Both the position numbers and the translations under genes were made by a program. From a virus, in the IMG/VR virus record IMGVR_UViG_3300009488_000007, positions 1 through 43,805 of that record: a stretch of DNA of 43,805 nucleotides; one strand, 5' to 3'. Under the pieces are notes generated by a model. The model did no database searches. It had not been told where the DNA came from and saw only the letters and a list, made by a program, of their open reading frames with translations. This document shows positions 1 through 43,805 of this stretch, in pieces. Every line of letters starts with the position of its first letter. Position 1 is the stretch's first letter.

Positions 1-108
1 ATCAGGGCGATATTGCCCACATTCAGGACAAATATAAGGGTCAAATGTATCATTCTCTAGTATATGTATCAATTTCACCCAATCAGGATTTGCATCATAA
101 TGCCAAAA
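1..108. repeat. Left copy of exact 108-bp terminal direct repeat
   Basis: These bases are identical to 43698-43805. The repeat means the molecule is circular, or is circularly permuted or terminally redundant, and the contig simply runs past its own start. A short exact overlap of this kind is what assembly of a closed or permuted phage genome leaves; a true short terminal repeat is also possible. It lies inside a protein-coding frame that reads straight through the join, which argues against a natural packaging end with special structure here. Confidence 0.95.
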
Positions 109-273
109 TAAATATGAGGCAACGTCCTTCCGATACCTTTTGTTGGATGGTATCCTTTTCCCCACACTCAAAGCAGTAATTACTGCCCCTGATGGTGATA
201 CACTCGCCCCCAATAATCCATCAATCTTTACCCTATAAGGCAACTCGTCATTGACTACCTCAAGATTTATCAT
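1..273 (-). CDS. Small zinc-ribbon-like protein, N-terminal 91 codons (gene crosses the circular join)
   Basis: ATG at 273-271 follows the ribosome site AGGAGG at 285-280. The frame is open to position 1 and continues at 43697 on the circular map, ending in TAG at 43652-43650, for 106 residues in all. The N-terminal two thirds show no motif I recognise. The C-terminal part carries CPEC (encoded near position 25) and, beyond the join, CRFC, a typical pair of zinc-binding CxxC knuckles. It belongs to the minus-strand operon driven from the promoter near 9500. Function unknown; nucleic-acid or protein binding is a guess from the zinc ribbon. Confidence 0.8.
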   Translation of the reverse strand, partial: MINLEVVNDELPYRVKIDGLLGASVSPSGAVITALSVGKRIPSNKRYRKDVASYLFWHYDANPDWVKLIHILENDTFDPYICPECGQYRPD

Positions 274-316
274 CCTAACCTCCTTGATAATAAGACTTCT
301 TCATACTATTTAGTAT

Positions 317-481
317 CTACTCAGGCATTTCTCCACGCTCAAAAGTTTCTACCTCATCCAGTAGGATACGCCACTCAATACCCCTTATAGGAGTAGCTAT
401 CATCCTTTCCCTTAGCCACTTCCCTACTCTCTTGAGAATAAGCTCTTCAGCTAAATCAGCTACTGTTTCCTTCTGTGTCAT
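317..481 (-). CDS. Hypothetical 54-residue helical protein
   Basis: ATG at 481-479 is preceded by GGAGGTG about five bases upstream, and the frame ends in TAG at 319-317. The product is charged and probably all helical (it begins MTQKETVADLAEELILKR), with no cysteines or membrane segment. Its start overlaps the end of the upstream gene by 4 bases, which implies translational coupling. I do not recognise the family. Confidence 0.75.
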   Translation of the reverse strand: MTQKETVADLAEELILKRVGKWLRERMIATPIRGIEWRILLDEVETFERGEMPE

Positions 482-795
482 TTTTCACCTCCATACCATT
501 TAATATCACTGTCCCACTGGGCTTTGGCTGATAACTTTATGTCCTTGAAAGTAAAGTTATCTGGTTCCTTTCGACAAGCATCCAATAATTCTTGCTCACT
601 CAACAGTGGCGGTTTCCCTTCAGGTAGTTTGTGGTAGCCAAGTTCTTCTAAGTCCTCAAGAATTTGTAGAGAAAACTCCTCTGTTTGTTTCAAATAACCA
701 TCTGGTGATAGCTTCTGAAGGCTATTGGGATAATGAGATGGTGTAGCTCTCAATTTAATTAGTATGTCAGTTATCTTCTCCTGTGCTTCATTCAT
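478..795 (-). CDS. Hypothetical 105-residue acidic helical protein
   Basis: The frame runs from ATG at 795 and overlaps its neighbours by 4 bases at each end, the standard arrangement in this operon. The protein is hydrophilic, rich in Leu, Glu and Lys, with a predicted helical N-terminal half (EKITDILIKLR) and a middle segment LQILEDLEELGYHKLPEG. No catalytic motif or cysteine pair is visible. Products of this style are common accessory proteins of phages from uncultured bacteria. No function assigned. Confidence 0.8.
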   Translation of the reverse strand: MNEAQEKITDILIKLRATPSHYPNSLQKLSPDGYLKQTEEFSLQILEDLEELGYHKLPEGKPPLLSEQELLDACRKEPDNFTFKDIKLSAKAQWDSDIKWYGGEK

Positions 796-1025
796 TTCTC
801 ACCTACTTTCTTTAGGCTTCTCTCCAAGTGATGTCTGCGTATATGATTTATCTCGCAATCCTTACAACTACAGCGCTTGCCATTAGAATCCCAAGATGAG
901 ACATGAAATCGGGCACCATCACAAAAAATATGCTTCTCCATCATCTTGCCACAATCAGGGCATCTCACTAATTCTCTTTCAAATGTCAATATTTTAGGAA
1001 CTAGTATAGTATGTTTATACATCAC
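792..1025 (-). CDS. Small Cys/His-rich zinc-binding protein
   Basis: This 77-residue product has CPDCGK near residue 22, then a second cluster CSCKDCEINHIRRHH near residues 52-66. Four or more cysteines and histidines at zinc-ribbon spacing indicate a metal-binding fold. Two adjacent ATG codons begin the frame and either could be used. It overlaps both neighbours by 4 bases. It is one of many tiny zinc-ribbon proteins in this genome. Target and role unknown. Confidence 0.8.
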   Translation of the reverse strand: MMYKHTILVPKILTFERELVRCPDCGKMMEKHIFCDGARFHVSSWDSNGKRCSCKDCEINHIRRHHLERSLKKVGEK

Positions 1026-1342
1026 TCACCTCTTACTTTCTTTAGAATATCCTGCTTGAAGGCTTGCCAATCCTCATCGTGTATAACAATTCCTGACCAT
1101 TTGCTACAGTCGCTAGTGTCCCAATACTCCTCCATCTCCAAGAATATCTCCTCCACTATGGACCCACATTCCTTCTCACAGGATTCTAGTTGGGCTTGGG
1201 CTATAGCCCTATCTTGCAGAGGTAATAGTTTTTCGGTAGATATAAACCATTCTTGTGGGCTATTAGGACAACCCTTGACATAGGCTTGGTCTACTACGGA
1301 TGCCCTGGCTACTTTTATCTCCTTATCACTTATCAGTTTCAT
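1022..1342 (-). CDS. Hypothetical 106-residue protein
   Basis: ATG at 1342-1340 overlaps the upstream stop by 4 bases and the gene overlaps the next start by 4 bases. The protein is acidic and helical, with a middle stretch ESCEKECGSIVEEIFLEMEE and a C-terminal EDWQAFKQDILKKVRGE. It has four cysteines, only one pair close together (CEKEC), so a metal site is possible but not convincing. No known family recognised. Confidence 0.8.
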   Translation of the reverse strand: MKLISDKEIKVARASVVDQAYVKGCPNSPQEWFISTEKLLPLQDRAIAQAQLESCEKECGSIVEEIFLEMEEYWDTSDCSKWSGIVIHDEDWQAFKQDILKKVRGE

Positions 1343-1482
1343 TGCTTAACCTCCTTCAATGCTTCTGCTCTTTCAACCTGCTTTCTAATTATGTATATTA
1401 CATCTAGTGGTTCTGATAGGAGTTCCTTGAGAGTTTTGGGATAGCCATCAGGAACCCAGATTAAGAAGTTTCCAAAAGGCAT
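1339..1482 (-). CDS. Hypothetical 47-residue protein
   Basis: The frame starts at ATG 1482-1480 and ends in TGA at 1341-1339, overlapping the next ATG (ATGA arrangement). The product begins MPFGNFLIWVPDGYPKTLKE and continues as a charged helix ending in VERAEALKEVKQ. The upstream ribosome site is modest (AGAAG within the 12-base gap after the previous stop), but the position fills an otherwise unexplained gap in a gapless operon. Function unknown. Confidence 0.65.
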   Translation of the reverse strand: MPFGNFLIWVPDGYPKTLKELLSEPLDVIYIIRKQVERAEALKEVKQ

Positions 1483-1493
1483 CCTAGTCTTCT

Positions 1494-1685
1494 CTATTTA
1501 GTCCCTCTTACCACAGTAATATTTACTGCTAGATTGGCAAGTGGTTTGCAGCCAGAGGGTGCAAATTTATACTTGCCTAAGTTGCAAGTGGTTACTGAGA
1601 CTCCAAGACCCTCCAGCACTTGTTTGATTGCAGTTGCTACGATAGTCTTACCCGACTTAGGGTCTCCCGTGATTATAATTTCCAT
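1494..1685 (-). CDS. P-loop microprotein (63 residues)
   Basis: The N-terminus MEIIITGDPKSGKTIVATAI contains a complete Walker A motif (GDPKSGKT, residues 7-14) after a hydrophobic beta strand, followed by a helix and a second strand (VSVTTCNLG). This is the opening beta-alpha-beta unit of a nucleotide-kinase-like P-loop fold, but the protein stops at 63 residues, before any Walker B or lid region. Normal P-loop kinases are two to three times longer. It may be a decayed kinase, or a small nucleotide-binding subunit. It lies directly downstream of the helicase gene and could act with it, which is speculation. Confidence 0.75.
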   Translation of the reverse strand: MEIIITGDPKSGKTIVATAIKQVLEGLGVSVTTCNLGKYKFAPSGCKPLANLAVNITVVRGTK

Positions 1686-1699
1686 ATCTACTCCTTCCT

Positions 1700-2455
1700 T
1701 TAACCTCCTTTGTTAGTAAATACCAAATTACTCCTGTCTATCTCCACCCTTACTGGCTTTATCTCATCCTCAGCCAATCGGAGTAAAGGAAAACTTATAT
1801 CAACTATGTTACCTCCCTCCACTTTAGTCCTCAATTCTATAGAGGAGTCACACCACCAACCAAAAACAGCAGAACCAAAGGCAGCATCGGCTCCTCTATC
1901 ATAGCGTTCTCCTTCTATTACCCAATCCTTACCCTCATGGTGTATGAGGACAAAGCTGACCCTATGTTTCTCTATGGTTTCATCTATCCTGTCAGTGAAT
2001 TGCCTCACATCATACTCATCGGTGAGGCGACCAGACATTACCTTAAATATTGGGTCAATAACCACTACTTGGGCATTGGTTTCCATAATCCATTGCTCTA
2101 ATAAGGCTATACCCCAACCCTTATCCAGCTTTAGATTCCTTGTGGTAACAAAGAATAGGTTGTCCAGTGGTGACAGCTTATTACCAAAGCAATATTTATT
2201 TACCCGTTTCTGGTAGGCAGCTTTGGGTATTTCTAGCTGAATTACCAGCACAGTGGATAAGGTTGTTTTGAACCCCAACCAAGGCTCACCACTGGATAAC
2301 TTAAAGGCCAGGTCTATGGATGTCATAGACTTCCAAGACTTGTAGGGTCCGAATATAATTATCTTGCCTTGTGGTATCATTATCCCTGACCCAATCAGCT
2401 CAGTTATGTGTGGTGGCCGCCAGGCTAGGAAGTCACCTAGAGATTCAGGTTTCAT
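1700..2455 (-). CDS. RecA-fold replicative helicase, RepA/AAA_25 type
   Basis: The 251-residue protein has a Walker A-like loop GPYKSWKS (residues 36-43) and a Walker B strand VVVID (130-134). A sensor strand FVLIHHEGK (about 168-176) follows, then RYDRGADAAFGSAVFGWW, resembling the region after the sensor in hexameric helicases of the RSF1010 RepA and phage AAA_25 group. These unwind DNA at the fork by ATP hydrolysis. The final Walker A glycine is replaced by Trp, a variation I associate with this group (KSFK, KSWK). The gene is well away from the polymerase but in the same strand sense. It overlaps the membrane microprotein gene upstream by 4 bases. DnaB-like helicase is the nearest alternative description. 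Confidence 0.8.
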   Translation of the reverse strand: MKPESLGDFLAWRPPHITELIGSGIMIPQGKIIIFGPYKSWKSMTSIDLAFKLSSGEPWLGFKTTLSTVLVIQLEIPKAAYQKRVNKYCFGNKLSPLDNLFFVTTRNLKLDKGWGIALLEQWIMETNAQVVVIDPIFKVMSGRLTDEYDVRQFTDRIDETIEKHRVSFVLIHHEGKDWVIEGERYDRGADAAFGSAVFGWWCDSSIELRTKVEGGNIVDISFPLLRLAEDEIKPVRVEIDRSNLVFTNKGG

Positions 2456-2595
2456 TTAGCTAAAATTGCTCCTGCTATTAAGAGGGCGGCACTACCTACT
2501 ATTTGATGTAAGGGAGGCTCATACCCTGCAAAGGGAATTAAGGAAAACCAGATAAACCCACCAACTAAAAAGCACCAGCCTATTACTTTAATCAT
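2452..2595 (-). CDS. 47-residue membrane microprotein with two hydrophobic segments
   Basis: ATG at 2595-2593 and TGA at 2454-2452, overlapping the helicase start as ATGA. The product starts MIKVIGWCFLVGGFIWFSLI and, after a short polar turn (GYEPPLHQ), has a second hydrophobic run IVGSAALLIAGAILAK. This gives a two-helix hairpin in the inner membrane with short loops, similar in layout to small holins or superinfection membrane proteins. The location upstream of a helicase gives no functional clue. Confidence 0.65.
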   Translation of the reverse strand: MIKVIGWCFLVGGFIWFSLIPFAGYEPPLHQIVGSAALLIAGAILAK

Positions 2596-2795
2596 TCTAT
2601 TACCACTCCTTCCTTACCACCAGTTTCAATGAAGCCTTGCTCCTTACCAAGATAGTCAGTGACCACCAAGCCTGTTCTATTGTTATCCTCTGGACTCCTA
2701 GTTGTATATTCTGGGTCTTGTTCCTCCTGTGAATAAACAAAGAAGTTGTCTGGATAGCTCCTAAGTTGCTGGATTAGAATTTTGATTTCCTTCAT
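2592..2795 (-). CDS. Hypothetical 67-residue protein
   Basis: I start the gene at ATG 2795-2793 because AGGAGGA lies six bases before it; an upstream in-frame ATG at 2852 has no such site. The product begins MKEIKILIQQLRSYPDNF and continues with a polar, acidic, probably disordered tail containing NNRTGLVVTDYLGKEQG. Its end overlaps the next start by 4 bases. Family unknown. Confidence 0.7.
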   Translation of the reverse strand: MKEIKILIQQLRSYPDNFFVYSQEEQDPEYTTRSPEDNNRTGLVVTDYLGKEQGFIETGGKEGVVIE

Positions 2796-2939
2796 TAGAT
2801 TCCTCCTTTTCTGGACATTCATATCCATAATGTTCTCCGTATGTTCTACCACATACTATACAATAGTCAGAATGGTCTGGTGGGTAGCGACCAAATTTTT
2901 ATGCACCTTCAGTCTGTATTCCCCTATAGATTCAGCCAC
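2761..2939 (-). pseudogene. Small zinc-finger gene interrupted by a -1 base frameshift in an A5 run
   Basis: A strong ribosome site (GAGGAGG) precedes GTG at 2939-2937, opening a frame VAESIGEYRLKVHKN. On the coding strand there is a run of five A at 2900-2896. After it, the neighbouring frame reads FGRYPPDHSDYCIVCGRTYG, then HYGYECPEKEES, and ends at TAG 2763-2761, giving a plausible zinc-binding C-terminus. One extra A would fuse both parts into a 59-residue protein. No ATG, GTG or TTG exists in the downstream part before the cysteines. It could be a real inactivating deletion, a sequencing slip in the homopolymer, or ribosomal slippage, though the site is not a canonical -1 heptamer. The last 35 bases overlap the next gene. 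Confidence 0.6.
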
Positions 2940-3246
2940 TTAATTCCTCCTCAATTAGTTTCTCTATGGCTAGACAGAGAGCTAGGGCAGGAGTTTTAGC
3001 ATATGCGCCTACATAATTAACTCCCTCTCTATGGATAACGCAGTGGTGGTTATTATTCCCCCAGTTGTTTAATTGATAGGATAAGAGCTTTGGCTCAAGC
3101 CACTTAAAGCAGGCATCTAGGGATGAAGTAAAGCGCGGTAGCCTAGAAATATCCCTGCCATCAGGTCTATACCACCAATCACTAAATTGTCTGTGCTTAG
3201 CGAACCCTGCCCACAAAGCCAGCTTCTTGTTTAATTCCTCATTCAT
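2932..3246 (-). CDS. Phage ABA-sandwich domain protein
   Basis: The 104-residue sequence has the pattern I know from phage ABA sandwich proteins. A tryptophan-rich N-terminal part (FSDWWYRPDG) is followed by FTSSLDACFKWLEPKL, a beta strand region around HHCVIHREG, and the characteristic end TPALALCLAIEKLIEEEL. The family is widespread in phages and has no established function. A second, more divergent member is encoded at 4880-5233. The start overlaps the ligase gene end. Confidence 0.8.
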   Translation of the reverse strand: MNEELNKKLALWAGFAKHRQFSDWWYRPDGRDISRLPRFTSSLDACFKWLEPKLLSYQLNNWGNNNHHCVIHREGVNYVGAYAKTPALALCLAIEKLIEEELSG

Positions 3247-4117
3247 TTAACACCTCCTTTATGCAATCTATAGGTGATTTGTCGTCCCTAAGTCTGACAA
3301 ACCTGGGAAATACTATGCCTCCCTTATTACCGAGTTCTTGCCCTTTGACTTCTATTACTCTACCGATATAAGTTCCAGGAGTAGATGCAAATAAGGCTCT
3401 TTCCAGGTCTGTCATCCCAGAGCACTTGCCTACCTCTTGTAACAGTCCGTTGCAGTTATAGAAGCCATAACGAATGGCTCCAATGACGCCTTCATATTTA
3501 CCTTTTCCTTGTGTGAACCCCATAATAACTACATCCCATGTTTTAACTCTTTTTACTTTGAACCAATCCTTCTCAAAGCCAGATAGTTTCTTAACCACAA
3601 CACCCTCGCCTCCACGACTGATAATGCTATCAAAGACTTCCCGCTTACCCCTCCTATATAGGGGTTCTGCTGCTATCCTTTGCATACCACAAAGGGTAAG
3701 CAGGTGGATGGCTTCATGCAAAGGTACTAATCTTTCCCCAAATGGGACGTGTAGTAGGGACTCGCCTTTCCACCTAGTAATGTTTACCGCTGTGAATAAG
3801 GCTTTTCCGTTCCTATTTTGCCAATCCAAGGAGTGGACAAGTCCAGAACCAAATATAGACTTAGCGTCCTCCACTCTTCCACTTGGGGCATAGCCCTCAC
3901 CAGGTAGAATTAAATCCATGCTTTTAGGAATAACTATCCCAGTTATATGAGGAACATTATCTGTTTGTTCACTACCAGAACGATTAAAGAGGCGAACGGT
4001 TCCATCCCTAACAACTAACAACTCACTGAATCCGTTATATTTTTGTCCCACTACTAGGTCGGGAGTATCCTCTATATCATCTAAGATGGAAATGGGCATA
4101 GTTTTCATGCTACTCAT
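3239..4117 (-). CDS. ATP-dependent DNA ligase
   Basis: The 292-residue protein carries the ordered motifs of the nucleotidyltransferase superfamily: motif I KYNG (about residue 27), RLFNRSG, a glutamate strand LILPGEG, ALFTAVNI, motif IV GGEGVVVKK (about 168-176) and motif V WFKVKRVKTWDVVI, followed by an OB-fold C-terminal domain. Lys of motif I would take AMP and pass it to a 5' phosphate so that nicks are sealed, as needed after lagging-strand synthesis and recombination. Motif I is KxNG rather than the usual KxDG. Length is in the range of small phage ligases. It overlaps both neighbours by a few bases. Confidence 0.85.
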   Translation of the reverse strand: MSSMKTMPISILDDIEDTPDLVVGQKYNGFSELLVVRDGTVRLFNRSGSEQTDNVPHITGIVIPKSMDLILPGEGYAPSGRVEDAKSIFGSGLVHSLDWQNRNGKALFTAVNITRWKGESLLHVPFGERLVPLHEAIHLLTLCGMQRIAAEPLYRRGKREVFDSIISRGGEGVVVKKLSGFEKDWFKVKRVKTWDVVIMGFTQGKGKYEGVIGAIRYGFYNCNGLLQEVGKCSGMTDLERALFASTPGTYIGRVIEVKGQELGNKGGIVFPRFVRLRDDKSPIDCIKEVLNE

Positions 4118-4530
4118 TCACTCAATACCTCCTTTTGTTTAGTAGGAACCAACTCATATAACTCCAAGTTTATCAATACATAGCATATTCCCTGCTGACA
4201 GGCTAATCCACACTGCTTGCATCCTTCACAGCTAGGCAAATTATCAGCACCATACCTTAGCTTAAACCTCTTAATCCACCTACTCAAAGTGCTGGTATCC
4301 ACCTCATCACCTAGTTTCTTGGCTACCACTGACAGGGAGCCACTAACCAATACATCCTCAATCCTATGCCCATACTTCTGCTCCAGGTAACGCATCAGGG
4401 CTGTTTTGGGAATGTCTGGAATACTCACCTTTACTACTGGCTGCAACCGTTTATGCTTTCCAGGTGCTGGTTGCCTCTCCAGTAGTCCTCGTTCCTTGAG
4501 TATCTTATCTCTTGGTGATAATATTTTCAT
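4114..4530 (-). CDS. HTH protein with a C-terminal cysteine cluster
   Basis: The 138-residue product has a central helix-turn-helix-like segment (SLSVVAKKLGDEVDTSTLSRWIKRFKL, quoted here only in outline, about residues 64-90) resembling transposase or homeodomain-like DNA-binding helices. Near residues 100-116 there is a dense cluster CEGCKQCGLACQQGIC with five cysteines at spacing 2, 2, 3 and 4. The cluster could bind zinc or an iron-sulfur centre, so the protein could be a metal- or redox-responsive regulator. The family is not known to me. It is coupled to the ligase gene by a 4-base overlap. Confidence 0.75.
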   Translation of the reverse strand: MKILSPRDKILKERGLLERQPAPGKHKRLQPVVKVSIPDIPKTALMRYLEQKYGHRIEDVLVSGSLSVVAKKLGDEVDTSTLSRWIKRFKLRYGADNLPSCEGCKQCGLACQQGICYVLINLELYELVPTKQKEVLSE

Positions 4531-4737
4531 TCACCTCTCATTTGGGAAGGGCATCTTGTTTCTAATTTCCTGCATCACTTTAACTAAAGCCCACGCTGCC
4601 CTAGCCTTACTTACTTCACTACAGCACTTTTGGTCTTTATCCCACTGACCACACTCCTCTTTGAGACAGTCACCAGGGTTCCGACCGCTCTCTGCTATCT
4701 TAAACTCCGCCCATAACATAGCTAATGGACATTCCAT
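4531..4737 (-). CDS. Small cysteine-containing protein (68 residues)
   Basis: ATG at 4737 follows GAGGAGG closely. The protein has cysteines at MEC, GDCLKEECGQWD and KCC, the last two groups resembling the CxxxxCxWW type of knuckle found in small phage proteins. A helical C-terminus rich in Ala follows. Unlike almost every other gene of the operon, it is preceded by a 130-base non-coding stretch that folds well (4756-4839), so its translation may be controlled by that leader. Confidence 0.75.
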   Translation of the reverse strand: MECPLAMLWAEFKIAESGRNPGDCLKEECGQWDKDQKCCSEVSKARAAWALVKVMQEIRNKMPFPNER

Positions 4738-4755
4738 AGTTTTTACCTCCTCTAT

Positions 4756-4839
4756 GGGAGCAGACTGGAGCTCAGGGTGAAAACCTCTTAGGCCGTGGCA
4801 ACCCTTGAGGCAAAGACCTGCCTGTGAGAGCCTGCTCCC
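4756..4839. ncRNA. Candidate structured RNA or 5' leader element
   Basis: In the only sizeable gap of this operon, GGGAGCAG (4756-4763) pairs perfectly with CTGCTCCC (4832-4839). Inside are CTCAGGGT with ACCCTTGAG (one bulge) and AGGC with GCCT, giving a closed multibranch fold. Just beyond, CCTGTGAG and CTCACAGG can form an alternative 8-bp pair that competes with the inner part. On the minus strand it would be the leader of the gene at 4531-4737; on the plus strand it would be an independent RNA. It is not a tRNA (no T-arm). The plus strand has GTGAAAACC and GGCAACCC, loosely like the SAM riboswitch core, but I cannot assign a class. No open frame covers the gap. Confidence 0.45.
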
Positions 4840-4879
4840 CTTAGAAACTCACAGGTTTATATGTTTAGAAGGGCTCTCT

Positions 4880-5233
4880 TCACTTCTCAACTCCTCCAAG
4901 AGCCTTGTAGATTGCCCCGAATAGAGCTAGGGCAAGGTCTTTATCTTTCGCTTCCCCTATCCATTCCTCGGCATAGATAGATACTTCCCACCCTATTCCT
5001 TTTGTAAAAACTAACAACCATTGGACTTCATCATACCTTTCATCTAGAAAAGGCACAGCATACTTGAACAGGTTGTTGAGGTCTATGGGAGGTAGCTCCT
5101 TAAATCTGTTACCACTAGGGAAGAGCCATCCCCAACCGCTATCATCAATGCCCCATTTGTAGCTAGGTTCGGCTTTTTTAAATCCACACTGTCCCCAAAA
5201 CCACTTCTCTTCTGCTTTAGTTGGTTCACTCAT
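4880..5233 (-). CDS. Second ABA-sandwich-like protein
   Basis: I start at ATG 5233-5231 because GGAGG lies six bases upstream; an in-frame ATG at 5293 lacks a ribosome site and would overlap the preceding gene deeply. The 117-residue product shows the same architecture as the protein at 2932-3246: a Trp-rich start (EEKWFWGQCGF), a segment IDLNNLFKYAVPFLDE, a strand WEVSIYAEEW and a terminal helix DLALALFGAIYKALGG. The similarity is in layout more than identity. Function unknown. Confidence 0.7.
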   Translation of the reverse strand: MSEPTKAEEKWFWGQCGFKKAEPSYKWGIDDSGWGWLFPSGNRFKELPPIDLNNLFKYAVPFLDERYDEVQWLLVFTKGIGWEVSIYAEEWIGEAKDKDLALALFGAIYKALGGVEK

Positions 5234-5357
5234 TGGTTGCCTCCAAGATGCTTTGTGCAAGTTCATCCACTTCCTCATCTGAGGGATTGTCATCCCAATT
5301 TAGAGTAGATACCCAATCTTGAATGATTTCTTTTAGCTGCTCCTTAGTTGGTTTCAT
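5226..5357 (-). CDS. Hypothetical 43-residue acidic protein
   Basis: Two adjacent ATG codons stand at 5360 and 5357. AGGAGGTG ends too close to the first, so the second is favoured. The product is MKPTKEQLKEIIQDWVSTLN followed by an acidic tail (WDDNPSDEEVDELAQSILEA). It overlaps the following gene by 8 bases. Probably a small helical protein; no family recognised. Confidence 0.7.
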   Translation of the reverse strand: MKPTKEQLKEIIQDWVSTLNWDDNPSDEEVDELAQSILEATNE

Positions 5358-5367
5358 CATTCACCTC

Positions 5368-5451
5368 CTATCCTGTCCAGCTTTTCAATATGGTATGGAA
5401 TAGTATATAGAGTATAACCACAACTATTATAATTACAATAAGATACCTCAC
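5368..5451 (-). CDS. 27-residue single-span membrane peptide
   Basis: The frame opens with GTG at 5451-5449, overlapping the previous stop, and ends with TAG at 5370-5368. The peptide MRYLIVIIIVVVILYILFHT, then ILKSWTG, is almost entirely one transmembrane helix with a basic and aromatic C-terminus. The ribosome site is weak (AAGG), so expression would depend on coupling to the gene before it. The unusually pure hydrophobic composition is hard to explain by chance in this gap, but the call stays tentative. Confidence 0.45.
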   Translation of the reverse strand: MRYLIVIIIVVVILYILFHTILKSWTG

Positions 5452-5702
5452 TTGGGAGCCTTAGGACAATTCTGATAGATAATCTCCTTGCCTTTGTTTA
5501 GCATTTCATCCTTAATCCAATCAGCTAGGCCTTTGTTTAGCCATCCTCCCTCTCCAAACAAATCAAATAGGGTTTTATAGGTGGTTAGGACTGGTTGTTC
5601 GGCTATTAGTAGTGAGTCCCAGTCATAACCAGTATGCCGTCCTTCCTCAATGCTGGCTGGATAAACCTTAATATCAACATATAGTAAATTAACTCTCTCC
5701 AT
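5448..5702 (-). CDS. Hypothetical 84-residue protein
   Basis: ATG at 5702, directly at the end of the upstream gene. The product has a beta-rich N-terminus (MERVNLLYVDIKVYPASIEE) and a helical second half with FDLFGEGGWLNKGLADWIKDE. One cysteine only. No motif recognised; the compact size and tight spacing fit the rest of the operon. Confidence 0.75.
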   Translation of the reverse strand: MERVNLLYVDIKVYPASIEEGRHTGYDWDSLLIAEQPVLTTYKTLFDLFGEGGWLNKGLADWIKDEMLNKGKEIIYQNCPKAPK

Positions 5703-5881
5703 TAGTTGCTCCTTTCCTTTTTCAATATGTCCTCAAGTTCTTGGTCTAGCTTACCACCTATGGTGCCTTGATTAGATAGGGTTAGCTGCCTCAGCTGCCA
5801 ACATAGGGTATAGCCCTTGGTAATTCCCTGTTCATAGGCTTCCTGTTGTAATTTGTTGAATTTCTTCCTACTGATAAACAT
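5702..5881 (-). CDS. Hypothetical 59-residue basic helical protein
   Basis: The start at ATG 5881-5879 is preferred because GAGGAGGAAGG lies just upstream; an in-frame ATG at 5908 lies inside the preceding gene. The product MFISRKKFNKLQQEAYEQGI continues as a long charged helix to ELEDILKKERSN and could be a coiled coil. Stop and next start touch at 5702. Function unknown. Confidence 0.75.
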   Translation of the reverse strand: MFISRKKFNKLQQEAYEQGITKGYTLCWQLRQLTLSNQGTIGGKLDQELEDILKKERSN

Positions 5882-6065
5882 TACCTTCCTCCTCAGATAA
5901 GTATTCAAATAGTTCCTCCTCCAGACATTGGATTAAGAAGCTGGTTTCCCACCACATTTTACAGGGCCTACAATACCAGTAGGTTTCACCAATAACTGGC
6001 ATTGGATTGTAGTCCAGTATATTAAGGCAGCCTGGACAGACTGGAAAACCAACAAGGTAACTCAT
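5868..6065 (-). CDS. Zinc-ribbon microprotein
   Basis: The 65-residue protein has VCPGC near residues 9-13 and YCRPCKMWW near 31-39, two CxxC knuckles 19 residues apart as in zinc ribbons, followed by an acidic helical tail (LEEELFEYLSEEEG). It overlaps the next start by 14 bases, more than usual here. Possible partner of a nucleic-acid enzyme; no direct evidence. Confidence 0.8.
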   Translation of the reverse strand: MSYLVGFPVCPGCLNILDYNPMPVIGETYWYCRPCKMWWETSFLIQCLEEELFEYLSEEEGNVYQ

Positions 6066-6073
6066 TATTCTCC

Positions 6074-6478
6074 TCAGTAAGATATGTAGATATATGGCTC
6101 CTTGCCTTCGGAGAGTAGCCTTTTACCCAGCTCCAAAAAATCTTGGTATTCTTGGAAATCTTTGGCATCTATTGGAGCATTTTGCCGTTCGGAAAGGTCA
6201 AGCTCAGAACCTTCAGTATAGTCCCACCTACCCTTTTCAGGTCTTTCGCCATTCCTGGATTTAAGTAAGGTTAATGCCACCTCAAAAGCAACAGGGTCAA
6301 ACGGAGTCTCTTCATCCCAACTCATCCAACCAAACAGAACTTTAAGTGCATCGGATAGACCACCAAAATATGTACCTCTGAGGTAGCCAACATTCCCACT
6401 ACTACGGAACCCAGTTATTTGGCTCCTTCTTTCTTCCTCTGTAACATCCTTCCACCTCATGTATACATCAACACCCAT
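6074..6478 (-). CDS. Conserved phage hypothetical protein (MGVDVYMRW type)
   Basis: The 134-residue protein begins MGVDVYMRWKDVTEEERRSQ, a start I recognise from a family of uncharacterised phage proteins, continues with the aromatic, Gly-rich stretch GNVGYLRGTYFGG, and ends with a Tyr-rich KEPYIYISY. It is the first gene after an AT-rich gap (6481-6632) and has an AGGAGG ribosome site, so it may start a transcript. No enzyme motif seen. Confidence 0.75.
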   Translation of the reverse strand: MGVDVYMRWKDVTEEERRSQITGFRSSGNVGYLRGTYFGGLSDALKVLFGWMSWDEETPFDPVAFEVALTLLKSRNGERPEKGRWDYTEGSELDLSERQNAPIDAKDFQEYQDFLELGKRLLSEGKEPYIYISY

Positions 6479-6480
6479 TT

Positions 6481-6632
6481 TATTACACCTCCTTTATTCT
6501 CCTTGGTATACTTCTATCTATATAATACTATTATAATATAGTCTATATACTTTACTAATACTTCCTATATGACATAATCTAGTCCTTCTCCTTGGTATAG
6601 TATAGTGCTATGACTATATTAGTATTATTTAG
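6481..6632 (-). promoter_or_regulatory. AT-rich intergenic region with a weak minus-strand promoter
   Basis: This 150-base gap has no credible open frame. A perfect TATAAT lies on the minus strand (6535-6530). At 17-bp spacing only a poor -35 (TTAGTA, 6558-6553) is found, so it would need help or be a weak internal promoter. The phrase TTCTCCTTGGTATA occurs twice, near 6497 and 6588. TATGACATAA at 6568-6577 is a two-mismatch relative of the operator-like motif CTTnACATAA found at the strong promoters. Confidence 0.4.
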
Positions 6633-6992
6633 TTAAGTATATACTCTACCTGTATAGTCTATCTTCATTCCATCATAGAACTCCTTACCAGATAGCAGAT
6701 AACCATAATACCAAGTCCGCCTATGTTGCCATACACTGTATCCTGATATGCCAGCTATACTTAGGGCTAGGTTGAGTCTATCCTTGGTAGTTGGAATATA
6801 CCGACCAGCAGAGTATAGTTGAAGGTAATCAGGGTAGAATCGGGCTATGATGTAATTGTGTAGTCCCATAACAATATACTCAGGGAATTCCACACCACCA
6901 ACAGTCTCCTTGGATAGTAATTCTAGGTAGGTACTGTTGGCTATCCTCTTGTGACCGTGGTAGAGTCTGTCCTTTACGTCTTGGTAGCTCAT
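6633..6992 (-). CDS. Conserved phage hypothetical protein (119 residues)
   Basis: I place the start at ATG 6992-6990, seven bases after AAGGAG; an in-frame ATG at 7016 has no site. The protein reads MSYQDVKDRLYHGHKRIANS, a start I recognise from a widespread uncharacterised phage family. Later features are FPEYIVMGLHNYIIARFYPD, PTTKDRLNLAL and an aromatic region HRRTWYYGYL. The family looks like a small alpha/beta domain. Its stop lies at the edge of the AT-rich gap. Confidence 0.75.
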   Translation of the reverse strand: MSYQDVKDRLYHGHKRIANSTYLELLSKETVGGVEFPEYIVMGLHNYIIARFYPDYLQLYSAGRYIPTTKDRLNLALSIAGISGYSVWQHRRTWYYGYLLSGKEFYDGMKIDYTGRVYT

Positions 6993-7204
6993 TTGTTTTC
7001 TCCTTTGTTTGTCCAATAACTACCCTGGCCATCGGTGGACAATTCACCTTTTTCTACCAGGTAATCTAAACATTCTTGCCAATCCTCACTGTAGTGCCGT
7101 CCCATCCGATTCTCTAAGAGGTGTGTAAATGCGAATGGGCTTTTCCTTCTAGCTGTGGCTCTTATCCTATTGATTATAGACAGTCTTTCATTTGGACGTA
7201 TCAT
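6989..7204 (-). CDS. Small winged-helix-like protein
   Basis: The 71-residue product MIRPNERLSIINRIRATARR continues with LLENRMGRHYSEDWQECLDYLVEKGELSTDGQGSYW in outline (last two thirds). The pattern of a helical bundle followed by helix, GEL turn and a two-stranded wing (STDGQGSYWTN) resembles small winged-helix DNA-binding domains. It overlaps the next gene by 4 bases. Sequence support is moderate; a plain helical protein is the alternative. Confidence 0.7.
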   Translation of the reverse strand: MIRPNERLSIINRIRATARRKSPFAFTHLLENRMGRHYSEDWQECLDYLVEKGELSTDGQGSYWTNKGENK

Positions 7205-7401
7205 TATTTCTCCTCCGTTTTATATTGTAGTAGTATCCTACCCAACCTCTTATGCCCTGCCTTCATTACCCACTTAGCCCACCAATCTGCTACTGAGCCA
7301 ATGGGTAGGTTTTCATCCAGACCAGTTAGTTCTGACAGGTCATTCTCCGCACCTACGGCGGCATCGTCCATAGCCTGTTTATCCTGTTCTGTGAATGACA
7401 T
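7204..7401 (-). CDS. Hypothetical 65-residue protein
   Basis: ATG at 7401 follows GGAGGTAACCA, the ribosome-site arrangement used again at 8031 and 8196. The product is acidic at the N-terminus (FTEQDKQAMDDAAVGAENDL) and carries VADWWAKWVMKAGHKRLGRI near the C-terminus, a short amphipathic helix with three Trp. Similar tiny proteins occur in related phages. Function unknown. Confidence 0.75.
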   Translation of the reverse strand: MSFTEQDKQAMDDAAVGAENDLSELTGLDENLPIGSVADWWAKWVMKAGHKRLGRILLQYKTEEK

Positions 7402-7404
7402 TGG

Positions 7405-7614
7405 TTACCTCCCAAATGTTTTGTCCTGACATTCTTGACAGAACCCAGAGATTGTATATTCCTTTCTGGATAGTACATCCCTAAATTCTGTGGCTGGTTT
7501 ACCGCACCATGAGCAGATGTCCCGCCTAATGCTGTCCCGTCTGGTTCTACCCTCAGGCAAGGTAGCATCTATTAGCGTCTCTATTCCCTCTGACTTCTTA
7601 CTTGGTTCAGCCAT
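7405..7614 (-). CDS. Zinc-ribbon microprotein
   Basis: The 69-residue product has a basic N-terminal half with RTRRDSIRRD, then CSWCGKP and GFCQECQDKTFGR. The two CxxC knuckles sit at ribbon spacing. The basic part could contact nucleic acid. It is separated by 3 bases from the next gene. Confidence 0.8.
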   Translation of the reverse strand: MAEPSKKSEGIETLIDATLPEGRTRRDSIRRDICSWCGKPATEFRDVLSRKEYTISGFCQECQDKTFGR

Positions 7615-7617
7615 TGG

Positions 7618-8031
7618 TTAGCTCCTCCTATCTATGACCTTGACACAGTTACTACCCATTATTATTGCTGGGTAGAGGACAGTTCCTCCATGTTCCCAGG
7701 TTCCTGGTGGTGTAATGGCCTCACCGATAGGGAGTACCTTATAGATTTTACACAGATTATGTCTGCTATTACATAAGGCTTGGTTTATCGCATCCTTAAG
7801 GGTTTCACAGCACCAGATACCATACCTACCGTCGGATACGACCCTATCTGGTTTGTATGTAAGTGTGTATGCAGGATTCGTCTCGCCATTCGCATAAAGC
7901 ATTAGAGGAGACTTCTTTGTACCTTTTACCCATAATGATATAAGACTGCCATCTTCCTTTACCTGTACCACCTTATAGACTGGTTTCTCACTTGCTTCCT
8001 TCAGATGTTGCTTAGTTACTTTCCTTATCAT
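7618..8031 (-). CDS. Hypothetical 137-residue beta-rich protein
   Basis: ATG at 8031 follows GGAGGTAACCA. The sequence alternates short strands (YKVVQVKEDGSLISLWVKGT) and contains GTWEHGGTVLYPAIIMGSNC near the C-terminus, which resembles DUF7666-like phage proteins in rhythm, though I cannot confirm this. The last residues and stop overlap the ribosome site of the next gene (its GGAGG encodes part of DRRS). Confidence 0.75.
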   Translation of the reverse strand: MIRKVTKQHLKEASEKPVYKVVQVKEDGSLISLWVKGTKKSPLMLYANGETNPAYTLTYKPDRVVSDGRYGIWCCETLKDAINQALCNSRHNLCKIYKVLPIGEAITPPGTWEHGGTVLYPAIIMGSNCVKVIDRRS

Positions 8032-8034
8032 TGG

Positions 8035-8196
8035 TTACCTCCTTTGTTGTAGTAGCTTACACATGCCGTCAGCGTGGCGGTAGCCGTCCTTGCCGTCCTT
8101 CACTAGGGTACCACCCGATTTGCCACATTTGGAGCAGAGGATGGGCTGACCTAGTGGATGCTTTTTGGTTGGCTCAGATGTAAAGTCTCTAGGCAT
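8035..8196 (-). CDS. Zinc-knuckle microprotein (53 residues)
   Basis: ATG at 8196-8194, TAA at 8037-8035. CSKCGKSG (residues 21-28) and GYRHADGMC (39-46) provide three Cys and a His at spacing suited to a single zinc knuckle. The C-terminal Arg-Arg and stop are encoded by AGG AGG TAA, which is at the same time the ribosome site of the following gene. Function unknown. Confidence 0.75.
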   Translation of the reverse strand: MPRDFTSEPTKKHPLGQPILCSKCGKSGGTLVKDGKDGYRHADGMCKLLQQRR

Positions 8197-8199
8197 TGG

Positions 8200-8346
8200 T
8201 TACCTCCTTTCTACCTTGGCGATTGCTTCCTTTTCGTGTATGGGGCAAGGTTTATATCCACGTAAAGTCCCACATTTTTTACCGCTCACCACTTGGGCAT
8301 AATACTTGAGGTTTATATAACATCGGCATTTTGGTGTTTTAGACAT
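8200..8346 (-). CDS. Zinc-knuckle microprotein (48 residues)
   Basis: ATG at 8346-8344 and TAA at 8202-8200. Cysteines occur as KCRCY (residues 7-9), KKCGT and PCPIH, giving four Cys plus His, probably a zinc site. As in the next gene, the ending ERR-stop is written by AGG AGG TAA, which then serves as the ribosome site for 8035-8196. Confidence 0.75.
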   Translation of the reverse strand: MSKTPKCRCYINLKYYAQVVSGKKCGTLRGYKPCPIHEKEAIAKVERR

Positions 8347-8581
8347 TGACTGCCTCCTTTATTACTCTAACCTTACCACTCCTACGAGGATGTGGATGTG
8401 TTAGTGGTTCAGGTTGCTTGCCGTCCAGCAGGTCTAGCACATACCTTAGCCGTCGTGGGCTGAATACAGGTTTGTTTAGTAGCCAGCTGATGGCTTTGTG
8501 GAGGAGGATTTGCTCCTTCAACTTGTCCTTCTGGTCAGGGCTAAGTTGGTTAATTAGCTGGTTAATTTCTCTGGCATACAT
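8339..8581 (-). CDS. Hypothetical 80-residue basic helical protein
   Basis: The product starts MYAREINQLINQLSPDQKDK, continues as helices (KEQILLHKAISWLLNKPVFS, RRLRYVLDLLDG) and ends in a basic Pro/His/Arg tail HPHPRRSGKVRVIKE that could bind nucleic acid. The overlap with the next start is 8 bases. No family recognised. Confidence 0.75.
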   Translation of the reverse strand: MYAREINQLINQLSPDQKDKLKEQILLHKAISWLLNKPVFSPRRLRYVLDLLDGKQPEPLTHPHPRRSGKVRVIKEAVNV

Positions 8582-8586
8582 TAGTT

Positions 8587-8871
8587 CTATTCTTCCAATG
8601 CATCTTTGAATACCTTTGGCACATCCTGGTAAGTCCTGCCTCTATGGTAGCCAAGCAGGAGGCAGGCTTCTACTACTACTACCAACACATCCGCTTGTCG
8701 CAGGAGAGATGGGGTAGCCATAGTCAACCTTGCACAAGCTGTGGCAAGGTCTTCCGCACAGGCAATTACCACACTCATGGACTCTTCCTCATGTTCGTTT
8801 AGCCAAGGTGCAATACTCTCAATAGGACACTCACCACTTGCACTACAGTCCATACAATCATGTGTTGCCAT
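8587..8871 (-). CDS. Small Cys-containing helical protein (94 residues)
   Basis: The N-terminus MATHDCMDCSASGECPIESI contains three cysteines in CxxC-x5-C spacing, then a long, mostly alanine- and leucine-rich helical region (VIACAEDLATACARL, ADVLVVVVEACLLLGYHRGR). A metal site at the N-terminus joined to a helical bundle is likely. GGAGG precedes the ATG at 8871. Confidence 0.75.
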   Translation of the reverse strand: MATHDCMDCSASGECPIESIAPWLNEHEEESMSVVIACAEDLATACARLTMATPSLLRQADVLVVVVEACLLLGYHRGRTYQDVPKVFKDALEE

Positions 8872-8885
8872 TTGGGTTTACCTCC

Positions 8886-9182
8886 TCAAAACTCCTTAAT
8901 CTTAGGCTTGTTAACAATCTCTATCTCCTCCCTGGATAGGCTGCCCATTAGTGTGGCTAGTACCTCAGCGGCTATGTCCAGTTGCTCTGCCTCTCTAGCT
9001 AACCAATGGGCGTTGAGGTGTATGCCAGTAACATCCTCCTTAAATAACTTGCCTCTCGACTCGGATAGGTAACTGGCAACACCTTCAACACAATATCCTG
9101 TGGCAATACGGGCTGTATCCAACAAGGCTTGATGGTCTAGCTTGGTTTGATTAGCACTTAGGTCACATTTGGTAACATCCAT
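8886..9182 (-). CDS. Hypothetical 98-residue helical protein
   Basis: The product MDVTKCDLSANQTKLDHQAL is largely helical, with LLDTARIATGYCVEGVASYL and HWLAREAEQLDIAAEVLATL, and resembles the helical part of its neighbour at 8587 in composition, so the two may be distant paralogues. Both starts are preceded by the same CATTTGGGTTTA context on the plus strand. No function assigned. Confidence 0.75.
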   Translation of the reverse strand: MDVTKCDLSANQTKLDHQALLDTARIATGYCVEGVASYLSESRGKLFKEDVTGIHLNAHWLAREAEQLDIAAEVLATLMGSLSREEIEIVNKPKIKEF

Positions 9183-9207
9183 TTGGGTTTAACTCCTTTC
9201 CTCAGCT

Positions 9208-9420
9208 CTATTGATTACCTTTCTCAAAGCCCTCTGCTACCTGCCTCTTACAATGCTTACACATACATAGACCAAGGTGATATTCTGTATCCTGTTCACC
9301 ACAGAATATGCAAGGCTCGCATTTCCTGATGACTACTTCGGACTGTCCATCCTCCTGACCGACAGCCTCGTTAGGGTATAATCTACTGTCATTCCTGTTC
9401 TGTCCTATATACCCTATCAT
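9208..9420 (-). CDS. Zinc-ribbon microprotein, first gene of the long minus operon
   Basis: The 70-residue protein has a polar N-terminal half and then KCEPCIFCG and LCMCKHCKRQ, six cysteines suited to one or two zinc ions. AAAGGAGCC precedes the ATG at 9420. It is the first gene after the strong minus promoter at 9495-9523, so it should be expressed early and strongly. Many phages place host-takeover proteins at this position; that role here is inference. Confidence 0.8.
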   Translation of the reverse strand: MIGYIGQNRNDSRLYPNEAVGQEDGQSEVVIRKCEPCIFCGEQDTEYHLGLCMCKHCKRQVAEGFEKGNQ

Positions 9421-9494
9421 TTGGCTCCTTTCCTAACCTCTATTGATTAACCTCTCAACCATCTACTCTATCCCCAATTAACTCTACTACCTCT

Positions 9495-9523
9495 ATTATA
9501 CATCCTTCTATTGCAGTTGTCAA
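9495..9523 (-). promoter_or_regulatory. Perfect sigma70-type promoter for the long minus operon
   Basis: On the minus strand TTGACA (9523-9518) and TATAAT (9500-9495) are exact consensus hexamers separated by 17 bases. Transcription would begin near 9488 and run through 9420 to 1 and on to 43175. A dyad AGAACAAATGTGCT (9525-9538) lies directly against the -35 box, and two CTTnACATAA motifs follow at 9540 and 9555. Confidence 0.85.
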
Positions 9524-9524
9524 T

Positions 9525-9538
9525 AGAACAAATGTGCT
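9525..9538. promoter_or_regulatory. Dyad operator-like site, copy 1 (AGCACAwATGTTCT family)
   Basis: AGAACAAATGTGCT is the reverse complement of AGCACATTTGTTCT. It has two six-base arms around a two-base centre. It sits immediately upstream of the -35 box of the minus promoter at 9495-9523. Three more copies are at 9575, 10308 and 10334. Confidence 0.6.
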
Positions 9539-9539
9539 A

Positions 9540-9564
9540 CTTAACATAATCTAGCTTTACATAA
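9540..9564 (+). promoter_or_regulatory. Pair of CTTnACATAA motifs
   Basis: CTTAACATAA at 9540-9549 and CTTTACATAA at 9555-9564 are direct repeats 15 bp apart, between the divergent promoters at 9495 and 9629. The same motif accompanies the strong promoters at 12295, 12380, 26524 and 43118. Possible operator for the ribbon-helix-helix protein encoded at 42951-43082. Confidence 0.55.
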
Positions 9565-9574
9565 CATCCTTATT

Positions 9575-9588
9575 AGCTCAAATGTTCT
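9575..9588. promoter_or_regulatory. Dyad operator-like site, copy 2
   Basis: AGCTCAAATGTTCT matches the dyad family with one change in the left arm. It lies 41 bp upstream of the -35 box of the plus promoter at 9629-9657, between the two divergent promoters. Confidence 0.55.
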
Positions 9589-9628
9589 ACTCCTGCCAAC
9601 GAGTTTTCACAAATTGCCTATAAAACAC

Positions 9629-9657
9629 TTGACAAAGTGCTATCCGTGTGTTATAAT
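9629..9657 (+). promoter_or_regulatory. Perfect sigma70-type promoter for the isolated plus-strand gene
   Basis: TTGACA (9629-9634) and TATAAT (9652-9657) are exact consensus at 17-bp spacing, with TGTG just before the -10 box, close to an extended -10. Transcription would begin near 9664, directly at the foot of a hairpin, and serves the gene at 9709-10245. Confidence 0.9.
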
Positions 9658-9664
9658 TAAGATA

Positions 9665-9686
9665 CTAGGAATCGGTAACGTCCTAG
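9665..9686 (+). other. 5'-terminal hairpin of the 9709 transcript
   Basis: CTAGGA (9665-9670) and TCCTAG (9681-9686) are perfect arms around a ten-base loop, followed by A-rich sequence and the ribosome site TAGGAGG. It begins at or next to the expected transcription start, so the RNA would carry a hairpin at its very 5' end, a known way of protecting mRNA from RNase E or pyrophosphohydrolase attack. Confidence 0.6.
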
Positions 9687-9708
9687 AAAAAAGATAGGAG
9701 GATGACTA

Positions 9709-10245
9709 ATGAGTATTGAGGAACTTAGGGCACAAATGCGAGCAGCTATTGACAAAAATGACGTTGATGCGATGGACTCAATAGCAATCCAGATTGTGGC
9801 TAGCAAAAAAGAACGAGCTAAAGTTGAAGCTGATAGACTGCTCAAGGAGTCTGAAGCATTAGCGGATGTTCGGGAGAAGCTAGCCGCTAAGACACACCAA
9901 ATGCTTAAAGGAATTCCAGGGCTTGACAAGGAGCTAGTAGCAGTCAAAGCGTGGGGCTTTACTTACAAGGTTGACAAAGCTAACCCAAATGAGCCAGACA
10001 TTGTCTATAAGTCGGTTAGCTTGACAACTGCTGCAGTGAAAGCTCCCAAAGCTGGAGGTGGTGGTAGCACTGGAAAGAGTAAGGATGAGTTCGGATTGAG
10101 CCTAGGGGAGATTTTTGACAAGTTTGCTACGGACGAGGACAAAACAAAACTAGCTGCTGCTACATCAGGATCCAGTCAGTGGCAGGTCAAAGTAGCTGTC
10201 AAGAAACGAGCTATCGCTAGTGGGCTGCTAGCACCAGTAAAGTAG
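9709..10245 (+). CDS. Isolated, strongly expressed protein of unknown function (178 residues)
   Basis: This lone plus-strand gene lies between two minus-strand operons and has its own consensus promoter, 5' hairpin, AGGAGG site and hairpin terminator. The N-terminal half is a charged coiled coil (MSIEELRAQMRAAIDKNDVD to about residue 65). The middle contains VKAWGFTYKVDKANPNEPD, then a glycine-rich linker GGGGSTGKSK (about 117-126). The C-terminal domain is SLGEIFDKFATDEDK followed by a basic stretch QVKVAVKKRAIASGLLAPVK. Coiled coil, flexible linker and basic end suggest an oligomeric nucleic-acid-binding protein such as a nucleoid-like protein, ssDNA-binding accessory or regulator. The surrounding dyads would be natural targets. 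I do not know the family well enough to name it. Confidence 0.85.
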   Translation: MSIEELRAQMRAAIDKNDVDAMDSIAIQIVASKKERAKVEADRLLKESEALADVREKLAAKTHQMLKGIPGLDKELVAVKAWGFTYKVDKANPNEPDIVYKSVSLTTAAVKAPKAGGGGSTGKSKDEFGLSLGEIFDKFATDEDKTKLAAATSGSSQWQVKVAVKKRAIASGLLAPVK

Positions 10246-10260
10246 CCAACAGGACACAGA

Positions 10261-10296
10261 GGAGCGGATTAGTTGCCAGTCCGCTCCTTTTTATTT
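10261..10296 (+). terminator. Rho-independent terminator of the 9709 gene
   Basis: GGAGCGGA (10261-10268) and TCCGCTCC (10280-10287) form a perfect 8-bp stem around an 11-base loop, followed at once by TTTTTATTT. It starts 16 bases after the stop codon at 10245 and ends the single-gene transcript before the converging minus operon. Confidence 0.92.
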
Positions 10297-10307
10297 GTCC
10301 GTCAATT

Positions 10308-10321
10308 AGCACATATGTTCT
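10308..10321. promoter_or_regulatory. Dyad operator-like site, copy 3
   Basis: AGCACATATGTTCT, with arms AGCACA and TGTTCT around a two-base centre. It lies downstream of the terminator, so it does not regulate initiation at a nearby promoter. Looping to the upstream copies or a non-transcriptional role such as an origin or partition site is conceivable. Confidence 0.55.
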
Positions 10322-10333
10322 ACCCAGGCCTCT

Positions 10334-10347
10334 AGCACAAATGTTCT
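10334..10347. promoter_or_regulatory. Dyad operator-like site, copy 4
   Basis: AGCACAAATGTTCT, 26 bp after copy 3 in the same orientation, which puts the two on nearly the same helical face. The remaining gap from 10348 to 10432 has no open frame. It contains a weak bulged hairpin CCCAGTAC/GTACGGG (10377-10401) followed by TTTTTT at 10409-10414, possibly a back-up plus-strand terminator. Confidence 0.55.
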
Positions 10348-10432
10348 CCTAGCCAGCTGTCAATTATTTATCCTATCCCAGTACTATTAGCGAGGTACGG
10401 GTGGACTCTTTTTTAGATAGATATATATTTTC

Positions 10433-10633
10433 TTATGGTAGGTCTGAGAAATTACTCCAGTTCAATTTTGTCATTACCTCAACCTTACCACTCCTTTGTA
10501 TGGTGTCAATTTGGATACCCATAGGAGTGATGTAGCGTATTAGGTCGTAGTAAGGTTCATAGAAGATTTCCATCCAGCCATTGTCCGAAATGAATTTAAT
10601 AAATATCCTCTTACTAATTTCCCTGTTAGGCAT
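10433..10633 (-). CDS. Hypothetical 66-residue protein
   Basis: Last gene of the short minus operon. The product MPNREISKRIFIKFISDNGW is rich in aromatic residues (MEIFYEPYYDLIRYITPMG) and predicted beta strands, with no cysteine. GGAGGA precedes the start. It converges with the 9709 transcription unit. Function unknown. Confidence 0.75.
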   Translation of the reverse strand: MPNREISKRIFIKFISDNGWMEIFYEPYYDLIRYITPMGIQIDTIQRSGKVEVMTKLNWSNFSDLP

Positions 10634-10855
10634 TTAATCCTCCTCTCCAATCATAGTAAATATTTTACCCATATCATAGTGATTGGGAAAGCTCCTAACA
10701 TCCTTACACCACTTGCAATACCACAGCCCTGTGTGGAATTCTCCATTCTCACTATGTTGTATTTCTATCCAATGATGGGCACCAGTGGGTGAGGCTGGAC
10801 ATTTCCATACATCAGAGGCTAAGTATTCCTTATATGTTAGAGTCTTTCCGCCCAT
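10634..10855 (-). CDS. Zinc-ribbon-like protein (73 residues)
   Basis: The sequence has WKCPASPTGAHHWIEIQ near residues 17-33 and LWYCKWCKDVRSF near 44-56, so one Cys, two His and a CxxC pair could hold zinc. GGAGGAGGACAG precedes the ATG at 10855. The product is otherwise beta-rich. Role unknown. Confidence 0.8.
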   Translation of the reverse strand: MGGKTLTYKEYLASDVWKCPASPTGAHHWIEIQHSENGEFHTGLWYCKWCKDVRSFPNHYDMGKIFTMIGEED

Positions 10856-10886
10856 CTGTCCTCCTCCTTGTCATCTGTTAACCACT

Positions 10887-11057
10887 TTAATTTAGACCAA
10901 TCCTGGCTTGGGCATTTAGTTCCTTTTGGTAAGAGTTATAGAGCATTTCTGTGTCCACCTTAAAACCGCCTCCTATCTCTATACTAGAGCCATATTCCAC
11001 TCTTTTTATTTTTCTAAATATAGCCCAAAGTTGCCCCAATGTTATCATATCTTCCAC
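10887..11057 (-). CDS. Hypothetical 56-residue protein with GTG start
   Basis: GTG at 11057-11055 lies six bases after AGGAGGG; TAA at 10889-10887. The product is MEDMITLGQLWAIFRKIKRV, then EYGSSIEIGGGFKVDTEM and a polar helical end. Nothing else explains this gap, and the ribosome site is strong. Family unknown. Confidence 0.65.
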   Translation of the reverse strand: MEDMITLGQLWAIFRKIKRVEYGSSIEIGGGFKVDTEMLYNSYQKELNAQARIGLN

Positions 11058-11093
11058 AGTTCCCTCCTTTAACTCTTGACAGTAACTTTTTGA

Positions 11094-11525
11094 TTATAGC
11101 CTTTCCGCCCATGATTTGGGCACTCCTCCCAAAGTAGCTACCTCCAGCATAATATCAATCATTTGTTGGGTTAGTCTAGCCTCAGCTAATAGATTATCTG
11201 GATAGCTACCACCTTTCCTCATCTGTTCAGCCTTATGGAACCGCCTAACCAGCAAGTAGCGTTTCCTCCTATCCTCCTCACATAGAGTTGGCTTTTTCTC
11301 CCTACGCTGTGGGACATATGGATTACGTCTAAGGTAGTCTAGTCCTTGTTCTATCCAACATTGAGGATGATAGCTGTAGGAAACATTCCACCCTCTACTA
11401 TCTGGATTGCCTTTATTCCAGAAAAATACAGTAACTACAGGAGTGCTATTATCTATGGACTGGTCGCACCACTTACAGGTGGACTTCTTAACACACCATT
11501 TCATGGTTACATTGGGAATAGTCAT
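11094..11525 (-). CDS. PARP-type-like zinc finger phage protein (143 residues)
   Basis: The first 60 residues contain WCVKKSTCKWCDQSI, a beta region VVTVFFWNKG and YSYHPQCWIEQG, the Cx2C...HxxC order of small zinc fingers that end in a short Trp helix. The C-terminal half is basic and helical (RRKRYLLVRRFHKAEQMRKG) and ends with TLGGVPKSWAERL. The arrangement suggests nucleic-acid contact. It is coupled to the upstream gene by a 4-base overlap. Confidence 0.75.
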   Translation of the reverse strand: MTIPNVTMKWCVKKSTCKWCDQSIDNSTPVVTVFFWNKGNPDSRGWNVSYSYHPQCWIEQGLDYLRRNPYVPQRREKKPTLCEEDRRKRYLLVRRFHKAEQMRKGGSYPDNLLAEARLTQQMIDIMLEVATLGGVPKSWAERL

Positions 11526-11686
11526 TCTTGGTCATCAACCTCCTGGAACAATTCTATCATTCTAATCATACTCCTCAGCATCATTTGTTCTGCTGGACTA
11601 AGGCTATTGTCCACCAGAGCCCTTTCTAGTTCTTCCTTTACGAGTATCTCCTCAGTTTGCAATTCAAATAATGGTTGAGTAGTCAT
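11522..11686 (-). CDS. Hypothetical 54-residue acidic helical protein
   Basis: ATG at 11686-11684 and TGA at 11524-11522, overlapping both neighbours by 4 bases. The product MTTQPLFELQTEEILVKEEL continues as helices ending EQMMLRSMIRMIELFQEVDD. Probably a small helical dimer. No family recognised. Confidence 0.7.
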   Translation of the reverse strand: MTTQPLFELQTEEILVKEELERALVDNSLSPAEQMMLRSMIRMIELFQEVDDQE

Positions 11687-11916
11687 ACCTTTAGCAACTC
11701 CCTTTCCTCAACATGCTTTTTCCTAATCAATTCCCAATCCTCTCCCTTAACCACATACAGAGGAAATATCACTCCACACCTACATTCAAACAAATTCTTA
11801 TTGTAGGCAGGATAATGCACAGGACAATGAATTTCTATGGAGAGTTTAGCTCCTAGATAATCTATTTCCTGAGTGTACCCCTGCTGTATATATGCTCCCC
11901 AAACTGCCACAATCAC
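11683..11916 (-). CDS. Small CHCC-type zinc protein (77 residues)
   Basis: A GTG start at 11916 follows AGAGG at a short distance. The sequence is beta-rich at first (MIVAVWGAYIQQGYTQEIDY), then IHCPVHYPAYNKNLFECRCG provides Cys-x2-His and Cys-x-Cys ligands, and the end is a charged helix with WELIRKKHVEERELL. Likely a single zinc site. Function unknown. Confidence 0.75.
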   Translation of the reverse strand: MIVAVWGAYIQQGYTQEIDYLGAKLSIEIHCPVHYPAYNKNLFECRCGVIFPLYVVKGEDWELIRKKHVEERELLKV

Positions 11917-11928
11917 CTCTTTGAAGTG

Positions 11929-12015
11929 TTAAGCTACCTTGCAGGTTCTGTTGGGATATTGGTTAGCCCGAACTATACCCACCACTTCTACCATCAGTAG
12001 TGCTACCCATCCCAA
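11929..12015 (-). CDS. Possible 28-residue hydrophobic peptide (tentative)
   Basis: The gap 11917-12060 is longer than usual here. One frame starting at TTG 12015-12013 reads LGWVALLMVEVVGIVRANQY then PNRTCKVA, like one membrane span or a short signal peptide. The ribosome site is poor (AGAAG eight bases away). A second tiny frame, MAEISTCKEWRNPRSKNLWD (12003-12068), overlaps the stop of the upstream gene by 8 bases. Neither is certain. Confidence 0.25.
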   Translation of the reverse strand: MGWVALLMVEVVGIVRANQYPNRTCKVA

Positions 12016-12060
12016 AGATTTTTACTTCTGGGGTTTCTCCACTCCTTACATGTGGAGATT

Positions 12061-12246
12061 TCAGCCATTTCTTATAGCATTTTTACAACCAAATATGTCA
12101 GAGTAATTATTCCTACCGTGAGACCAAAGTCTATGATAATCAGGATTTTTATCACCACACCACTGGCACTTAAAGAACTCAGGTGTTTGCCCTATCGCCC
12201 TAAATCTCGTTTTTTCACTTTCAGTCATTTTGGTCATATAAGCCAT
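12061..12246 (-). CDS. Zinc-binding microprotein, first gene of the short minus operon
   Basis: The 61-residue product has FKCQWCGDKNPDYHRLWSHG (about residues 25-44), a Cx2C...H...H arrangement, plus a later Cys. The N-terminus is charged (MAYMTKMTESEKTRFRAIGQ). AAGGAGGGA precedes ATG 12246, about 40 bases after the expected transcription start from the promoter at 12295-12323. Confidence 0.75.
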   Translation of the reverse strand: MAYMTKMTESEKTRFRAIGQTPEFFKCQWCGDKNPDYHRLWSHGRNNYSDIFGCKNAIRNG

Positions 12247-12294
12247 TTTATCCCTCCTTTAACTCTTGGTTGTCCTGTCAAGCTATCTATTATC

Positions 12295-12323
12295 ATTATA
12301 ACACCTAGGCAGCTATTTGTCAA
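12295..12323 (-). promoter_or_regulatory. Perfect sigma70-type promoter for the 12246-10433 operon
   Basis: On the minus strand TTGACA (12323-12318) and TATAAT (12300-12295) are exact consensus with a 17-base spacer. The bases around the boxes (TTGACAAATAG and GTGTTATAAT) match those of the 43118 promoter, showing common ancestry or selection. Confidence 0.85.
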
Positions 12324-12333
12324 GTATATTCTA

Positions 12334-12343
12334 CTTAACATAA
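12334..12343 (+). promoter_or_regulatory. CTTnACATAA motif between divergent promoters
   Basis: CTTAACATAA lies 10 bp upstream of the -35 of the minus promoter at 12295 and 36 bp upstream of the plus promoter at 12380, so a bound protein could affect both. Confidence 0.5.
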
Positions 12344-12379
12344 TAGTATTATATATTTACAACTATACTCAGACTGAGC

Positions 12380-12408
12380 TTGACAGTTATGTAAAGTTGT
12401 GATATAAT
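12380..12408 (+). promoter_or_regulatory. Perfect sigma70-type promoter for the virion module, with internal operator motif
   Basis: TTGACA (12380-12385) and TATAAT (12403-12408), spacer 17. TTATGTAAAG, the reverse complement of CTTTACATAA, occupies 12387-12396 inside the spacer, an ideal position for repression. The first bases after the -10 box are AGGAGT and then the ATG of the small terminase gene, so the mRNA would start at or next to the start codon. Confidence 0.88.
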
Positions 12409-12414
12409 AGGAGT

Positions 12415-12930
12415 ATGAACACTGATATTGAAACCTCAGAAGGTGTAATAACTCCTACTGAAGGAGCAGCCCAATCTCTAATCAACTATTATGCGGATGG
12501 TGGCAAGAAAGCCCGTTACCTGAGTTACCTGGTAGCGAGTTTTTCTGTAATGGAGGCAGTAAAGCTAGCCAAAGTCCATCTGAAATCGGTTAAGCGTTGG
12601 AGAGAAGAACCAGCTTTTATGGAGTTGGAACAGAAAGCCCTAGGCGAGCTAAGGGAGCAGTTATCCAACCAGCTTATCAATATTGAGTTTACCCGCAACT
12701 TTAGGTTAGTATTGGCTAAGGACTTCCAAATCCTGTTCAAGGATGCTCAGGACAAAGTATTAACTGAGAAGGAGCAGCAGTACCTGTTGGTGATAAGGAA
12801 ATTCTATACTCCTCAGCAGTTGATTATGATTAGGCAGATAATTAGTGGAAAAGACCTATCTGGTGACGCGTTCAATTTCACCAACATAGCTATAAAGATT
12901 AGCTTGGAAAAGGGAGAACAAAGTGGATAG
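12415..12930 (+). CDS. Probable small terminase subunit
   Basis: The 171-residue protein contains a helix-turn-helix-like stretch around residues 40-62 (YLVASFSVMEAVKLAKVHLK then SVKRWREEPAF), the common plan of phage small terminases: an N-terminal DNA-binding domain followed by helical oligomerisation segments (EQKALGELREQLSNQL; EKEQQYLLVIRKFY). Position at the head of the packaging and virion module supports the call. It would recognise viral DNA and load the large subunit encoded at 16778. The ATG lies only seven bases after TATAAT, so translation is either leaderless or depends on RNA starting farther upstream, in which case AGGAG can act. A transcription regulator with the same fold is the alternative. 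Confidence 0.65.
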   Translation: MNTDIETSEGVITPTEGAAQSLINYYADGGKKARYLSYLVASFSVMEAVKLAKVHLKSVKRWREEPAFMELEQKALGELREQLSNQLINIEFTRNFRLVLAKDFQILFKDAQDKVLTEKEQQYLLVIRKFYTPQQLIMIRQIISGKDLSGDAFNFTNIAIKISLEKGEQSG

Positions 12931-12938
12931 AGGCTGCC

Positions 12939-13088
12939 ATGGAATGTCCTCGTTGCATAAATCCAAATACTGGAAAGCCACTACAAATGGTGTTACTCTT
13001 TAGAAACCTAAACACTGGAGAGGTGCTGTGGAAGTGCCGCCTTTGTGAACACAAGATAAAGGAGGAACCAAAATGCCTGAAGCCTTGA
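12939..13088 (+). CDS. Zinc-ribbon microprotein (49 residues)
   Basis: ATG at 12939 follows GAGG closely; TGA at 13086-13088 overlaps the next gene by 16 bases. CPRC (residues 3-6) and KCRLCEH (33-39) form a clear zinc ribbon around a strand pair containing KPLQMVLLFRNLNTGEVLW. It sits directly after the small terminase and could assist it, though that is only context. Confidence 0.75.
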   Translation: MECPRCINPNTGKPLQMVLLFRNLNTGEVLWKCRLCEHKIKEEPKCLKP

Positions 13089-13258
13089 TTGTAGCCTTAT
13101 TCAGTATGAACAGTTTGATATTGGGCGGCATAGCCTATAATTCATTCAGGATAGGTAAGATACAGGGTAGGTTGGAGAATGGTGATTATCTTCGCTGTCC
13201 TTTTTACAAGGCTAAGAACAAAGGATGTGTAAATGGCAAGAGGCGTAAGGGCGACTAG
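13073..13258 (+). CDS. Small membrane-anchored protein (61 residues)
   Basis: AAGGAGGAACCAAA precedes ATG 13073. Residues 4-22 (ALIVALFSMNSLILGGIAY) are one transmembrane helix, followed by a basic cytoplasmic-type tail with two cysteines (RCPFYKAKNKGCVNGKRRKG). This could be a holin-like or spanin-like component, but the tail with CPFYKAKNKGC looks more like a metal or disulfide loop. Confidence 0.75.
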   Translation: MPEALIVALFSMNSLILGGIAYNSFRIGKIQGRLENGDYLRCPFYKAKNKGCVNGKRRKGD

Positions 13259-13358
13259 GAGACAAGCAGCAGCGGGTAGGCGTAATGTAGTCAAGGCTCA
13301 AGTGAGCAGAATTGGCCTGAGAGGGAGTAGGTATAAACCTAGGGAACCAAGGAGGTAG
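13233..13358 (+). CDS. Very basic Arg-rich protein (41 residues)
   Basis: ATG at 13233 overlaps the end of the previous gene by 26 bases; TAG at 13356-13358. The product MARGVRATRRQAAAGRRNVV then KAQVSRIGLRGSRYKPREPRR has about 13 Arg or Lys and almost no acidic residues. The start context AAGGATGTGTAA is a fair ribosome site. Such composition fits a nucleic-acid-coating peptide. The AGG AGG TAG ending overlaps the ribosome site of the next, also basic, gene. Confidence 0.6.
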   Translation: MARGVRATRRQAAAGRRNVVKAQVSRIGLRGSRYKPREPRR

Positions 13359-13360
13359 AT

Positions 13361-13600
13361 ATGGTAAGGAAGGCAAGAGTAACTAAAGCAAGGCAGCCAA
13401 CGAAGCCACCAGTTGGCTATGGTCTCTACAAAGTTGTGCATAGGCTGAGATGGGGAAGCACGGTAATGCTCTCACCTAGAGGCTATCGCCATGCACCTCT
13501 TAGAGCCTGGGAAACTGCTATTGGGCTGAGGCCTAGAAAGCAGAGCCTGGTCGGAAAAGTAAGGAGACGCTATCGCACAGCTAGAGGAATAAGGGGATAA
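13361..13600 (+). CDS. Very basic protein (79 residues)
   Basis: GGAGG precedes ATG 13361. The protein is strongly basic throughout: MVRKARVTKARQPTKPPVGY, a middle HRLRWGSTVMLSPRGYRHAP, and an end KVRRRYRTARGIRG. It resembles in charge the adjacent 41-residue protein and could be a DNA-condensing or packaged protein, or a head-interior component. The order small terminase, basic proteins, fibres, large terminase is unusual. No family recognised. Confidence 0.75.
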   Translation: MVRKARVTKARQPTKPPVGYGLYKVVHRLRWGSTVMLSPRGYRHAPLRAWETAIGLRPRKQSLVGKVRRRYRTARGIRG

Positions 13601-13797
13601 TGGCTGACACAACCATTGATAAAGAGGTAGGTTTGGTATCTCTTGTGACTGTTGGAGTTGCCTTAAAACGTACCATCAGGTATGATGACTGTGTTATTTC
13701 AGTGGTTCCTACTGTGGCAGGAACTACTTATAAAAAGGTTAATCAACTCCTTTATAATGAGACCACTGGTAAGCTGGTAGTGGTTTATGAACCATAA
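13600..13797 (+). CDS. Small beta-rich protein (65 residues)
   Basis: The ATG at 13600 overlaps the previous stop by a base. The sequence MADTTIDKEVGLVSLVTVGV continues with short strands (CVISVVPTVAGTTYKKVNQL, GKLVVVYEP). It looks like a small virion or appendage component preceding the two fibre-like proteins. Function unknown. Confidence 0.7.
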   Translation: MADTTIDKEVGLVSLVTVGVALKRTIRYDDCVISVVPTVAGTTYKKVNQLLYNETTGKLVVVYEP

Positions 13798-13805
13798 GGA
13801 GTATT

Positions 13806-15074
13806 ATGCCTAAAGAACCCAAACCGACAAACGATACTACCTTTGAGGTAACACTTGCTGGTGGTGATAAGGTTGAGATAGGGGATAGGGACTCCGTTGA
13901 CTTCAAGCCTCATATCAAGCTCAATCGCTGGGATGGTGAATGTTTTATCAAAGTTCAACCAGCAGGAGAGATAGAGGAAATTGAGTATGAGGTAGAAGAA
14001 AATAAGATTAAGTGCAAATACAAGGTAAAACAGGACGAGTTTGAGTTTGAATGGGAAACTGAGTTCTACCCTCTTGAACCTACCATAGTAACCGCCAAAG
14101 ATAAAGACGGTAAAGAGCATAAGTTCAAGCAGAATGAGCTTGGCGGCTTTGAGTTTGAGCAAATCCTAAAGAAAAAACCTAAGACAAACAAGATTGTCCT
14201 TGATATCGAGACGCAGGGACTTAAATTTCACCATCAGCCTCCGTTACACCCAGACCATCCAACTTGGCTTATAGATGAACTGGGTGGAGTTAGTATTCGT
14301 CCTGAGAATGTCGTTGGGGGTTATGCTGTTGACCACGCTACCAGAATACCCTTCCACAAGAACAAGGAAGATGCTGAAAAATATAAGGCGTGCATAGCCT
14401 TCTTTATTTATTATCCCTACCTTACAGATGTTAACGGATGGCGGGTTCGGGCGGAAGGTTTCATACTTGATGTGGAAGCAAAGACCTTAACAACTGTAAT
14501 GCCCCAGGATTTTCTTGACAAAGCTGTTTATCCAGTAAGCACAGGAACCACTAATTTTGGTTTTGAAGAAAAGGGTGGAACTTCCTACAATATAATAGGC
14601 TACATTATGGGGTCTAAGTTTTTAGCTGCTGCTGGCACACCGATTTCTGTAACAGCGTATCTTCAGAATACGGAGAGTGAAGACCCGCAAGAAGTGGAGT
14701 ATGGAGTATACTTGGATTCTGATGCTTCCCGTGTTGCCTACACAGGCAATCCAGGGGCAAATACTGTTCCTGGGGGCCACGATGCTAACTTTCTCATAAA
14801 TTTAGGAACTGTAGATAAAGATTTAACTGCTGCTGACCATTACCTTGTTTGGTGGGCAGGTGCTCAATACCCTAAGTTCTGGTTTAATGAAGTGGCAGGT
14901 CTCTCGGCTTACGATGCCGAGGCCTTTACAGATGGTACATGGCCTAATCCTTGGACTCAGACAGTATGGGGTGATAGGAAATTCACCATTTTCTGCACCT
15001 ATGAGGAAGAAGCAGCAGTAGGTATTCCAGTTCAAGCCTTTATGCATATGCAGAGAATGAGGAGGCAAGGATAG
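13806..15074 (+). CDS. Virion appendage/fibre-like protein (422 residues)
   Basis: AAGGAG precedes ATG 13806. The N-terminal half is highly charged beta sequence (EIEEIEYEVEENKIKCKYKV, FEFEWETEFYPLEP). The middle has KIVLDIETQGLKFHHQPPL and RPENVVGGYAVDHA, a signature I associate with structural proteins of related uncultured phages. The C-terminal part (GYIMGSKFLAAAGTPISVTA and later WWAGAQYPKFWFNEVAGLSA) looks like a carbohydrate-binding jelly-roll. The neighbour at 15074 is also fibre-like, so the two probably form one receptor-binding structure. Confidence 0.6.
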   Translation: MPKEPKPTNDTTFEVTLAGGDKVEIGDRDSVDFKPHIKLNRWDGECFIKVQPAGEIEEIEYEVEENKIKCKYKVKQDEFEFEWETEFYPLEPTIVTAKDKDGKEHKFKQNELGGFEFEQILKKKPKTNKIVLDIETQGLKFHHQPPLHPDHPTWLIDELGGVSIRPENVVGGYAVDHATRIPFHKNKEDAEKYKACIAFFIYYPYLTDVNGWRVRAEGFILDVEAKTLTTVMPQDFLDKAVYPVSTGTTNFGFEEKGGTSYNIIGYIMGSKFLAAAGTPISVTAYLQNTESEDPQEVEYGVYLDSDASRVAYTGNPGANTVPGGHDANFLINLGTVDKDLTAADHYLVWWAGAQYPKFWFNEVAGLSAYDAEAFTDGTWPNPWTQTVWGDRKFTIFCTYEEEAAVGIPVQAFMHMQRMRRQG

Positions 15075-16537
15075 TGCAAGAGTTAGAAGTGAATGTAGCA
15101 GCGACTATTTTAATCGGGCCTGCGGTAGCAGTAGCGGATGGGGTTACACCTGTTGAAAATCTTGCACTAGGTACTGCTGACCATGCGGAGCTAATGAAAC
15201 ATAATGGAACTACCTTTGTTGACTTAACCAGTGATAGCCGAGCCTTTACTCACAAGGAAGGCGGATGGTACACCTTGGTTCTTGGCACAGGCGATATAGA
15301 CACAGAGGGGCGTTTAACTGTACTTATTATGGACACTAGCCTTAGTTTGCCCATCTGGAAGGACTTTATGGTTGTCTCTCAAGCATATTGGGCAAGTAAA
15401 TATGATGCTAAGGACTCAGGTTATATGGATGTTGACATTAAGGCAGTTGGTGGGACAGCTACTCCTCATACCAGTGGTAAGCTCCATGTCCTTAATGGGG
15501 ATGGTGCTGCTATTACCGCAGCAGGCCCAACAAAGACTCAAATGGATAATGGACATGGACTTCTAGCCACATTAGCCATACAACACGATGCAGACTACGG
15601 TGATAGGATTTACTTTGACGAGGACACTGGCGTTGCTGGCACAACTCATCCTATAGGTACGGCACACGACCCCAGTGATGTTATCGCTGATATTATATCT
15701 ATGTGTACTACCCGAAATATCCGCAAGATACATGTTCATGGAGCATTAACCCTTGCTGCCCAAATGGAGCACTATGCCTTCTTTGGGGAGAGGCATGAAG
15801 AGCTAGGTGATTTCGTAGACCTCGGTGGGCAAGATGTAGATGGCTCTTATTTTACGGGACTTTTGATAAAAGGAGCACAGGCGGGAGCAGGCTTCATCAA
15901 TATAGAGGACTGTATAGTATATACCCTGACCAACTTTACTGGTATGATAACAAACAGTGCATTTTACAGTTCCACATGCAGTCTTGAGGATACTGGATAT
16001 TCTGATATAGATAGTTGTTACTCAATATATGGTGCTGTAACCCTAACAGTCCAAGCACCGACAAGGGCAAGCATAAAGGATTGGAAGGGAAACCTTATCC
16101 TGACAGCACAAGATGGCGGTGTAATGTTCCTGAGAGACTTTGTGGGAACCCTTGAGATTGATGCGATGACTTCTGGGACACTTTCGGTTTACGCTAATGG
16201 TGCTGATATTACCATAAATGCTGACTGCACTGGTGGGACAATTAACCTTTATGGACATGGTAATCTCACTGGAGCTGGTGGTGGAGTTACCATAAACAAC
16301 TACCTGATTGATACTAAGATAGATACAGCACAGGGAACGCTAACCAAACTAGAGGATACACTTGAAGATGATGCTGGGACTTATAGGTTTACTGAAAATG
16401 CTTTAGAGGAAGCACCTTCTGGTGCAGAAGCTATAGTGGCTGCGGTTTGGGATGAGCCAATAGCCGACCATGATACTGAAGGTTCTACTGGAGAAGCCTT
16501 AGCTGCCGCCACTGAAATTACCCTAGAGGAGGATTAA
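15074..16537 (+). CDS. Tail fibre/appendage protein with beta-helical centre (487 residues)
   Basis: GTG at 15074 overlaps the previous TAG by one base. The N-terminal 110 residues (GGWYTLVLGTGDIDTEGRLT, LPIWKDFMVVSQAYW) are the conserved attachment-type domain of fibre proteins in this group. The centre, about 180-420, has the short repetitive Gly/Asn/Thr strands of a beta helix (GTINLYGHGNLTGAGGGVTI). The end has IVAAVWDEPIADHDTEGSTG, a motif common near the C-terminus of such proteins. Role inferred: host recognition. Confidence 0.65.
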   Translation: MQELEVNVAATILIGPAVAVADGVTPVENLALGTADHAELMKHNGTTFVDLTSDSRAFTHKEGGWYTLVLGTGDIDTEGRLTVLIMDTSLSLPIWKDFMVVSQAYWASKYDAKDSGYMDVDIKAVGGTATPHTSGKLHVLNGDGAAITAAGPTKTQMDNGHGLLATLAIQHDADYGDRIYFDEDTGVAGTTHPIGTAHDPSDVIADIISMCTTRNIRKIHVHGALTLAAQMEHYAFFGERHEELGDFVDLGGQDVDGSYFTGLLIKGAQAGAGFINIEDCIVYTLTNFTGMITNSAFYSSTCSLEDTGYSDIDSCYSIYGAVTLTVQAPTRASIKDWKGNLILTAQDGGVMFLRDFVGTLEIDAMTSGTLSVYANGADITINADCTGGTINLYGHGNLTGAGGGVTINNYLIDTKIDTAQGTLTKLEDTLEDDAGTYRFTENALEEAPSGAEAIVAAVWDEPIADHDTEGSTGEALAAATEITLEED

Positions 16538-16538
16538 A

Positions 16539-16778
16539 ATGGGCTGGTGCGTAGATTTATATAGGCCTAAGCTAGATACAATATTTGCTGGATTGGAAAA
16601 GCAATACTCAATCCAACATGTTGAGGCTACCAACCCAACCATCAAAATAGCACATGAAGGAGAAATACCTCTAGGGACTATGAAGGCTATTGTGGATATG
16701 TTTCCTGAATTTGTTTATGTAAATTTTGTCCCTAGTTCCACCTTTCCTCTAGGACAATCCATAGCGGAGACACACTAA
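16539..16778 (+). CDS. Hypothetical 79-residue protein
   Basis: AGAGGAGG precedes ATG 16539. The product MGWCVDLYRPKLDTIFAGLE, with PEFVYVNFVPSSTFPLG near its end, is a compact alpha/beta protein without recognisable motif. It is coupled to the large terminase gene by a one-base overlap and could be a virion or packaging accessory. Confidence 0.75.
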   Translation: MGWCVDLYRPKLDTIFAGLEKQYSIQHVEATNPTIKIAHEGEIPLGTMKAIVDMFPEFVYVNFVPSSTFPLGQSIAETH

Positions 16779-18358
16779 TGGTAACTGCCGAACAAACCCT
16801 CAGAGAACTTATAGCCAATGACAGAGCCTTCATTGAGGCGTTATTCGTTGTGGAAAACAAGCAGCGAAGAATAGTTCCATTCACCTACAATGACATCCAG
16901 GCTGATGTTGATTCCACAGAGACGGGTATGGATATATGGATTAAACCTGCCCAGGTTGGGTTCTCCACCGAGAGAATAGCTAAGAGGTTGAAGGACACCC
17001 TAACCTGTCCTGGTACTAACACTGTCCTTGTAGCTTATGAGGATTTTATCACAGAACGGCTCCTGAACAAGGTACAGTTCTTTTACAATCACTTAGCTGG
17101 GCTGAACATTCCTGGCTTTCCTGAAATCCACCATGATTCTACCTATGAAAAAACATTCCGCTTCTATGTTAATAGTAGGATAGTAAGTACCAGTTCTATT
17201 TATATAGCCTCAGCCCGTAGTTATGTGGCAGGTAGAGCAGAAACTATCCACCACCTACTATTTGATGAAGCTCCATTTTACCCATCTGGAGCTATGGAAA
17301 GGATAATCTCTCCTGCGTTAGACCGTGTCCCTCCAGATGGAACGGTGGATATTTATGGAACACCCAATGGTCAGGAAAACGATTTCTATGATATGTACCA
17401 GTTGGCTAAGGAAGGTAAATCAGTATTCACTCCTCACTTCTACACCTGGTTTGTCCATAAGGAATATGTTATTATATTAGGTGACCCTAGAATTGAAATG
17501 TTTGTTCCTGAAACCAATAAGCCTGAGTTCAAGTTGAGTCAGGATGAGGAAAGACTGGTAATCAATCATGGATTAACCTTTGACCAAATAAGGTGGAGAC
17601 GTTGGAAGGTGAAGCAGAAGCAGAGCCTTAGGCGGTCAGGAGAATTGACATTATTGTTTAACCAGGAATTTCCAGAGGATGATGTTAGTTGTTTCCTAGC
17701 CACTGGTGATATGTATTTTGATGACTTCCTTGTTAATGAATTGGCTAAGGACTGTTATCCAGCAAAGTATCATTTGGAAGGGCTGGATATATGGTATCAA
17801 CCAGAGAAGGACAAAAAGTATATGGTCTGTATTGACCCTGGCCAAGCTAAGATAACCAAATCATCCATTGGAGTGTTGACCTTTGACCAAGATGGGGAGG
17901 GTAATTACAAGCCCAAATGGTGTGCTAGGGATGCAGGTCTATACAGTCCAGAGGTAACAGTTAAGAAGGCTGTAGCTGCCTCTAACCATTATAATAGGGC
18001 TGAAATAGCTTGGGAAGCCAATAGTCATGGATTAGCCATTACCGAACTATTGAAGCATAGGAGGCCAATCTATTTTAGGAAGGATATAGTCAGTGGTATG
18101 CCTTCAATGGAACCAGGTTGGCTAACCACCAGTAAGAATAAGGACTATATGCTACAGACAGTCCATAAGTGTTTGGTAGACTTTACCTGTCATGATATTG
18201 AAATAGCCCAGCAGATGAGGAATCATAGGCTAGTTGGTGATAAGATTGTGGTTGTAGGAGCCAATGATATTTTAATGAGCTTGGCTGTAGGACTCTGTTG
18301 TATGAATCCTAAACCAATGAAGCGAGGGTATATGGGAAGGACAGGATATAAATGGTAG
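16778..18358 (+). CDS. terL: Terminase large subunit
   Basis: The 526-residue protein has a divergent Walker A loop KPAQVGFST (residues 56-64), a Walker B strand with catalytic Glu HHLLFDEAPF (about 158-167) and the coupling segment IYGTPNGQENDFYDMYQ. The C-terminal RNase H-like nuclease shows MVCIDPGQ (about 348-355), AEIAWEANSHG and ANDILMSLAVG with their acidic metal ligands. It packages DNA into the prohead with ATP and cuts it at the end of packaging, working with the small subunit (12415) and the portal (18591). Four genes for structural or unknown proteins separate the two terminase subunits, which is uncommon. Confidence 0.9.
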   Translation: MVTAEQTLRELIANDRAFIEALFVVENKQRRIVPFTYNDIQADVDSTETGMDIWIKPAQVGFSTERIAKRLKDTLTCPGTNTVLVAYEDFITERLLNKVQFFYNHLAGLNIPGFPEIHHDSTYEKTFRFYVNSRIVSTSSIYIASARSYVAGRAETIHHLLFDEAPFYPSGAMERIISPALDRVPPDGTVDIYGTPNGQENDFYDMYQLAKEGKSVFTPHFYTWFVHKEYVIILGDPRIEMFVPETNKPEFKLSQDEERLVINHGLTFDQIRWRRWKVKQKQSLRRSGELTLLFNQEFPEDDVSCFLATGDMYFDDFLVNELAKDCYPAKYHLEGLDIWYQPEKDKKYMVCIDPGQAKITKSSIGVLTFDQDGEGNYKPKWCARDAGLYSPEVTVKKAVAASNHYNRAEIAWEANSHGLAITELLKHRRPIYFRKDIVSGMPSMEPGWLTTSKNKDYMLQTVHKCLVDFTCHDIEIAQQMRNHRLVGDKIVVVGANDILMSLAVGLCCMNPKPMKRGYMGRTGYKW

Positions 18359-18380
18359 AATATAGTGAGGAGGTATTGCG

Positions 18381-18578
18381 ATGGAGAAGTGGATTGAGTT
18401 AGTAAGAGCGTTGGTTAGACCTTACCTAGCCTATAGTGGTTGGACTGCCATAATAGTTTTGGCAGCAATTTTAACCATTAAATTTGCTAGTCCAGACATA
18501 GCCAATATGTTTGTAGGTGCTCTTATTGGTACTACAGCCACAATCACTGGCTTCTATGTCCGTGATAGAATTAAGTAA
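18381..18578 (+). CDS. Two-helix membrane protein, holin candidate
   Basis: GAGGAGG precedes ATG 18381. The 65 residues form an amphipathic N-terminal helix (MEKWIELVRALVRPYLAYSG), two transmembrane helices (about 21-36 and 42-60) and a short basic tail RDRIK. Size and layout fit a class II holin, which would open the inner membrane at the end of infection. No endolysin can be seen nearby, so the call rests only on topology. Another membrane role is possible. Confidence 0.6.
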   Translation: MEKWIELVRALVRPYLAYSGWTAIIVLAAILTIKFASPDIANMFVGALIGTTATITGFYVRDRIK

Positions 18579-18590
18579 GGAGTGTAGATT

Positions 18591-20288
18591 ATGAATGAAA
18601 AAGACCTTATCGCTAAGTGTGGTAAGTTAAAAGGTAATTGGAGAACCAGAGAACGTAAGATTAAGGACTGGTATAAAGTCCTCCGATTAGAAGATGTGTT
18701 AAAACAAGAAGGTATGGAGACTGTTACATCCAACGACCCTAGAACTGGTTATAACCTAGGCAAGCACCTGATGACTTCCAGTATAGTGGCGGACAAAGTC
18801 AGTCAGGAGGACTTAACCCCACAAGAGGTAGAGTCTACCAGCTATTTAGAAGGTTATGTAGCCAAACGCTGGGCTGAGGAGGAAAAACGCTATCGTAGGA
18901 TGGGTCGTCAAAGTTTCAAAGGTGAGTTAATAGGCTTAATGTTGGCTACTGGCTGGTACAACGTATTTAGTATTGTGGAGGAGGGTAGAATCTGGTCTGA
19001 GGTTTGGAATCCATTAGAAGTTTTCCCAGAGTTTGGTTCTGCTGACATAGGTTTGCTAGAGGCCGCCCATATCTATACCATGAAGCCAGCCATAGCTAAT
19101 AGGAAGGCTAAAATAATGGGCTGGGTACTTAAACGACCATTTACCCATAACACTACCTTATATGACTATTGGGGTTTTGATGATGATGGTGATGTGGTTA
19201 ACGGTATAGTTTTAGGTCAGGAGTTTGTTAAGCCATTGGAGAAAGACCTAGTCCTTAGTGAGTTAGGTGTATTGCCCTTATTCATTTCTCCAGTTGGTGG
19301 ACTACCTGACAGAGGAGTGATAGACCCCAAATGGCAGGAACATTGTGGAGAAGGCATAGTAGCTACTAATGAGGAGCTAACCAAAAACTATAACAAGATG
19401 TTGAGTTTTTCCCAGCAGTTAGTTAGGACTGTAGCCCAGCCTCACTACTTAGAATTATCTAGTGGTGATACACCTATAATGACTGAGGAGAGTATGGACA
19501 GATGGGGCTCAATCCTTAGAGGTGCGCCAGGAGAATCAGCAGGAGCTTTGCAGCCTCCAGCCATTCCTGTAGAACTAAGAACCATTATGTTTGAGTATTC
19601 CAACATGATACAGAGAGGTATGTTTCCATGGGCTATCTTTGGTAACGTCCAAATGCAGATGAGTTACCTTGCCATGGCCAACATAGCCTCAGCAGCCTTG
19701 CAGGTATTAACTCCTTACATGGATGCTTTTAGAGGATTGCGTTCTGATATTAACGATTATTGGATTAAACTCCTAACCACAACCAAGTATAGACCACATA
19801 AGTTTATTGTCCCTGCGAATATGCCTGAAGAGGTTAAGTTTGATGTCCAGGCTGATATTGAAATTCCTGGTTATTTAATCCAAAGAGCTACTGTAGCCAG
19901 GATGCTAGACCCAACCTTTAGATTATCCACTGATACTGTCATGGACAAAATGTTTCCTGAGGTTAGGGACCCATTACGAGAGCAGGCTAAAGTTAGGAAG
20001 GACGATGCTATGATGAGTCCTGAGGCAATAATGGCTGACCAGGTTCTAGCCTATAAGGAGCAGGCAAGAATATTGAGGGAGAAGAAGGACCCAGCCAGTA
20101 TTGAGGCTGCCGAACTCTATGAGAAGGTGGCAGCCTTAGTAGAAGCGAGGCTGTCTCCTCAGCAACAGGCTGTTGAGCAAGCTGGAGCAGCTGGGCGGGC
20201 TACTCCTCCAGCTGAGGAAGCTATAATGAGGGAAGTGTTCCCAACCAGAGAGGCAGCCGCACCACAGGAAGGAATGGGGAGAGTGTAA
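18591..20288 (+). CDS. Portal protein
   Basis: The 565-residue protein follows the large terminase and precedes the head genes, the normal place for the portal. Its N-terminal part is helical and charged, the centre carries Trp-rich clip/wing segments (GWYNVFSIVEEGRIWSEVWN; WNPLEVFPEF), and a region MFEYSNMIQRGMFPWAIFGN then MSYLAMANIASAALQVLTPY resembles the stem and crown helices of portals. The C-terminal 100 residues are a coiled coil rich in Ala and Gln. The dodecamer would form the DNA channel. Family assignment is by context and overall shape, not by a short motif. Confidence 0.75.
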   Translation: MNEKDLIAKCGKLKGNWRTRERKIKDWYKVLRLEDVLKQEGMETVTSNDPRTGYNLGKHLMTSSIVADKVSQEDLTPQEVESTSYLEGYVAKRWAEEEKRYRRMGRQSFKGELIGLMLATGWYNVFSIVEEGRIWSEVWNPLEVFPEFGSADIGLLEAAHIYTMKPAIANRKAKIMGWVLKRPFTHNTTLYDYWGFDDDGDVVNGIVLGQEFVKPLEKDLVLSELGVLPLFISPVGGLPDRGVIDPKWQEHCGEGIVATNEELTKNYNKMLSFSQQLVRTVAQPHYLELSSGDTPIMTEESMDRWGSILRGAPGESAGALQPPAIPVELRTIMFEYSNMIQRGMFPWAIFGNVQMQMSYLAMANIASAALQVLTPYMDAFRGLRSDINDYWIKLLTTTKYRPHKFIVPANMPEEVKFDVQADIEIPGYLIQRATVARMLDPTFRLSTDTVMDKMFPEVRDPLREQAKVRKDDAMMSPEAIMADQVLAYKEQARILREKKDPASIEAAELYEKVAALVEARLSPQQQAVEQAGAAGRATPPAEEAIMREVFPTREAAAPQEGMGRV

Positions 20289-20289
20289 A

Positions 20290-23200
20290 ATGCCTAATGG
20301 AGAATTTGAACGGCAATTAGCCGAGTGGGAAAAACAAACCAAGCACTATTGGGATAGCCTGCAATCCTCATTAGAACGGCATCAGGATTTATCCAGAAGG
20401 CTGATGACCTCTCCAACTATTATGCAACGTTTAGGCACTATGGCGGAGGTTGCCCAAAGAACAGTTCCATATGCCTACACACCAATAGTAGCTGCAACTG
20501 TGCCTTGGATGATAACCGAGTTGGTTAAAGGCACAATAACGCAGAAGAGGTTGGTTGCACAATCCAGAGAAGAGTTAGCCTCCTTGCAGGCTGAGTCCAA
20601 TCGTAGCGAGTTCTATTACCGCCTCTATAGTGAGATTCCGTTTGCCATCCAACGAGGCCTAGTTTCATCCTCCCATGAGGCATTGGAAAAGCTACCACAA
20701 GAATTGGTTAATTCGTTATCACCAGAGGACTTGGATAGTGTTAGACAGATTATGGATGGTATGGTTGCGGCAATAACTGGAGTTACCCCTCTGCCCGAAA
20801 TGGCTAAGGATATGCCAGAATTGGAAATGCCTGAGTTGGTGGTTCCCACTGAGATTGAGGCGGAAAAGGTTCCTCTTGCCACATTGAACAGGCTAACCAT
20901 TGATGAAATTATTAAGGCTTTAGTGCCTCTTCCCAGTGTGCCAAGTCCAATATTGTCTGAGGAGGCATGGGCCGAATACCTCTCAGCCAGACAAGGTGGT
21001 GTTGATGACCCAGAGGTGGACTATCTTGAGTCTGAGGCTGAAAACCTCATAGCCAGTTGGAAGGAAAGAGATAACCAGCTAACAGCGTATAGGGAAGGTA
21101 TAGCCGAAATGCCTGACTATACCCTGGTGGATATGCTGAAGGAGATGGTTGTCCAGCCTGGTCTAGCCTTAATGGAAGTAGCTATGATTTACTTTGAGCA
21201 TGTTTCTATGCCATTAGCAGGAGCTTTGTATAAAACCTTTATCCCTGATTTAGAAAAGAAGTATCAGGAGTATAGGCAAACAGAATCCACCTGGAAAGCC
21301 CTAGCTCATGCCTGGGAAGAGTGGGATTCCCCTGGTGAAGGTGCTTGGGAGTGGATATTAAAATATATACTGATGGAAGGAGTTGTTGACCCACTAAGTT
21401 ATGTTGGTTGGGGAATAGCCACCAAACTAACCAAGCCATTAGGTAAGTTTGGTAGAATGGTAGGAGCAGCAGAGAGGGGTGCTGCATCCGTCCTTGAACT
21501 ACCATTTGATTTGATAAAGGCTGGATTGAAAAAGCTGCCTAAATCCTTATCCCAAAGAGCAGCCTTACAACAAGCCAAATCCATCCAATTTGTGCAAAAG
21601 TGGGTAGAGAAATATACAGGTAAGTCTGTTAGAGACCTGTCTAAATCTCCTGATGGTATGGTATTATTTAACAAAGCCACTGAGAGGGCAATCAGACATG
21701 CCATGAGGTATCCACAGGCCGACAGCGATATTGCTAGGGCTGGTAGAGTCCTGCTAGAGCATACTCCTGTGGATGAAAAGATGTTAATTGATTGGAGTAA
21801 TAGGCTGGCAGGGATAACTGGTAGGACAGGGTTATTTACTCCAGAAACAACTTCTAGGGAATTGGTTGATAATATAAACAGCCTGTTTGAGGATTACTTT
21901 ACCAGAGGTAGAACAGGCAGACAAAAAATAACTGTTGGTGAGGCTGCCAGAGAATTACTGGTTAGGCTAAACATAGAAAATACTGATGATGCTTGGAAAC
22001 TAGCCCAAAGGGTGCTGGATGATAGAGTCAATGATATAGTTGGAGCGGCAAAAGCAACTGGTTTGGCTAAGTCGCCAGTCAATGCCATTTATTCTTTGGC
22101 TAAGAGGAATTTTAGATACTACATAAAAACTGAGGAAAGTGCAGCCTATTTGGCCAGGAAACAGATGGGAGTATTTGCTGCCTCTATGCAGGATGTTAGC
22201 CTAAGAGCCCAGCAGGTATGGCGGTTTTCCATAGACAGGTGGGTGGTTAGACCCTTTGCTGAATCCTACTTATGCTTTGCCCTATATGGACCCATGAATA
22301 TGATAGAGGATATTTTCCGTTCAGCATTGGGTGGAGTTAGACCTAATAGGTTTAATCCTGCTAGATTTTCCAGAAAGTGGGCAGGTGTTAGTTATGACCC
22401 TAACCTGATGAGGGATGCCTGGTCAGAGACCTTGGGTGAGTTGAGGACTGGTCGTGAAGCTATGCAGACTAACTGGATATTGAGTATTTTTGGTTTAGCT
22501 AAACCATTTGGTGAGCTTACCTATAAAGTATTGGTAGAGAAACCTGGTCAAATAGGGATTGGCTTCCGCAGAGGCTTTGTGGATGGCAGAGCCACCCAGA
22601 TATTAAAGGAAATGGGTGGAGACACCTTTGAGAGGTTGGTTAAGATAGATGCTCCTAGACCCAGGTTGAAGGATAAGAAATTTGCTAATGAAGTTTACCA
22701 GGCTGTCAATGACCTTAAATTGTCGGCTAATCCAGATTCCATTCGCTATTCAAAGGAGTTGTTCACCAGAGAAACTATCCACAAAGGTGAGGTAGCTAAC
22801 ATCCTATCTGAGCATCCTGATATGCCTAGAGCAGTTAGGGATAAGCTGGTAAAGGATATGGACGAAGGCACTTTAATTGGTAGTCCTGAGCAGATAACGA
22901 CTAGGATGGATGAGTCCAGAGACATCTTAATGGATGACTTTATCCGTAGCCCTGAGAGAGCATCAGAACAGATGAAGGAATTAGCTAATTTCCTTACCGA
23001 CCTAGAGATTAGGAATCCTGAGGAAATGTCCAGAGTAATGTACAGCCTTAACTATATGGCTCAGGTTCAAGGAGCAGTTCCTAAGCAAGTGATGAGGAGA
23101 GTAACTCAAAGGAGTAGAGGCCTACCCTTTGCTGAGAGAAGTGCCTCCATTAACGCTGATATGGACAGACTTAGCTTATTCCTAGAGAAGTCTAAGGGTG

Positions 23201-26200
23201 AAATGCAGAGGGTAGCGGATAAAATTAAGGCCGACCTACCAAATATTTCAGAAGGTTTAGTTCCTTCCTATGGCAGGTATTACGATACCCTAATGGCTAA
23301 GTCCATCAATGCCTCTGATAATAGGATGGCTGACATAGCCAGGAGAAGGGAATATTTTGCCAGAGCCACAGCCCAAGACCTAAAAGACTCTGGTTTCTGG
23401 GAGCAATTCTACCTAGAAACTGATTCCTTCTGGGAAAGGTTTGACCTAGAGCAGTTGGACTTTGATGACCTCCTCCAATCAGTGGCTAGGGAGATGGGAG
23501 AAATCCAAGGAGTTAAATATCCTACCAGACCAGCAGTTAAGGTTACTGATAGAGCCTTATCTCCTCAAGATGTAGCCACAGTTATGCAGGTTAGAATGGA
23601 TGACATAACCAAGAGTTTAATGGAGTCCATGATGCTGAGGCAGGATAGAGCCAGGTTTGTCAGGTATGTTATGCACCATACAACTCCTGATGATGTTGGC
23701 TTCACTCCTGAATCAGTTGGTACTGTTTATGACCAGATATTGTGGAGTCTCCAAGCAGACCCTAGAACTGTGGACTGGATGACACCTAGACTAAAAGAAC
23801 TACAGGATATAAACAATCAGTTGCATCAGTTATATAATTCCAAGCTGCTGCCCGATGATGAGATAGCTGAGATAGGTAGGTATGTGGATGACATAGCCAA
23901 CCAGGTGGAAAAAACTGTATATAAGGAACCATTTGCGGACCTTACGCTCAGACCAGAAATTACTAGGTATAGTCATAAGGTTAGTGATGTTCGCAGGATA
24001 GCATCTGGGACTGGCACGGTCAAACTTTATCATGGTGCTCCCACAGAATTTGCTGAAAGGTTGGTTAAGGAGGGTCCTAGAGTCCCATATAGGGTTGAGG
24101 ATGTAGCTAGGGAGGTGGCTGAAAGATATGGATTAACTTGGAAGGAATTTTATAGGTTTGCTTATAGAAGGCATGAAACTGTAGGTGGTCTTAGTACAGC
24201 AACTGCTCCTGTAGCCAGTAGGTGGGGACAGCATTTTCCAATAGGTGAAGTTCTTACTGACCTTAATTCTAATGCTAGGCTGGTTGCTAGGGCTAAAGAG
24301 ATTAAGTTGCCTGGTGAGGGTTTGACTGATGCCTATAATAGATTGGCTCTTGAGGCAGAGGAGTTGGCTAGGAAGAAAGGAGTAGCTTTCTCAACAGAAA
24401 ATTTGGCAGACTTATTACGGCTACCTGATAAGTATGGCTTGAAACAGAGAACAGGAGCATTGGTGGAACTTGAGGTTGATGTTAGTAAGTTGCCTAAACA
24501 TATTAGGAGAAGTGCTAATCAAGAACTTGAGACACTAAGTCGGGGAGAGATAACTGAGAAGGAATTGTTGGACTTATGGAATCATGAATATAAGGATTTC
24601 AAGATTAGTCCTGATGCCATCAGGGCATCTAAGATAGTAGTTAGAGATATGCCACAGCCTAGGGTAATTAAGGGGAAAGCTGAATTTAAGACTGAATTTA
24701 AGGATTACAACTCCATGCGTCAAACTGCCATGGACGAGGCCCATAAGTGGTATTACAAGGAGTTCACCGACTATACCAACGCCAATGTGTTTGATGCCAT
24801 TATGAAAACCATCTATCCCTACTGGACTTATGAGAGCCAAAGATTGTTCTGGCTACCTCGTTCCTTCGTCCGTCATCCTGGAACCTTTACAGCCTTTGAA
24901 CGTTGGCAGAATAACACTGATTATGGTTATATCCACATTCCAGGCACGTCCATGGATTATAACCCATGGAGAGGGACAGTTTATGGCACCCTAACCACCA
25001 GATTGGCTAGGCGAGACTTCCCAGAATACTATGATGAATTTGGTGTAGCAGGAGACTTCATAGAGTTTAGTGATTTCCTTTCCCGCTATGGTTTCTACCC
25101 AGGTGCCCATATAGGAATACCTCTGGCAGTCCTTGGTGGTGTAGAAGCCCAGTTTGGTGAGATAATGCCAGCCCTACCCAAGACTGGTTTAGACTTCCTG
25201 ATAGCAACTTTCCCTGATAATGAGTCGGTCAGGTTTATCAGTGATAGGGTATTTGGAGACAGATTTAGGAACTACATAACCATCCTCCAAGTCAATCGTA
25301 GAGGTGGAGATGGCACCCTAATATTCTCCAAGATGCAGGAGAAAAGAGAACTAACCGAAGAGGAGAAACAACTATGGGCTGATGCCCGTAGAGAGGTGGG
25401 CTGGTACTCTGCTGGCTTTGAGCAATTTGCCATGTTCCGTATGAGGACTGATGAGCAATATAAGATGTATGAGGAGTCAGCCAAAGTTATTGAGGAAATG
25501 ACTGGCTATACTCCAGAGCAACAGGATTGGCTAAGAAAACATGGCTACAGGTTATGGGATATGGTTGGTGGAATGTCTCCTACTGAACAGGCTGTATTGC
25601 AGGAGCTAGAATACTACAAGTGGATTGGTAATGTCCGACCATTATTACCAGGTAGGCAGCAAACCATCCTCAACCAAATAGAATTGGCTTGGGATGATGT
25701 TAGGAGATATAGTGAATCCTTGCTAGAGGAAAAACTAACATTACAAAGGGATTTCCTGGCTGGTAGAATAGGCTCTCAGGATTATGGTGACCAACTATCG
25801 GCTACCTATTCCAAACAGCGAGAGCATGTGGATAGGAAGATGGAAGAATATCCACTAATGGACTTAGATAACAGGATTGAATACTACAAGAAGTATAATA
25901 TTCCTCAACCAGTCCTCCATCCGATGAGAGAACTAATGAACCTCTACTTTGAGATAGAATTAGAGGACAAGATAGATGAGGAGACTGGTGAGAAGGTTAA
26001 GGATTGGGATAAATTCTGGGCTATGCGAGAAGCCGTAGAGACAGCCATCCCTGATGACTACCGAGAGGAGTGGGATGACTATCTAAAGAGGAATTCAACC
26101 AGCCTTGAGCAGTTGAGGCGAGAACACAACCAATATGTCAAACCCTATAATGCCCTTTGGGAGAGAATCCTAGAAGAATATACTCCTAAGGAACAAGAGG

Positions 26201-26466
26201 CAATTAAGGAGCATCAATACTTATTAAAGACTGGAACTGGTTTAGAGCGTAGGGCTGAGATTGAGGATATGGTTAGAGAAGCTACTGGCAGGAAGTTAAT
26301 ATCTAATTTCCGTTCCGATATTAGTGAGGCTAGGCAAGCACTCAGATATGCTAATCCATTCCTAGACGCTGTCCTCTACTATTGGGGTAGAACCACTACC
26401 TTCCAAACTCCACAAGCAGAGGAAACATATAAACAGTTGGCTAAGGATACAGGCAAGAGTATATAA
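20290..26466 (+). CDS. Giant virion protein (2058 residues) with an ADP-ribosyltransferase-like segment
   Basis: The gene fills 6.2 kb between portal and scaffold. The product is mostly helical and charged, with hydrophobic stretches near residues 55-80 and 660-690 that could contact membrane. At about 1240-1330, VKLYHGAP (YHG at 1247-1249), GGLSTATAPVASRWGQ and a later Glu resemble the fold of ADP-ribosyltransferases and related NAD-binding toxins. Around 1490-1620 the segment YPYWTYESQRLFWLPRSFVR and later NTDYGYIHIPGTSMDYNPW is one I have seen in giant structural proteins of related phages. Position suggests a minor head or ejected protein of the MuF or internal virion type, perhaps delivered into the host with DNA. 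Whether the transferase is active is unknown. Confidence 0.75.
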   Translation: MPNGEFERQLAEWEKQTKHYWDSLQSSLERHQDLSRRLMTSPTIMQRLGTMAEVAQRTVPYAYTPIVAATVPWMITELVKGTITQKRLVAQSREELASLQAESNRSEFYYRLYSEIPFAIQRGLVSSSHEALEKLPQELVNSLSPEDLDSVRQIMDGMVAAITGVTPLPEMAKDMPELEMPELVVPTEIEAEKVPLATLNRLTIDEIIKALVPLPSVPSPILSEEAWAEYLSARQGGVDDPEVDYLESEAENLIASWKERDNQLTAYREGIAEMPDYTLVDMLKEMVVQPGLALMEVAMIYFEHVSMPLAGALYKTFIPDLEKKYQEYRQTESTWKALAHAWEEWDSPGEGAWEWILKYILMEGVVDPLSYVGWGIATKLTKPLGKFGRMVGAAERGAASVLELPFDLIKAGLKKLPKSLSQRAALQQAKSIQFVQKWVEKYTGKSVRDLSKSPDGMVLFNKATERAIRHAMRYPQADSDIARAGRVLLEHTPVDEKMLIDWSNRLAGITGRTGLFTPETTSRELVDNINSLFEDYFTRGRTGRQKITVGEAARELLVRLNIENTDDAWKLAQRVLDDRVNDIVGAAKATGLAKSPVNAIYSLAKRNFRYYIKTEESAAYLARKQMGVFAASMQDVSLRAQQVWRFSIDRWVVRPFAESYLCFALYGPMNMIEDIFRSALGGVRPNRFNPARFSRKWAGVSYDPNLMRDAWSETLGELRTGREAMQTNWILSIFGLAKPFGELTYKVLVEKPGQIGIGFRRGFVDGRATQILKEMGGDTFERLVKIDAPRPRLKDKKFANEVYQAVNDLKLSANPDSIRYSKELFTRETIHKGEVANILSEHPDMPRAVRDKLVKDMDEGTLIGSPEQITTRMDESRDILMDDFIRSPERASEQMKELANFLTDLEIRNPEEMSRVMYSLNYMAQVQGAVPKQVMRRVTQRSRGLPFAERSASINADMDRLSLFLEKSKGEMQRVADKIKADLPNISEGLVPSYGRYYDTLMAKSINASDNRMADIARRREYFARATAQDLKDSGFWEQFYLETDSFWERFDLEQLDFDDLLQSVAREMGEIQGVKYPTRPAVKVTDRALSPQDVATVMQVRMDDITKSLMESMMLRQDRARFVRYVMHHTTPDDVGFTPESVGTVYDQILWSLQADPRTVDWMTPRLKELQDINNQLHQLYNSKLLPDDEIAEIGRYVDDIANQVEKTVYKEPFADLTLRPEITRYSHKVSDVRRIASGTGTVKLYHGAPTEFAERLVKEGPRVPYRVEDVAREVAERYGLTWKEFYRFAYRRHETVGGLSTATAPVASRWGQHFPIGEVLTDLNSNARLVARAKEIKLPGEGLTDAYNRLALEAEELARKKGVAFSTENLADLLRLPDKYGLKQRTGALVELEVDVSKLPKHIRRSANQELETLSRGEITEKELLDLWNHEYKDFKISPDAIRASKIVVRDMPQPRVIKGKAEFKTEFKDYNSMRQTAMDEAHKWYYKEFTDYTNANVFDAIMKTIYPYWTYESQRLFWLPRSFVRHPGTFTAFERWQNNTDYGYIHIPGTSMDYNPWRGTVYGTLTTRLARRDFPEYYDEFGVAGDFIEFSDFLSRYGFYPGAHIGIPLAVLGGVEAQFGEIMPALPKTGLDFLIATFPDNESVRFISDRVFGDRFRNYITILQVNRRGGDGTLIFSKMQEKRELTEEEKQLWADARREVGWYSAGFEQFAMFRMRTDEQYKMYEESAKVIEEMTGYTPEQQDWLRKHGYRLWDMVGGMSPTEQAVLQELEYYKWIGNVRPLLPGRQQTILNQIELAWDDVRRYSESLLEEKLTLQRDFLAGRIGSQDYGDQLSATYSKQREHVDRKMEEYPLMDLDNRIEYYKKYNIPQPVLHPMRELMNLYFEIELEDKIDEETGEKVKDWDKFWAMREAVETAIPDDYREEWDDYLKRNSTSLEQLRREHNQYVKPYNALWERILEEYTPKEQEAIKEHQYLLKTGTGLERRAEIEDMVREATGRKLISNFRSDISEARQALRYANPFLDAVLYYWGRTTTFQTPQAEETYKQLAKDTGKSI

Positions 26467-26512
26467 GTTAATATATAATACTATTATTACTATAATAACT
26501 ATACCAATACGA

Positions 26513-26522
26513 CTTGACATAA
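26513..26522 (+). promoter_or_regulatory. CTTnACATAA motif upstream of the capsid promoter
   Basis: CTTGACATAA abuts the CTTGACA that contains the -35 box of the promoter at 26524, making a tandem repeat with it. A second copy in reverse, TTATGTTAAA (26533-26542), lies inside the promoter spacer. The gap 26467-26582 otherwise has only AT-rich sequence. Confidence 0.5.
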
Positions 26523-26523
26523 C

Positions 26524-26553
26524 TTGACAGCATTATGTTAAATGTGTTATAAT
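26524..26553 (+). promoter_or_regulatory. Sigma70-type promoter for scaffold and capsid genes
   Basis: TTGACA (26524-26529) and TATAAT (26548-26553) are exact, spacer 18. The 13 bases TATAATAGGAGTA here are identical to those at 12403-12415. After the expected start near 26560 a seven-codon frame GTG...TGA (26561-26581) ends one base before the scaffold ATG, a possible leader cistron. An internal promoter here would boost capsid and scaffold above the giant protein. Confidence 0.85.
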
Positions 26554-26582
26554 AGGAGTAGTGATTAGAAGGAGGTCTTGAA

Positions 26583-27188
26583 ATGGCTGAGAACTTTGCC
26601 TTTAACCAGGATGGTTCTGTTGACTTAGAGGTAGAAGGTGCAAAAGTCCGCTATGTCAAGGAATCAGATTTGTTAGCGGTAAAAGGTGGCTCTGAGACAA
26701 AGGAGAAGGAGTGGGAAAACGAGAAAGCCTCATTCAATACCCAACTAGCTGAGGCTAATCGGCTCAGGGATGAGACCAATCAATCTCTTTTGCAGGAGCG
26801 GGCTGCTAAAGAGCAGTTGACAACCCAGTATGCCGACCATGACACTATTAAAAGGAGAGTGGGTGAGCTAGAGACAGAAAATGGCACCCTTAAAGAGGGT
26901 GTTGGCAAGTTTGAGGAAGAGCTTGCTGGACGGATACGCCATGCCCTTATTATGCAACATGGTGCATCCGAGGATGGTGTAAAGGAAAAAACTTTACCTC
27001 AGCTCAGGAATCTTGAGGAAGCTGCCAGATTATTTGGTAATGGTAAAGGCAAGCAAGGAATACCAGCCAGATATGATGGTGGTGGAGGAGGCCCTGCTGG
27101 TGGAAGTGTTCCTGAATCTTCGTTGGATAGAGCCAACAGGATACTTGAGGAACATGATGCCAAGAGGGGCAGAGCAAGAGTAACATAA
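26583..27188 (+). CDS. Probable scaffolding protein
   Basis: GAAGGAGGTCTTGAA precedes ATG 26583. The 201-residue protein is acidic, with a long coiled coil (about 40-115: KEKEWENEKASFNTQLAEAN and onward), a Gly-rich linker (YDGGGGGPAGGS, near 167) and a short C-terminal helix rich in Glu and Arg (RANRILEEHDAKRGRARV). This pattern and the position directly before the capsid gene fit phage scaffolds, whose C-terminal helix binds the capsid protein during prohead assembly. No protease domain is present, so it must leave the head in another way. Confidence 0.75.
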   Translation: MAENFAFNQDGSVDLEVEGAKVRYVKESDLLAVKGGSETKEKEWENEKASFNTQLAEANRLRDETNQSLLQERAAKEQLTTQYADHDTIKRRVGELETENGTLKEGVGKFEEELAGRIRHALIMQHGASEDGVKEKTLPQLRNLEEAARLFGNGKGKQGIPARYDGGGGGPAGGSVPESSLDRANRILEEHDAKRGRARVT

Positions 27189-27201
27189 GGAGGAAAGTTA
27201 A

Positions 27202-28287
27202 ATGGCGAGTTCAGGTGGACATTGGAAAACCCTGACTGAAGCCCAAAAGCTAACCCAAAGCCATAAGATACCAGGTGTCTTTGAAGAGGATGTCAAGCGT
27301 AACAACCCTATAGACAGGATGCCAGTAGCTCAGGCCGCAGGCACAGGACTCAAAATAGAGTGGTTACAGGAAAATACAACCACTGAGTCTGCTGTGGTTG
27401 AGGCTGTTGTTGGTCAGCAATTGGTTTGGGGTGAGGATGTAGAATATACCGAGAGGGAATCAATCCTCAGGTATATTTATATCCAGAGGAAGTTAGACCG
27501 CTACATCCAGAACATCTATGGTACCTACAACGATTACCGAGCACAGGTGCTCTTGGAGTCTGAGAAGGGATTAAAGCGGAGGATTGGTGACCGTATCATC
27601 TATGCGGATACTACCTATGGTGGAACTCCAACTCAGATGGACGGTCTCCATGCCCTAGCAGCCGAAAGGGGTGCTCCATGGGCTAGTGCTGCTAGTGGAA
27701 CCAACAGTAAGCTAAATATTGACCAGGCTACTGGGCCCTTGAGTTTGTTACTCCTCAGAACCCAAATTGATGCCATGAAGTTTGGCGTTGATGAGATAAT
27801 GGTTCCATCCCAAATAGGAATACGGTTAGACGCTGCCTATGGTGAGTATGGCTTCCGAACTGCTGGAACCAACTACGTTCATGGTGACATTAGCCTCCTA
27901 ACCAGAGGTCTGAACCAGATTGGTATGCCAATCCTATTCTTCATGGGTATACCCATTGTTAGGTCAGATTTCATGGTTAGAGAGGAAGATGGTACTGGCA
28001 CAGGTGCTACTACCTGCACCACCAAGAGACAGGCGTATTCCTCAGAGGAAGCCTTCTCCATCTTCTGTCTAAAGTATGGGGATGTTTTGGCTAGGGAACC
28101 TGGAGTCTGTTTTGCCTATGGTGGAACTGAAGGCGAGGGTGACCTTTACGAGCTTTGGACTTGGGACAGGCTAGAGGACTACAATGCTGGTGGTATGCGG
28201 ATGGATAGCTATGGAACCGTGCTACTAGGTTCTACGCTGTGCTTAGGTCGCATATTTGATATCCAGGATGCAAACATAGTAGCGTAA
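27202..28287 (+). CDS. Major capsid protein, HK97 fold
   Basis: AAGGAGGAAAG precedes ATG 27202. The 361-residue protein has the expected order of an extended N-terminal arm (residues 1-60), E-loop-like strands (VVGQQLVWGEDVEYTERESI), the long spine helix region (DYRAQVLLESEKGLKRRIGD), a P-domain and an A-domain containing PILFFMGIPIVRSD, a typical late strand in HK97-type capsids. It forms the shell, hundreds of copies, with the scaffold upstream and the probable decoration protein downstream. Confidence 0.8.
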   Translation: MASSGGHWKTLTEAQKLTQSHKIPGVFEEDVKRNNPIDRMPVAQAAGTGLKIEWLQENTTTESAVVEAVVGQQLVWGEDVEYTERESILRYIYIQRKLDRYIQNIYGTYNDYRAQVLLESEKGLKRRIGDRIIYADTTYGGTPTQMDGLHALAAERGAPWASAASGTNSKLNIDQATGPLSLLLLRTQIDAMKFGVDEIMVPSQIGIRLDAAYGEYGFRTAGTNYVHGDISLLTRGLNQIGMPILFFMGIPIVRSDFMVREEDGTGTGATTCTTKRQAYSSEEAFSIFCLKYGDVLAREPGVCFAYGGTEGEGDLYELWTWDRLEDYNAGGMRMDSYGTVLLGSTLCLGRIFDIQDANIVA

Positions 28288-28314
28288 GGAAATTAAGGAA
28301 AAGGAGGAAAGAAG

Positions 28315-29151
28315 ATGAGTAAAATAGTTCATACCCTTATAGCCGTAGCGGGTAAATATATAGTCATGCCCCCACATAAGGAAGGACAGTCTGGTTGGGG
28401 TAATATGGCTGAGCCTAACCCACAGCTTGCTGGTGGAGATAGCTCAATGCTATATCCTGTCAATACAAAGTTCGTGGACTTTGACCGCACCTTCATCTAT
28501 GGCTACTGTAATACGAGGGACACCGCCGATGTCAAGGCTAATATTGGTCTGTTCAATATGTGTAAAAAGGAGACAATTGGCTTTGGCAGTGTGGCTGGTG
28601 TAGCAGGAGATACTTTAGTTGGTGTTGTAGGTGGTGACCTAGACTATGAGACTGAGGCTGCTGCCGACATCTTTGCTGGTGGATACTTCATGCCTAGGAC
28701 TAATCCCTACAGTTGTTATAGGATTGTCTCCAACACTGCCTATCTCAGTGGGAGAGTTTCTACCGAGATGGATTTGACCCTTGAGACAGGTCTTACGGCT
28801 GCTGTTGCTGAGGATGTAGCTTCCTGTTTCCTTGACAGGAACCAATATGTCAAAATGCGTCATGCTTGGGCTGGTGTGTATCGTGAGCAGGTCGTGGGTG
28901 TTACCCTGATTAACCCAACTGTCAGTACTTACCAGTGGGTGCAGACCTGGGGACCTTGTCATATACCTGGAAACGAAAGCCCAGGTTCAGCTAATAGCCT
29001 TCAGGCAGCTTGGTTTCACATTGATGGCAGTGTCGGTGGTGGAGTGCAAGGAGATATCGATGAGACCTTTCAACCGCAATTAGCTGGCTATGTAATAGGT
29101 GATACTACTGGTGGAATGACTTGGTTTACTCATATAATGCTAGAGAGGTAA
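28315..29151 (+). CDS. Head decoration or second abundant virion protein (278 residues)
   Basis: AAGGAGGAAAGAAG precedes ATG 28315, one of the strongest sites in the genome, so high expression is expected. The protein is Gly-, Ala- and Thr-rich beta sequence without charged coils: GVAGDTLVGVVGGDLDYETE, FAGGYFMPRTNPYSCYRIVS, and a C-terminal GDTTGGMTWFTHIMLER. The place right after the capsid gene and this composition fit a decoration or cement protein. A tail tube or spike is less likely. Confidence 0.6.
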   Translation: MSKIVHTLIAVAGKYIVMPPHKEGQSGWGNMAEPNPQLAGGDSSMLYPVNTKFVDFDRTFIYGYCNTRDTADVKANIGLFNMCKKETIGFGSVAGVAGDTLVGVVGGDLDYETEAAADIFAGGYFMPRTNPYSCYRIVSNTAYLSGRVSTEMDLTLETGLTAAVAEDVASCFLDRNQYVKMRHAWAGVYREQVVGVTLINPTVSTYQWVQTWGPCHIPGNESPGSANSLQAAWFHIDGSVGGGVQGDIDETFQPQLAGYVIGDTTGGMTWFTHIMLER

Positions 29152-29160
29152 GGAAGAAAC

Positions 29161-29319
29161 ATGGCAAAGTTGACTAAGGAAAAGATACTGAAACTCGGTG
29201 CTATTGAGGCCATGAAACTCTGTAATGAGCTTGGCTTGCCTGAGGGTACTGGGGAAAAGATGAGACAAACTCTCCTAGAGCACTTTGGATTCAAGGAAGA
29301 GCCAAAGCCAAAGGACTAA
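29161..29319 (+). CDS. Small helical protein (52 residues)
   Basis: AAGGAAG precedes ATG 29161; TAA at 29317-29319. The product MAKLTKEKILKLGAIEAMKL continues CNELGLPEGTGEKMRQTLLE and ends in a Lys/Pro-rich tail. The shape, two helices with an LGLPEGTGEKM turn, resembles SAP-like or HeH DNA-binding modules seen in small head-completion proteins. Function tentative. Confidence 0.75.
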   Translation: MAKLTKEKILKLGAIEAMKLCNELGLPEGTGEKMRQTLLEHFGFKEEPKPKD

Positions 29320-29326
29320 ACCAAAT

Positions 29327-29353
29327 GAGGGGAGTGGGATAACTGCTCCCCTC
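29327..29353 (+). other. Intergenic hairpin without U-tract
   Basis: GAGGGGAG (29327-29334) and CTCCCCTC (29346-29353) form a perfect 8-bp stem with an 11-base loop. No T run follows, so it is not a standard terminator. It could stabilise or process the capsid and decoration mRNA relative to downstream genes, or attenuate readthrough. It lies 13 bases before the next ATG and may lower that gene's translation. Confidence 0.6.
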
Positions 29354-29365
29354 AAGGGTAGGACA

Positions 29366-29674
29366 ATGCCAATATATGAGTATAGGTGCCCAGAACATGG
29401 TAGATTCTCAGTCAGACAGCCCATGTTTGATGAACGTAAGGCTGACTGTCCTGAATGTGGCAAGCCAGCAGAGCCAAGGATTTCCGTATGCAGCTTTAGG
29501 TTTGCTGAACCTTTAACTGTGTACCAAGATTTAGGAGGGCATGGTAACCGCCATAGGGGTTATCAGGAAGTAGGACGGATACCTGACGTTGGAATCACTC
29601 CCAAATCTGGCCAACCTTATAAGACGGTTAAGGAAGTGGAAAAGGAAGAATACGGAGGAATCAAAGAGGTGTAA
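29366..29674 (+). CDS. FmdB-like zinc-ribbon protein (102 residues)
   Basis: I start at ATG 29366 (MPIYEYRCPEHGRFSVRQPM), because this is the conserved start of the FmdB/CxxC zinc-ribbon family; an upstream in-frame ATG at 29285 lies in the previous gene. The ribbon uses CPEHG (Cys-x2-His) and DCPECGKP. The remaining 60 residues are polar with a lysine- and glutamate-rich end. Phage copies near head genes are common; their function is not known. Confidence 0.8.
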   Translation: MPIYEYRCPEHGRFSVRQPMFDERKADCPECGKPAEPRISVCSFRFAEPLTVYQDLGGHGNRHRGYQEVGRIPDVGITPKSGQPYKTVKEVEKEEYGGIKEV

Positions 29675-29675
29675 G

Positions 29676-29861
29676 ATGCCATTACCAGTTGATAACTTAA
29701 CACCAGAAAGTTCCATGGTCTCAATCAGGGAGGCTATTGGTGAGTCCATCGCCCAATGTTTGAGGGAAGGTGGACGAGAACAAAAACAGTGTGCTGCCAT
29801 AGCCTACTCCATAGCCAGAGAGAAAACTGGTAAGGAGTTAGACGAAGGCAGACAAAGATAG
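29676..29861 (+). CDS. Conserved small phage protein (61 residues)
   Basis: ATG 29676 follows AGAGGTG. The product includes REAIGESIAQCLREGGREQK then QCAAIAYSIAREKTGKELDE, a pattern I recognise from small proteins next to FmdB-like genes in other phages. The two Cys are separated by one helix turn set and may be structural. Role unknown, perhaps in head completion. Confidence 0.75.
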   Translation: MPLPVDNLTPESSMVSIREAIGESIAQCLREGGREQKQCAAIAYSIAREKTGKELDEGRQR

Positions 29862-29870
29862 GAGGAAGTT

Positions 29871-30146
29871 ATGCTTGGAGTTAAACATACCAGATTAACC
29901 ACCACTGGTGCTATCAAAACTACTGGTGGTAGGTTGCATTGGTTGATTATATCTAATGACAATGGTAGCAATAAGAGGGCTTGTATCCTCAATAATGCTA
30001 CTAGCGGAACAGGTAGTCCAGTAGCTAAGTTTTGGTGCCCACCTGAGGCTACGGTGCCGTTTTATTTTAACCCGCCTATGAACCTTGATACTGGTATCTA
30101 TATAGGAACGAATGATAACTTAGTGGTAACTGGTGGCTACGATTAG
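29871..30146 (+). CDS. Small beta-sandwich virion protein (91 residues)
   Basis: TAGGAGGAAGTT precedes ATG 29871. The sequence MLGVKHTRLTTTGAIKTTGG and PFYFNPPMNLDTGIYIGTND shows short strands with Gly and Asn turns, like small decoration or tail-tip domains. Conserved position among head and tail genes supports a structural role. No catalytic motif. Confidence 0.7.
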   Translation: MLGVKHTRLTTTGAIKTTGGRLHWLIISNDNGSNKRACILNNATSGTGSPVAKFWCPPEATVPFYFNPPMNLDTGIYIGTNDNLVVTGGYD

Positions 30147-30156
30147 GTGGTAATCA

Positions 30157-31176
30157 ATGAGGACTATCAGTTCATCCTTACAAGCTGCTCAGGAGGCGAC
30201 ATCAGGAACTCCTTTTGTTGGACTAGTATTCCGCAGTCCTAGCAATGGCTCTTACAACTACACCACCAGGAAGAAACTGGTAGAACATCATGAGGAGCCT
30301 TACAATGACTATGCCACCATCCTGCTAGACAATAGTGATAGAGAGGTAGTAGACCTAACTGGCTACTACATAGATATAGTCTATGGACATGATGGTGATG
30401 GTGTTGCTACTGCTAGGTTGTGGGTGAAATCCCAAGCCGACATTTCTATGGAGGGAAAGCTGGTAACAGTCCTATCCCTAGAAGGAGCATGGTCTCTTAT
30501 GGGAGAGCAGTTGTTGAGGGTTGGCAGTCCTCCACTGTATAATGACCAACCTTACACCGCCAACACTATTTATAGCATCCTACGAACTCTTATAGAAACA
30601 GAGTTGTCTATTGCTACTGGATTTGCCTTCTCTCTAAGCTCTCTGGGTGACCAGGATGACGGTATAATCAATGACTTTATCCCCCAGTTCTCCCCAAACC
30701 AAGTAGCTTTTGATGACTTTAACACCCTAATCCAAACACTAATGGCTATGACCAAATGCTACCTAAGGGCTAGGGCTGGATTGGTCTTTCAAATAGTTTA
30801 TCCACAAAGTGGTGATGACGAGGATGAAACCTACTACTCCTACCAAGCCCACTTCTTTTTTGAATATGCCGAGGTGAGGAACATAGTAATTCCGAACCAC
30901 ATTATAGTATTCTGTAACCAGCAAGAGGAAGGCTGGGTAGCAGAACTTATTATTACTGGTGAGGCAGAGGATTCGGACCAGCAGGGTAGGTATATGGAGG
31001 TCATCGGCCCGTTCACCGCACCTACAATAACCAGTCAGGGTGATGCCGATAACCGAGCAGACGCTATATTGTCCAAGTTGAAGGCTGAGGTTTTGGCTGG
31101 TAGGTTAGTAATCCCACATGATTGTAGTGTGGAGCTATATGATAGGGTTAAGGTATATGATGGGAGAGGGACATAA
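30157..31176 (+). CDS. Tail/baseplate structural protein (339 residues)
   Basis: The protein starts MRTISSSLQAAQEATSGTPF. Its first 110 residues read like the N-terminal hub domain found in phage baseplate proteins (KKLVEHHEEPYNDYATILLD then NSDREVVDLTGYYIDIVYGH). The remainder mixes strands and helices without motif (FDDFNTLIQTLMAMTKCYLR; GRLVIPHDCSVELYDRVKVY, the latter resembling late hub strands). I place it in the tail tip or baseplate with moderate confidence. Confidence 0.55.
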   Translation: MRTISSSLQAAQEATSGTPFVGLVFRSPSNGSYNYTTRKKLVEHHEEPYNDYATILLDNSDREVVDLTGYYIDIVYGHDGDGVATARLWVKSQADISMEGKLVTVLSLEGAWSLMGEQLLRVGSPPLYNDQPYTANTIYSILRTLIETELSIATGFAFSLSSLGDQDDGIINDFIPQFSPNQVAFDDFNTLIQTLMAMTKCYLRARAGLVFQIVYPQSGDDEDETYYSYQAHFFFEYAEVRNIVIPNHIIVFCNQQEEGWVAELIITGEAEDSDQQGRYMEVIGPFTAPTITSQGDADNRADAILSKLKAEVLAGRLVIPHDCSVELYDRVKVYDGRGT

Positions 31177-32360
31177 TGGCATTAAATATATTGAGTGTTC
31201 ATAGGACTCATTGCCCTACACATACGGGAAGTAAGGATGCTGATTCGGCAGTAGCCTATGCTATTTGTCGTGGTGCATCGGCAGCCACTGAATGTAACAC
31301 GGGTGCTAATGCTGATATTGCACAAGACCATGAACTTGAGAACTCCGACCATGCATTTACTCTTTCCAGGCTTGGTATATTTTTCCTAATAGATATACCT
31401 GCAGGTTCAACAATATCATCAGCTACCCTAACGCTTGCAATGTATAAGTATCCCGATCCATTTGCGGAAGCAACCGATTATGATTGGACTTTATCAATAC
31501 GGTACAACGCCAGTTTATCCGACCCTGGTGAAGCAGGTGTTTGTCCTGTGACAGATTGGCCTACGTACCTAGGTGGAACACAACTTGTCAGTAAGTATGC
31601 AGATGACTTGGAGCTATATAAAGATGACTATGAATTTGACATACCTATTACTAAGGAGATAGACGAGGTAACTGTTCCAATCGTTGTGCCACAGACATAC
31701 CTAAAACTTGCCCTAATGTCAAGTAAGGATTTGGCTGGTACTGCACCTGATGACACCCAGAGAACGTCCGAAAGGGTACGCATAGACCCTGATGAAACAT
31801 ACCTAAGACTTGTATATACTCTTGCAACAACTGATGTGGATACGGACCCAGCCACTTTAGTTACTGGAATTTCAGCCACCCTTAATGGCACTTTGGTCTA
31901 TGATGCTGGGGAGGATTGTGCCTGTAGTTTTGAGTGGGGATTAACTACAGATTATGGTGGTACAACCACACCAGAAAACAAAAATACAGGTGAAACCTTC
32001 TCCGCTGGCATAACTGGATTGTTGCCTGATACAACCTACCACTTCAGGGCTAAGGCCGTTAACAGCTATGGCACTTTCTATGGTGCTGACAGGACATTTG
32101 GAAGTACTGGCAGTATATACCCCAGTGTGTCAACTGTTAGGGTATCTAGTTTAGTTCACCGTTGGGTTCCAGGTAGCTATACCTTGGAGTGCACGTTAGG
32201 AGGGTTAACATCCGATTTAGGTTTGATAGTACCATCAGGGAAGCCAACTCCAATACTACCAACCTTGCCCAGTTGTGCACCTGATGAGGTATTGAGTTGG
32301 TCTTTAGAGAGAGGTTACTTCTGCTTGCCTAAAGCGGAAATACCACCAGGAAAGTATTAA
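31176..32360 (+). CDS. Tail protein with fibronectin-III-like domain (394 residues)
   Basis: The start overlaps the previous stop by one base. Residues 1-215 resemble a carbohydrate-binding or DNRLRE-type beta sandwich (LGIFFLIDIPAGSTISSATL, ERVRIDPDETYLRLVYTL). Residues 225-310 have the rhythm of a fibronectin-III repeat (ISATLNGTLVYDAG, FEWGLTTDYG, GLLPDTTYHFRAKAVNSYG). The C-terminus is polar with two cysteines. Such modules bind cell-surface sugars, so a receptor-binding role is likely. Confidence 0.6.
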   Translation: MALNILSVHRTHCPTHTGSKDADSAVAYAICRGASAATECNTGANADIAQDHELENSDHAFTLSRLGIFFLIDIPAGSTISSATLTLAMYKYPDPFAEATDYDWTLSIRYNASLSDPGEAGVCPVTDWPTYLGGTQLVSKYADDLELYKDDYEFDIPITKEIDEVTVPIVVPQTYLKLALMSSKDLAGTAPDDTQRTSERVRIDPDETYLRLVYTLATTDVDTDPATLVTGISATLNGTLVYDAGEDCACSFEWGLTTDYGGTTTPENKNTGETFSAGITGLLPDTTYHFRAKAVNSYGTFYGADRTFGSTGSIYPSVSTVRVSSLVHRWVPGSYTLECTLGGLTSDLGLIVPSGKPTPILPTLPSCAPDEVLSWSLERGYFCLPKAEIPPGKY

Positions 32361-32361
32361 A

Positions 32362-32631
32362 ATGGGTAGGGAAAAAACAGGAAAACGGTATAAGAGTTTT
32401 GAGGATTTGGAGAGGCGCTGGCCCAGAATACCAGCTGGCCTAATAGCTACATGGGGACTATCAGGCATGATGCCCATTGGAGTGTATGGCTCAGCCTACT
32501 ACTGTAGGTGTGTGTATGGTGTTAGTTATGGAATATATGGGGCAAGTAGCTATGATGACTGTTATTATTGCCCATGTACATTGGCTGGGATTTATGGTAG
32601 TGGTAGCTACGGAGACTGTATTTACAACTAA
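32362..32631 (+). CDS. Gly/Tyr/Cys-rich repetitive protein (89 residues)
   Basis: The N-terminal 35 residues are basic and ordinary (MGREKTGKRYKSFEDLERRW). From residue 36 the sequence becomes a repeat of YG, SY and C: IGVYGSAYYCRCVYGVSYGI, then YGASSYDDCYYCPC and GIYGSGSYGDCIYN. Seven cysteines and many Tyr-Gly pairs suggest an extended, aromatic, possibly disulfide-linked adhesive tail segment. It is neither a zinc ribbon nor a known enzyme. Confidence 0.75.
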   Translation: MGREKTGKRYKSFEDLERRWPRIPAGLIATWGLSGMMPIGVYGSAYYCRCVYGVSYGIYGASSYDDCYYCPCTLAGIYGSGSYGDCIYN

Positions 32632-32643
32632 AGGAGGCGAACT

Positions 32644-33516
32644 ATGGGAACAGGAACAGCAATAGCAGCGGGTGATTTAATCACCCACACCAAAATGAAC
32701 CTGAAGTTGGAGAACTATAACCTTATAGATGACCAGGAGCTAAAGTTTGGTGATGGCAGCGATGTAGTTATTGATTGGGATGGTGACAAACTACAGATAA
32801 TTCCAGCCGCAAACGACACAGGAGCAATAAACTTTGGTGATGGCAGTAGCGACATAGATGTTAAGGTATTCCTAGGCTCCACCAACGAGTATGCCGAGTT
32901 TAATGTTGGTGATAGTAAGGTAAACCTTGCAGGTGTAGCTTCTACCATACTGTCTATAACCAGCACTTTGATTGGTTCTGTAGCGGACAATGCTGTGGAG
33001 ATAACAGTTACCGATAGCCAAACCATTGCCACTGGTGTTACTAGGGGTCTGTATATTAACTATACTTCTGGAGGGATAAACACAGGAGGTGAAGCTGATG
33101 GTTTGGGAATAGACTTTACAGTAACTGCAAACACGGCAGGATATGCCTATGGCTTAGCAATCTATACAGCAACAAGTGGTGACCCTGATATAGCTTTCCT
33201 CTCTGCTCTTAGTATCTATGCCGATGATGTGGGTAGTGGCACAGTTAGTGGCTTTGTGTGCATTGACATCGGTAAAACATCAGCCAATGCTGGAACAAGT
33301 AGGGATGCCTTTATGCGTTTTAGGACCCATTCGGGAACAACCGATAGTGTATTCCTTATTGAGGGTTCCGAAATGGCTAATTACTTATTCAACTGGAGTG
33401 ATGGCGTTGGAGTTCCTTGGGAGAGTGGAGACATAACCGATGGTAAAGCGTGTAGCGGTGGGCTTCGCTGTAATATAAACGGTGTTGTTGGAGTAATTCC
33501 ACTTTACGCAGATTAA
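32644..33516 (+). CDS. Tail fibre or spike protein (290 residues)
   Basis: GGAGGCGAACT precedes ATG 32644. The beginning MGTGTAIAAGDLITHTKMNL and LKFGDGSDVVIDWDGDKLQI is a phrase common in metagenomic phage fibres. The centre is Gly/Thr/Ser-rich strands typical of trimeric fibres (TGVTRGLYINYTSGGINTGG, GYAYGLAIYTATSG). Its end FNWSDGVGVPWESGD followed by KACSGGLRCNINGVVGVIPL resembles a C-terminal knob. Role inferred: host attachment. Confidence 0.65.
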   Translation: MGTGTAIAAGDLITHTKMNLKLENYNLIDDQELKFGDGSDVVIDWDGDKLQIIPAANDTGAINFGDGSSDIDVKVFLGSTNEYAEFNVGDSKVNLAGVASTILSITSTLIGSVADNAVEITVTDSQTIATGVTRGLYINYTSGGINTGGEADGLGIDFTVTANTAGYAYGLAIYTATSGDPDIAFLSALSIYADDVGSGTVSGFVCIDIGKTSANAGTSRDAFMRFRTHSGTTDSVFLIEGSEMANYLFNWSDGVGVPWESGDITDGKACSGGLRCNINGVVGVIPLYAD

Positions 33517-33525
33517 GGAGGTACG

Positions 33526-33930
33526 ATGGACGTTACTAATAGGGATGTCTTTGAGGCTAGGAATGCTATACAAGAGTTGCTGAGGCTAAAACTACCTGTG
33601 AAGTCTAGTTATCAGGTAGCCAAGTTGGGTAGGAAATTAAATGAGGTCTTGAGGGATATAGATGTTACCAGGCGAGCTTTGATAGAGAAGTATGGGACAG
33701 AATCCAAGAGAGGTGGCAAAGAGGTTAAACCAGATAACCCAGACTATGGTAAGTTCATGGCTGAGTTTGATGAGCTACTGGATTTAGAGGTCAGTGTTGT
33801 GGCTGACAAGGCGAAGATTCCAGATAAGATTTCTGCAACCTGTGAGAAATGTAGCCACAACATGGACAGGCAATTTGAGATTGAGCCATGGATTCTGGCT
33901 GCCTTGGATAAATTCATAGATGTAATGTGA
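33526..33930 (+). CDS. DUF1617-like phage protein (134 residues)
   Basis: AAGGAGGTACG precedes ATG 33526. The pattern ARNAIQELLRLKLPVKSSYQ, VAKLGRKLNEVLRDIDVTRR and a late EIEPWILAALDKF recalls the DUF1617 family of phage proteins found near tail genes. A CEKCSHNMD loop near residue 107 adds a Cys pair. Function unknown; its place among tail genes suggests assembly or virion association. Confidence 0.65.
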   Translation: MDVTNRDVFEARNAIQELLRLKLPVKSSYQVAKLGRKLNEVLRDIDVTRRALIEKYGTESKRGGKEVKPDNPDYGKFMAEFDELLDLEVSVVADKAKIPDKISATCEKCSHNMDRQFEIEPWILAALDKFIDVM

Positions 33931-33936
33931 GGAGAA

Positions 33937-34125
33937 ATGCCAATCATAAACATACCACCACTGAGAGAGGCTGATGCCCCCAGAAAGTATAAGTTGCAGG
34001 CTAGGACTGAAGTTGGATTGGAGTCAGCTATCAAGAGGCTAGAAAAAGCCTTTACTGAGGGGGATACCAGGAGACCAAGATTTCCTGCTGTAGGTGAGGA
34101 TATAGCCCACAAGATAAGGAGGTAA
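33937..34125 (+). CDS. Conserved small phage protein (62 residues)
   Basis: The product MPIINIPPLREADAPRKYKL then QARTEVGLESAIKRLEKAFT and a basic end is short, with one helix. It sits 6 bases after the previous gene and 3 before the next. Similar tiny proteins occur at this place in related genomes as I recall them. Possibly a connector accessory; no motif supports this directly. Confidence 0.7.
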   Translation: MPIINIPPLREADAPRKYKLQARTEVGLESAIKRLEKAFTEGDTRRPRFPAVGEDIAHKIRR

Positions 34126-34128
34126 CCA

Positions 34129-35364
34129 ATGTCCTTTGCAACAAGATATGTAGGTGAATACCAGACAGAAATCTGGAGGGATTTGAAGGGTGATGTGGAC
34201 CTTTGGACTAGCGTTGAAGTAACCAGGTGCATAGAAAGGGCTGTGGATGACCTGAGTAGATTTTATCCGTTGGAGGCTGTTTATGAACATACCATAGTCC
34301 AGGATGTAACTGCTGAACATTGGACAGCCAGCGGTGCTGACAGAGGGTTCGTTGCATTAGGCTATAAACCTATCAAGCCTGGTTCAGAGACGGTTACGGA
34401 TAGTAGTGGTACTGCTTGTACCAAAGACACTGACTATACCATTGATTATATAAATGGTAGGATAGCCCATCATGCTGGAGGGGAAATAGATAGTAGTGAG
34501 GCTGATTGCCACATCACCTATAAGAAGGATATGTTGGGTATAGACCTGTCAGCCATTATTACCAATATGATAAGGATAGTTCATGTGGAATATCCTGTTG
34601 ATAGGGTTCCTCAGCAGAAGGTATCCTTTAGCATCTGGAATAACTTTATGTATATAGGCAGCCAAAAAACAGGAGAGTCCCAAATCCAACTTACAGACAA
34701 GGAGCATGTAGCCATTTACTACGAAAAACCTCATACTGCTCCAACGGCTACTGCTGCTCCTAGCTACCCAGCCTTCCTAGATGAGGTTATCTGTATTGGT
34801 GCTGCTGCCTATGCCTTGCTAATGATGGCTTTGAAATATGAACATCAGGCAGTTACGGATATAGCCTATGTGGATGTGGCGTTGGACAAGATAGCCCTTG
34901 CGATGAACGGTGTGGATGGGCAAATAACCGCAGCCTTAGCGGTATGGACTGATGAGAATACTGCAATAGAGCTTGTTGACAGTGCCTTGGATTCAGGAGT
35001 TGATTATCTAGGTAGTGGCGAATCCTTAATAAACACTGTCAATGTTGGTGATAATGTTCCTGAACTTCATAGGGATTATGCCAATGCTAGTGCGGCCTTA
35101 GCTGAGAGGTATTATTTGGTAGCTAGAGCTTGGGAACAGAAGCGGGCTGACATCCTTACTGTAGCTGCTAGGTACATAGACAAGGCTGATGCTTGGAATG
35201 GTGAGGCTCAAAGCAGAATTGCTAATGCTGGATTGTATTTGGAAATAGCCACTAGATTTAGGCAGGAAGGGCTAGAGAGACGAAACGAGTTCTGGTCAAT
35301 CCTCCGTGACAAAAGCGAATACAGGAAGCGAGTATCCTCCACACCAGTTAGACAGCCAGCCTAG
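34129..35364 (+). CDS. Head-tail adaptor-like structural protein (411 residues)
   Basis: The N-terminal 60 residues (LWTSVEVTRCIERAVDDLSR) resemble the helical start of gp6-type head-tail adaptors. The middle is a beta domain (YKPIKPGSETVTDSSGTACT), and from 215 on the protein is a helical coil rich in Ala with ADILTVAARYIDKADAWNGE. It is the last gene of the virion module, followed by a strong terminator. A tail tubular or short-tail component is an alternative. Confidence 0.55.
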   Translation: MSFATRYVGEYQTEIWRDLKGDVDLWTSVEVTRCIERAVDDLSRFYPLEAVYEHTIVQDVTAEHWTASGADRGFVALGYKPIKPGSETVTDSSGTACTKDTDYTIDYINGRIAHHAGGEIDSSEADCHITYKKDMLGIDLSAIITNMIRIVHVEYPVDRVPQQKVSFSIWNNFMYIGSQKTGESQIQLTDKEHVAIYYEKPHTAPTATAAPSYPAFLDEVICIGAAAYALLMMALKYEHQAVTDIAYVDVALDKIALAMNGVDGQITAALAVWTDENTAIELVDSALDSGVDYLGSGESLINTVNVGDNVPELHRDYANASAALAERYYLVARAWEQKRADILTVAARYIDKADAWNGEAQSRIANAGLYLEIATRFRQEGLERRNEFWSILRDKSEYRKRVSSTPVRQPA

Positions 35365-35374
35365 TTAGGTTGGG

Positions 35375-35410
35375 TAGAGGTTCCCGAAATGGCAACAGCG
35401 GGAACCTCTA
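35375..35410 (+). terminator. Strong terminator ending the virion operon
   Basis: TAGAGGTTCCCG (35375-35386) and CGGGAACCTCTA (35399-35410) are a perfect 12-bp stem with a 12-base loop (AAATGGCAACAG), followed by TTTATT. It lies 11 bases after the stop at 35364. The converging polymerase gene ends at 35412, right at the far foot. On the minus strand no T-run follows, so the hairpin mainly stops plus-strand transcription. Confidence 0.9.
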
Positions 35411-35411
35411 T

Positions 35412-37112
35412 TTATTCCCACCTCTCCAAATACCTTACTTCCACTGGTGTGTGAAAAGGAGCTATATCCTCCAATGGCTCAAACCTATAATTAGGAGTGA
35501 ATCCATCAACCAACAACTCATCGTGTACCTGTAACCTTGTATCCAAATCCTTACACACTATCAGTCCTCGTTTAAGAATTTCCGCCGCTGAACCTTGACA
35601 TGGATAATCAATAGCCTTACGTTTGATGCCGTCAATACTTTCCTCATCAGGAGTAGGTAGTCTTATGTTCCTGCCAAATACAGTCTTAGCTATACCAGTC
35701 CTTAAAGCGTTATCCTGTCTTGAATCAATCCAGTCCATAGCCTGTGGAAACTTTTTGCCCCACATATCCCTTAGCTGCCTAACTCTGCCAATGCTCCTAA
35801 TACCTAAATGCTCCATCAGTGTTTCATCCGTAGCTCCGTAGGTCATAGCCAGATTTGTCAGCTTACCTAATCTCCTAGCCACATCCATAAAGATTGCCAC
35901 CTGTAAATGTATATCTGCATCCTCATTCCTTGTACCGTCTGGATTGTATTTTGGCAGTGAGAAAATATGCTGCATTTCCTTATCACCAGACAGGTAGGCT
36001 AGGACTCTAGGTTCCAGCTGTTCCCAATCAACGTCCGTCCATATTCCATTATCAGGTAGTAGGATGCCTCTACAATTATGTGGATACATACTGCCATCCT
36101 TGCGGAATTTGCCTGGTATATTCTGCATATTCCTATCAGTAGAACTAGGTCGTCCAGTAATAGCATCTAGGTGGAAATGTGTGTAGGCTCTTTCATCATG
36201 GCTCCAAGGCTTTATATACGTGTTTAGTAGTTTGGCATTACCCCTATACTGCAACACAATAGAGGCTAATGGGTCATCCATCATCTCCAATACTTTCTTA
36301 GCTGAAGATAGGTTTCTCCTTCCTCGTCCTTTGGTAAATGGGAGTTTGGAGAAGATAGAATAGGCTTTCCTAGTAGCTAGGACATAGGCTACCTGTTGAG
36401 GGGAACCAGGATTGAATCCAATATCCTCACACATGGCGTAGTAGTAGTCCACCTGCTCCTGTAGCTCATTTTCTACTTGTTTCCTAGCCTCTTGGTCTAT
36501 CAACAGTCCTCTATTAGACATTTCAATCATTATAGGAATGGTCTGCATTTCTATATCCAGATACTTATGGTCAATGTCCTCCCAAAACTCGTAGTATAAC
36601 TTGAGGCAGGCTCCACTATGTTGCATACACATTTTAGCCATTACAGCCTGTTCAATATCTAAAGTGGTTCCGCCTGCTGGTAAGTATTCCCTAACCTCAT
36701 GGACTTCCATTTTGTGTATATGGGATAAGTCAACCAATCTATTAAACTTATGGCATAGCAACCTGGACATTACGGTAGTATCCTTAACATTGGTGGTATC
36801 AACCTCATATTCCCTAAGTGCGGATAGGTCAAACAAGGCATTATGGATTGCCTTAGCTATGGTAGGGTCTCTGAGTAAGTGCCAGGGAGTAGCTGGTGAT
36901 GGTTCAGGAAACAATACAAAATAGAAACTGGTTGTAGGTTTGATTGATATACCCACACCAATGGCTATACGTTCCTTGAGGCTGATAGTCTCTACATCCA
37001 CTCCTACGAGCTTAGGTGACTGTTCAACCAGCAACTGTTTGTGGATTCTGGAGTGTGGTTCCTCCTCACCCATATAATAGAAGTTGGCATTAGGGTCGTG
37101 GACAAAATGCAA
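35412..37112 (-). CDS. polA: Family A DNA polymerase with 3'-5' exonuclease domain
   Basis: The 566-residue protein starts at TTG 37112-37110, after GGAGGG. The N-terminal exonuclease shows DVETISL (Asp39, Glu41) as in DEDD nucleases. The polymerase domain has motif A DWEQLEPR (Asp362, Glu367), motif B KLTNLAMTYG (Lys417, Tyr425) and motif C VHDELLVD (Asp531). No 5' nuclease domain is present. The residue equivalent to Phe762 of E. coli Pol I is Leu421. This polymerase would copy the phage genome with the helicase (1700) and the ligase (3239). It is the last gene of the replication operon and ends at the terminator. Confidence 0.93.
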   Translation of the reverse strand: MHFVHDPNANFYYMGEEEPHSRIHKQLLVEQSPKLVGVDVETISLKERIAIGVGISIKPTTSFYFVLFPEPSPATPWHLLRDPTIAKAIHNALFDLSALREYEVDTTNVKDTTVMSRLLCHKFNRLVDLSHIHKMEVHEVREYLPAGGTTLDIEQAVMAKMCMQHSGACLKLYYEFWEDIDHKYLDIEMQTIPIMIEMSNRGLLIDQEARKQVENELQEQVDYYYAMCEDIGFNPGSPQQVAYVLATRKAYSIFSKLPFTKGRGRRNLSSAKKVLEMMDDPLASIVLQYRGNAKLLNTYIKPWSHDERAYTHFHLDAITGRPSSTDRNMQNIPGKFRKDGSMYPHNCRGILLPDNGIWTDVDWEQLEPRVLAYLSGDKEMQHIFSLPKYNPDGTRNEDADIHLQVAIFMDVARRLGKLTNLAMTYGATDETLMEHLGIRSIGRVRQLRDMWGKKFPQAMDWIDSRQDNALRTGIAKTVFGRNIRLPTPDEESIDGIKRKAIDYPCQGSAAEILKRGLIVCKDLDTRLQVHDELLVDGFTPNYRFEPLEDIAPFHTPVEVRYLERWE

Positions 37113-37229
37113 TTATTGTTCCCTCCACCTTATGACCTTACCATTACACTTGCCCTCTTTAATTTTCCTAACCATTATCTTATGTATATGGTTAAGGAAT
37201 TTTCTAATAGGTGCAAATTTATCTTCCAT
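37113..37229 (-). CDS. Basic 38-residue peptide before the polymerase
   Basis: ATG at 37229-37227 overlaps the methyltransferase stop as TAATG; its own stop TAA (37115-37113) is directly next to the polymerase TTG. The peptide MEDKFAPIRKFLNHIHKIMV then RKIKEGKCNGKVIRWREQ is basic. The upstream site GGAGAG is fair. It might exist mostly to couple translation of the polymerase with its TTG start. Confidence 0.6.
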   Translation of the reverse strand: MEDKFAPIRKFLNHIHKIMVRKIKEGKCNGKVIRWREQ

Positions 37230-38041
37230 TATACTCTCCTATAAATCATAATATCCTCATCCCATACCACCTCTTTACCTTGGCTAGCAGCTATTTTGGT
37301 AAATCCGTGGCCAGGAGTTTTCCACTTTTCCCAAAGCTCTAATTGAAATCCTACTGCCTCACATACCTTATCAGCCCATTTGGATAGGTAAACTCTTTTA
37401 CCTTCCTCTATCCTATCCTTTATTATTATGGTTAATGTACCACTTATGGGCAGACTTTGATAACATAACTTGTAGACCTTTTCCATTTCCATCTTATAGA
37501 GGAATGGATTTAGCTTACTAACATTCCGTGGAGACTTACTGTATTCCATCATCATTCTGTCCTGGTCAACCAACCAGTTATCAGGGGCATCTTCACGCCT
37601 TTTGCGTACCCTGGTTGCTTTCATAGCTTGGGCATAGGGAGGCGAAGTTACTATATGATTGCAAGGAATTGGTAGAATCAACCTATTATCATAGTGGATT
37701 AGAGTAACCAAATCACCAGCACCAGGAACCTGTTTGCTCAATTCCTCCTTAGCCTGTAGTTGGAGTTTGTGATAGCCATCCTCAATCTCTATTAGGATTA
37801 TCCTATAGCCCTGCAAGGCAGCTATCATTAGTGTACCTGTTCCTCCAAATGGGTCAAGCAGAACATCACCTTCTCCTGCTACATACTCTATTATAGCCTG
37901 CTGGAGGTGGAAGTTCATCTTAGCAGGATGTTTCATAACTTCCTCGGGGAAGAACAAGGATTTTCTGTCCTTAGTATCCTTAGGAAATAGTATCCAGCCT
38001 TCCTCATTTCTTGGGTATTCTGGAGCAAATATCTTTTCCAT
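37229..38041 (-). CDS. Orphan DNA methyltransferase (amino-type, SPPY motif)
   Basis: The 270-residue enzyme has DPFGGTGT (residues 63-70), the S-adenosylmethionine-binding motif I of DNA amino-methylases, followed by motif IV TSPPY (132-136). SPPY is frequent in N4-cytosine enzymes and also occurs in N6-adenine ones. The pre-motif HPAKMNFHLQQAIIEY is that of COG0863 methylases. No restriction endonuclease gene is adjacent, so it probably protects phage DNA from host enzymes. The recognition sequence cannot be read from the protein. Confidence 0.85.
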   Translation of the reverse strand: MEKIFAPEYPRNEEGWILFPKDTKDRKSLFFPEEVMKHPAKMNFHLQQAIIEYVAGEGDVLLDPFGGTGTLMIAALQGYRIILIEIEDGYHKLQLQAKEELSKQVPGAGDLVTLIHYDNRLILPIPCNHIVTSPPYAQAMKATRVRKRREDAPDNWLVDQDRMMMEYSKSPRNVSKLNPFLYKMEMEKVYKLCYQSLPISGTLTIIIKDRIEEGKRVYLSKWADKVCEAVGFQLELWEKWKTPGHGFTKIAASQGKEVVWDEDIMIYRRV

Positions 38042-38044
38042 GCT

Positions 38045-38299
38045 TTATTTTGTCTCTCCTATCACCCATAGTCTATTACAGTTTGGGCAAATAAACATCT
38101 TATTTCCATCAGGAGGAGAGTACCAGTCCAGAGGAACCTTACACTTAAAGCAATAAGGGATGAAGGCAATATAGAGGGTGTTCCAGATTTGGCGTAATGA
38201 TTCTCCAATTTCCATTGTCTTGTATGGGATAACATTAACCATTGGTGGAGAGCCAGCTAATCCTCTTATAGTATCAACACCTGGTATCCTCTCAGACAT
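38045..38299 (-). CDS. Zinc-ribbon protein (84 residues)
   Basis: The C-terminal half carries YCFKCKVPLDWYSPPDGNKM and FICPNCNRLWVIGE, a classical zinc ribbon with two CxxC knuckles. The N-terminal half is polar with one helix (EIGESLRQIWNTLYIAFI). It overlaps the next upstream gene by 8 bases. It lies among recombination and replication genes; partner unknown. Confidence 0.8.
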   Translation of the reverse strand: MSERIPGVDTIRGLAGSPPMVNVIPYKTMEIGESLRQIWNTLYIAFIPYCFKCKVPLDWYSPPDGNKMFICPNCNRLWVIGETK

Positions 38300-38693
38300 T
38301 GTTTGCCTCCTTTAAGCAGAATATACAAATCTCACCTTCACCGAAATCCTCAAGTGAATATGTTGTTCCGCACTCAGGGCATGTTTTCACCTCTGAAGCA
38401 GGCATAGCTCTAGGTTCTTCAGGCTCTTCAGGATACTCCTCTCGGAACTTTCTATCTCTTGCCTCAATCTCCTCCTCCACATCTACAAGCTCAGGCGTAG
38501 GCTTAGCCTCAGGGAATTCCACCTTCACACCATCAACCTCCACAACATCAGGCATAACAATCGCCTCTGGTGTTTGGTTGCCGCTCCTAAAACGATACAC
38601 ACGGGTTAGTGTCCTGATTAGCTCGGTAAACTCTGCCTCACCGAAGTAAACCTTTTGGTCTTGGATTATAGTCCTGGATAATTCTTCAGTCAT
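38292..38693 (-). CDS. Acidic protein with C-terminal zinc ribbon (133 residues)
   Basis: An N-terminal alpha/beta part (FTELIRTLTRVYRFRSGN) is followed by a strongly acidic, Pro-rich linker (FREEYPEEPEEPRAMPASEV) and a zinc ribbon KTCPECGTTY ... ICIFCLKE. Acidic tails with a ribbon are found in proteins that handle ssDNA-binding proteins or polymerase; this is suggestive only. Coupled to the nuclease gene upstream. Confidence 0.75.
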   Translation of the reverse strand: MTEELSRTIIQDQKVYFGEAEFTELIRTLTRVYRFRSGNQTPEAIVMPDVVEVDGVKVEFPEAKPTPELVDVEEEIEARDRKFREEYPEEPEEPRAMPASEVKTCPECGTTYSLEDFGEGEICIFCLKEANNV

Positions 38694-39442
38694 TATATAT
38701 TCCTCCCTATAGCCTTTAAGAATTTCTTAGCCCTAGCCGTACCAATCCTCTTTTCCTTTCCCTCCTCACCAACCAATACTTCAGCCAGTACCTCAGCATC
38801 CTGCTGGATAGTGTACCAAAAAGTTCCAAACTGTTCTATCCAAGCCTTAGCTATTTCTTCACCTACTCCACCTCCTTTAATAGCCAGTAGGTTGTAGATA
38901 TGAGGATTTTTGGACTCAATAAATATCCTATCCTTAATATACCGACAGAGAGTTTTGTGCTCCTCCTTTTGTGAGTTTTGGTACAAGGCAACTAAGGTCA
39001 TAGCCGTAGCCGTATAATCAAAGGTCTCAACCACAGTTATCCCAGTCTTATCCAACTGGTTCTTCCATGCTTGTAATCCTGTGTAACTACAGTTATAAAC
39101 CCTACCAGGAATTAGTATATTCTTTTCCCTAGCCTTGTGCCATACCTGGGTAGCTATCTTTAATCCTGCTACAGGTTCACATACTCCCTCAATGAGTAGC
39201 AGGGTTTCTTCCACACCATTATCCATCTCCCTACCCAACTGTTCCTCTACCTGGTCTATGCCACCAAGCACCTCATGTATTTGCTTCCTCTCCACCTGTA
39301 TCCTGTGACCATCACAACAGAACCACATATAGTCGGCAAATCCTTGACTGTTCAATCCAGGTTGAGGCATCAGTGTAGGAACTGCCTGTCCAATAAGGTA
39401 TTCTATTTCCTTTGGCTCATGATTGTCTATCAGTAGGGTCAT
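38693..39442 (-). CDS. ERCC4/XPF-type nuclease with helix-hairpin-helix tail
   Basis: The 249-residue protein has IDNHEP (residues 5-10), ADYMW (36-40) and VERKQ (50-54). This is the ordered D...GDY...ERK set of ERCC4-type nucleases, which cut branched DNA such as flaps and recombination intermediates. The C-terminal 90 residues have LLAIKGGGVGEEIAKAWIEQ, a helix-hairpin-helix DNA-binding unit. Asp after ERKxx is replaced by His/Glu, a small deviation. Likely job: processing branched replication intermediates before packaging. Confidence 0.8.
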   Translation of the reverse strand: MTLLIDNHEPKEIEYLIGQAVPTLMPQPGLNSQGFADYMWFCCDGHRIQVERKQIHEVLGGIDQVEEQLGREMDNGVEETLLLIEGVCEPVAGLKIATQVWHKAREKNILIPGRVYNCSYTGLQAWKNQLDKTGITVVETFDYTATAMTLVALYQNSQKEEHKTLCRYIKDRIFIESKNPHIYNLLAIKGGGVGEEIAKAWIEQFGTFWYTIQQDAEVLAEVLVGEEGKEKRIGTARAKKFLKAIGRNI

Positions 39443-39837
39443 AGCTCTAGTATCTCTTTCAGTCCATTAACGCTTAGATTTAGAATGTAGCTCGTCTCAG
39501 CGAGTGTAGCTCCAGCGTCTAGCAACAGTTCAGCAGCATAGGCTAGAATGTTATCCTTCTTTGCCTCCCTTATTCCTCCTACCCAATCAATATCCTCACC
39601 ATGTTGTACCAGCCTAGTCAGTCCTTTTATAATCCATTTTTCACCTAGACTATTATACTTGGAGTGGTTGCATTTGGGGCAACAACATACTCCATTATTG
39701 GTCATGGTTAAACCACCCTCACTAACTGGTATAACATGGTCTATACCGTTTGCTGGTTGCCCACAATAAATACAATGGTGTTCATCCCTATTGAGTATTA
39801 TTTCCTTTTGGTGTCTGGTAAAGTTCCTCCTTATCAT
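39439..39837 (-). CDS. HNH endonuclease with zinc knuckles (132 residues)
   Basis: The domain runs CIYCGQPANGIDHVIPVSEG (Cys22, Cys25, Asp33, His34), then NNGVCCCPKCNHSK with Asn, Cys and the final His58. These are the metal-binding and catalytic residues of HNH nucleases with a structural zinc. The C-terminal 40 residues are helical with DAGATLAETSYILNLSVNG, possibly a helix-turn-helix for DNA. It may aid packaging, act as homing endonuclease, or work with the adjacent ERCC4 nuclease. A homing role is less likely in a packed replication operon. Confidence 0.85.
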   Translation of the reverse strand: MIRRNFTRHQKEIILNRDEHHCIYCGQPANGIDHVIPVSEGGLTMTNNGVCCCPKCNHSKYNSLGEKWIIKGLTRLVQHGEDIDWVGGIREAKKDNILAYAAELLLDAGATLAETSYILNLSVNGLKEILEL

Positions 39838-40625
39838 TATACTATTCCTTTCATCATCTTGATTACCCTATCTATTTTAGCAAAACTAGGCTCCTCAAAC
39901 ACCATACCCTCCAATGTTTTAACCTCAGCCAGTTCCACCTTACAATACGGTTTCATGTTTTTACTATCCCAGTAGGTGTGGACTATCACATCAGCCCCAT
40001 CACCTAGAGGATTCCAACCAGCACGTTCTCTCTTACCCGTCTTAGCCTCAACAATACCACCCTTACCATCTGGCATTGGCCCATACTCATCACGACTGTG
40101 GTGGGTTAGAACCAAATGTTTGCCGTGAGCTTTGGCTTGGTAGATGATTCCTCTCATGCGGATATTAGGTTCTCTATACTCAATTGGTAGCAGGCTAACC
40201 CTCAATCCTTTTTCACTAGGTAATAGATTGCCCTTAGCATCTAGTTGAATTTCCTGTTTCTCTTGGAGATAGCCAGAACAGCAAACCTCCCATAGCAAAG
40301 TGCCAGTATCAATAACCACAGTATTTATGGTTGGGTCATCCAAATGCTGTATATAATGGATAAGGAACTTATACCATAGCTCTTTTACGCCCACAATTAT
40401 CTTACTGGGTCTAGTAGTAAGTTGGGCTAGGTCTATAGTCCCTATTTGGAATGGCATGGTATAGACCTCATGCTTGATTAAGCCTGAATCAAACTCCTGC
40501 TGAAAACGGTATATAGCTCGGTCAAACCCACCCACGTCAAACTCAAGGACGATTAGTGGCTTAGGGAATGTAAAAGCTAGGGTGGTTTTACAACTTTTGT
40601 CATGACCCCATAATCCAAATATCAC
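39837..40625 (-). CDS. RecA-fold ATPase, Sak4/AAA_24 type recombinase
   Basis: The 262-residue protein has the Walker A-like GHDKSCKT (residues 7-14), a Walker B strand NTVVIDTGTL (about 101-110) and LVLTHHSRDEYG late in the core. The layout matches AAA_24 phage proteins such as Sak4, single-domain relatives of RecA that pair ssDNA with an SSB partner. The last glycine of Walker A is Cys here, and Trp in the helicase at 1700. It belongs with the two nucleases and PD-(D/E)XK protein as a phage recombination set. Confidence 0.75.
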   Translation of the reverse strand: MIFGLWGHDKSCKTTLAFTFPKPLIVLEFDVGGFDRAIYRFQQEFDSGLIKHEVYTMPFQIGTIDLAQLTTRPSKIIVGVKELWYKFLIHYIQHLDDPTINTVVIDTGTLLWEVCCSGYLQEKQEIQLDAKGNLLPSEKGLRVSLLPIEYREPNIRMRGIIYQAKAHGKHLVLTHHSRDEYGPMPDGKGGIVEAKTGKRERAGWNPLGDGADVIVHTYWDSKNMKPYCKVELAEVKTLEGMVFEEPSFAKIDRVIKMMKGIV

Positions 40626-40816
40626 TTTATCACCTCCATGTTATCCCATTGGTATGTTATAGCAAATATGATACAGCATAAGGCTAACTCCCATCTTTTG
40701 CCATCACCTGATAATTCTATGGTTAATGATATACATGGCGGTTTAAGCATGACAAAGCATAGCCAACCCTTGCCTACGTGGTAATGTTTGGAGTGTAGTG
40801 GTGGTCTATACTTCAT
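40622..40816 (-). CDS. Conserved small phage protein (64 residues)
   Basis: The sequence MKYRPPLHSKHYHVGKGWLC followed by FVMLKPPCISLTIELSGDGK and ALCCIIFAITYQWDN is one I recognise as a frequent, uncharacterised product in related uncultured phages. The C-terminal hydrophobic strand or helix may be buried or membrane-associated. It overlaps both neighbours by 4 bases. No function known. Confidence 0.75.
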   Translation of the reverse strand: MKYRPPLHSKHYHVGKGWLCFVMLKPPCISLTIELSGDGKRWELALCCIIFAITYQWDNMEVIK

Positions 40817-41007
40817 GGTACTAACCTCCCTTTCCTTCTCTCCTGAACTCTTTTACCAGCCTCAGTCTTAACATCATCCAGTTCCTGTGTGGATAATGTA
40901 TCTGGACTCCTCTTACCATATCTGTCTTGGTATAGCTTCTCAGCCTCAGCCATAATTTCTCTGACCAGTCCTGACTCATTGTCTCTAGTTATATGGACAC
41001 TATCCAC
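40813..41007 (-). CDS. Hypothetical helical protein (64 residues)
   Basis: GTG start at 41007 overlaps the nuclease stop by 8 bases. The product MDSVHITRDNESGLVREIMA is followed by EKLYQDRYGKRSPDTLSTQE and a basic end KRVQERRKGRLVP. The helical middle and basic tail would suit a small DNA-binding accessory. The ribosome site is weak, so translation is probably coupled. Confidence 0.7.
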   Translation of the reverse strand: MDSVHITRDNESGLVREIMAEAEKLYQDRYGKRSPDTLSTQELDDVKTEAGKRVQERRKGRLVP

Positions 41008-42076
41008 TGGCTGGCACCTGAGTATATAGGATACCTTTAGGACAGTATCTGGCTACCTCACAATATCCTCTACACCTGGCTCCGTACCAGCATTCATGGT
41101 CATTACAAGGTTCGTTACAGACTCCAACCTTCAAGGCTTGTTGGAGGTGTAGTTCCTTGCCTTGAAAGTAGCCTGCAACATAGTCGTTATCCAATCTCTG
41201 GATTGGTATTCTATATATGTTCCTAGCCACTCCTCTACTATGAGCTACAGCCAGCCCACCATCCCTAACCGTAACCTGCAACTGCATTTTGGATATAGCT
41301 ATACCTAGTTCCTCCAACATTATTCGGTAGCGGTTTAGTTGTAACTCCTCATTAAACACATCAGCCTCTTGGGGCATGGACTCAAATACTGAAACCATCT
41401 TGGGAGTACCAGCCTGTCCCCATTTGCCAGAGACTTTATATACTGCTTCTGATGGGTCAGGCTTTTGGCCTATCTTAACTATACCTAGAGCTAGGGCTAC
41501 TCTATAGCTACCCCATAGCTTATAGTCAGTTAGAGTCCATTTGTGTTGAAGCTCCTCATTATAGGCTAGTGGTGTTGCTGCACCAGGCTCAAGCTCACCA
41601 ATCTCTCTAATTACTTGGTTATTGACATTTATATTGACAACATACCAGTCATTATCAGGCTCCAGTAGGTCAAATATGTCCCTATCAATGTTTAATGCTT
41701 TCTCAGCGGGTAACCCTAACTTAGTGGCAAACTCCTCCAGTGATTGGTGATGTTTGGTTCCAGCCAACATAAAAGCCCTACTGTCAGGGTCAACGACATA
41801 GGGCTGGGTGAGCTTGAGGAACTCATACATAGTTCCATTGAGGAGTTGGGTGGTTGATGGAACTCCTGTCCACTCTCTCTCCTGAGCCATTAGTGTTAGG
41901 GTAGGTAGAGTGAGACAGCGTTCTCCCATTTGGCATTTGGATAAACACTCCTTAACTGTAGTTACCTTTCCATTAGGGCACTTGAACCATTCAAGCACTT
42001 TATTCCTCCTTAGTAGGCTTGCTGGGGCTTTGGAACTGGCCGGACTAAATCTTTCAACTTCGTCTAATTCCGCCAC
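41000..42076 (-). CDS. PD-(D/E)XK nuclease, Cas4/AddB-like, with cysteine cluster
   Basis: The 358-residue protein has GTKHHQSLEEFA (about 103-114, the motif-I histidine helix) and WTLTDYKLWGSYRVALALGI (TDYK, the D-x-K active-site strand). It ends in a C-terminal LNRY...YVAGYFQGKELHLQQAL followed by CNEPCNDHECWYGARCRGYC with further Cys. The four-cysteine set is as in Cas4 and AddB nucleases that hold an iron-sulfur cluster. More cysteines lie near the N-terminus (CPNGKVTTVKECLSKC). It likely degrades or resects DNA ends for recombination. The GTG start at 42076 is uncertain: the same frame stays open for 31 codons upstream. Confidence 0.75.
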   Translation of the reverse strand: MAELDEVERFSPASSKAPASLLRRNKVLEWFKCPNGKVTTVKECLSKCQMGERCLTLPTLTLMAQEREWTGVPSTTQLLNGTMYEFLKLTQPYVVDPDSRAFMLAGTKHHQSLEEFATKLGLPAEKALNIDRDIFDLLEPDNDWYVVNINVNNQVIREIGELEPGAATPLAYNEELQHKWTLTDYKLWGSYRVALALGIVKIGQKPDPSEAVYKVSGKWGQAGTPKMVSVFESMPQEADVFNEELQLNRYRIMLEELGIAISKMQLQVTVRDGGLAVAHSRGVARNIYRIPIQRLDNDYVAGYFQGKELHLQQALKVGVCNEPCNDHECWYGARCRGYCEVARYCPKGILYTQVPASG

Positions 42077-42188
42077 CCCAGCTAAGCCCTTCCTGCTCAG
42101 CCAGTCGGGTAGCTGGCAGGCTTGCTGGCTCGGGCAATATCCGATTTGTCGGCTTTCACGACCATTACACCAGCAAGCTCGTTAATCC
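42077..42188 (-). other. 112-base intercistronic stretch: open frame without start codon plus inverted repeats
   Basis: The nuclease frame is open upstream of its GTG and reads ACWCNGRESRQIGYCPSQQA then CQLPDWLSRKGLAG, a protein-like, Cys-rich sequence, but no ATG, GTG or TTG exists in it. A tiny overlapping frame (ATG 42164, 22 codons) covers part. In the RNA, GCTTGCTGG pairs with CCAGCAAGC, enclosing CCGA/TCGG, with GCCAG/CTGGC after. Either a lost start codon, an unusual start, or a structured RNA element. Confidence 0.4.
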
Positions 42189-42950
42189 TTAGAATGGACT
42201 ATCATCCTTCTTGACATGGTACACCCCATTCTCATCCTTGGTAACCATGCCAGTAGCTTCCATACCACTGACAAAGGTAGCATCAACAATCTTCTTAACC
42301 AGGGCAGCATCACCTTTAACTAGCGGGTCTTGGAATATCAGAGTGTTCCACTCCTGTTGGGTCTTACTATCCAGCAGGTTGAGAGCTTGTTGGATAGGAG
42401 TTACACCAGTAGGAGCAGCAGGTGTTGGTGTGGCTGGAGCTTCTACTGTTGTAGCCACTCCTGAATGTGGAGTGCCACCAACTCCCTCTACATAAACTAC
42501 TTCCCAAGCCTCTCTTGGAGTCTCCATCTGCTTATCATTATCCCACATCATATGTCCAGGTGTTACCTTCCACTCCTGAACCTTACCGATAAGGAAGTCC
42601 TGGTTCTTAACTCTTGGGTCACCCTGTGGTATGTTTTCATTCACACCAGCATTGATGATTCTACCTACTGATGCACCAAGGACACCACTATTGCTCCTGT
42701 CCCTCCTGGAGTGCATCATGGATATTTGGGCTATTGGGGATGGATAGGGTTCTGTGGTTTCAAACACCTCTAGCTCACTGAAGTTATAACTAACCTCTAG
42801 CTTGGCTTGTGGCATCTGACCACGCTGAACCATACTGCCAGTGATGGAGTCTAACTTGCCTCTAAAATGCCGTAGTGGACTGCGGAATCCTGACTCAAAT
42901 CCTCTTGTCTGTAGTTGGGCTAATACTTGTTCTGGTGTTAGGTCGGCCAT
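42189..42950 (-). CDS. Probable DNA-binding replication accessory protein (253 residues)
   Basis: The N-terminal 145 residues look like an OB-type beta barrel: KLEVSYNFSELEVFETTEPY, PIAQISMMHSRRDRSNSGVL, FLIGKVQEWKVTPGHMMW. A Pro/Ala/Thr-rich linker (EAPATPTPAAPTGVTP) joins it to a helical C-terminal domain ending in an acidic, aromatic tip VKKDDSPF. An acidic tip after a flexible linker is what ssDNA-binding proteins use to dock partners. With no other SSB in the genome, this is the best candidate, but the assignment is inference. Confidence 0.55.
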   Translation of the reverse strand: MADLTPEQVLAQLQTRGFESGFRSPLRHFRGKLDSITGSMVQRGQMPQAKLEVSYNFSELEVFETTEPYPSPIAQISMMHSRRDRSNSGVLGASVGRIINAGVNENIPQGDPRVKNQDFLIGKVQEWKVTPGHMMWDNDKQMETPREAWEVVYVEGVGGTPHSGVATTVEAPATPTPAAPTGVTPIQQALNLLDSKTQQEWNTLIFQDPLVKGDAALVKKIVDATFVSGMEATGMVTKDENGVYHVKKDDSPF

Positions 42951-43082
42951 TTATTTATCCTCCAATTTACTTATTATTAGCTCCTTAATCAGCTGTTTTG
43001 CTGTCTTTCCTTCCCTAATGGCAGCAATCTTTAGCTCCACTGCCTGCTCTTTGGTTAGGTCAACAGTTATATTGTAGCTCAC
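42951..43082 (-). CDS. Ribbon-helix-helix DNA-binding protein, candidate repressor (43 residues)
   Basis: GTG at 43082-43080 follows AGGAGG; TAA at 42953-42951. The product MSYNITVDLTKEQAVELKIA then AIREGKTAKQLIKELIISKL shows the ribbon-helix-helix plan of Arc, CopG and MetJ: one amphipathic strand (YNITVDL), helix A (KEQAVELKIAAIREG), a turn with KT, and helix B (AKQLIKELIISKLE). Such proteins bind DNA as dimers through the strand. It is the first gene after the promoter at 43118, which carries two copies of the CTTnACATAA motif upstream, so autoregulation is likely. It was too short to be caught as an obvious gene. Confidence 0.8.
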   Translation of the reverse strand: MSYNITVDLTKEQAVELKIAAIREGKTAKQLIKELIISKLEDK

Positions 43083-43117
43083 CTCATGTTTACCTCCTAA
43101 TCTATAACTCTATTAAA

Positions 43118-43146
43118 ATTATAACACAGTGGACACTATTTGTCAA
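43118..43146 (-). promoter_or_regulatory. Perfect sigma70-type promoter for the replication operon
   Basis: On the minus strand TTGACA (43146-43141) and TATAAT (43123-43118) are exact with a 17-base spacer. The start would be near 43111. GTGTTATAAT and TTGACAAATAG are shared with the 12295 promoter. It drives the RHH gene and everything down to the polymerase at 35412. Confidence 0.88.
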
Positions 43147-43151
43147 GTTAG

Positions 43152-43174
43152 TTATGTCAAGTCGTTATGTAAAG
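43152..43174 (-). promoter_or_regulatory. Tandem CTTnACATAA motifs upstream of the replication promoter
   Basis: On the minus strand CTTTACATAA (43174-43165) and CTTGACATAA (43161-43152) are direct repeats 13 bp apart, followed by CTTGACAAAT that contains the -35 box. Three phased repeats form a likely cooperative site, next to the gene for the RHH protein. Confidence 0.6.
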
Positions 43175-43660
43175 CTAGGAGAATCTAGGGTCATTTCCCA
43201 TTGGTGGACTATCTCCTGGTTTGAATAGTTTAGGTGGGGCTATGGACTTGGTTACCTCGCCTGACATAATCCTTACAGCATAGACGGCTCCACAATCCAT
43301 GCAAATATCAGTGGTTATCTGGTAGCCTGGAACCTGGGCACCAATGGGAATAGCTGCCTCCCTAGTTGGGTCAATTACTGCTCCTCGCTTGAAGTCTAGG
43401 CCAAGTGTCCACTCCTTCCTAGCATAGCCTCTATCCTTTACCTCATTGACTAAGGACTCTAAGAACCTCCTTTCAGAACCACAGTTAGGGCACTGGTTGA
43501 ATTGTTGGTTAATGTTCTCCACCTTGTTCCTCCTTACCTTTATCTTCTGTTCCCTCTGCTCCTGACAGGCTATCAAATATTCACAGGGTATATTAAATCC
43601 GTGATTATCCATCACTTTAACTCTATCATTGTCCCTACTTAATACCTGCCTAGTAGGCAC
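43175..43660 (-). CDS. Zinc-ribbon protein, last gene of the long minus operon (161 residues)
   Basis: GTG at 43660 overlaps the end of the join-crossing gene by 11 bases; an ATG 16 codons further in (MDNHGFNIPCEYLIACQEQ) is an alternative start. The middle has QCPNCGSERRFLESL and the later CMDCGAVYAVRIM, a split zinc ribbon with a 60-residue insertion. The C-terminus is Pro-rich (APPKLFKPGDSPPMGNDP). Function unknown. Its stop codon borders the operator repeats at 43174. Confidence 0.75.
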   Translation of the reverse strand: MPTRQVLSRDNDRVKVMDNHGFNIPCEYLIACQEQREQKIKVRRNKVENINQQFNQCPNCGSERRFLESLVNEVKDRGYARKEWTLGLDFKRGAVIDPTREAAIPIGAQVPGYQITTDICMDCGAVYAVRIMSGEVTKSIAPPKLFKPGDSPPMGNDPRFS

Positions 43661-43805
43661 AAAACCTACACTTCATTCCGTGTTTAACCCTTTCATCATC
43701 AGGGCGATATTGCCCACATTCAGGACAAATATAAGGGTCAAATGTATCATTCTCTAGTATATGTATCAATTTCACCCAATCAGGATTTGCATCATAATGC
43801 CAAAA
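43650..43805 (-). CDS. C-terminal end of the join-crossing zinc-ribbon-like protein
   Basis: Positions 43805-43698 repeat codons 56-91 of the gene that starts at 273, and 43697-43650 add the true end: DERVKHGMKCRFCAY and TAG. Reading across the join therefore gives one intact 106-residue gene with CPEC and CRFC knuckles. The perfect frame continuity across the 108-base repeat is direct evidence for circular closure of the contig. Confidence 0.8.
   Translation of the reverse strand, partial: FWHYDANPDWVKLIHILENDTFDPYICPECGQYRPDDERVKHGMKCRFCAY
43698..43805. repeat. Right copy of exact 108-bp terminal direct repeat
   Basis: Identical to positions 1-108. Removing one copy leaves a circular map of 43697 bp. 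Confidence 0.95.

Follow-up and report, generated by a model that had tools for sequence, protein, structure and literature searches.

The stretch of DNA analyzed here (the window) comprises a single virus record, 43,805 bases long, taken from a metagenome collection. Its early and replication genes, including those for a family A DNA polymerase, an ATP-dependent ligase and a primase/helicase-like ATPase, are read leftward, late genes run rightward from 12415 and leftward genes resume from 35412, resulting in a divergent layout. Gene 9709 is read rightward and is alone among leftward genes. The two intergenic gaps flanking it contain four copies of a 14-bp palindrome (dyads 1 to 4), promoters and further motifs (Table 1). 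The window represents an uncultured phage family for which the collections searched contain no close cultured relative, and its DNA polymerase is less than 60% identical to every phage record. Neither tRNA genes nor Rfam families were detected in the window, which also yielded no match to an integrase, an HTH_3 domain or a LexA/CI-type peptidase, the families of a CI-type switch (PF01381, HTH_3; PF00717, S24 peptidase) included. Tyrosine integrase (PF00589) had no match in 16 records, and two scans of bacterial and archaeal genomes revealed no provirus. Among the relatives, HTH_3 occurs in G020 and G017 only; in G020, and in no other relative, two divergent HTH_3 genes at 35218-35729 (part of L067) resemble a repressor switch.

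Table 1. Features of the early control region around gene 9709 and of the second control region (positions in the window).
Feature	Position	Strand	Description
Flanking gene	9208-9420	-	
P_E	9495-9523	-	TTGACA-17-TATAAT, perfect sigma-70-type (12/12 consensus bases); reads left into early genes; 21 relatives aligned
Inverted repeat	9508-9526		CTATTG-N7-CAATAG; overlaps -35 box and spacer of P_E; partly conserved in relatives
Dyad 1	9525-9538	-	AGCACATTTGTTCT on the minus strand, 1 mismatch; 1 nt upstream of P_E -35 box, centre about -43.5
Second motif	9541-9565	-	RTTATGTHAA, non-palindromic, two copies; between dyads 1 and 2
Dyad 2	9575-9588	+	AGCTCAAATGTTCT, 1 mismatch; ends 40 nt upstream of P_9709 -35 box, centre about -82.5
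P_9709	9629-9657	+	TTGACA-17-TATAAT, TG before -10
Leader hairpin	9663-9688	+	5' end of 9709 mRNA, loop ATCGGTAACG
Gene 9709	9709-10245	+	178 aa; helical N-terminal part, glycine-rich linker, four-helix C-terminal domain
9709 terminator	10258-10290	+	Loop AGTTGCC, complementary to leader loop
Dyad 3	10308-10321	+	AGCACATATGTTCT, exact; just past 9709 terminator
Dyad 4	10334-10347	+	AGCACAAATGTTCT, exact; position matches second downstream dyad of G001
Flanking gene	10433-10633	-	
Late promoter, second control region	12380-12408	+	TTGACAGTTATGTAAAGTTGTGATATAAT; second motif within spacer; no dyad

An earlier, sequence-only reading of this DNA had described four AGCACAwATGTTCT dyads that bracket one isolated gene and are confined to this control island. 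All four were found again at the same places, with start spacings of 50, 733 and 26, and a count over the whole record at 0-1 mismatch returned these four only. At up to 3 mismatches the same pattern gave 14 matches against 9.7 expected, which is chance level; a symmetric profile derived from these dyads and those of relatives found the four alone in the record and none in shuffles. Dyads 3 and 4 sit between converging transcription units, beyond the terminator as had been noted, and no promoter with at least 10 of 12 consensus bases lies beside them.

With the 9709 protein and the DNA polymerase as queries, over twenty related virus records were found, some of them nearly complete. A 9709 homologue is present throughout; the copy in G030 was too diverged for the first search and is found in the same layout. 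The dyad profile TAGMACAWWTGTKCTA, whose ideal form is AGAACATATGTTCT, was applied to 23 records totalling 787 kb, leaving out in turn each genome that had contributed to it; G003 is a near-repeat of G002 and G032 of G010. Within 1 kb of the 9709 homologue lie 68 of the 83 matches, with 15 elsewhere, which corresponds to an approximately 55-fold higher density near the gene, and shuffled sequence gave fewer than 3 matches in total (about 3 expected by chance). Conservation in relatives had been suggested as a check, and the dyads accompany gene 9709 in 21 of the 23 records, a count that overstates the number of events because the relatives are not independent. The sequence-only reading had named two observations that would speak against it. 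Copies scattered through coding regions were not seen: the palindrome is conserved and kept out of genes, with two apparent exceptions among the far copies (G005 26022 and G023 15078). Absence of the dyads where the gene is conserved occurs in two relatives only, G015 and G017, which have a 9709 homologue without dyads nearby; G015 lacks any dyad. The consensus string had no match in the searchable literature. In an unrelated phage with 58% G+C (G031; L076, 9821-11437), 12 copies of AGAACATATGTTCT or near variants are packed into a 1.6-kb segment that follows a ribonucleotide reductase gene and is mostly non-coding. The palindrome alone does not fix a mechanism, because this array is near-perfect yet has no matching promoters.

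The copy at 9525 ends one base upstream of the TTGACA of the perfect promoter P_E, an adjacency that the sequence-only reading had missed. Its statement that simple repression does not explain the arrangement goes too far: at least one copy occupies the classical promoter-adjacent operator position. The unit dyad-N1-TTGACA-17/18-TATAAT recurs in 17 records among those listed. Relative to gene 9709 it takes both orientations, preceding the gene in the window type and following it in G009, G010, G016 and G032. Overall, a promoter with at least 10 of 12 consensus bases is 0-2 nt away for 23 of 78 dyads, and exactly 1 nt away for 20 of these, compared with 19 of 3874 offsets (0.5%) for random positions 15-400 bases away. 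Several far copies abut perfect promoters as well (G002 32088, also in G003; G017 32367; G024 19608; G027 1365). Since the dyads hold a fixed place at promoters, far copies included, they bear the signature of operators. The remaining 55 of 78, the majority, are not adjacent to a promoter, which weighs against this reading. Dyad 2 and its counterparts in G001, G002, G005, G013 and G028 keep a gap of 40-41 nt to the -35 box of P_9709. The downstream dyads, without any promoter beside them, keep their place in window-type relatives, at 770-1000 bp from dyad 1. In G007, G015, G017 and G020, P_E has no adjacent dyad and still matches 11-12 of 12 consensus bases. The second motif, RTTATGTHAA, is also found at 12335, 12386, 26514-26541 and 43151-43173 of the window and in most relatives its copies are concentrated in control regions. 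Near the island of G020, G030 and G033, where dyads are present, it does not occur; in G016, which has few dyads, it is frequent.

We regard it as reasonably likely that the dyads serve as operators at which a dimeric DNA-binding protein regulates early transcription, that is, predicted protein-docking sites kept across this uncultured phage family. On dyad 1, which directly adjoins the -35 box of P_E, a dimer would meet RNA polymerase, and dyad 2 is located between P_E and P_9709. Dyads 3 and 4 would be auxiliary sites, which could either form a loop of about 780 bp with dyads 1 and 2 or block transcription arriving from the right; as a road-block they would halt leftward transcription before it enters gene 9709. 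Looping or road-blocking is plausible because the copies beyond the 9709 terminator are conserved. A centre near -43.5 may fit class II activation and steric repression alike. The bound dimer is probably a repressor: this is favoured because P_E already matches the consensus at 12 of 12 bases and is equally strong where relatives have no dyad beside it. A phage gene is a more likely source of the regulator than a host gene. A helix-turn-helix gene at about 4114-4530 is present in every relative covering the region, which makes its product a candidate regulator and nothing beyond that. G015 carries this type of gene yet no dyads, which counts against operators of an early regulator.

A class II activator of host or phage origin, bound at about -43 and stimulating P_E, would account for the constant 1-nt spacing to the -35 box, which is typical of such activation and recurs in the 17 listed records. 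We consider this unlikely, given that the hexamers of P_E are already perfect in most relatives and promoters without a dyad are not visibly better. Similarly improbable is that the dyads are SOS boxes, the arrangement of Bacillus phage GIL01, through which host LexA represses the early promoter and makes the phage respond to DNA damage. Host LexA comes into question because GAAC-N4-GTTC, which is the motif of LexA in Gram-positive bacteria (PMC3323433; PMC4551915), is part of the ideal dyad, and both GAAC half-sites are found in 28 of 78 dyads of relatives. However, none of the four dyads of the window has both halves, half-sites of relatives often read GCAC, GCTC or GTAC, and where CGAAC begins with C the dyads nearly always show A as the outer base. 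The motif is moreover that of Gram-positive LexA, which may not be the host's, and neither an integrase nor a provirus was found in the searches described above.

The sequence-only reading had also proposed looping operators of the 9709 protein. Operators are supported and looping is possible; the part that fares badly is the protein as their binder. Such a protein, regulating itself and P_E by looping around its own gene, would agree with the joint occurrence of gene and dyads, and its architecture is suggestive: a self-association-type helical N-terminal part and a flexible linker precede a small basic C-terminal domain. Nevertheless, we rate this reading below both activator and LexA. The homologues of G013 (L063) and G028 (L073) have almost identical N-terminal parts and exchanged C-terminal domains downstream of identical dyads, and G015 has the gene without dyads; because of these two observations the 9709 product is probably not the dyad binder. 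Furthermore, no DNA-binding family or fold was matched by the protein. The least probable of the readings, and a very improbable one, is that the island serves as an iteron-bearing replication origin or as a centromere-like partition site. The repeats do cluster in one island, and an origin could share it. However, far copies lie at promoters too, and the spacing to -35 boxes is fixed. Cumulative GC skew, proposed as a check, has no extremum at the island; the minimum, near 12.3 kb, lies about 2 kb off and coincides with the switch in gene direction. Same-direction repeats in register, an AT-rich region and an initiator gene, by which iteron origins are recognized, were not found, the G+C content of 9501-10500 (0.428) being like that of the rest. 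Among the 39 window proteins scanned with Pfam there was no plasmid replication gene and no partition gene of the ParA/ParB or ParM/ParR type. We have set both readings aside because the skew turns with gene direction and neither partition nor initiator genes were found.

The clustered predicted dimer sites at divergent promoters, with looping possible between them, resemble the lambda operators OL and OR, which are likewise clustered dimer sites at divergent promoters that loop between clusters. In contrast to lambda, no CI or Cro homologue is seen here and the bracketed gene is probably not the repressor. The operators and stoperators of the L5-type immunity repressor in cluster A mycobacteriophages are similar in that sites lie both at the early promoter and at promoterless places. 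Stoperators are asymmetric and numerous genome-wide (PMC9283540), whereas the sites described here are palindromes nearly confined to one island, and no homologous repressor was seen. In GIL01, a phage of Bacillus thuringiensis, the SOS boxes (dinBox) are bound by host LexA together with the phage protein gp7 (PMC4551915). Both phages combine a 14-bp palindrome built on GAAC-N4-GTTC at an early promoter with a second, weaker site nearby. GIL01 boxes are located downstream of the P1 start (PMC4551915), whereas in the present phage the site lies next to the -35 box on its upstream side. In addition, many half-sites depart from GAAC here, and sites also occur beyond a terminator.

The 9709 protein belongs to no family in Pfam, PHROGs or NCBIfam and had no match in the phage collection. 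Its whole-protein model is poor (pLDDT 68), and the C-terminal domain modelled alone reached a pLDDT of about 90 in its helices without a clear structural match. This domain, behind the glycine-rich linker, has been swapped among close relatives; the family has at least three types of it.

The leader hairpin of the 9709 mRNA varies between relatives and its pairing is kept: across 18 sequences, both sides of the stem had changed in 53 cells, compared with 22 in shuffles, and the covariation score was 0.52 compared with 0.20. The loop consensus AGYGGYAAYR is complementary over 6-7 bases to that of the terminator loop, AGTTRCCA, in all 19 relatives where both were found (GGTAAC and GTTGCC in the window). 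Of the loop cells, 96.8% can pair. The sliding and shuffle controls behind these values leave shared descent in place. A kissing contact between the 5' and 3' ends of the mRNA through these loops is suggested, and suggestive only, because it is based on complementarity and one-sided changes. The terminator at 35373-35412 (late genes/DNA polymerase gene) has a loop of the 9709-leader-hairpin type, AAATGGCAACAG, with similar loops in G005, G007, G013, G015 and G017. Leaders of the 9709 homologues L028 (G007), L034 (G010) and L064 (G015) contain perfectly complementary stretches of 14-15 nt, such as TCTATCACTCCTGGG and CCCAGGAGTGATAGA, which lie on both sides of small open reading frames located between promoter and 9709 homologue; their complementarity suggests a long-range stem.

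A regulator of a novel family that loops DNA around gene 9709 could act together with pairing of the mRNA leader and terminator loops, which would amount to a two-layer early switch unseen in cultured phages; we think this combination rather unlikely. The complementarity of the two loops may be of wider interest than the dyads. For the early control region of this uncultured phage family, the sites, promoters and spacings presented here constitute a first regulatory map. They also make the search for the regulator concrete, as a dimer reading TAGMACAWWTGTKCTA can now be sought, and supply a family-wide comparison against which candidates may be tested.

Follow-up and report, generated by a model that had tools for sequence, protein, structure and literature searches.

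The 43,805-base window (the whole stretch of viral DNA that was analyzed) carries, at the head of its replication operon, a short GTG-initiated gene whose 43-residue product has the ribbon-helix-helix (RHH) plan, and tandem copies of the motif CTTnACATAA stand above the predicted promoter of that operon (Table 1). A preliminary description of this DNA had pointed out the gene, the tandem sites and the recurrence of the motif near all six strong promoters, and proposed that the RHH protein acts through the motif as a one-protein, genome-wide switch. The features themselves were described correctly: profile, model and PDB matches agree on the RHH plan, the sites at 43152 and 43165 are 13 bp apart, and every motif coordinate was right, including that of the 26533 copy with its one change. 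Promoters were predicted from consensus only; the perfect TTGACA/TATAAT promoters of the window number six (9523-, 9629+, 12323-, 12380+, 26524+, and 43146-), and all six have a site within about 90 bp.

Table 1. Coordinates of the genes, predicted promoters and operator sites discussed in the text (window numbering)
Feature	Position	Strand	Remarks
138-aa HTH and Cys-rich protein	4114-4530	-	Most conserved candidate DNA-binding protein of the family
Predicted early leftward promoter	9495-9523	-	Sites 26 and 41 bp upstream of -35
Operator site CTTAACATAA	9540-9549	+	Between divergent promoters
Operator site CTTTACATAA	9555-9564	+	Between divergent promoters
Predicted rightward promoter of 178-aa gene (9709-10245)	9629-9657	+	
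Predicted leftward promoter of block 10433-12246	12295-12323	-	
Operator site CTTAACATAA	12334-12343	+	
Predicted late promoter of putative small terminase subunit (12415-12930)	12380-12408	+	
Operator site CTTTACATAA	12387-12396	-	In -35/-10 spacer of terminase promoter
Operator site CTTGACATAA	26513-26522	+	Adjoins -35 of 26524 promoter
Predicted late promoter of gene 26583-27188 and head gene 27202-28287	26524-26553	+	
Operator site TTTAACATAA, one change	26533-26542	-	In spacer of 26524 promoter
43-aa RHH protein gene	42951-43082	-	GTG start; first gene of replication operon
Predicted promoter of RHH/replication operon	43118-43146	-	TTGACA-17-TATAAT
Operator site CTTGACATAA	43152-43161	-	13 bp from 43165 site, just upstream of -35
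Operator site CTTTACATAA	43165-43174	-	Upstream of RHH promoter

About 25 related IMG/VR contigs were collected by scans with the 253-aa gene, the DNA polymerase and the helix-turn-helix (HTH) protein, and several of them are near 41 to 47 kb. IMG/VR classes the 16 contigs used as the family set as linear, possibly fragments. No relative was found in GTDB genomes scanned with the HTH and terminase profiles or among named phages searched with the RHH protein. In the relatives, the early operon (the 4114 gene and the AAA gene at 1700; window 1700-4530) lies directly upstream of the RHH operon, so that the ends of the window represent an arbitrary cut through one early region; judging by this gene order, the genome map is circularly permuted or circular. 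Two genes at 13806-16537, which encode 422 and 487 aa and are flanked by the putative terminase subunits, had no tblastn match in the 13 first-found relatives, with only weak family hits, and the ATP-dependent DNA ligase of the window (3239-4117, minus strand) likewise had no match in these 13.

The motif is strongly overrepresented and concentrated at promoters. CTTNACATAA occurs as 7 exact copies in the window against 0.55 expected, a number reached by none of 100 shuffled sequences. The excess vanishes once one mismatch is tolerated (16 copies versus 16.5 expected), which makes the site unusually rigid, and single-mismatch copies are few even at the promoters of the pooled related contigs. 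In 17 pooled contigs, TTNACATAA was found 151 times versus 28.7 expected and ranked first among 36,596 gapped patterns of its form. Of the 148 exact copies in 16 related contigs, 84 fall within the 1.9% of sequence around strong promoters, equivalent to 7.15 per kb there versus 0.105 per kb elsewhere (68-fold). Comparison of the promoter regions of relatives thus bears out a single conserved operator type. The CTTnACATAA-type element is almost certainly an operator, and that one operator is common to the promoters of this phage family is well supported.

The extended consensus of the site, ctRSTTDACATAAYRt, is asymmetric rather than palindromic. The sites, of about 13 bp, are many and dispersed, and they occur in both orientations relative to transcription, even within one promoter. 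Same-strand spacings cluster at 13 to 16, 23 to 28, 34 to 37, and 45 to 47 bp, corresponding to a helical phase of 10 to 11 bp (about 10.5) with R of 0.75, or 0.71 to 0.74 for spacings of at least 19 bp; the compared genomes share ancestry and are not independent, so that the P values given in this analysis are optimistic.

The position of the site relative to the promoter differs between early and late genes. At terminase promoters of the family the site lies over the -35 hexamer (offset 0) or in the spacer (+7, +9), and promoters of the 26583 gene combine a spacer site (+8, +9) with another copy at -10 to -12. Sites at RHH promoters are always upstream of -35 (-10 to -59), as are those at the early leftward promoter wherever sites are present (-15 to -78), with the exception of downstream copies at +33 in G009 and +42 in G004. 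Among tabulated sites, with the +33 and +42 copies left out, 13 of 21 at late promoters but 0 of 52 at early promoters fall in the promoter core. A repressor acting in the same way everywhere is thus too simple a description. We infer the sign of the effect from this placement, which suggests that late promoters are repressed via the site and that it has another role at early promoters.

Further elements were observed around the same promoters. An inverted repeat, TAGAACA-N2-TGTTCTA (GAAC-N4-GTTC), is located just upstream of the early -35 hexamer and in the arrays at 9709 (window 9524-9539 and 9574-9589; also G012 25921, G009 4555, G020 24661, and others), and its exact GAAC-N4-GTTC form occurs 23 times versus 9.1 expected in 16 contigs; it resembles the LexA/DinR SOS box of Gram-positive bacteria. 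In nearly all relatives, including those that lack XerD-like sites, the early leftward promoter has a conserved spacer (TTGACA-n2-4-GCAAyA-...-TATAAT), which may be a further operator. Late promoters (e.g., window 12323, 12380, and 26524) are repeatedly preceded by an AT-rich element, TAATACTAT(ATTA), which is also present in G011, G022, and G023, where the main motif is lacking at this place.

The RHH fold of the 43-aa protein is supported by several comparisons. A single-sequence search gave weak matches, the best of them RHH-like (PHROG Arc-like repressor, E = 0.0049; Pfam ParD, E = 0.008), and a profile of 17 relatives matched solved structures, first the CopG family protein 9kkd (E = 3.9e-7) and then ParD, EndoAI, ParG, PutA, and omega. 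The AlphaFold2 monomer model (pLDDT 87) has an extended N terminus followed by two helices, and its best PDB matches are the RHH domains of PutA (TM 0.80), ParG, ParD, Arc, and VapB. The strand-then-two-helices plan of the Arc/MetJ fold is therefore present in both profile and model. At the start of the gene, a two-codon ATG-AGG-TGA frame (43082-43087, minus strand) overlaps the GTG codon, and the same ATGAGGTGA is found in G004; this is possibly translational coupling. In G002 (L047, 4802-5260) the RHH position is occupied by a 152-aa protein that has the RHH domain at its end and a front that appears nuclease-like by eye.

RHH proteins form symmetric dimers that insert a strand pair into the DNA major groove, and a dimer of the 43-aa protein binding CTTnACATAA as an autoregulated repressor throughout the genome would unite gene and sites, as in Arc, CopG, and omega, which share its fold and likewise have short tandem sites above their promoters. 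In nearly all relatives the gene likewise heads the replication operon and is followed by the 253-aa gene; as in the window, its own promoter usually has one to four sites, and the fragment G025 lacks both gene and sites. Nevertheless, the three DNA-facing strand positions vary radically over 17 proteins (entropy 1.8 to 2.8 bits; residue sets N/T/D, Y/I/N, H/A/R, H/Y/P, and A/T/R; last position R in 9, P in 4, D in 2, N in 1, and G in 1), whereas the site is constant. No site stands at the promoter of the RHH gene in G009, G021, G022, and G024, and the nearly identical RHH proteins of G007 and G009 stand behind two sites and none, respectively. In addition, the site is asymmetric, whereas RHH dimers usually take sites with two-fold symmetry. 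The varying contact residues and the RHH promoters lacking sites make the RHH protein an unlikely universal reader of CTTnACATAA; of the switch originally proposed, the single operator at early, replication, and late promoters stands, and the RHH protein as its reader is not supported. The protein probably regulates its own replication operon.

Other proteins of the phage were considered as the reader. The phyletic profile revealed no core gene of the window that tracks the presence of sites, and the 178-aa gene (9709-10245) was rejected because its product has two different C termini among phages that share the site. The most likely phage-encoded reader other than the RHH protein is the 138-aa HTH and Cys-rich protein, which would act like the repressor of mycobacteriophage L5. 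It is found in every relative covering the region (48 to 84%), its predicted recognition helix is nearly invariant, it has an HTH_23 hit (E = 0.012), and it gave a three-helix model of moderate confidence, although this model has no structural match in the PDB. The protein is, however, equally conserved in G021 and in the near-complete relative G023, which lack sites, and it is missing from the unrelated phages with such arrays (see below). The dispersed stoperators of L5 and TipsytheTRex (PMC9283540) are similar in that many copies of one short asymmetric site are found at promoters. They differ in that L5 has its own two-domain HTH repressor, for which the proteins scanned here gave no hit beyond the weak HTH in 4114-4530; in that the sites of this family occur on both strands relative to transcription rather than being aligned with it; and in that the 16 family contigs contain no integrase (tyrosine or serine recombinase; PF00589, PF00239). 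Reading by the HTH protein or another phage protein therefore appears rather improbable.

The same arrangement of sites is found outside the family. Triple tandem copies occur in 44 stretches of IMG/VR versus 26 for a scrambled pattern, and the spacers are nonidentical in 33 of the 44 versus 11 of the 26 control stretches, most control hits being simple repeats. In 11 unrelated carriers (contigs with at most one family-gene hit; GC content of 0.29 to 0.56), the stretches read contain 153 sites, 15 of them in open reading frames versus 96 expected, and the contrast with the control lies in copy number and intergenic placement. A reversed-pattern control over whole unrelated contigs was near zero in most but not in G027 and G036, which are AT-rich and large and are therefore weak as carriers. 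The base at the free position is carrier specific (mostly TTAACATAA in G030, TTTACATAA in G033, and TTGACATAA in G035). Dense intergenic 9-mer arrays of 8 to 32 copies were seen in the unrelated contigs L107, L116, L132, L135, L103, and L105. For some of the unrelated arrays a promoter association is not evident, and placement of the site in a promoter spacer shows no excess beyond the family (81 versus 77 for a scrambled control). No named phage record similar to two of the carriers was found. Scanning the unrelated carriers yielded nothing with the family HTH profile and no significant homologue with the RHH profile (one marginal partial hit); the motif is thus kept without a significant family-type RHH homologue, further evidence against the RHH protein, whose role as general reader we judge unlikely. 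The occurrence of the same arrays in unrelated phages argues for a reader that belongs to the host or is widely shared.

A candidate for such a reader is suggested by the sequence of the site. Its reverse complement, AYRTTATGTHAASY, corresponds to the XerD arm of dif together with three bases of its central region. Compared with published dif seeds (PMC3025954), the extended site matches that of Escherichia coli (GGTGCGCATAATGTATATTATGTTAAAT) at 13 of 14 positions and those of Bacillus subtilis (ACTTCCTAGAATATATATTATGTAAACT) and Frankia alni (CACGCCGATAATGCACATTATGTCAAGT) at 14 of 14. A random AT-rich 28-mer reaches 13 matches with P = 8.5e-4, a value to be read with the facts that the match was noticed after the motif had been seen and that known motifs are many; since the three seeds are homologous, the match counts as one observation. 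Positions 23 and 24 of dif vary, and position 24 contacts XerD (PMC2731167); the free position of the phage core (A, C, or T) corresponds to position 24. When 49 kb of the E. coli terminus region (about 98,000 windows) were scored with a matrix built from phage sites only, dif came out in second place.

The likeness to dif thus includes the TTATGTHAA core, the same free position 24, similar central bases (ACA/ATA), and the outer bases. The phage sites differ in comprising only the XerD half, in tandem at 13- to 16-bp spacing and at promoters. An XerC arm 6 bp from the XerD arm was found at 1 of 146 sites versus 0.9 expected, and the absence of XerC arms indicates that these are putative binding sites and not recombination sites. 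A scan for alphaproteobacterial XerD-arm arrays (TTCCATAA) returned only coding repeats, and arrays of XerD half-sites in phages were not described in the open-access literature searched.

XerD as the reader would account for the rigidity and asymmetry of the site, for its presence in unrelated phages, and for a spacing approximating one XerD footprint. From sequence comparison we consider reading by host XerD the best single hypothesis, with about an even chance of being correct; that host XerD reads the half-sites as operators, possibly titrated by phage replication, is just short of evenly balanced. Each copy would be a single dif-type XerD half-site, to which the host recombinase would bind in the manner of a transcription factor. 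RNA polymerase would be blocked where the protein occupies the -35 hexamer or the spacer of late promoters (terminase and the 26583 gene), and the two to four helically phased copies that precede the -35 hexamer of early promoters would hold a cooperative array with a tuning or activating effect. Phage replication could multiply the sites until they outnumber the XerD of the cell, and the late promoters would then be freed. In this scheme the RHH protein would act locally on its own replication operon, with a specificity that changes fast. The wider proposal, that unrelated phage lineages carry XerD half-site arrays and that this family uses XerD for late blocking and early decoration with release by titration, is tentative and somewhat less probable than the reading of the sites by XerD itself.

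A partial parallel is provided by the control of pyocins in Pseudomonas aeruginosa, where pyocin expression rises when XerC is lost, in part without a need for its catalytic activity (PMC8609362), and XerC was proposed as a transcriptional regulator at non-dif sites (PMC9431673). In both cases a Xer recombinase would affect expression of a phage or phage-like element in a partly noncatalytic manner, but the pyocin effect involves XerC rather than XerD and proceeds via PrtN, and no binding site was identified there.

Two explanations retain a host protein without XerD acting in transcription. The arrays in unrelated phages would also fit a host transcription factor other than Xer, the resemblance to the XerD arm then being coincidental. 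Such a factor would have kept one core across GC contents of 0.29 to 0.56, although most bacterial regulators change in specificity from phylum to phylum, and the free base and flanks of the site also agree with dif, which makes this explanation decidedly unlikely. Alternatively, the sites may bind XerD for DNA handling (SMC unloading or dimer resolution) rather than for transcription; PMC12322038 describes XerD as a sequence-specific SMC unloader, a role it has at the B. subtilis terminus, and unrelated arrays not evidently associated with promoters fit this function. The offsets are, however, fixed across the family, with sites within the core of late promoters and a short way upstream of early ones, and XerC arms are lacking, so that a role in DNA handling is very improbable.

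If host XerD is the reader, a conserved host DNA-processing enzyme would serve as a timing device for phage gene expression, and late transcription would be tied to DNA copy number and the replication state of the host without a phage-encoded repressor. This would also explain why one fixed operator is found across phages that differ in genes and base composition, and it would provide a simple search pattern for such regulons. Even with another reader, the family-wide operator of these uncultivated phages with its dual placement, in the core of late promoters and upstream of early promoters, represents a testable regulatory code.
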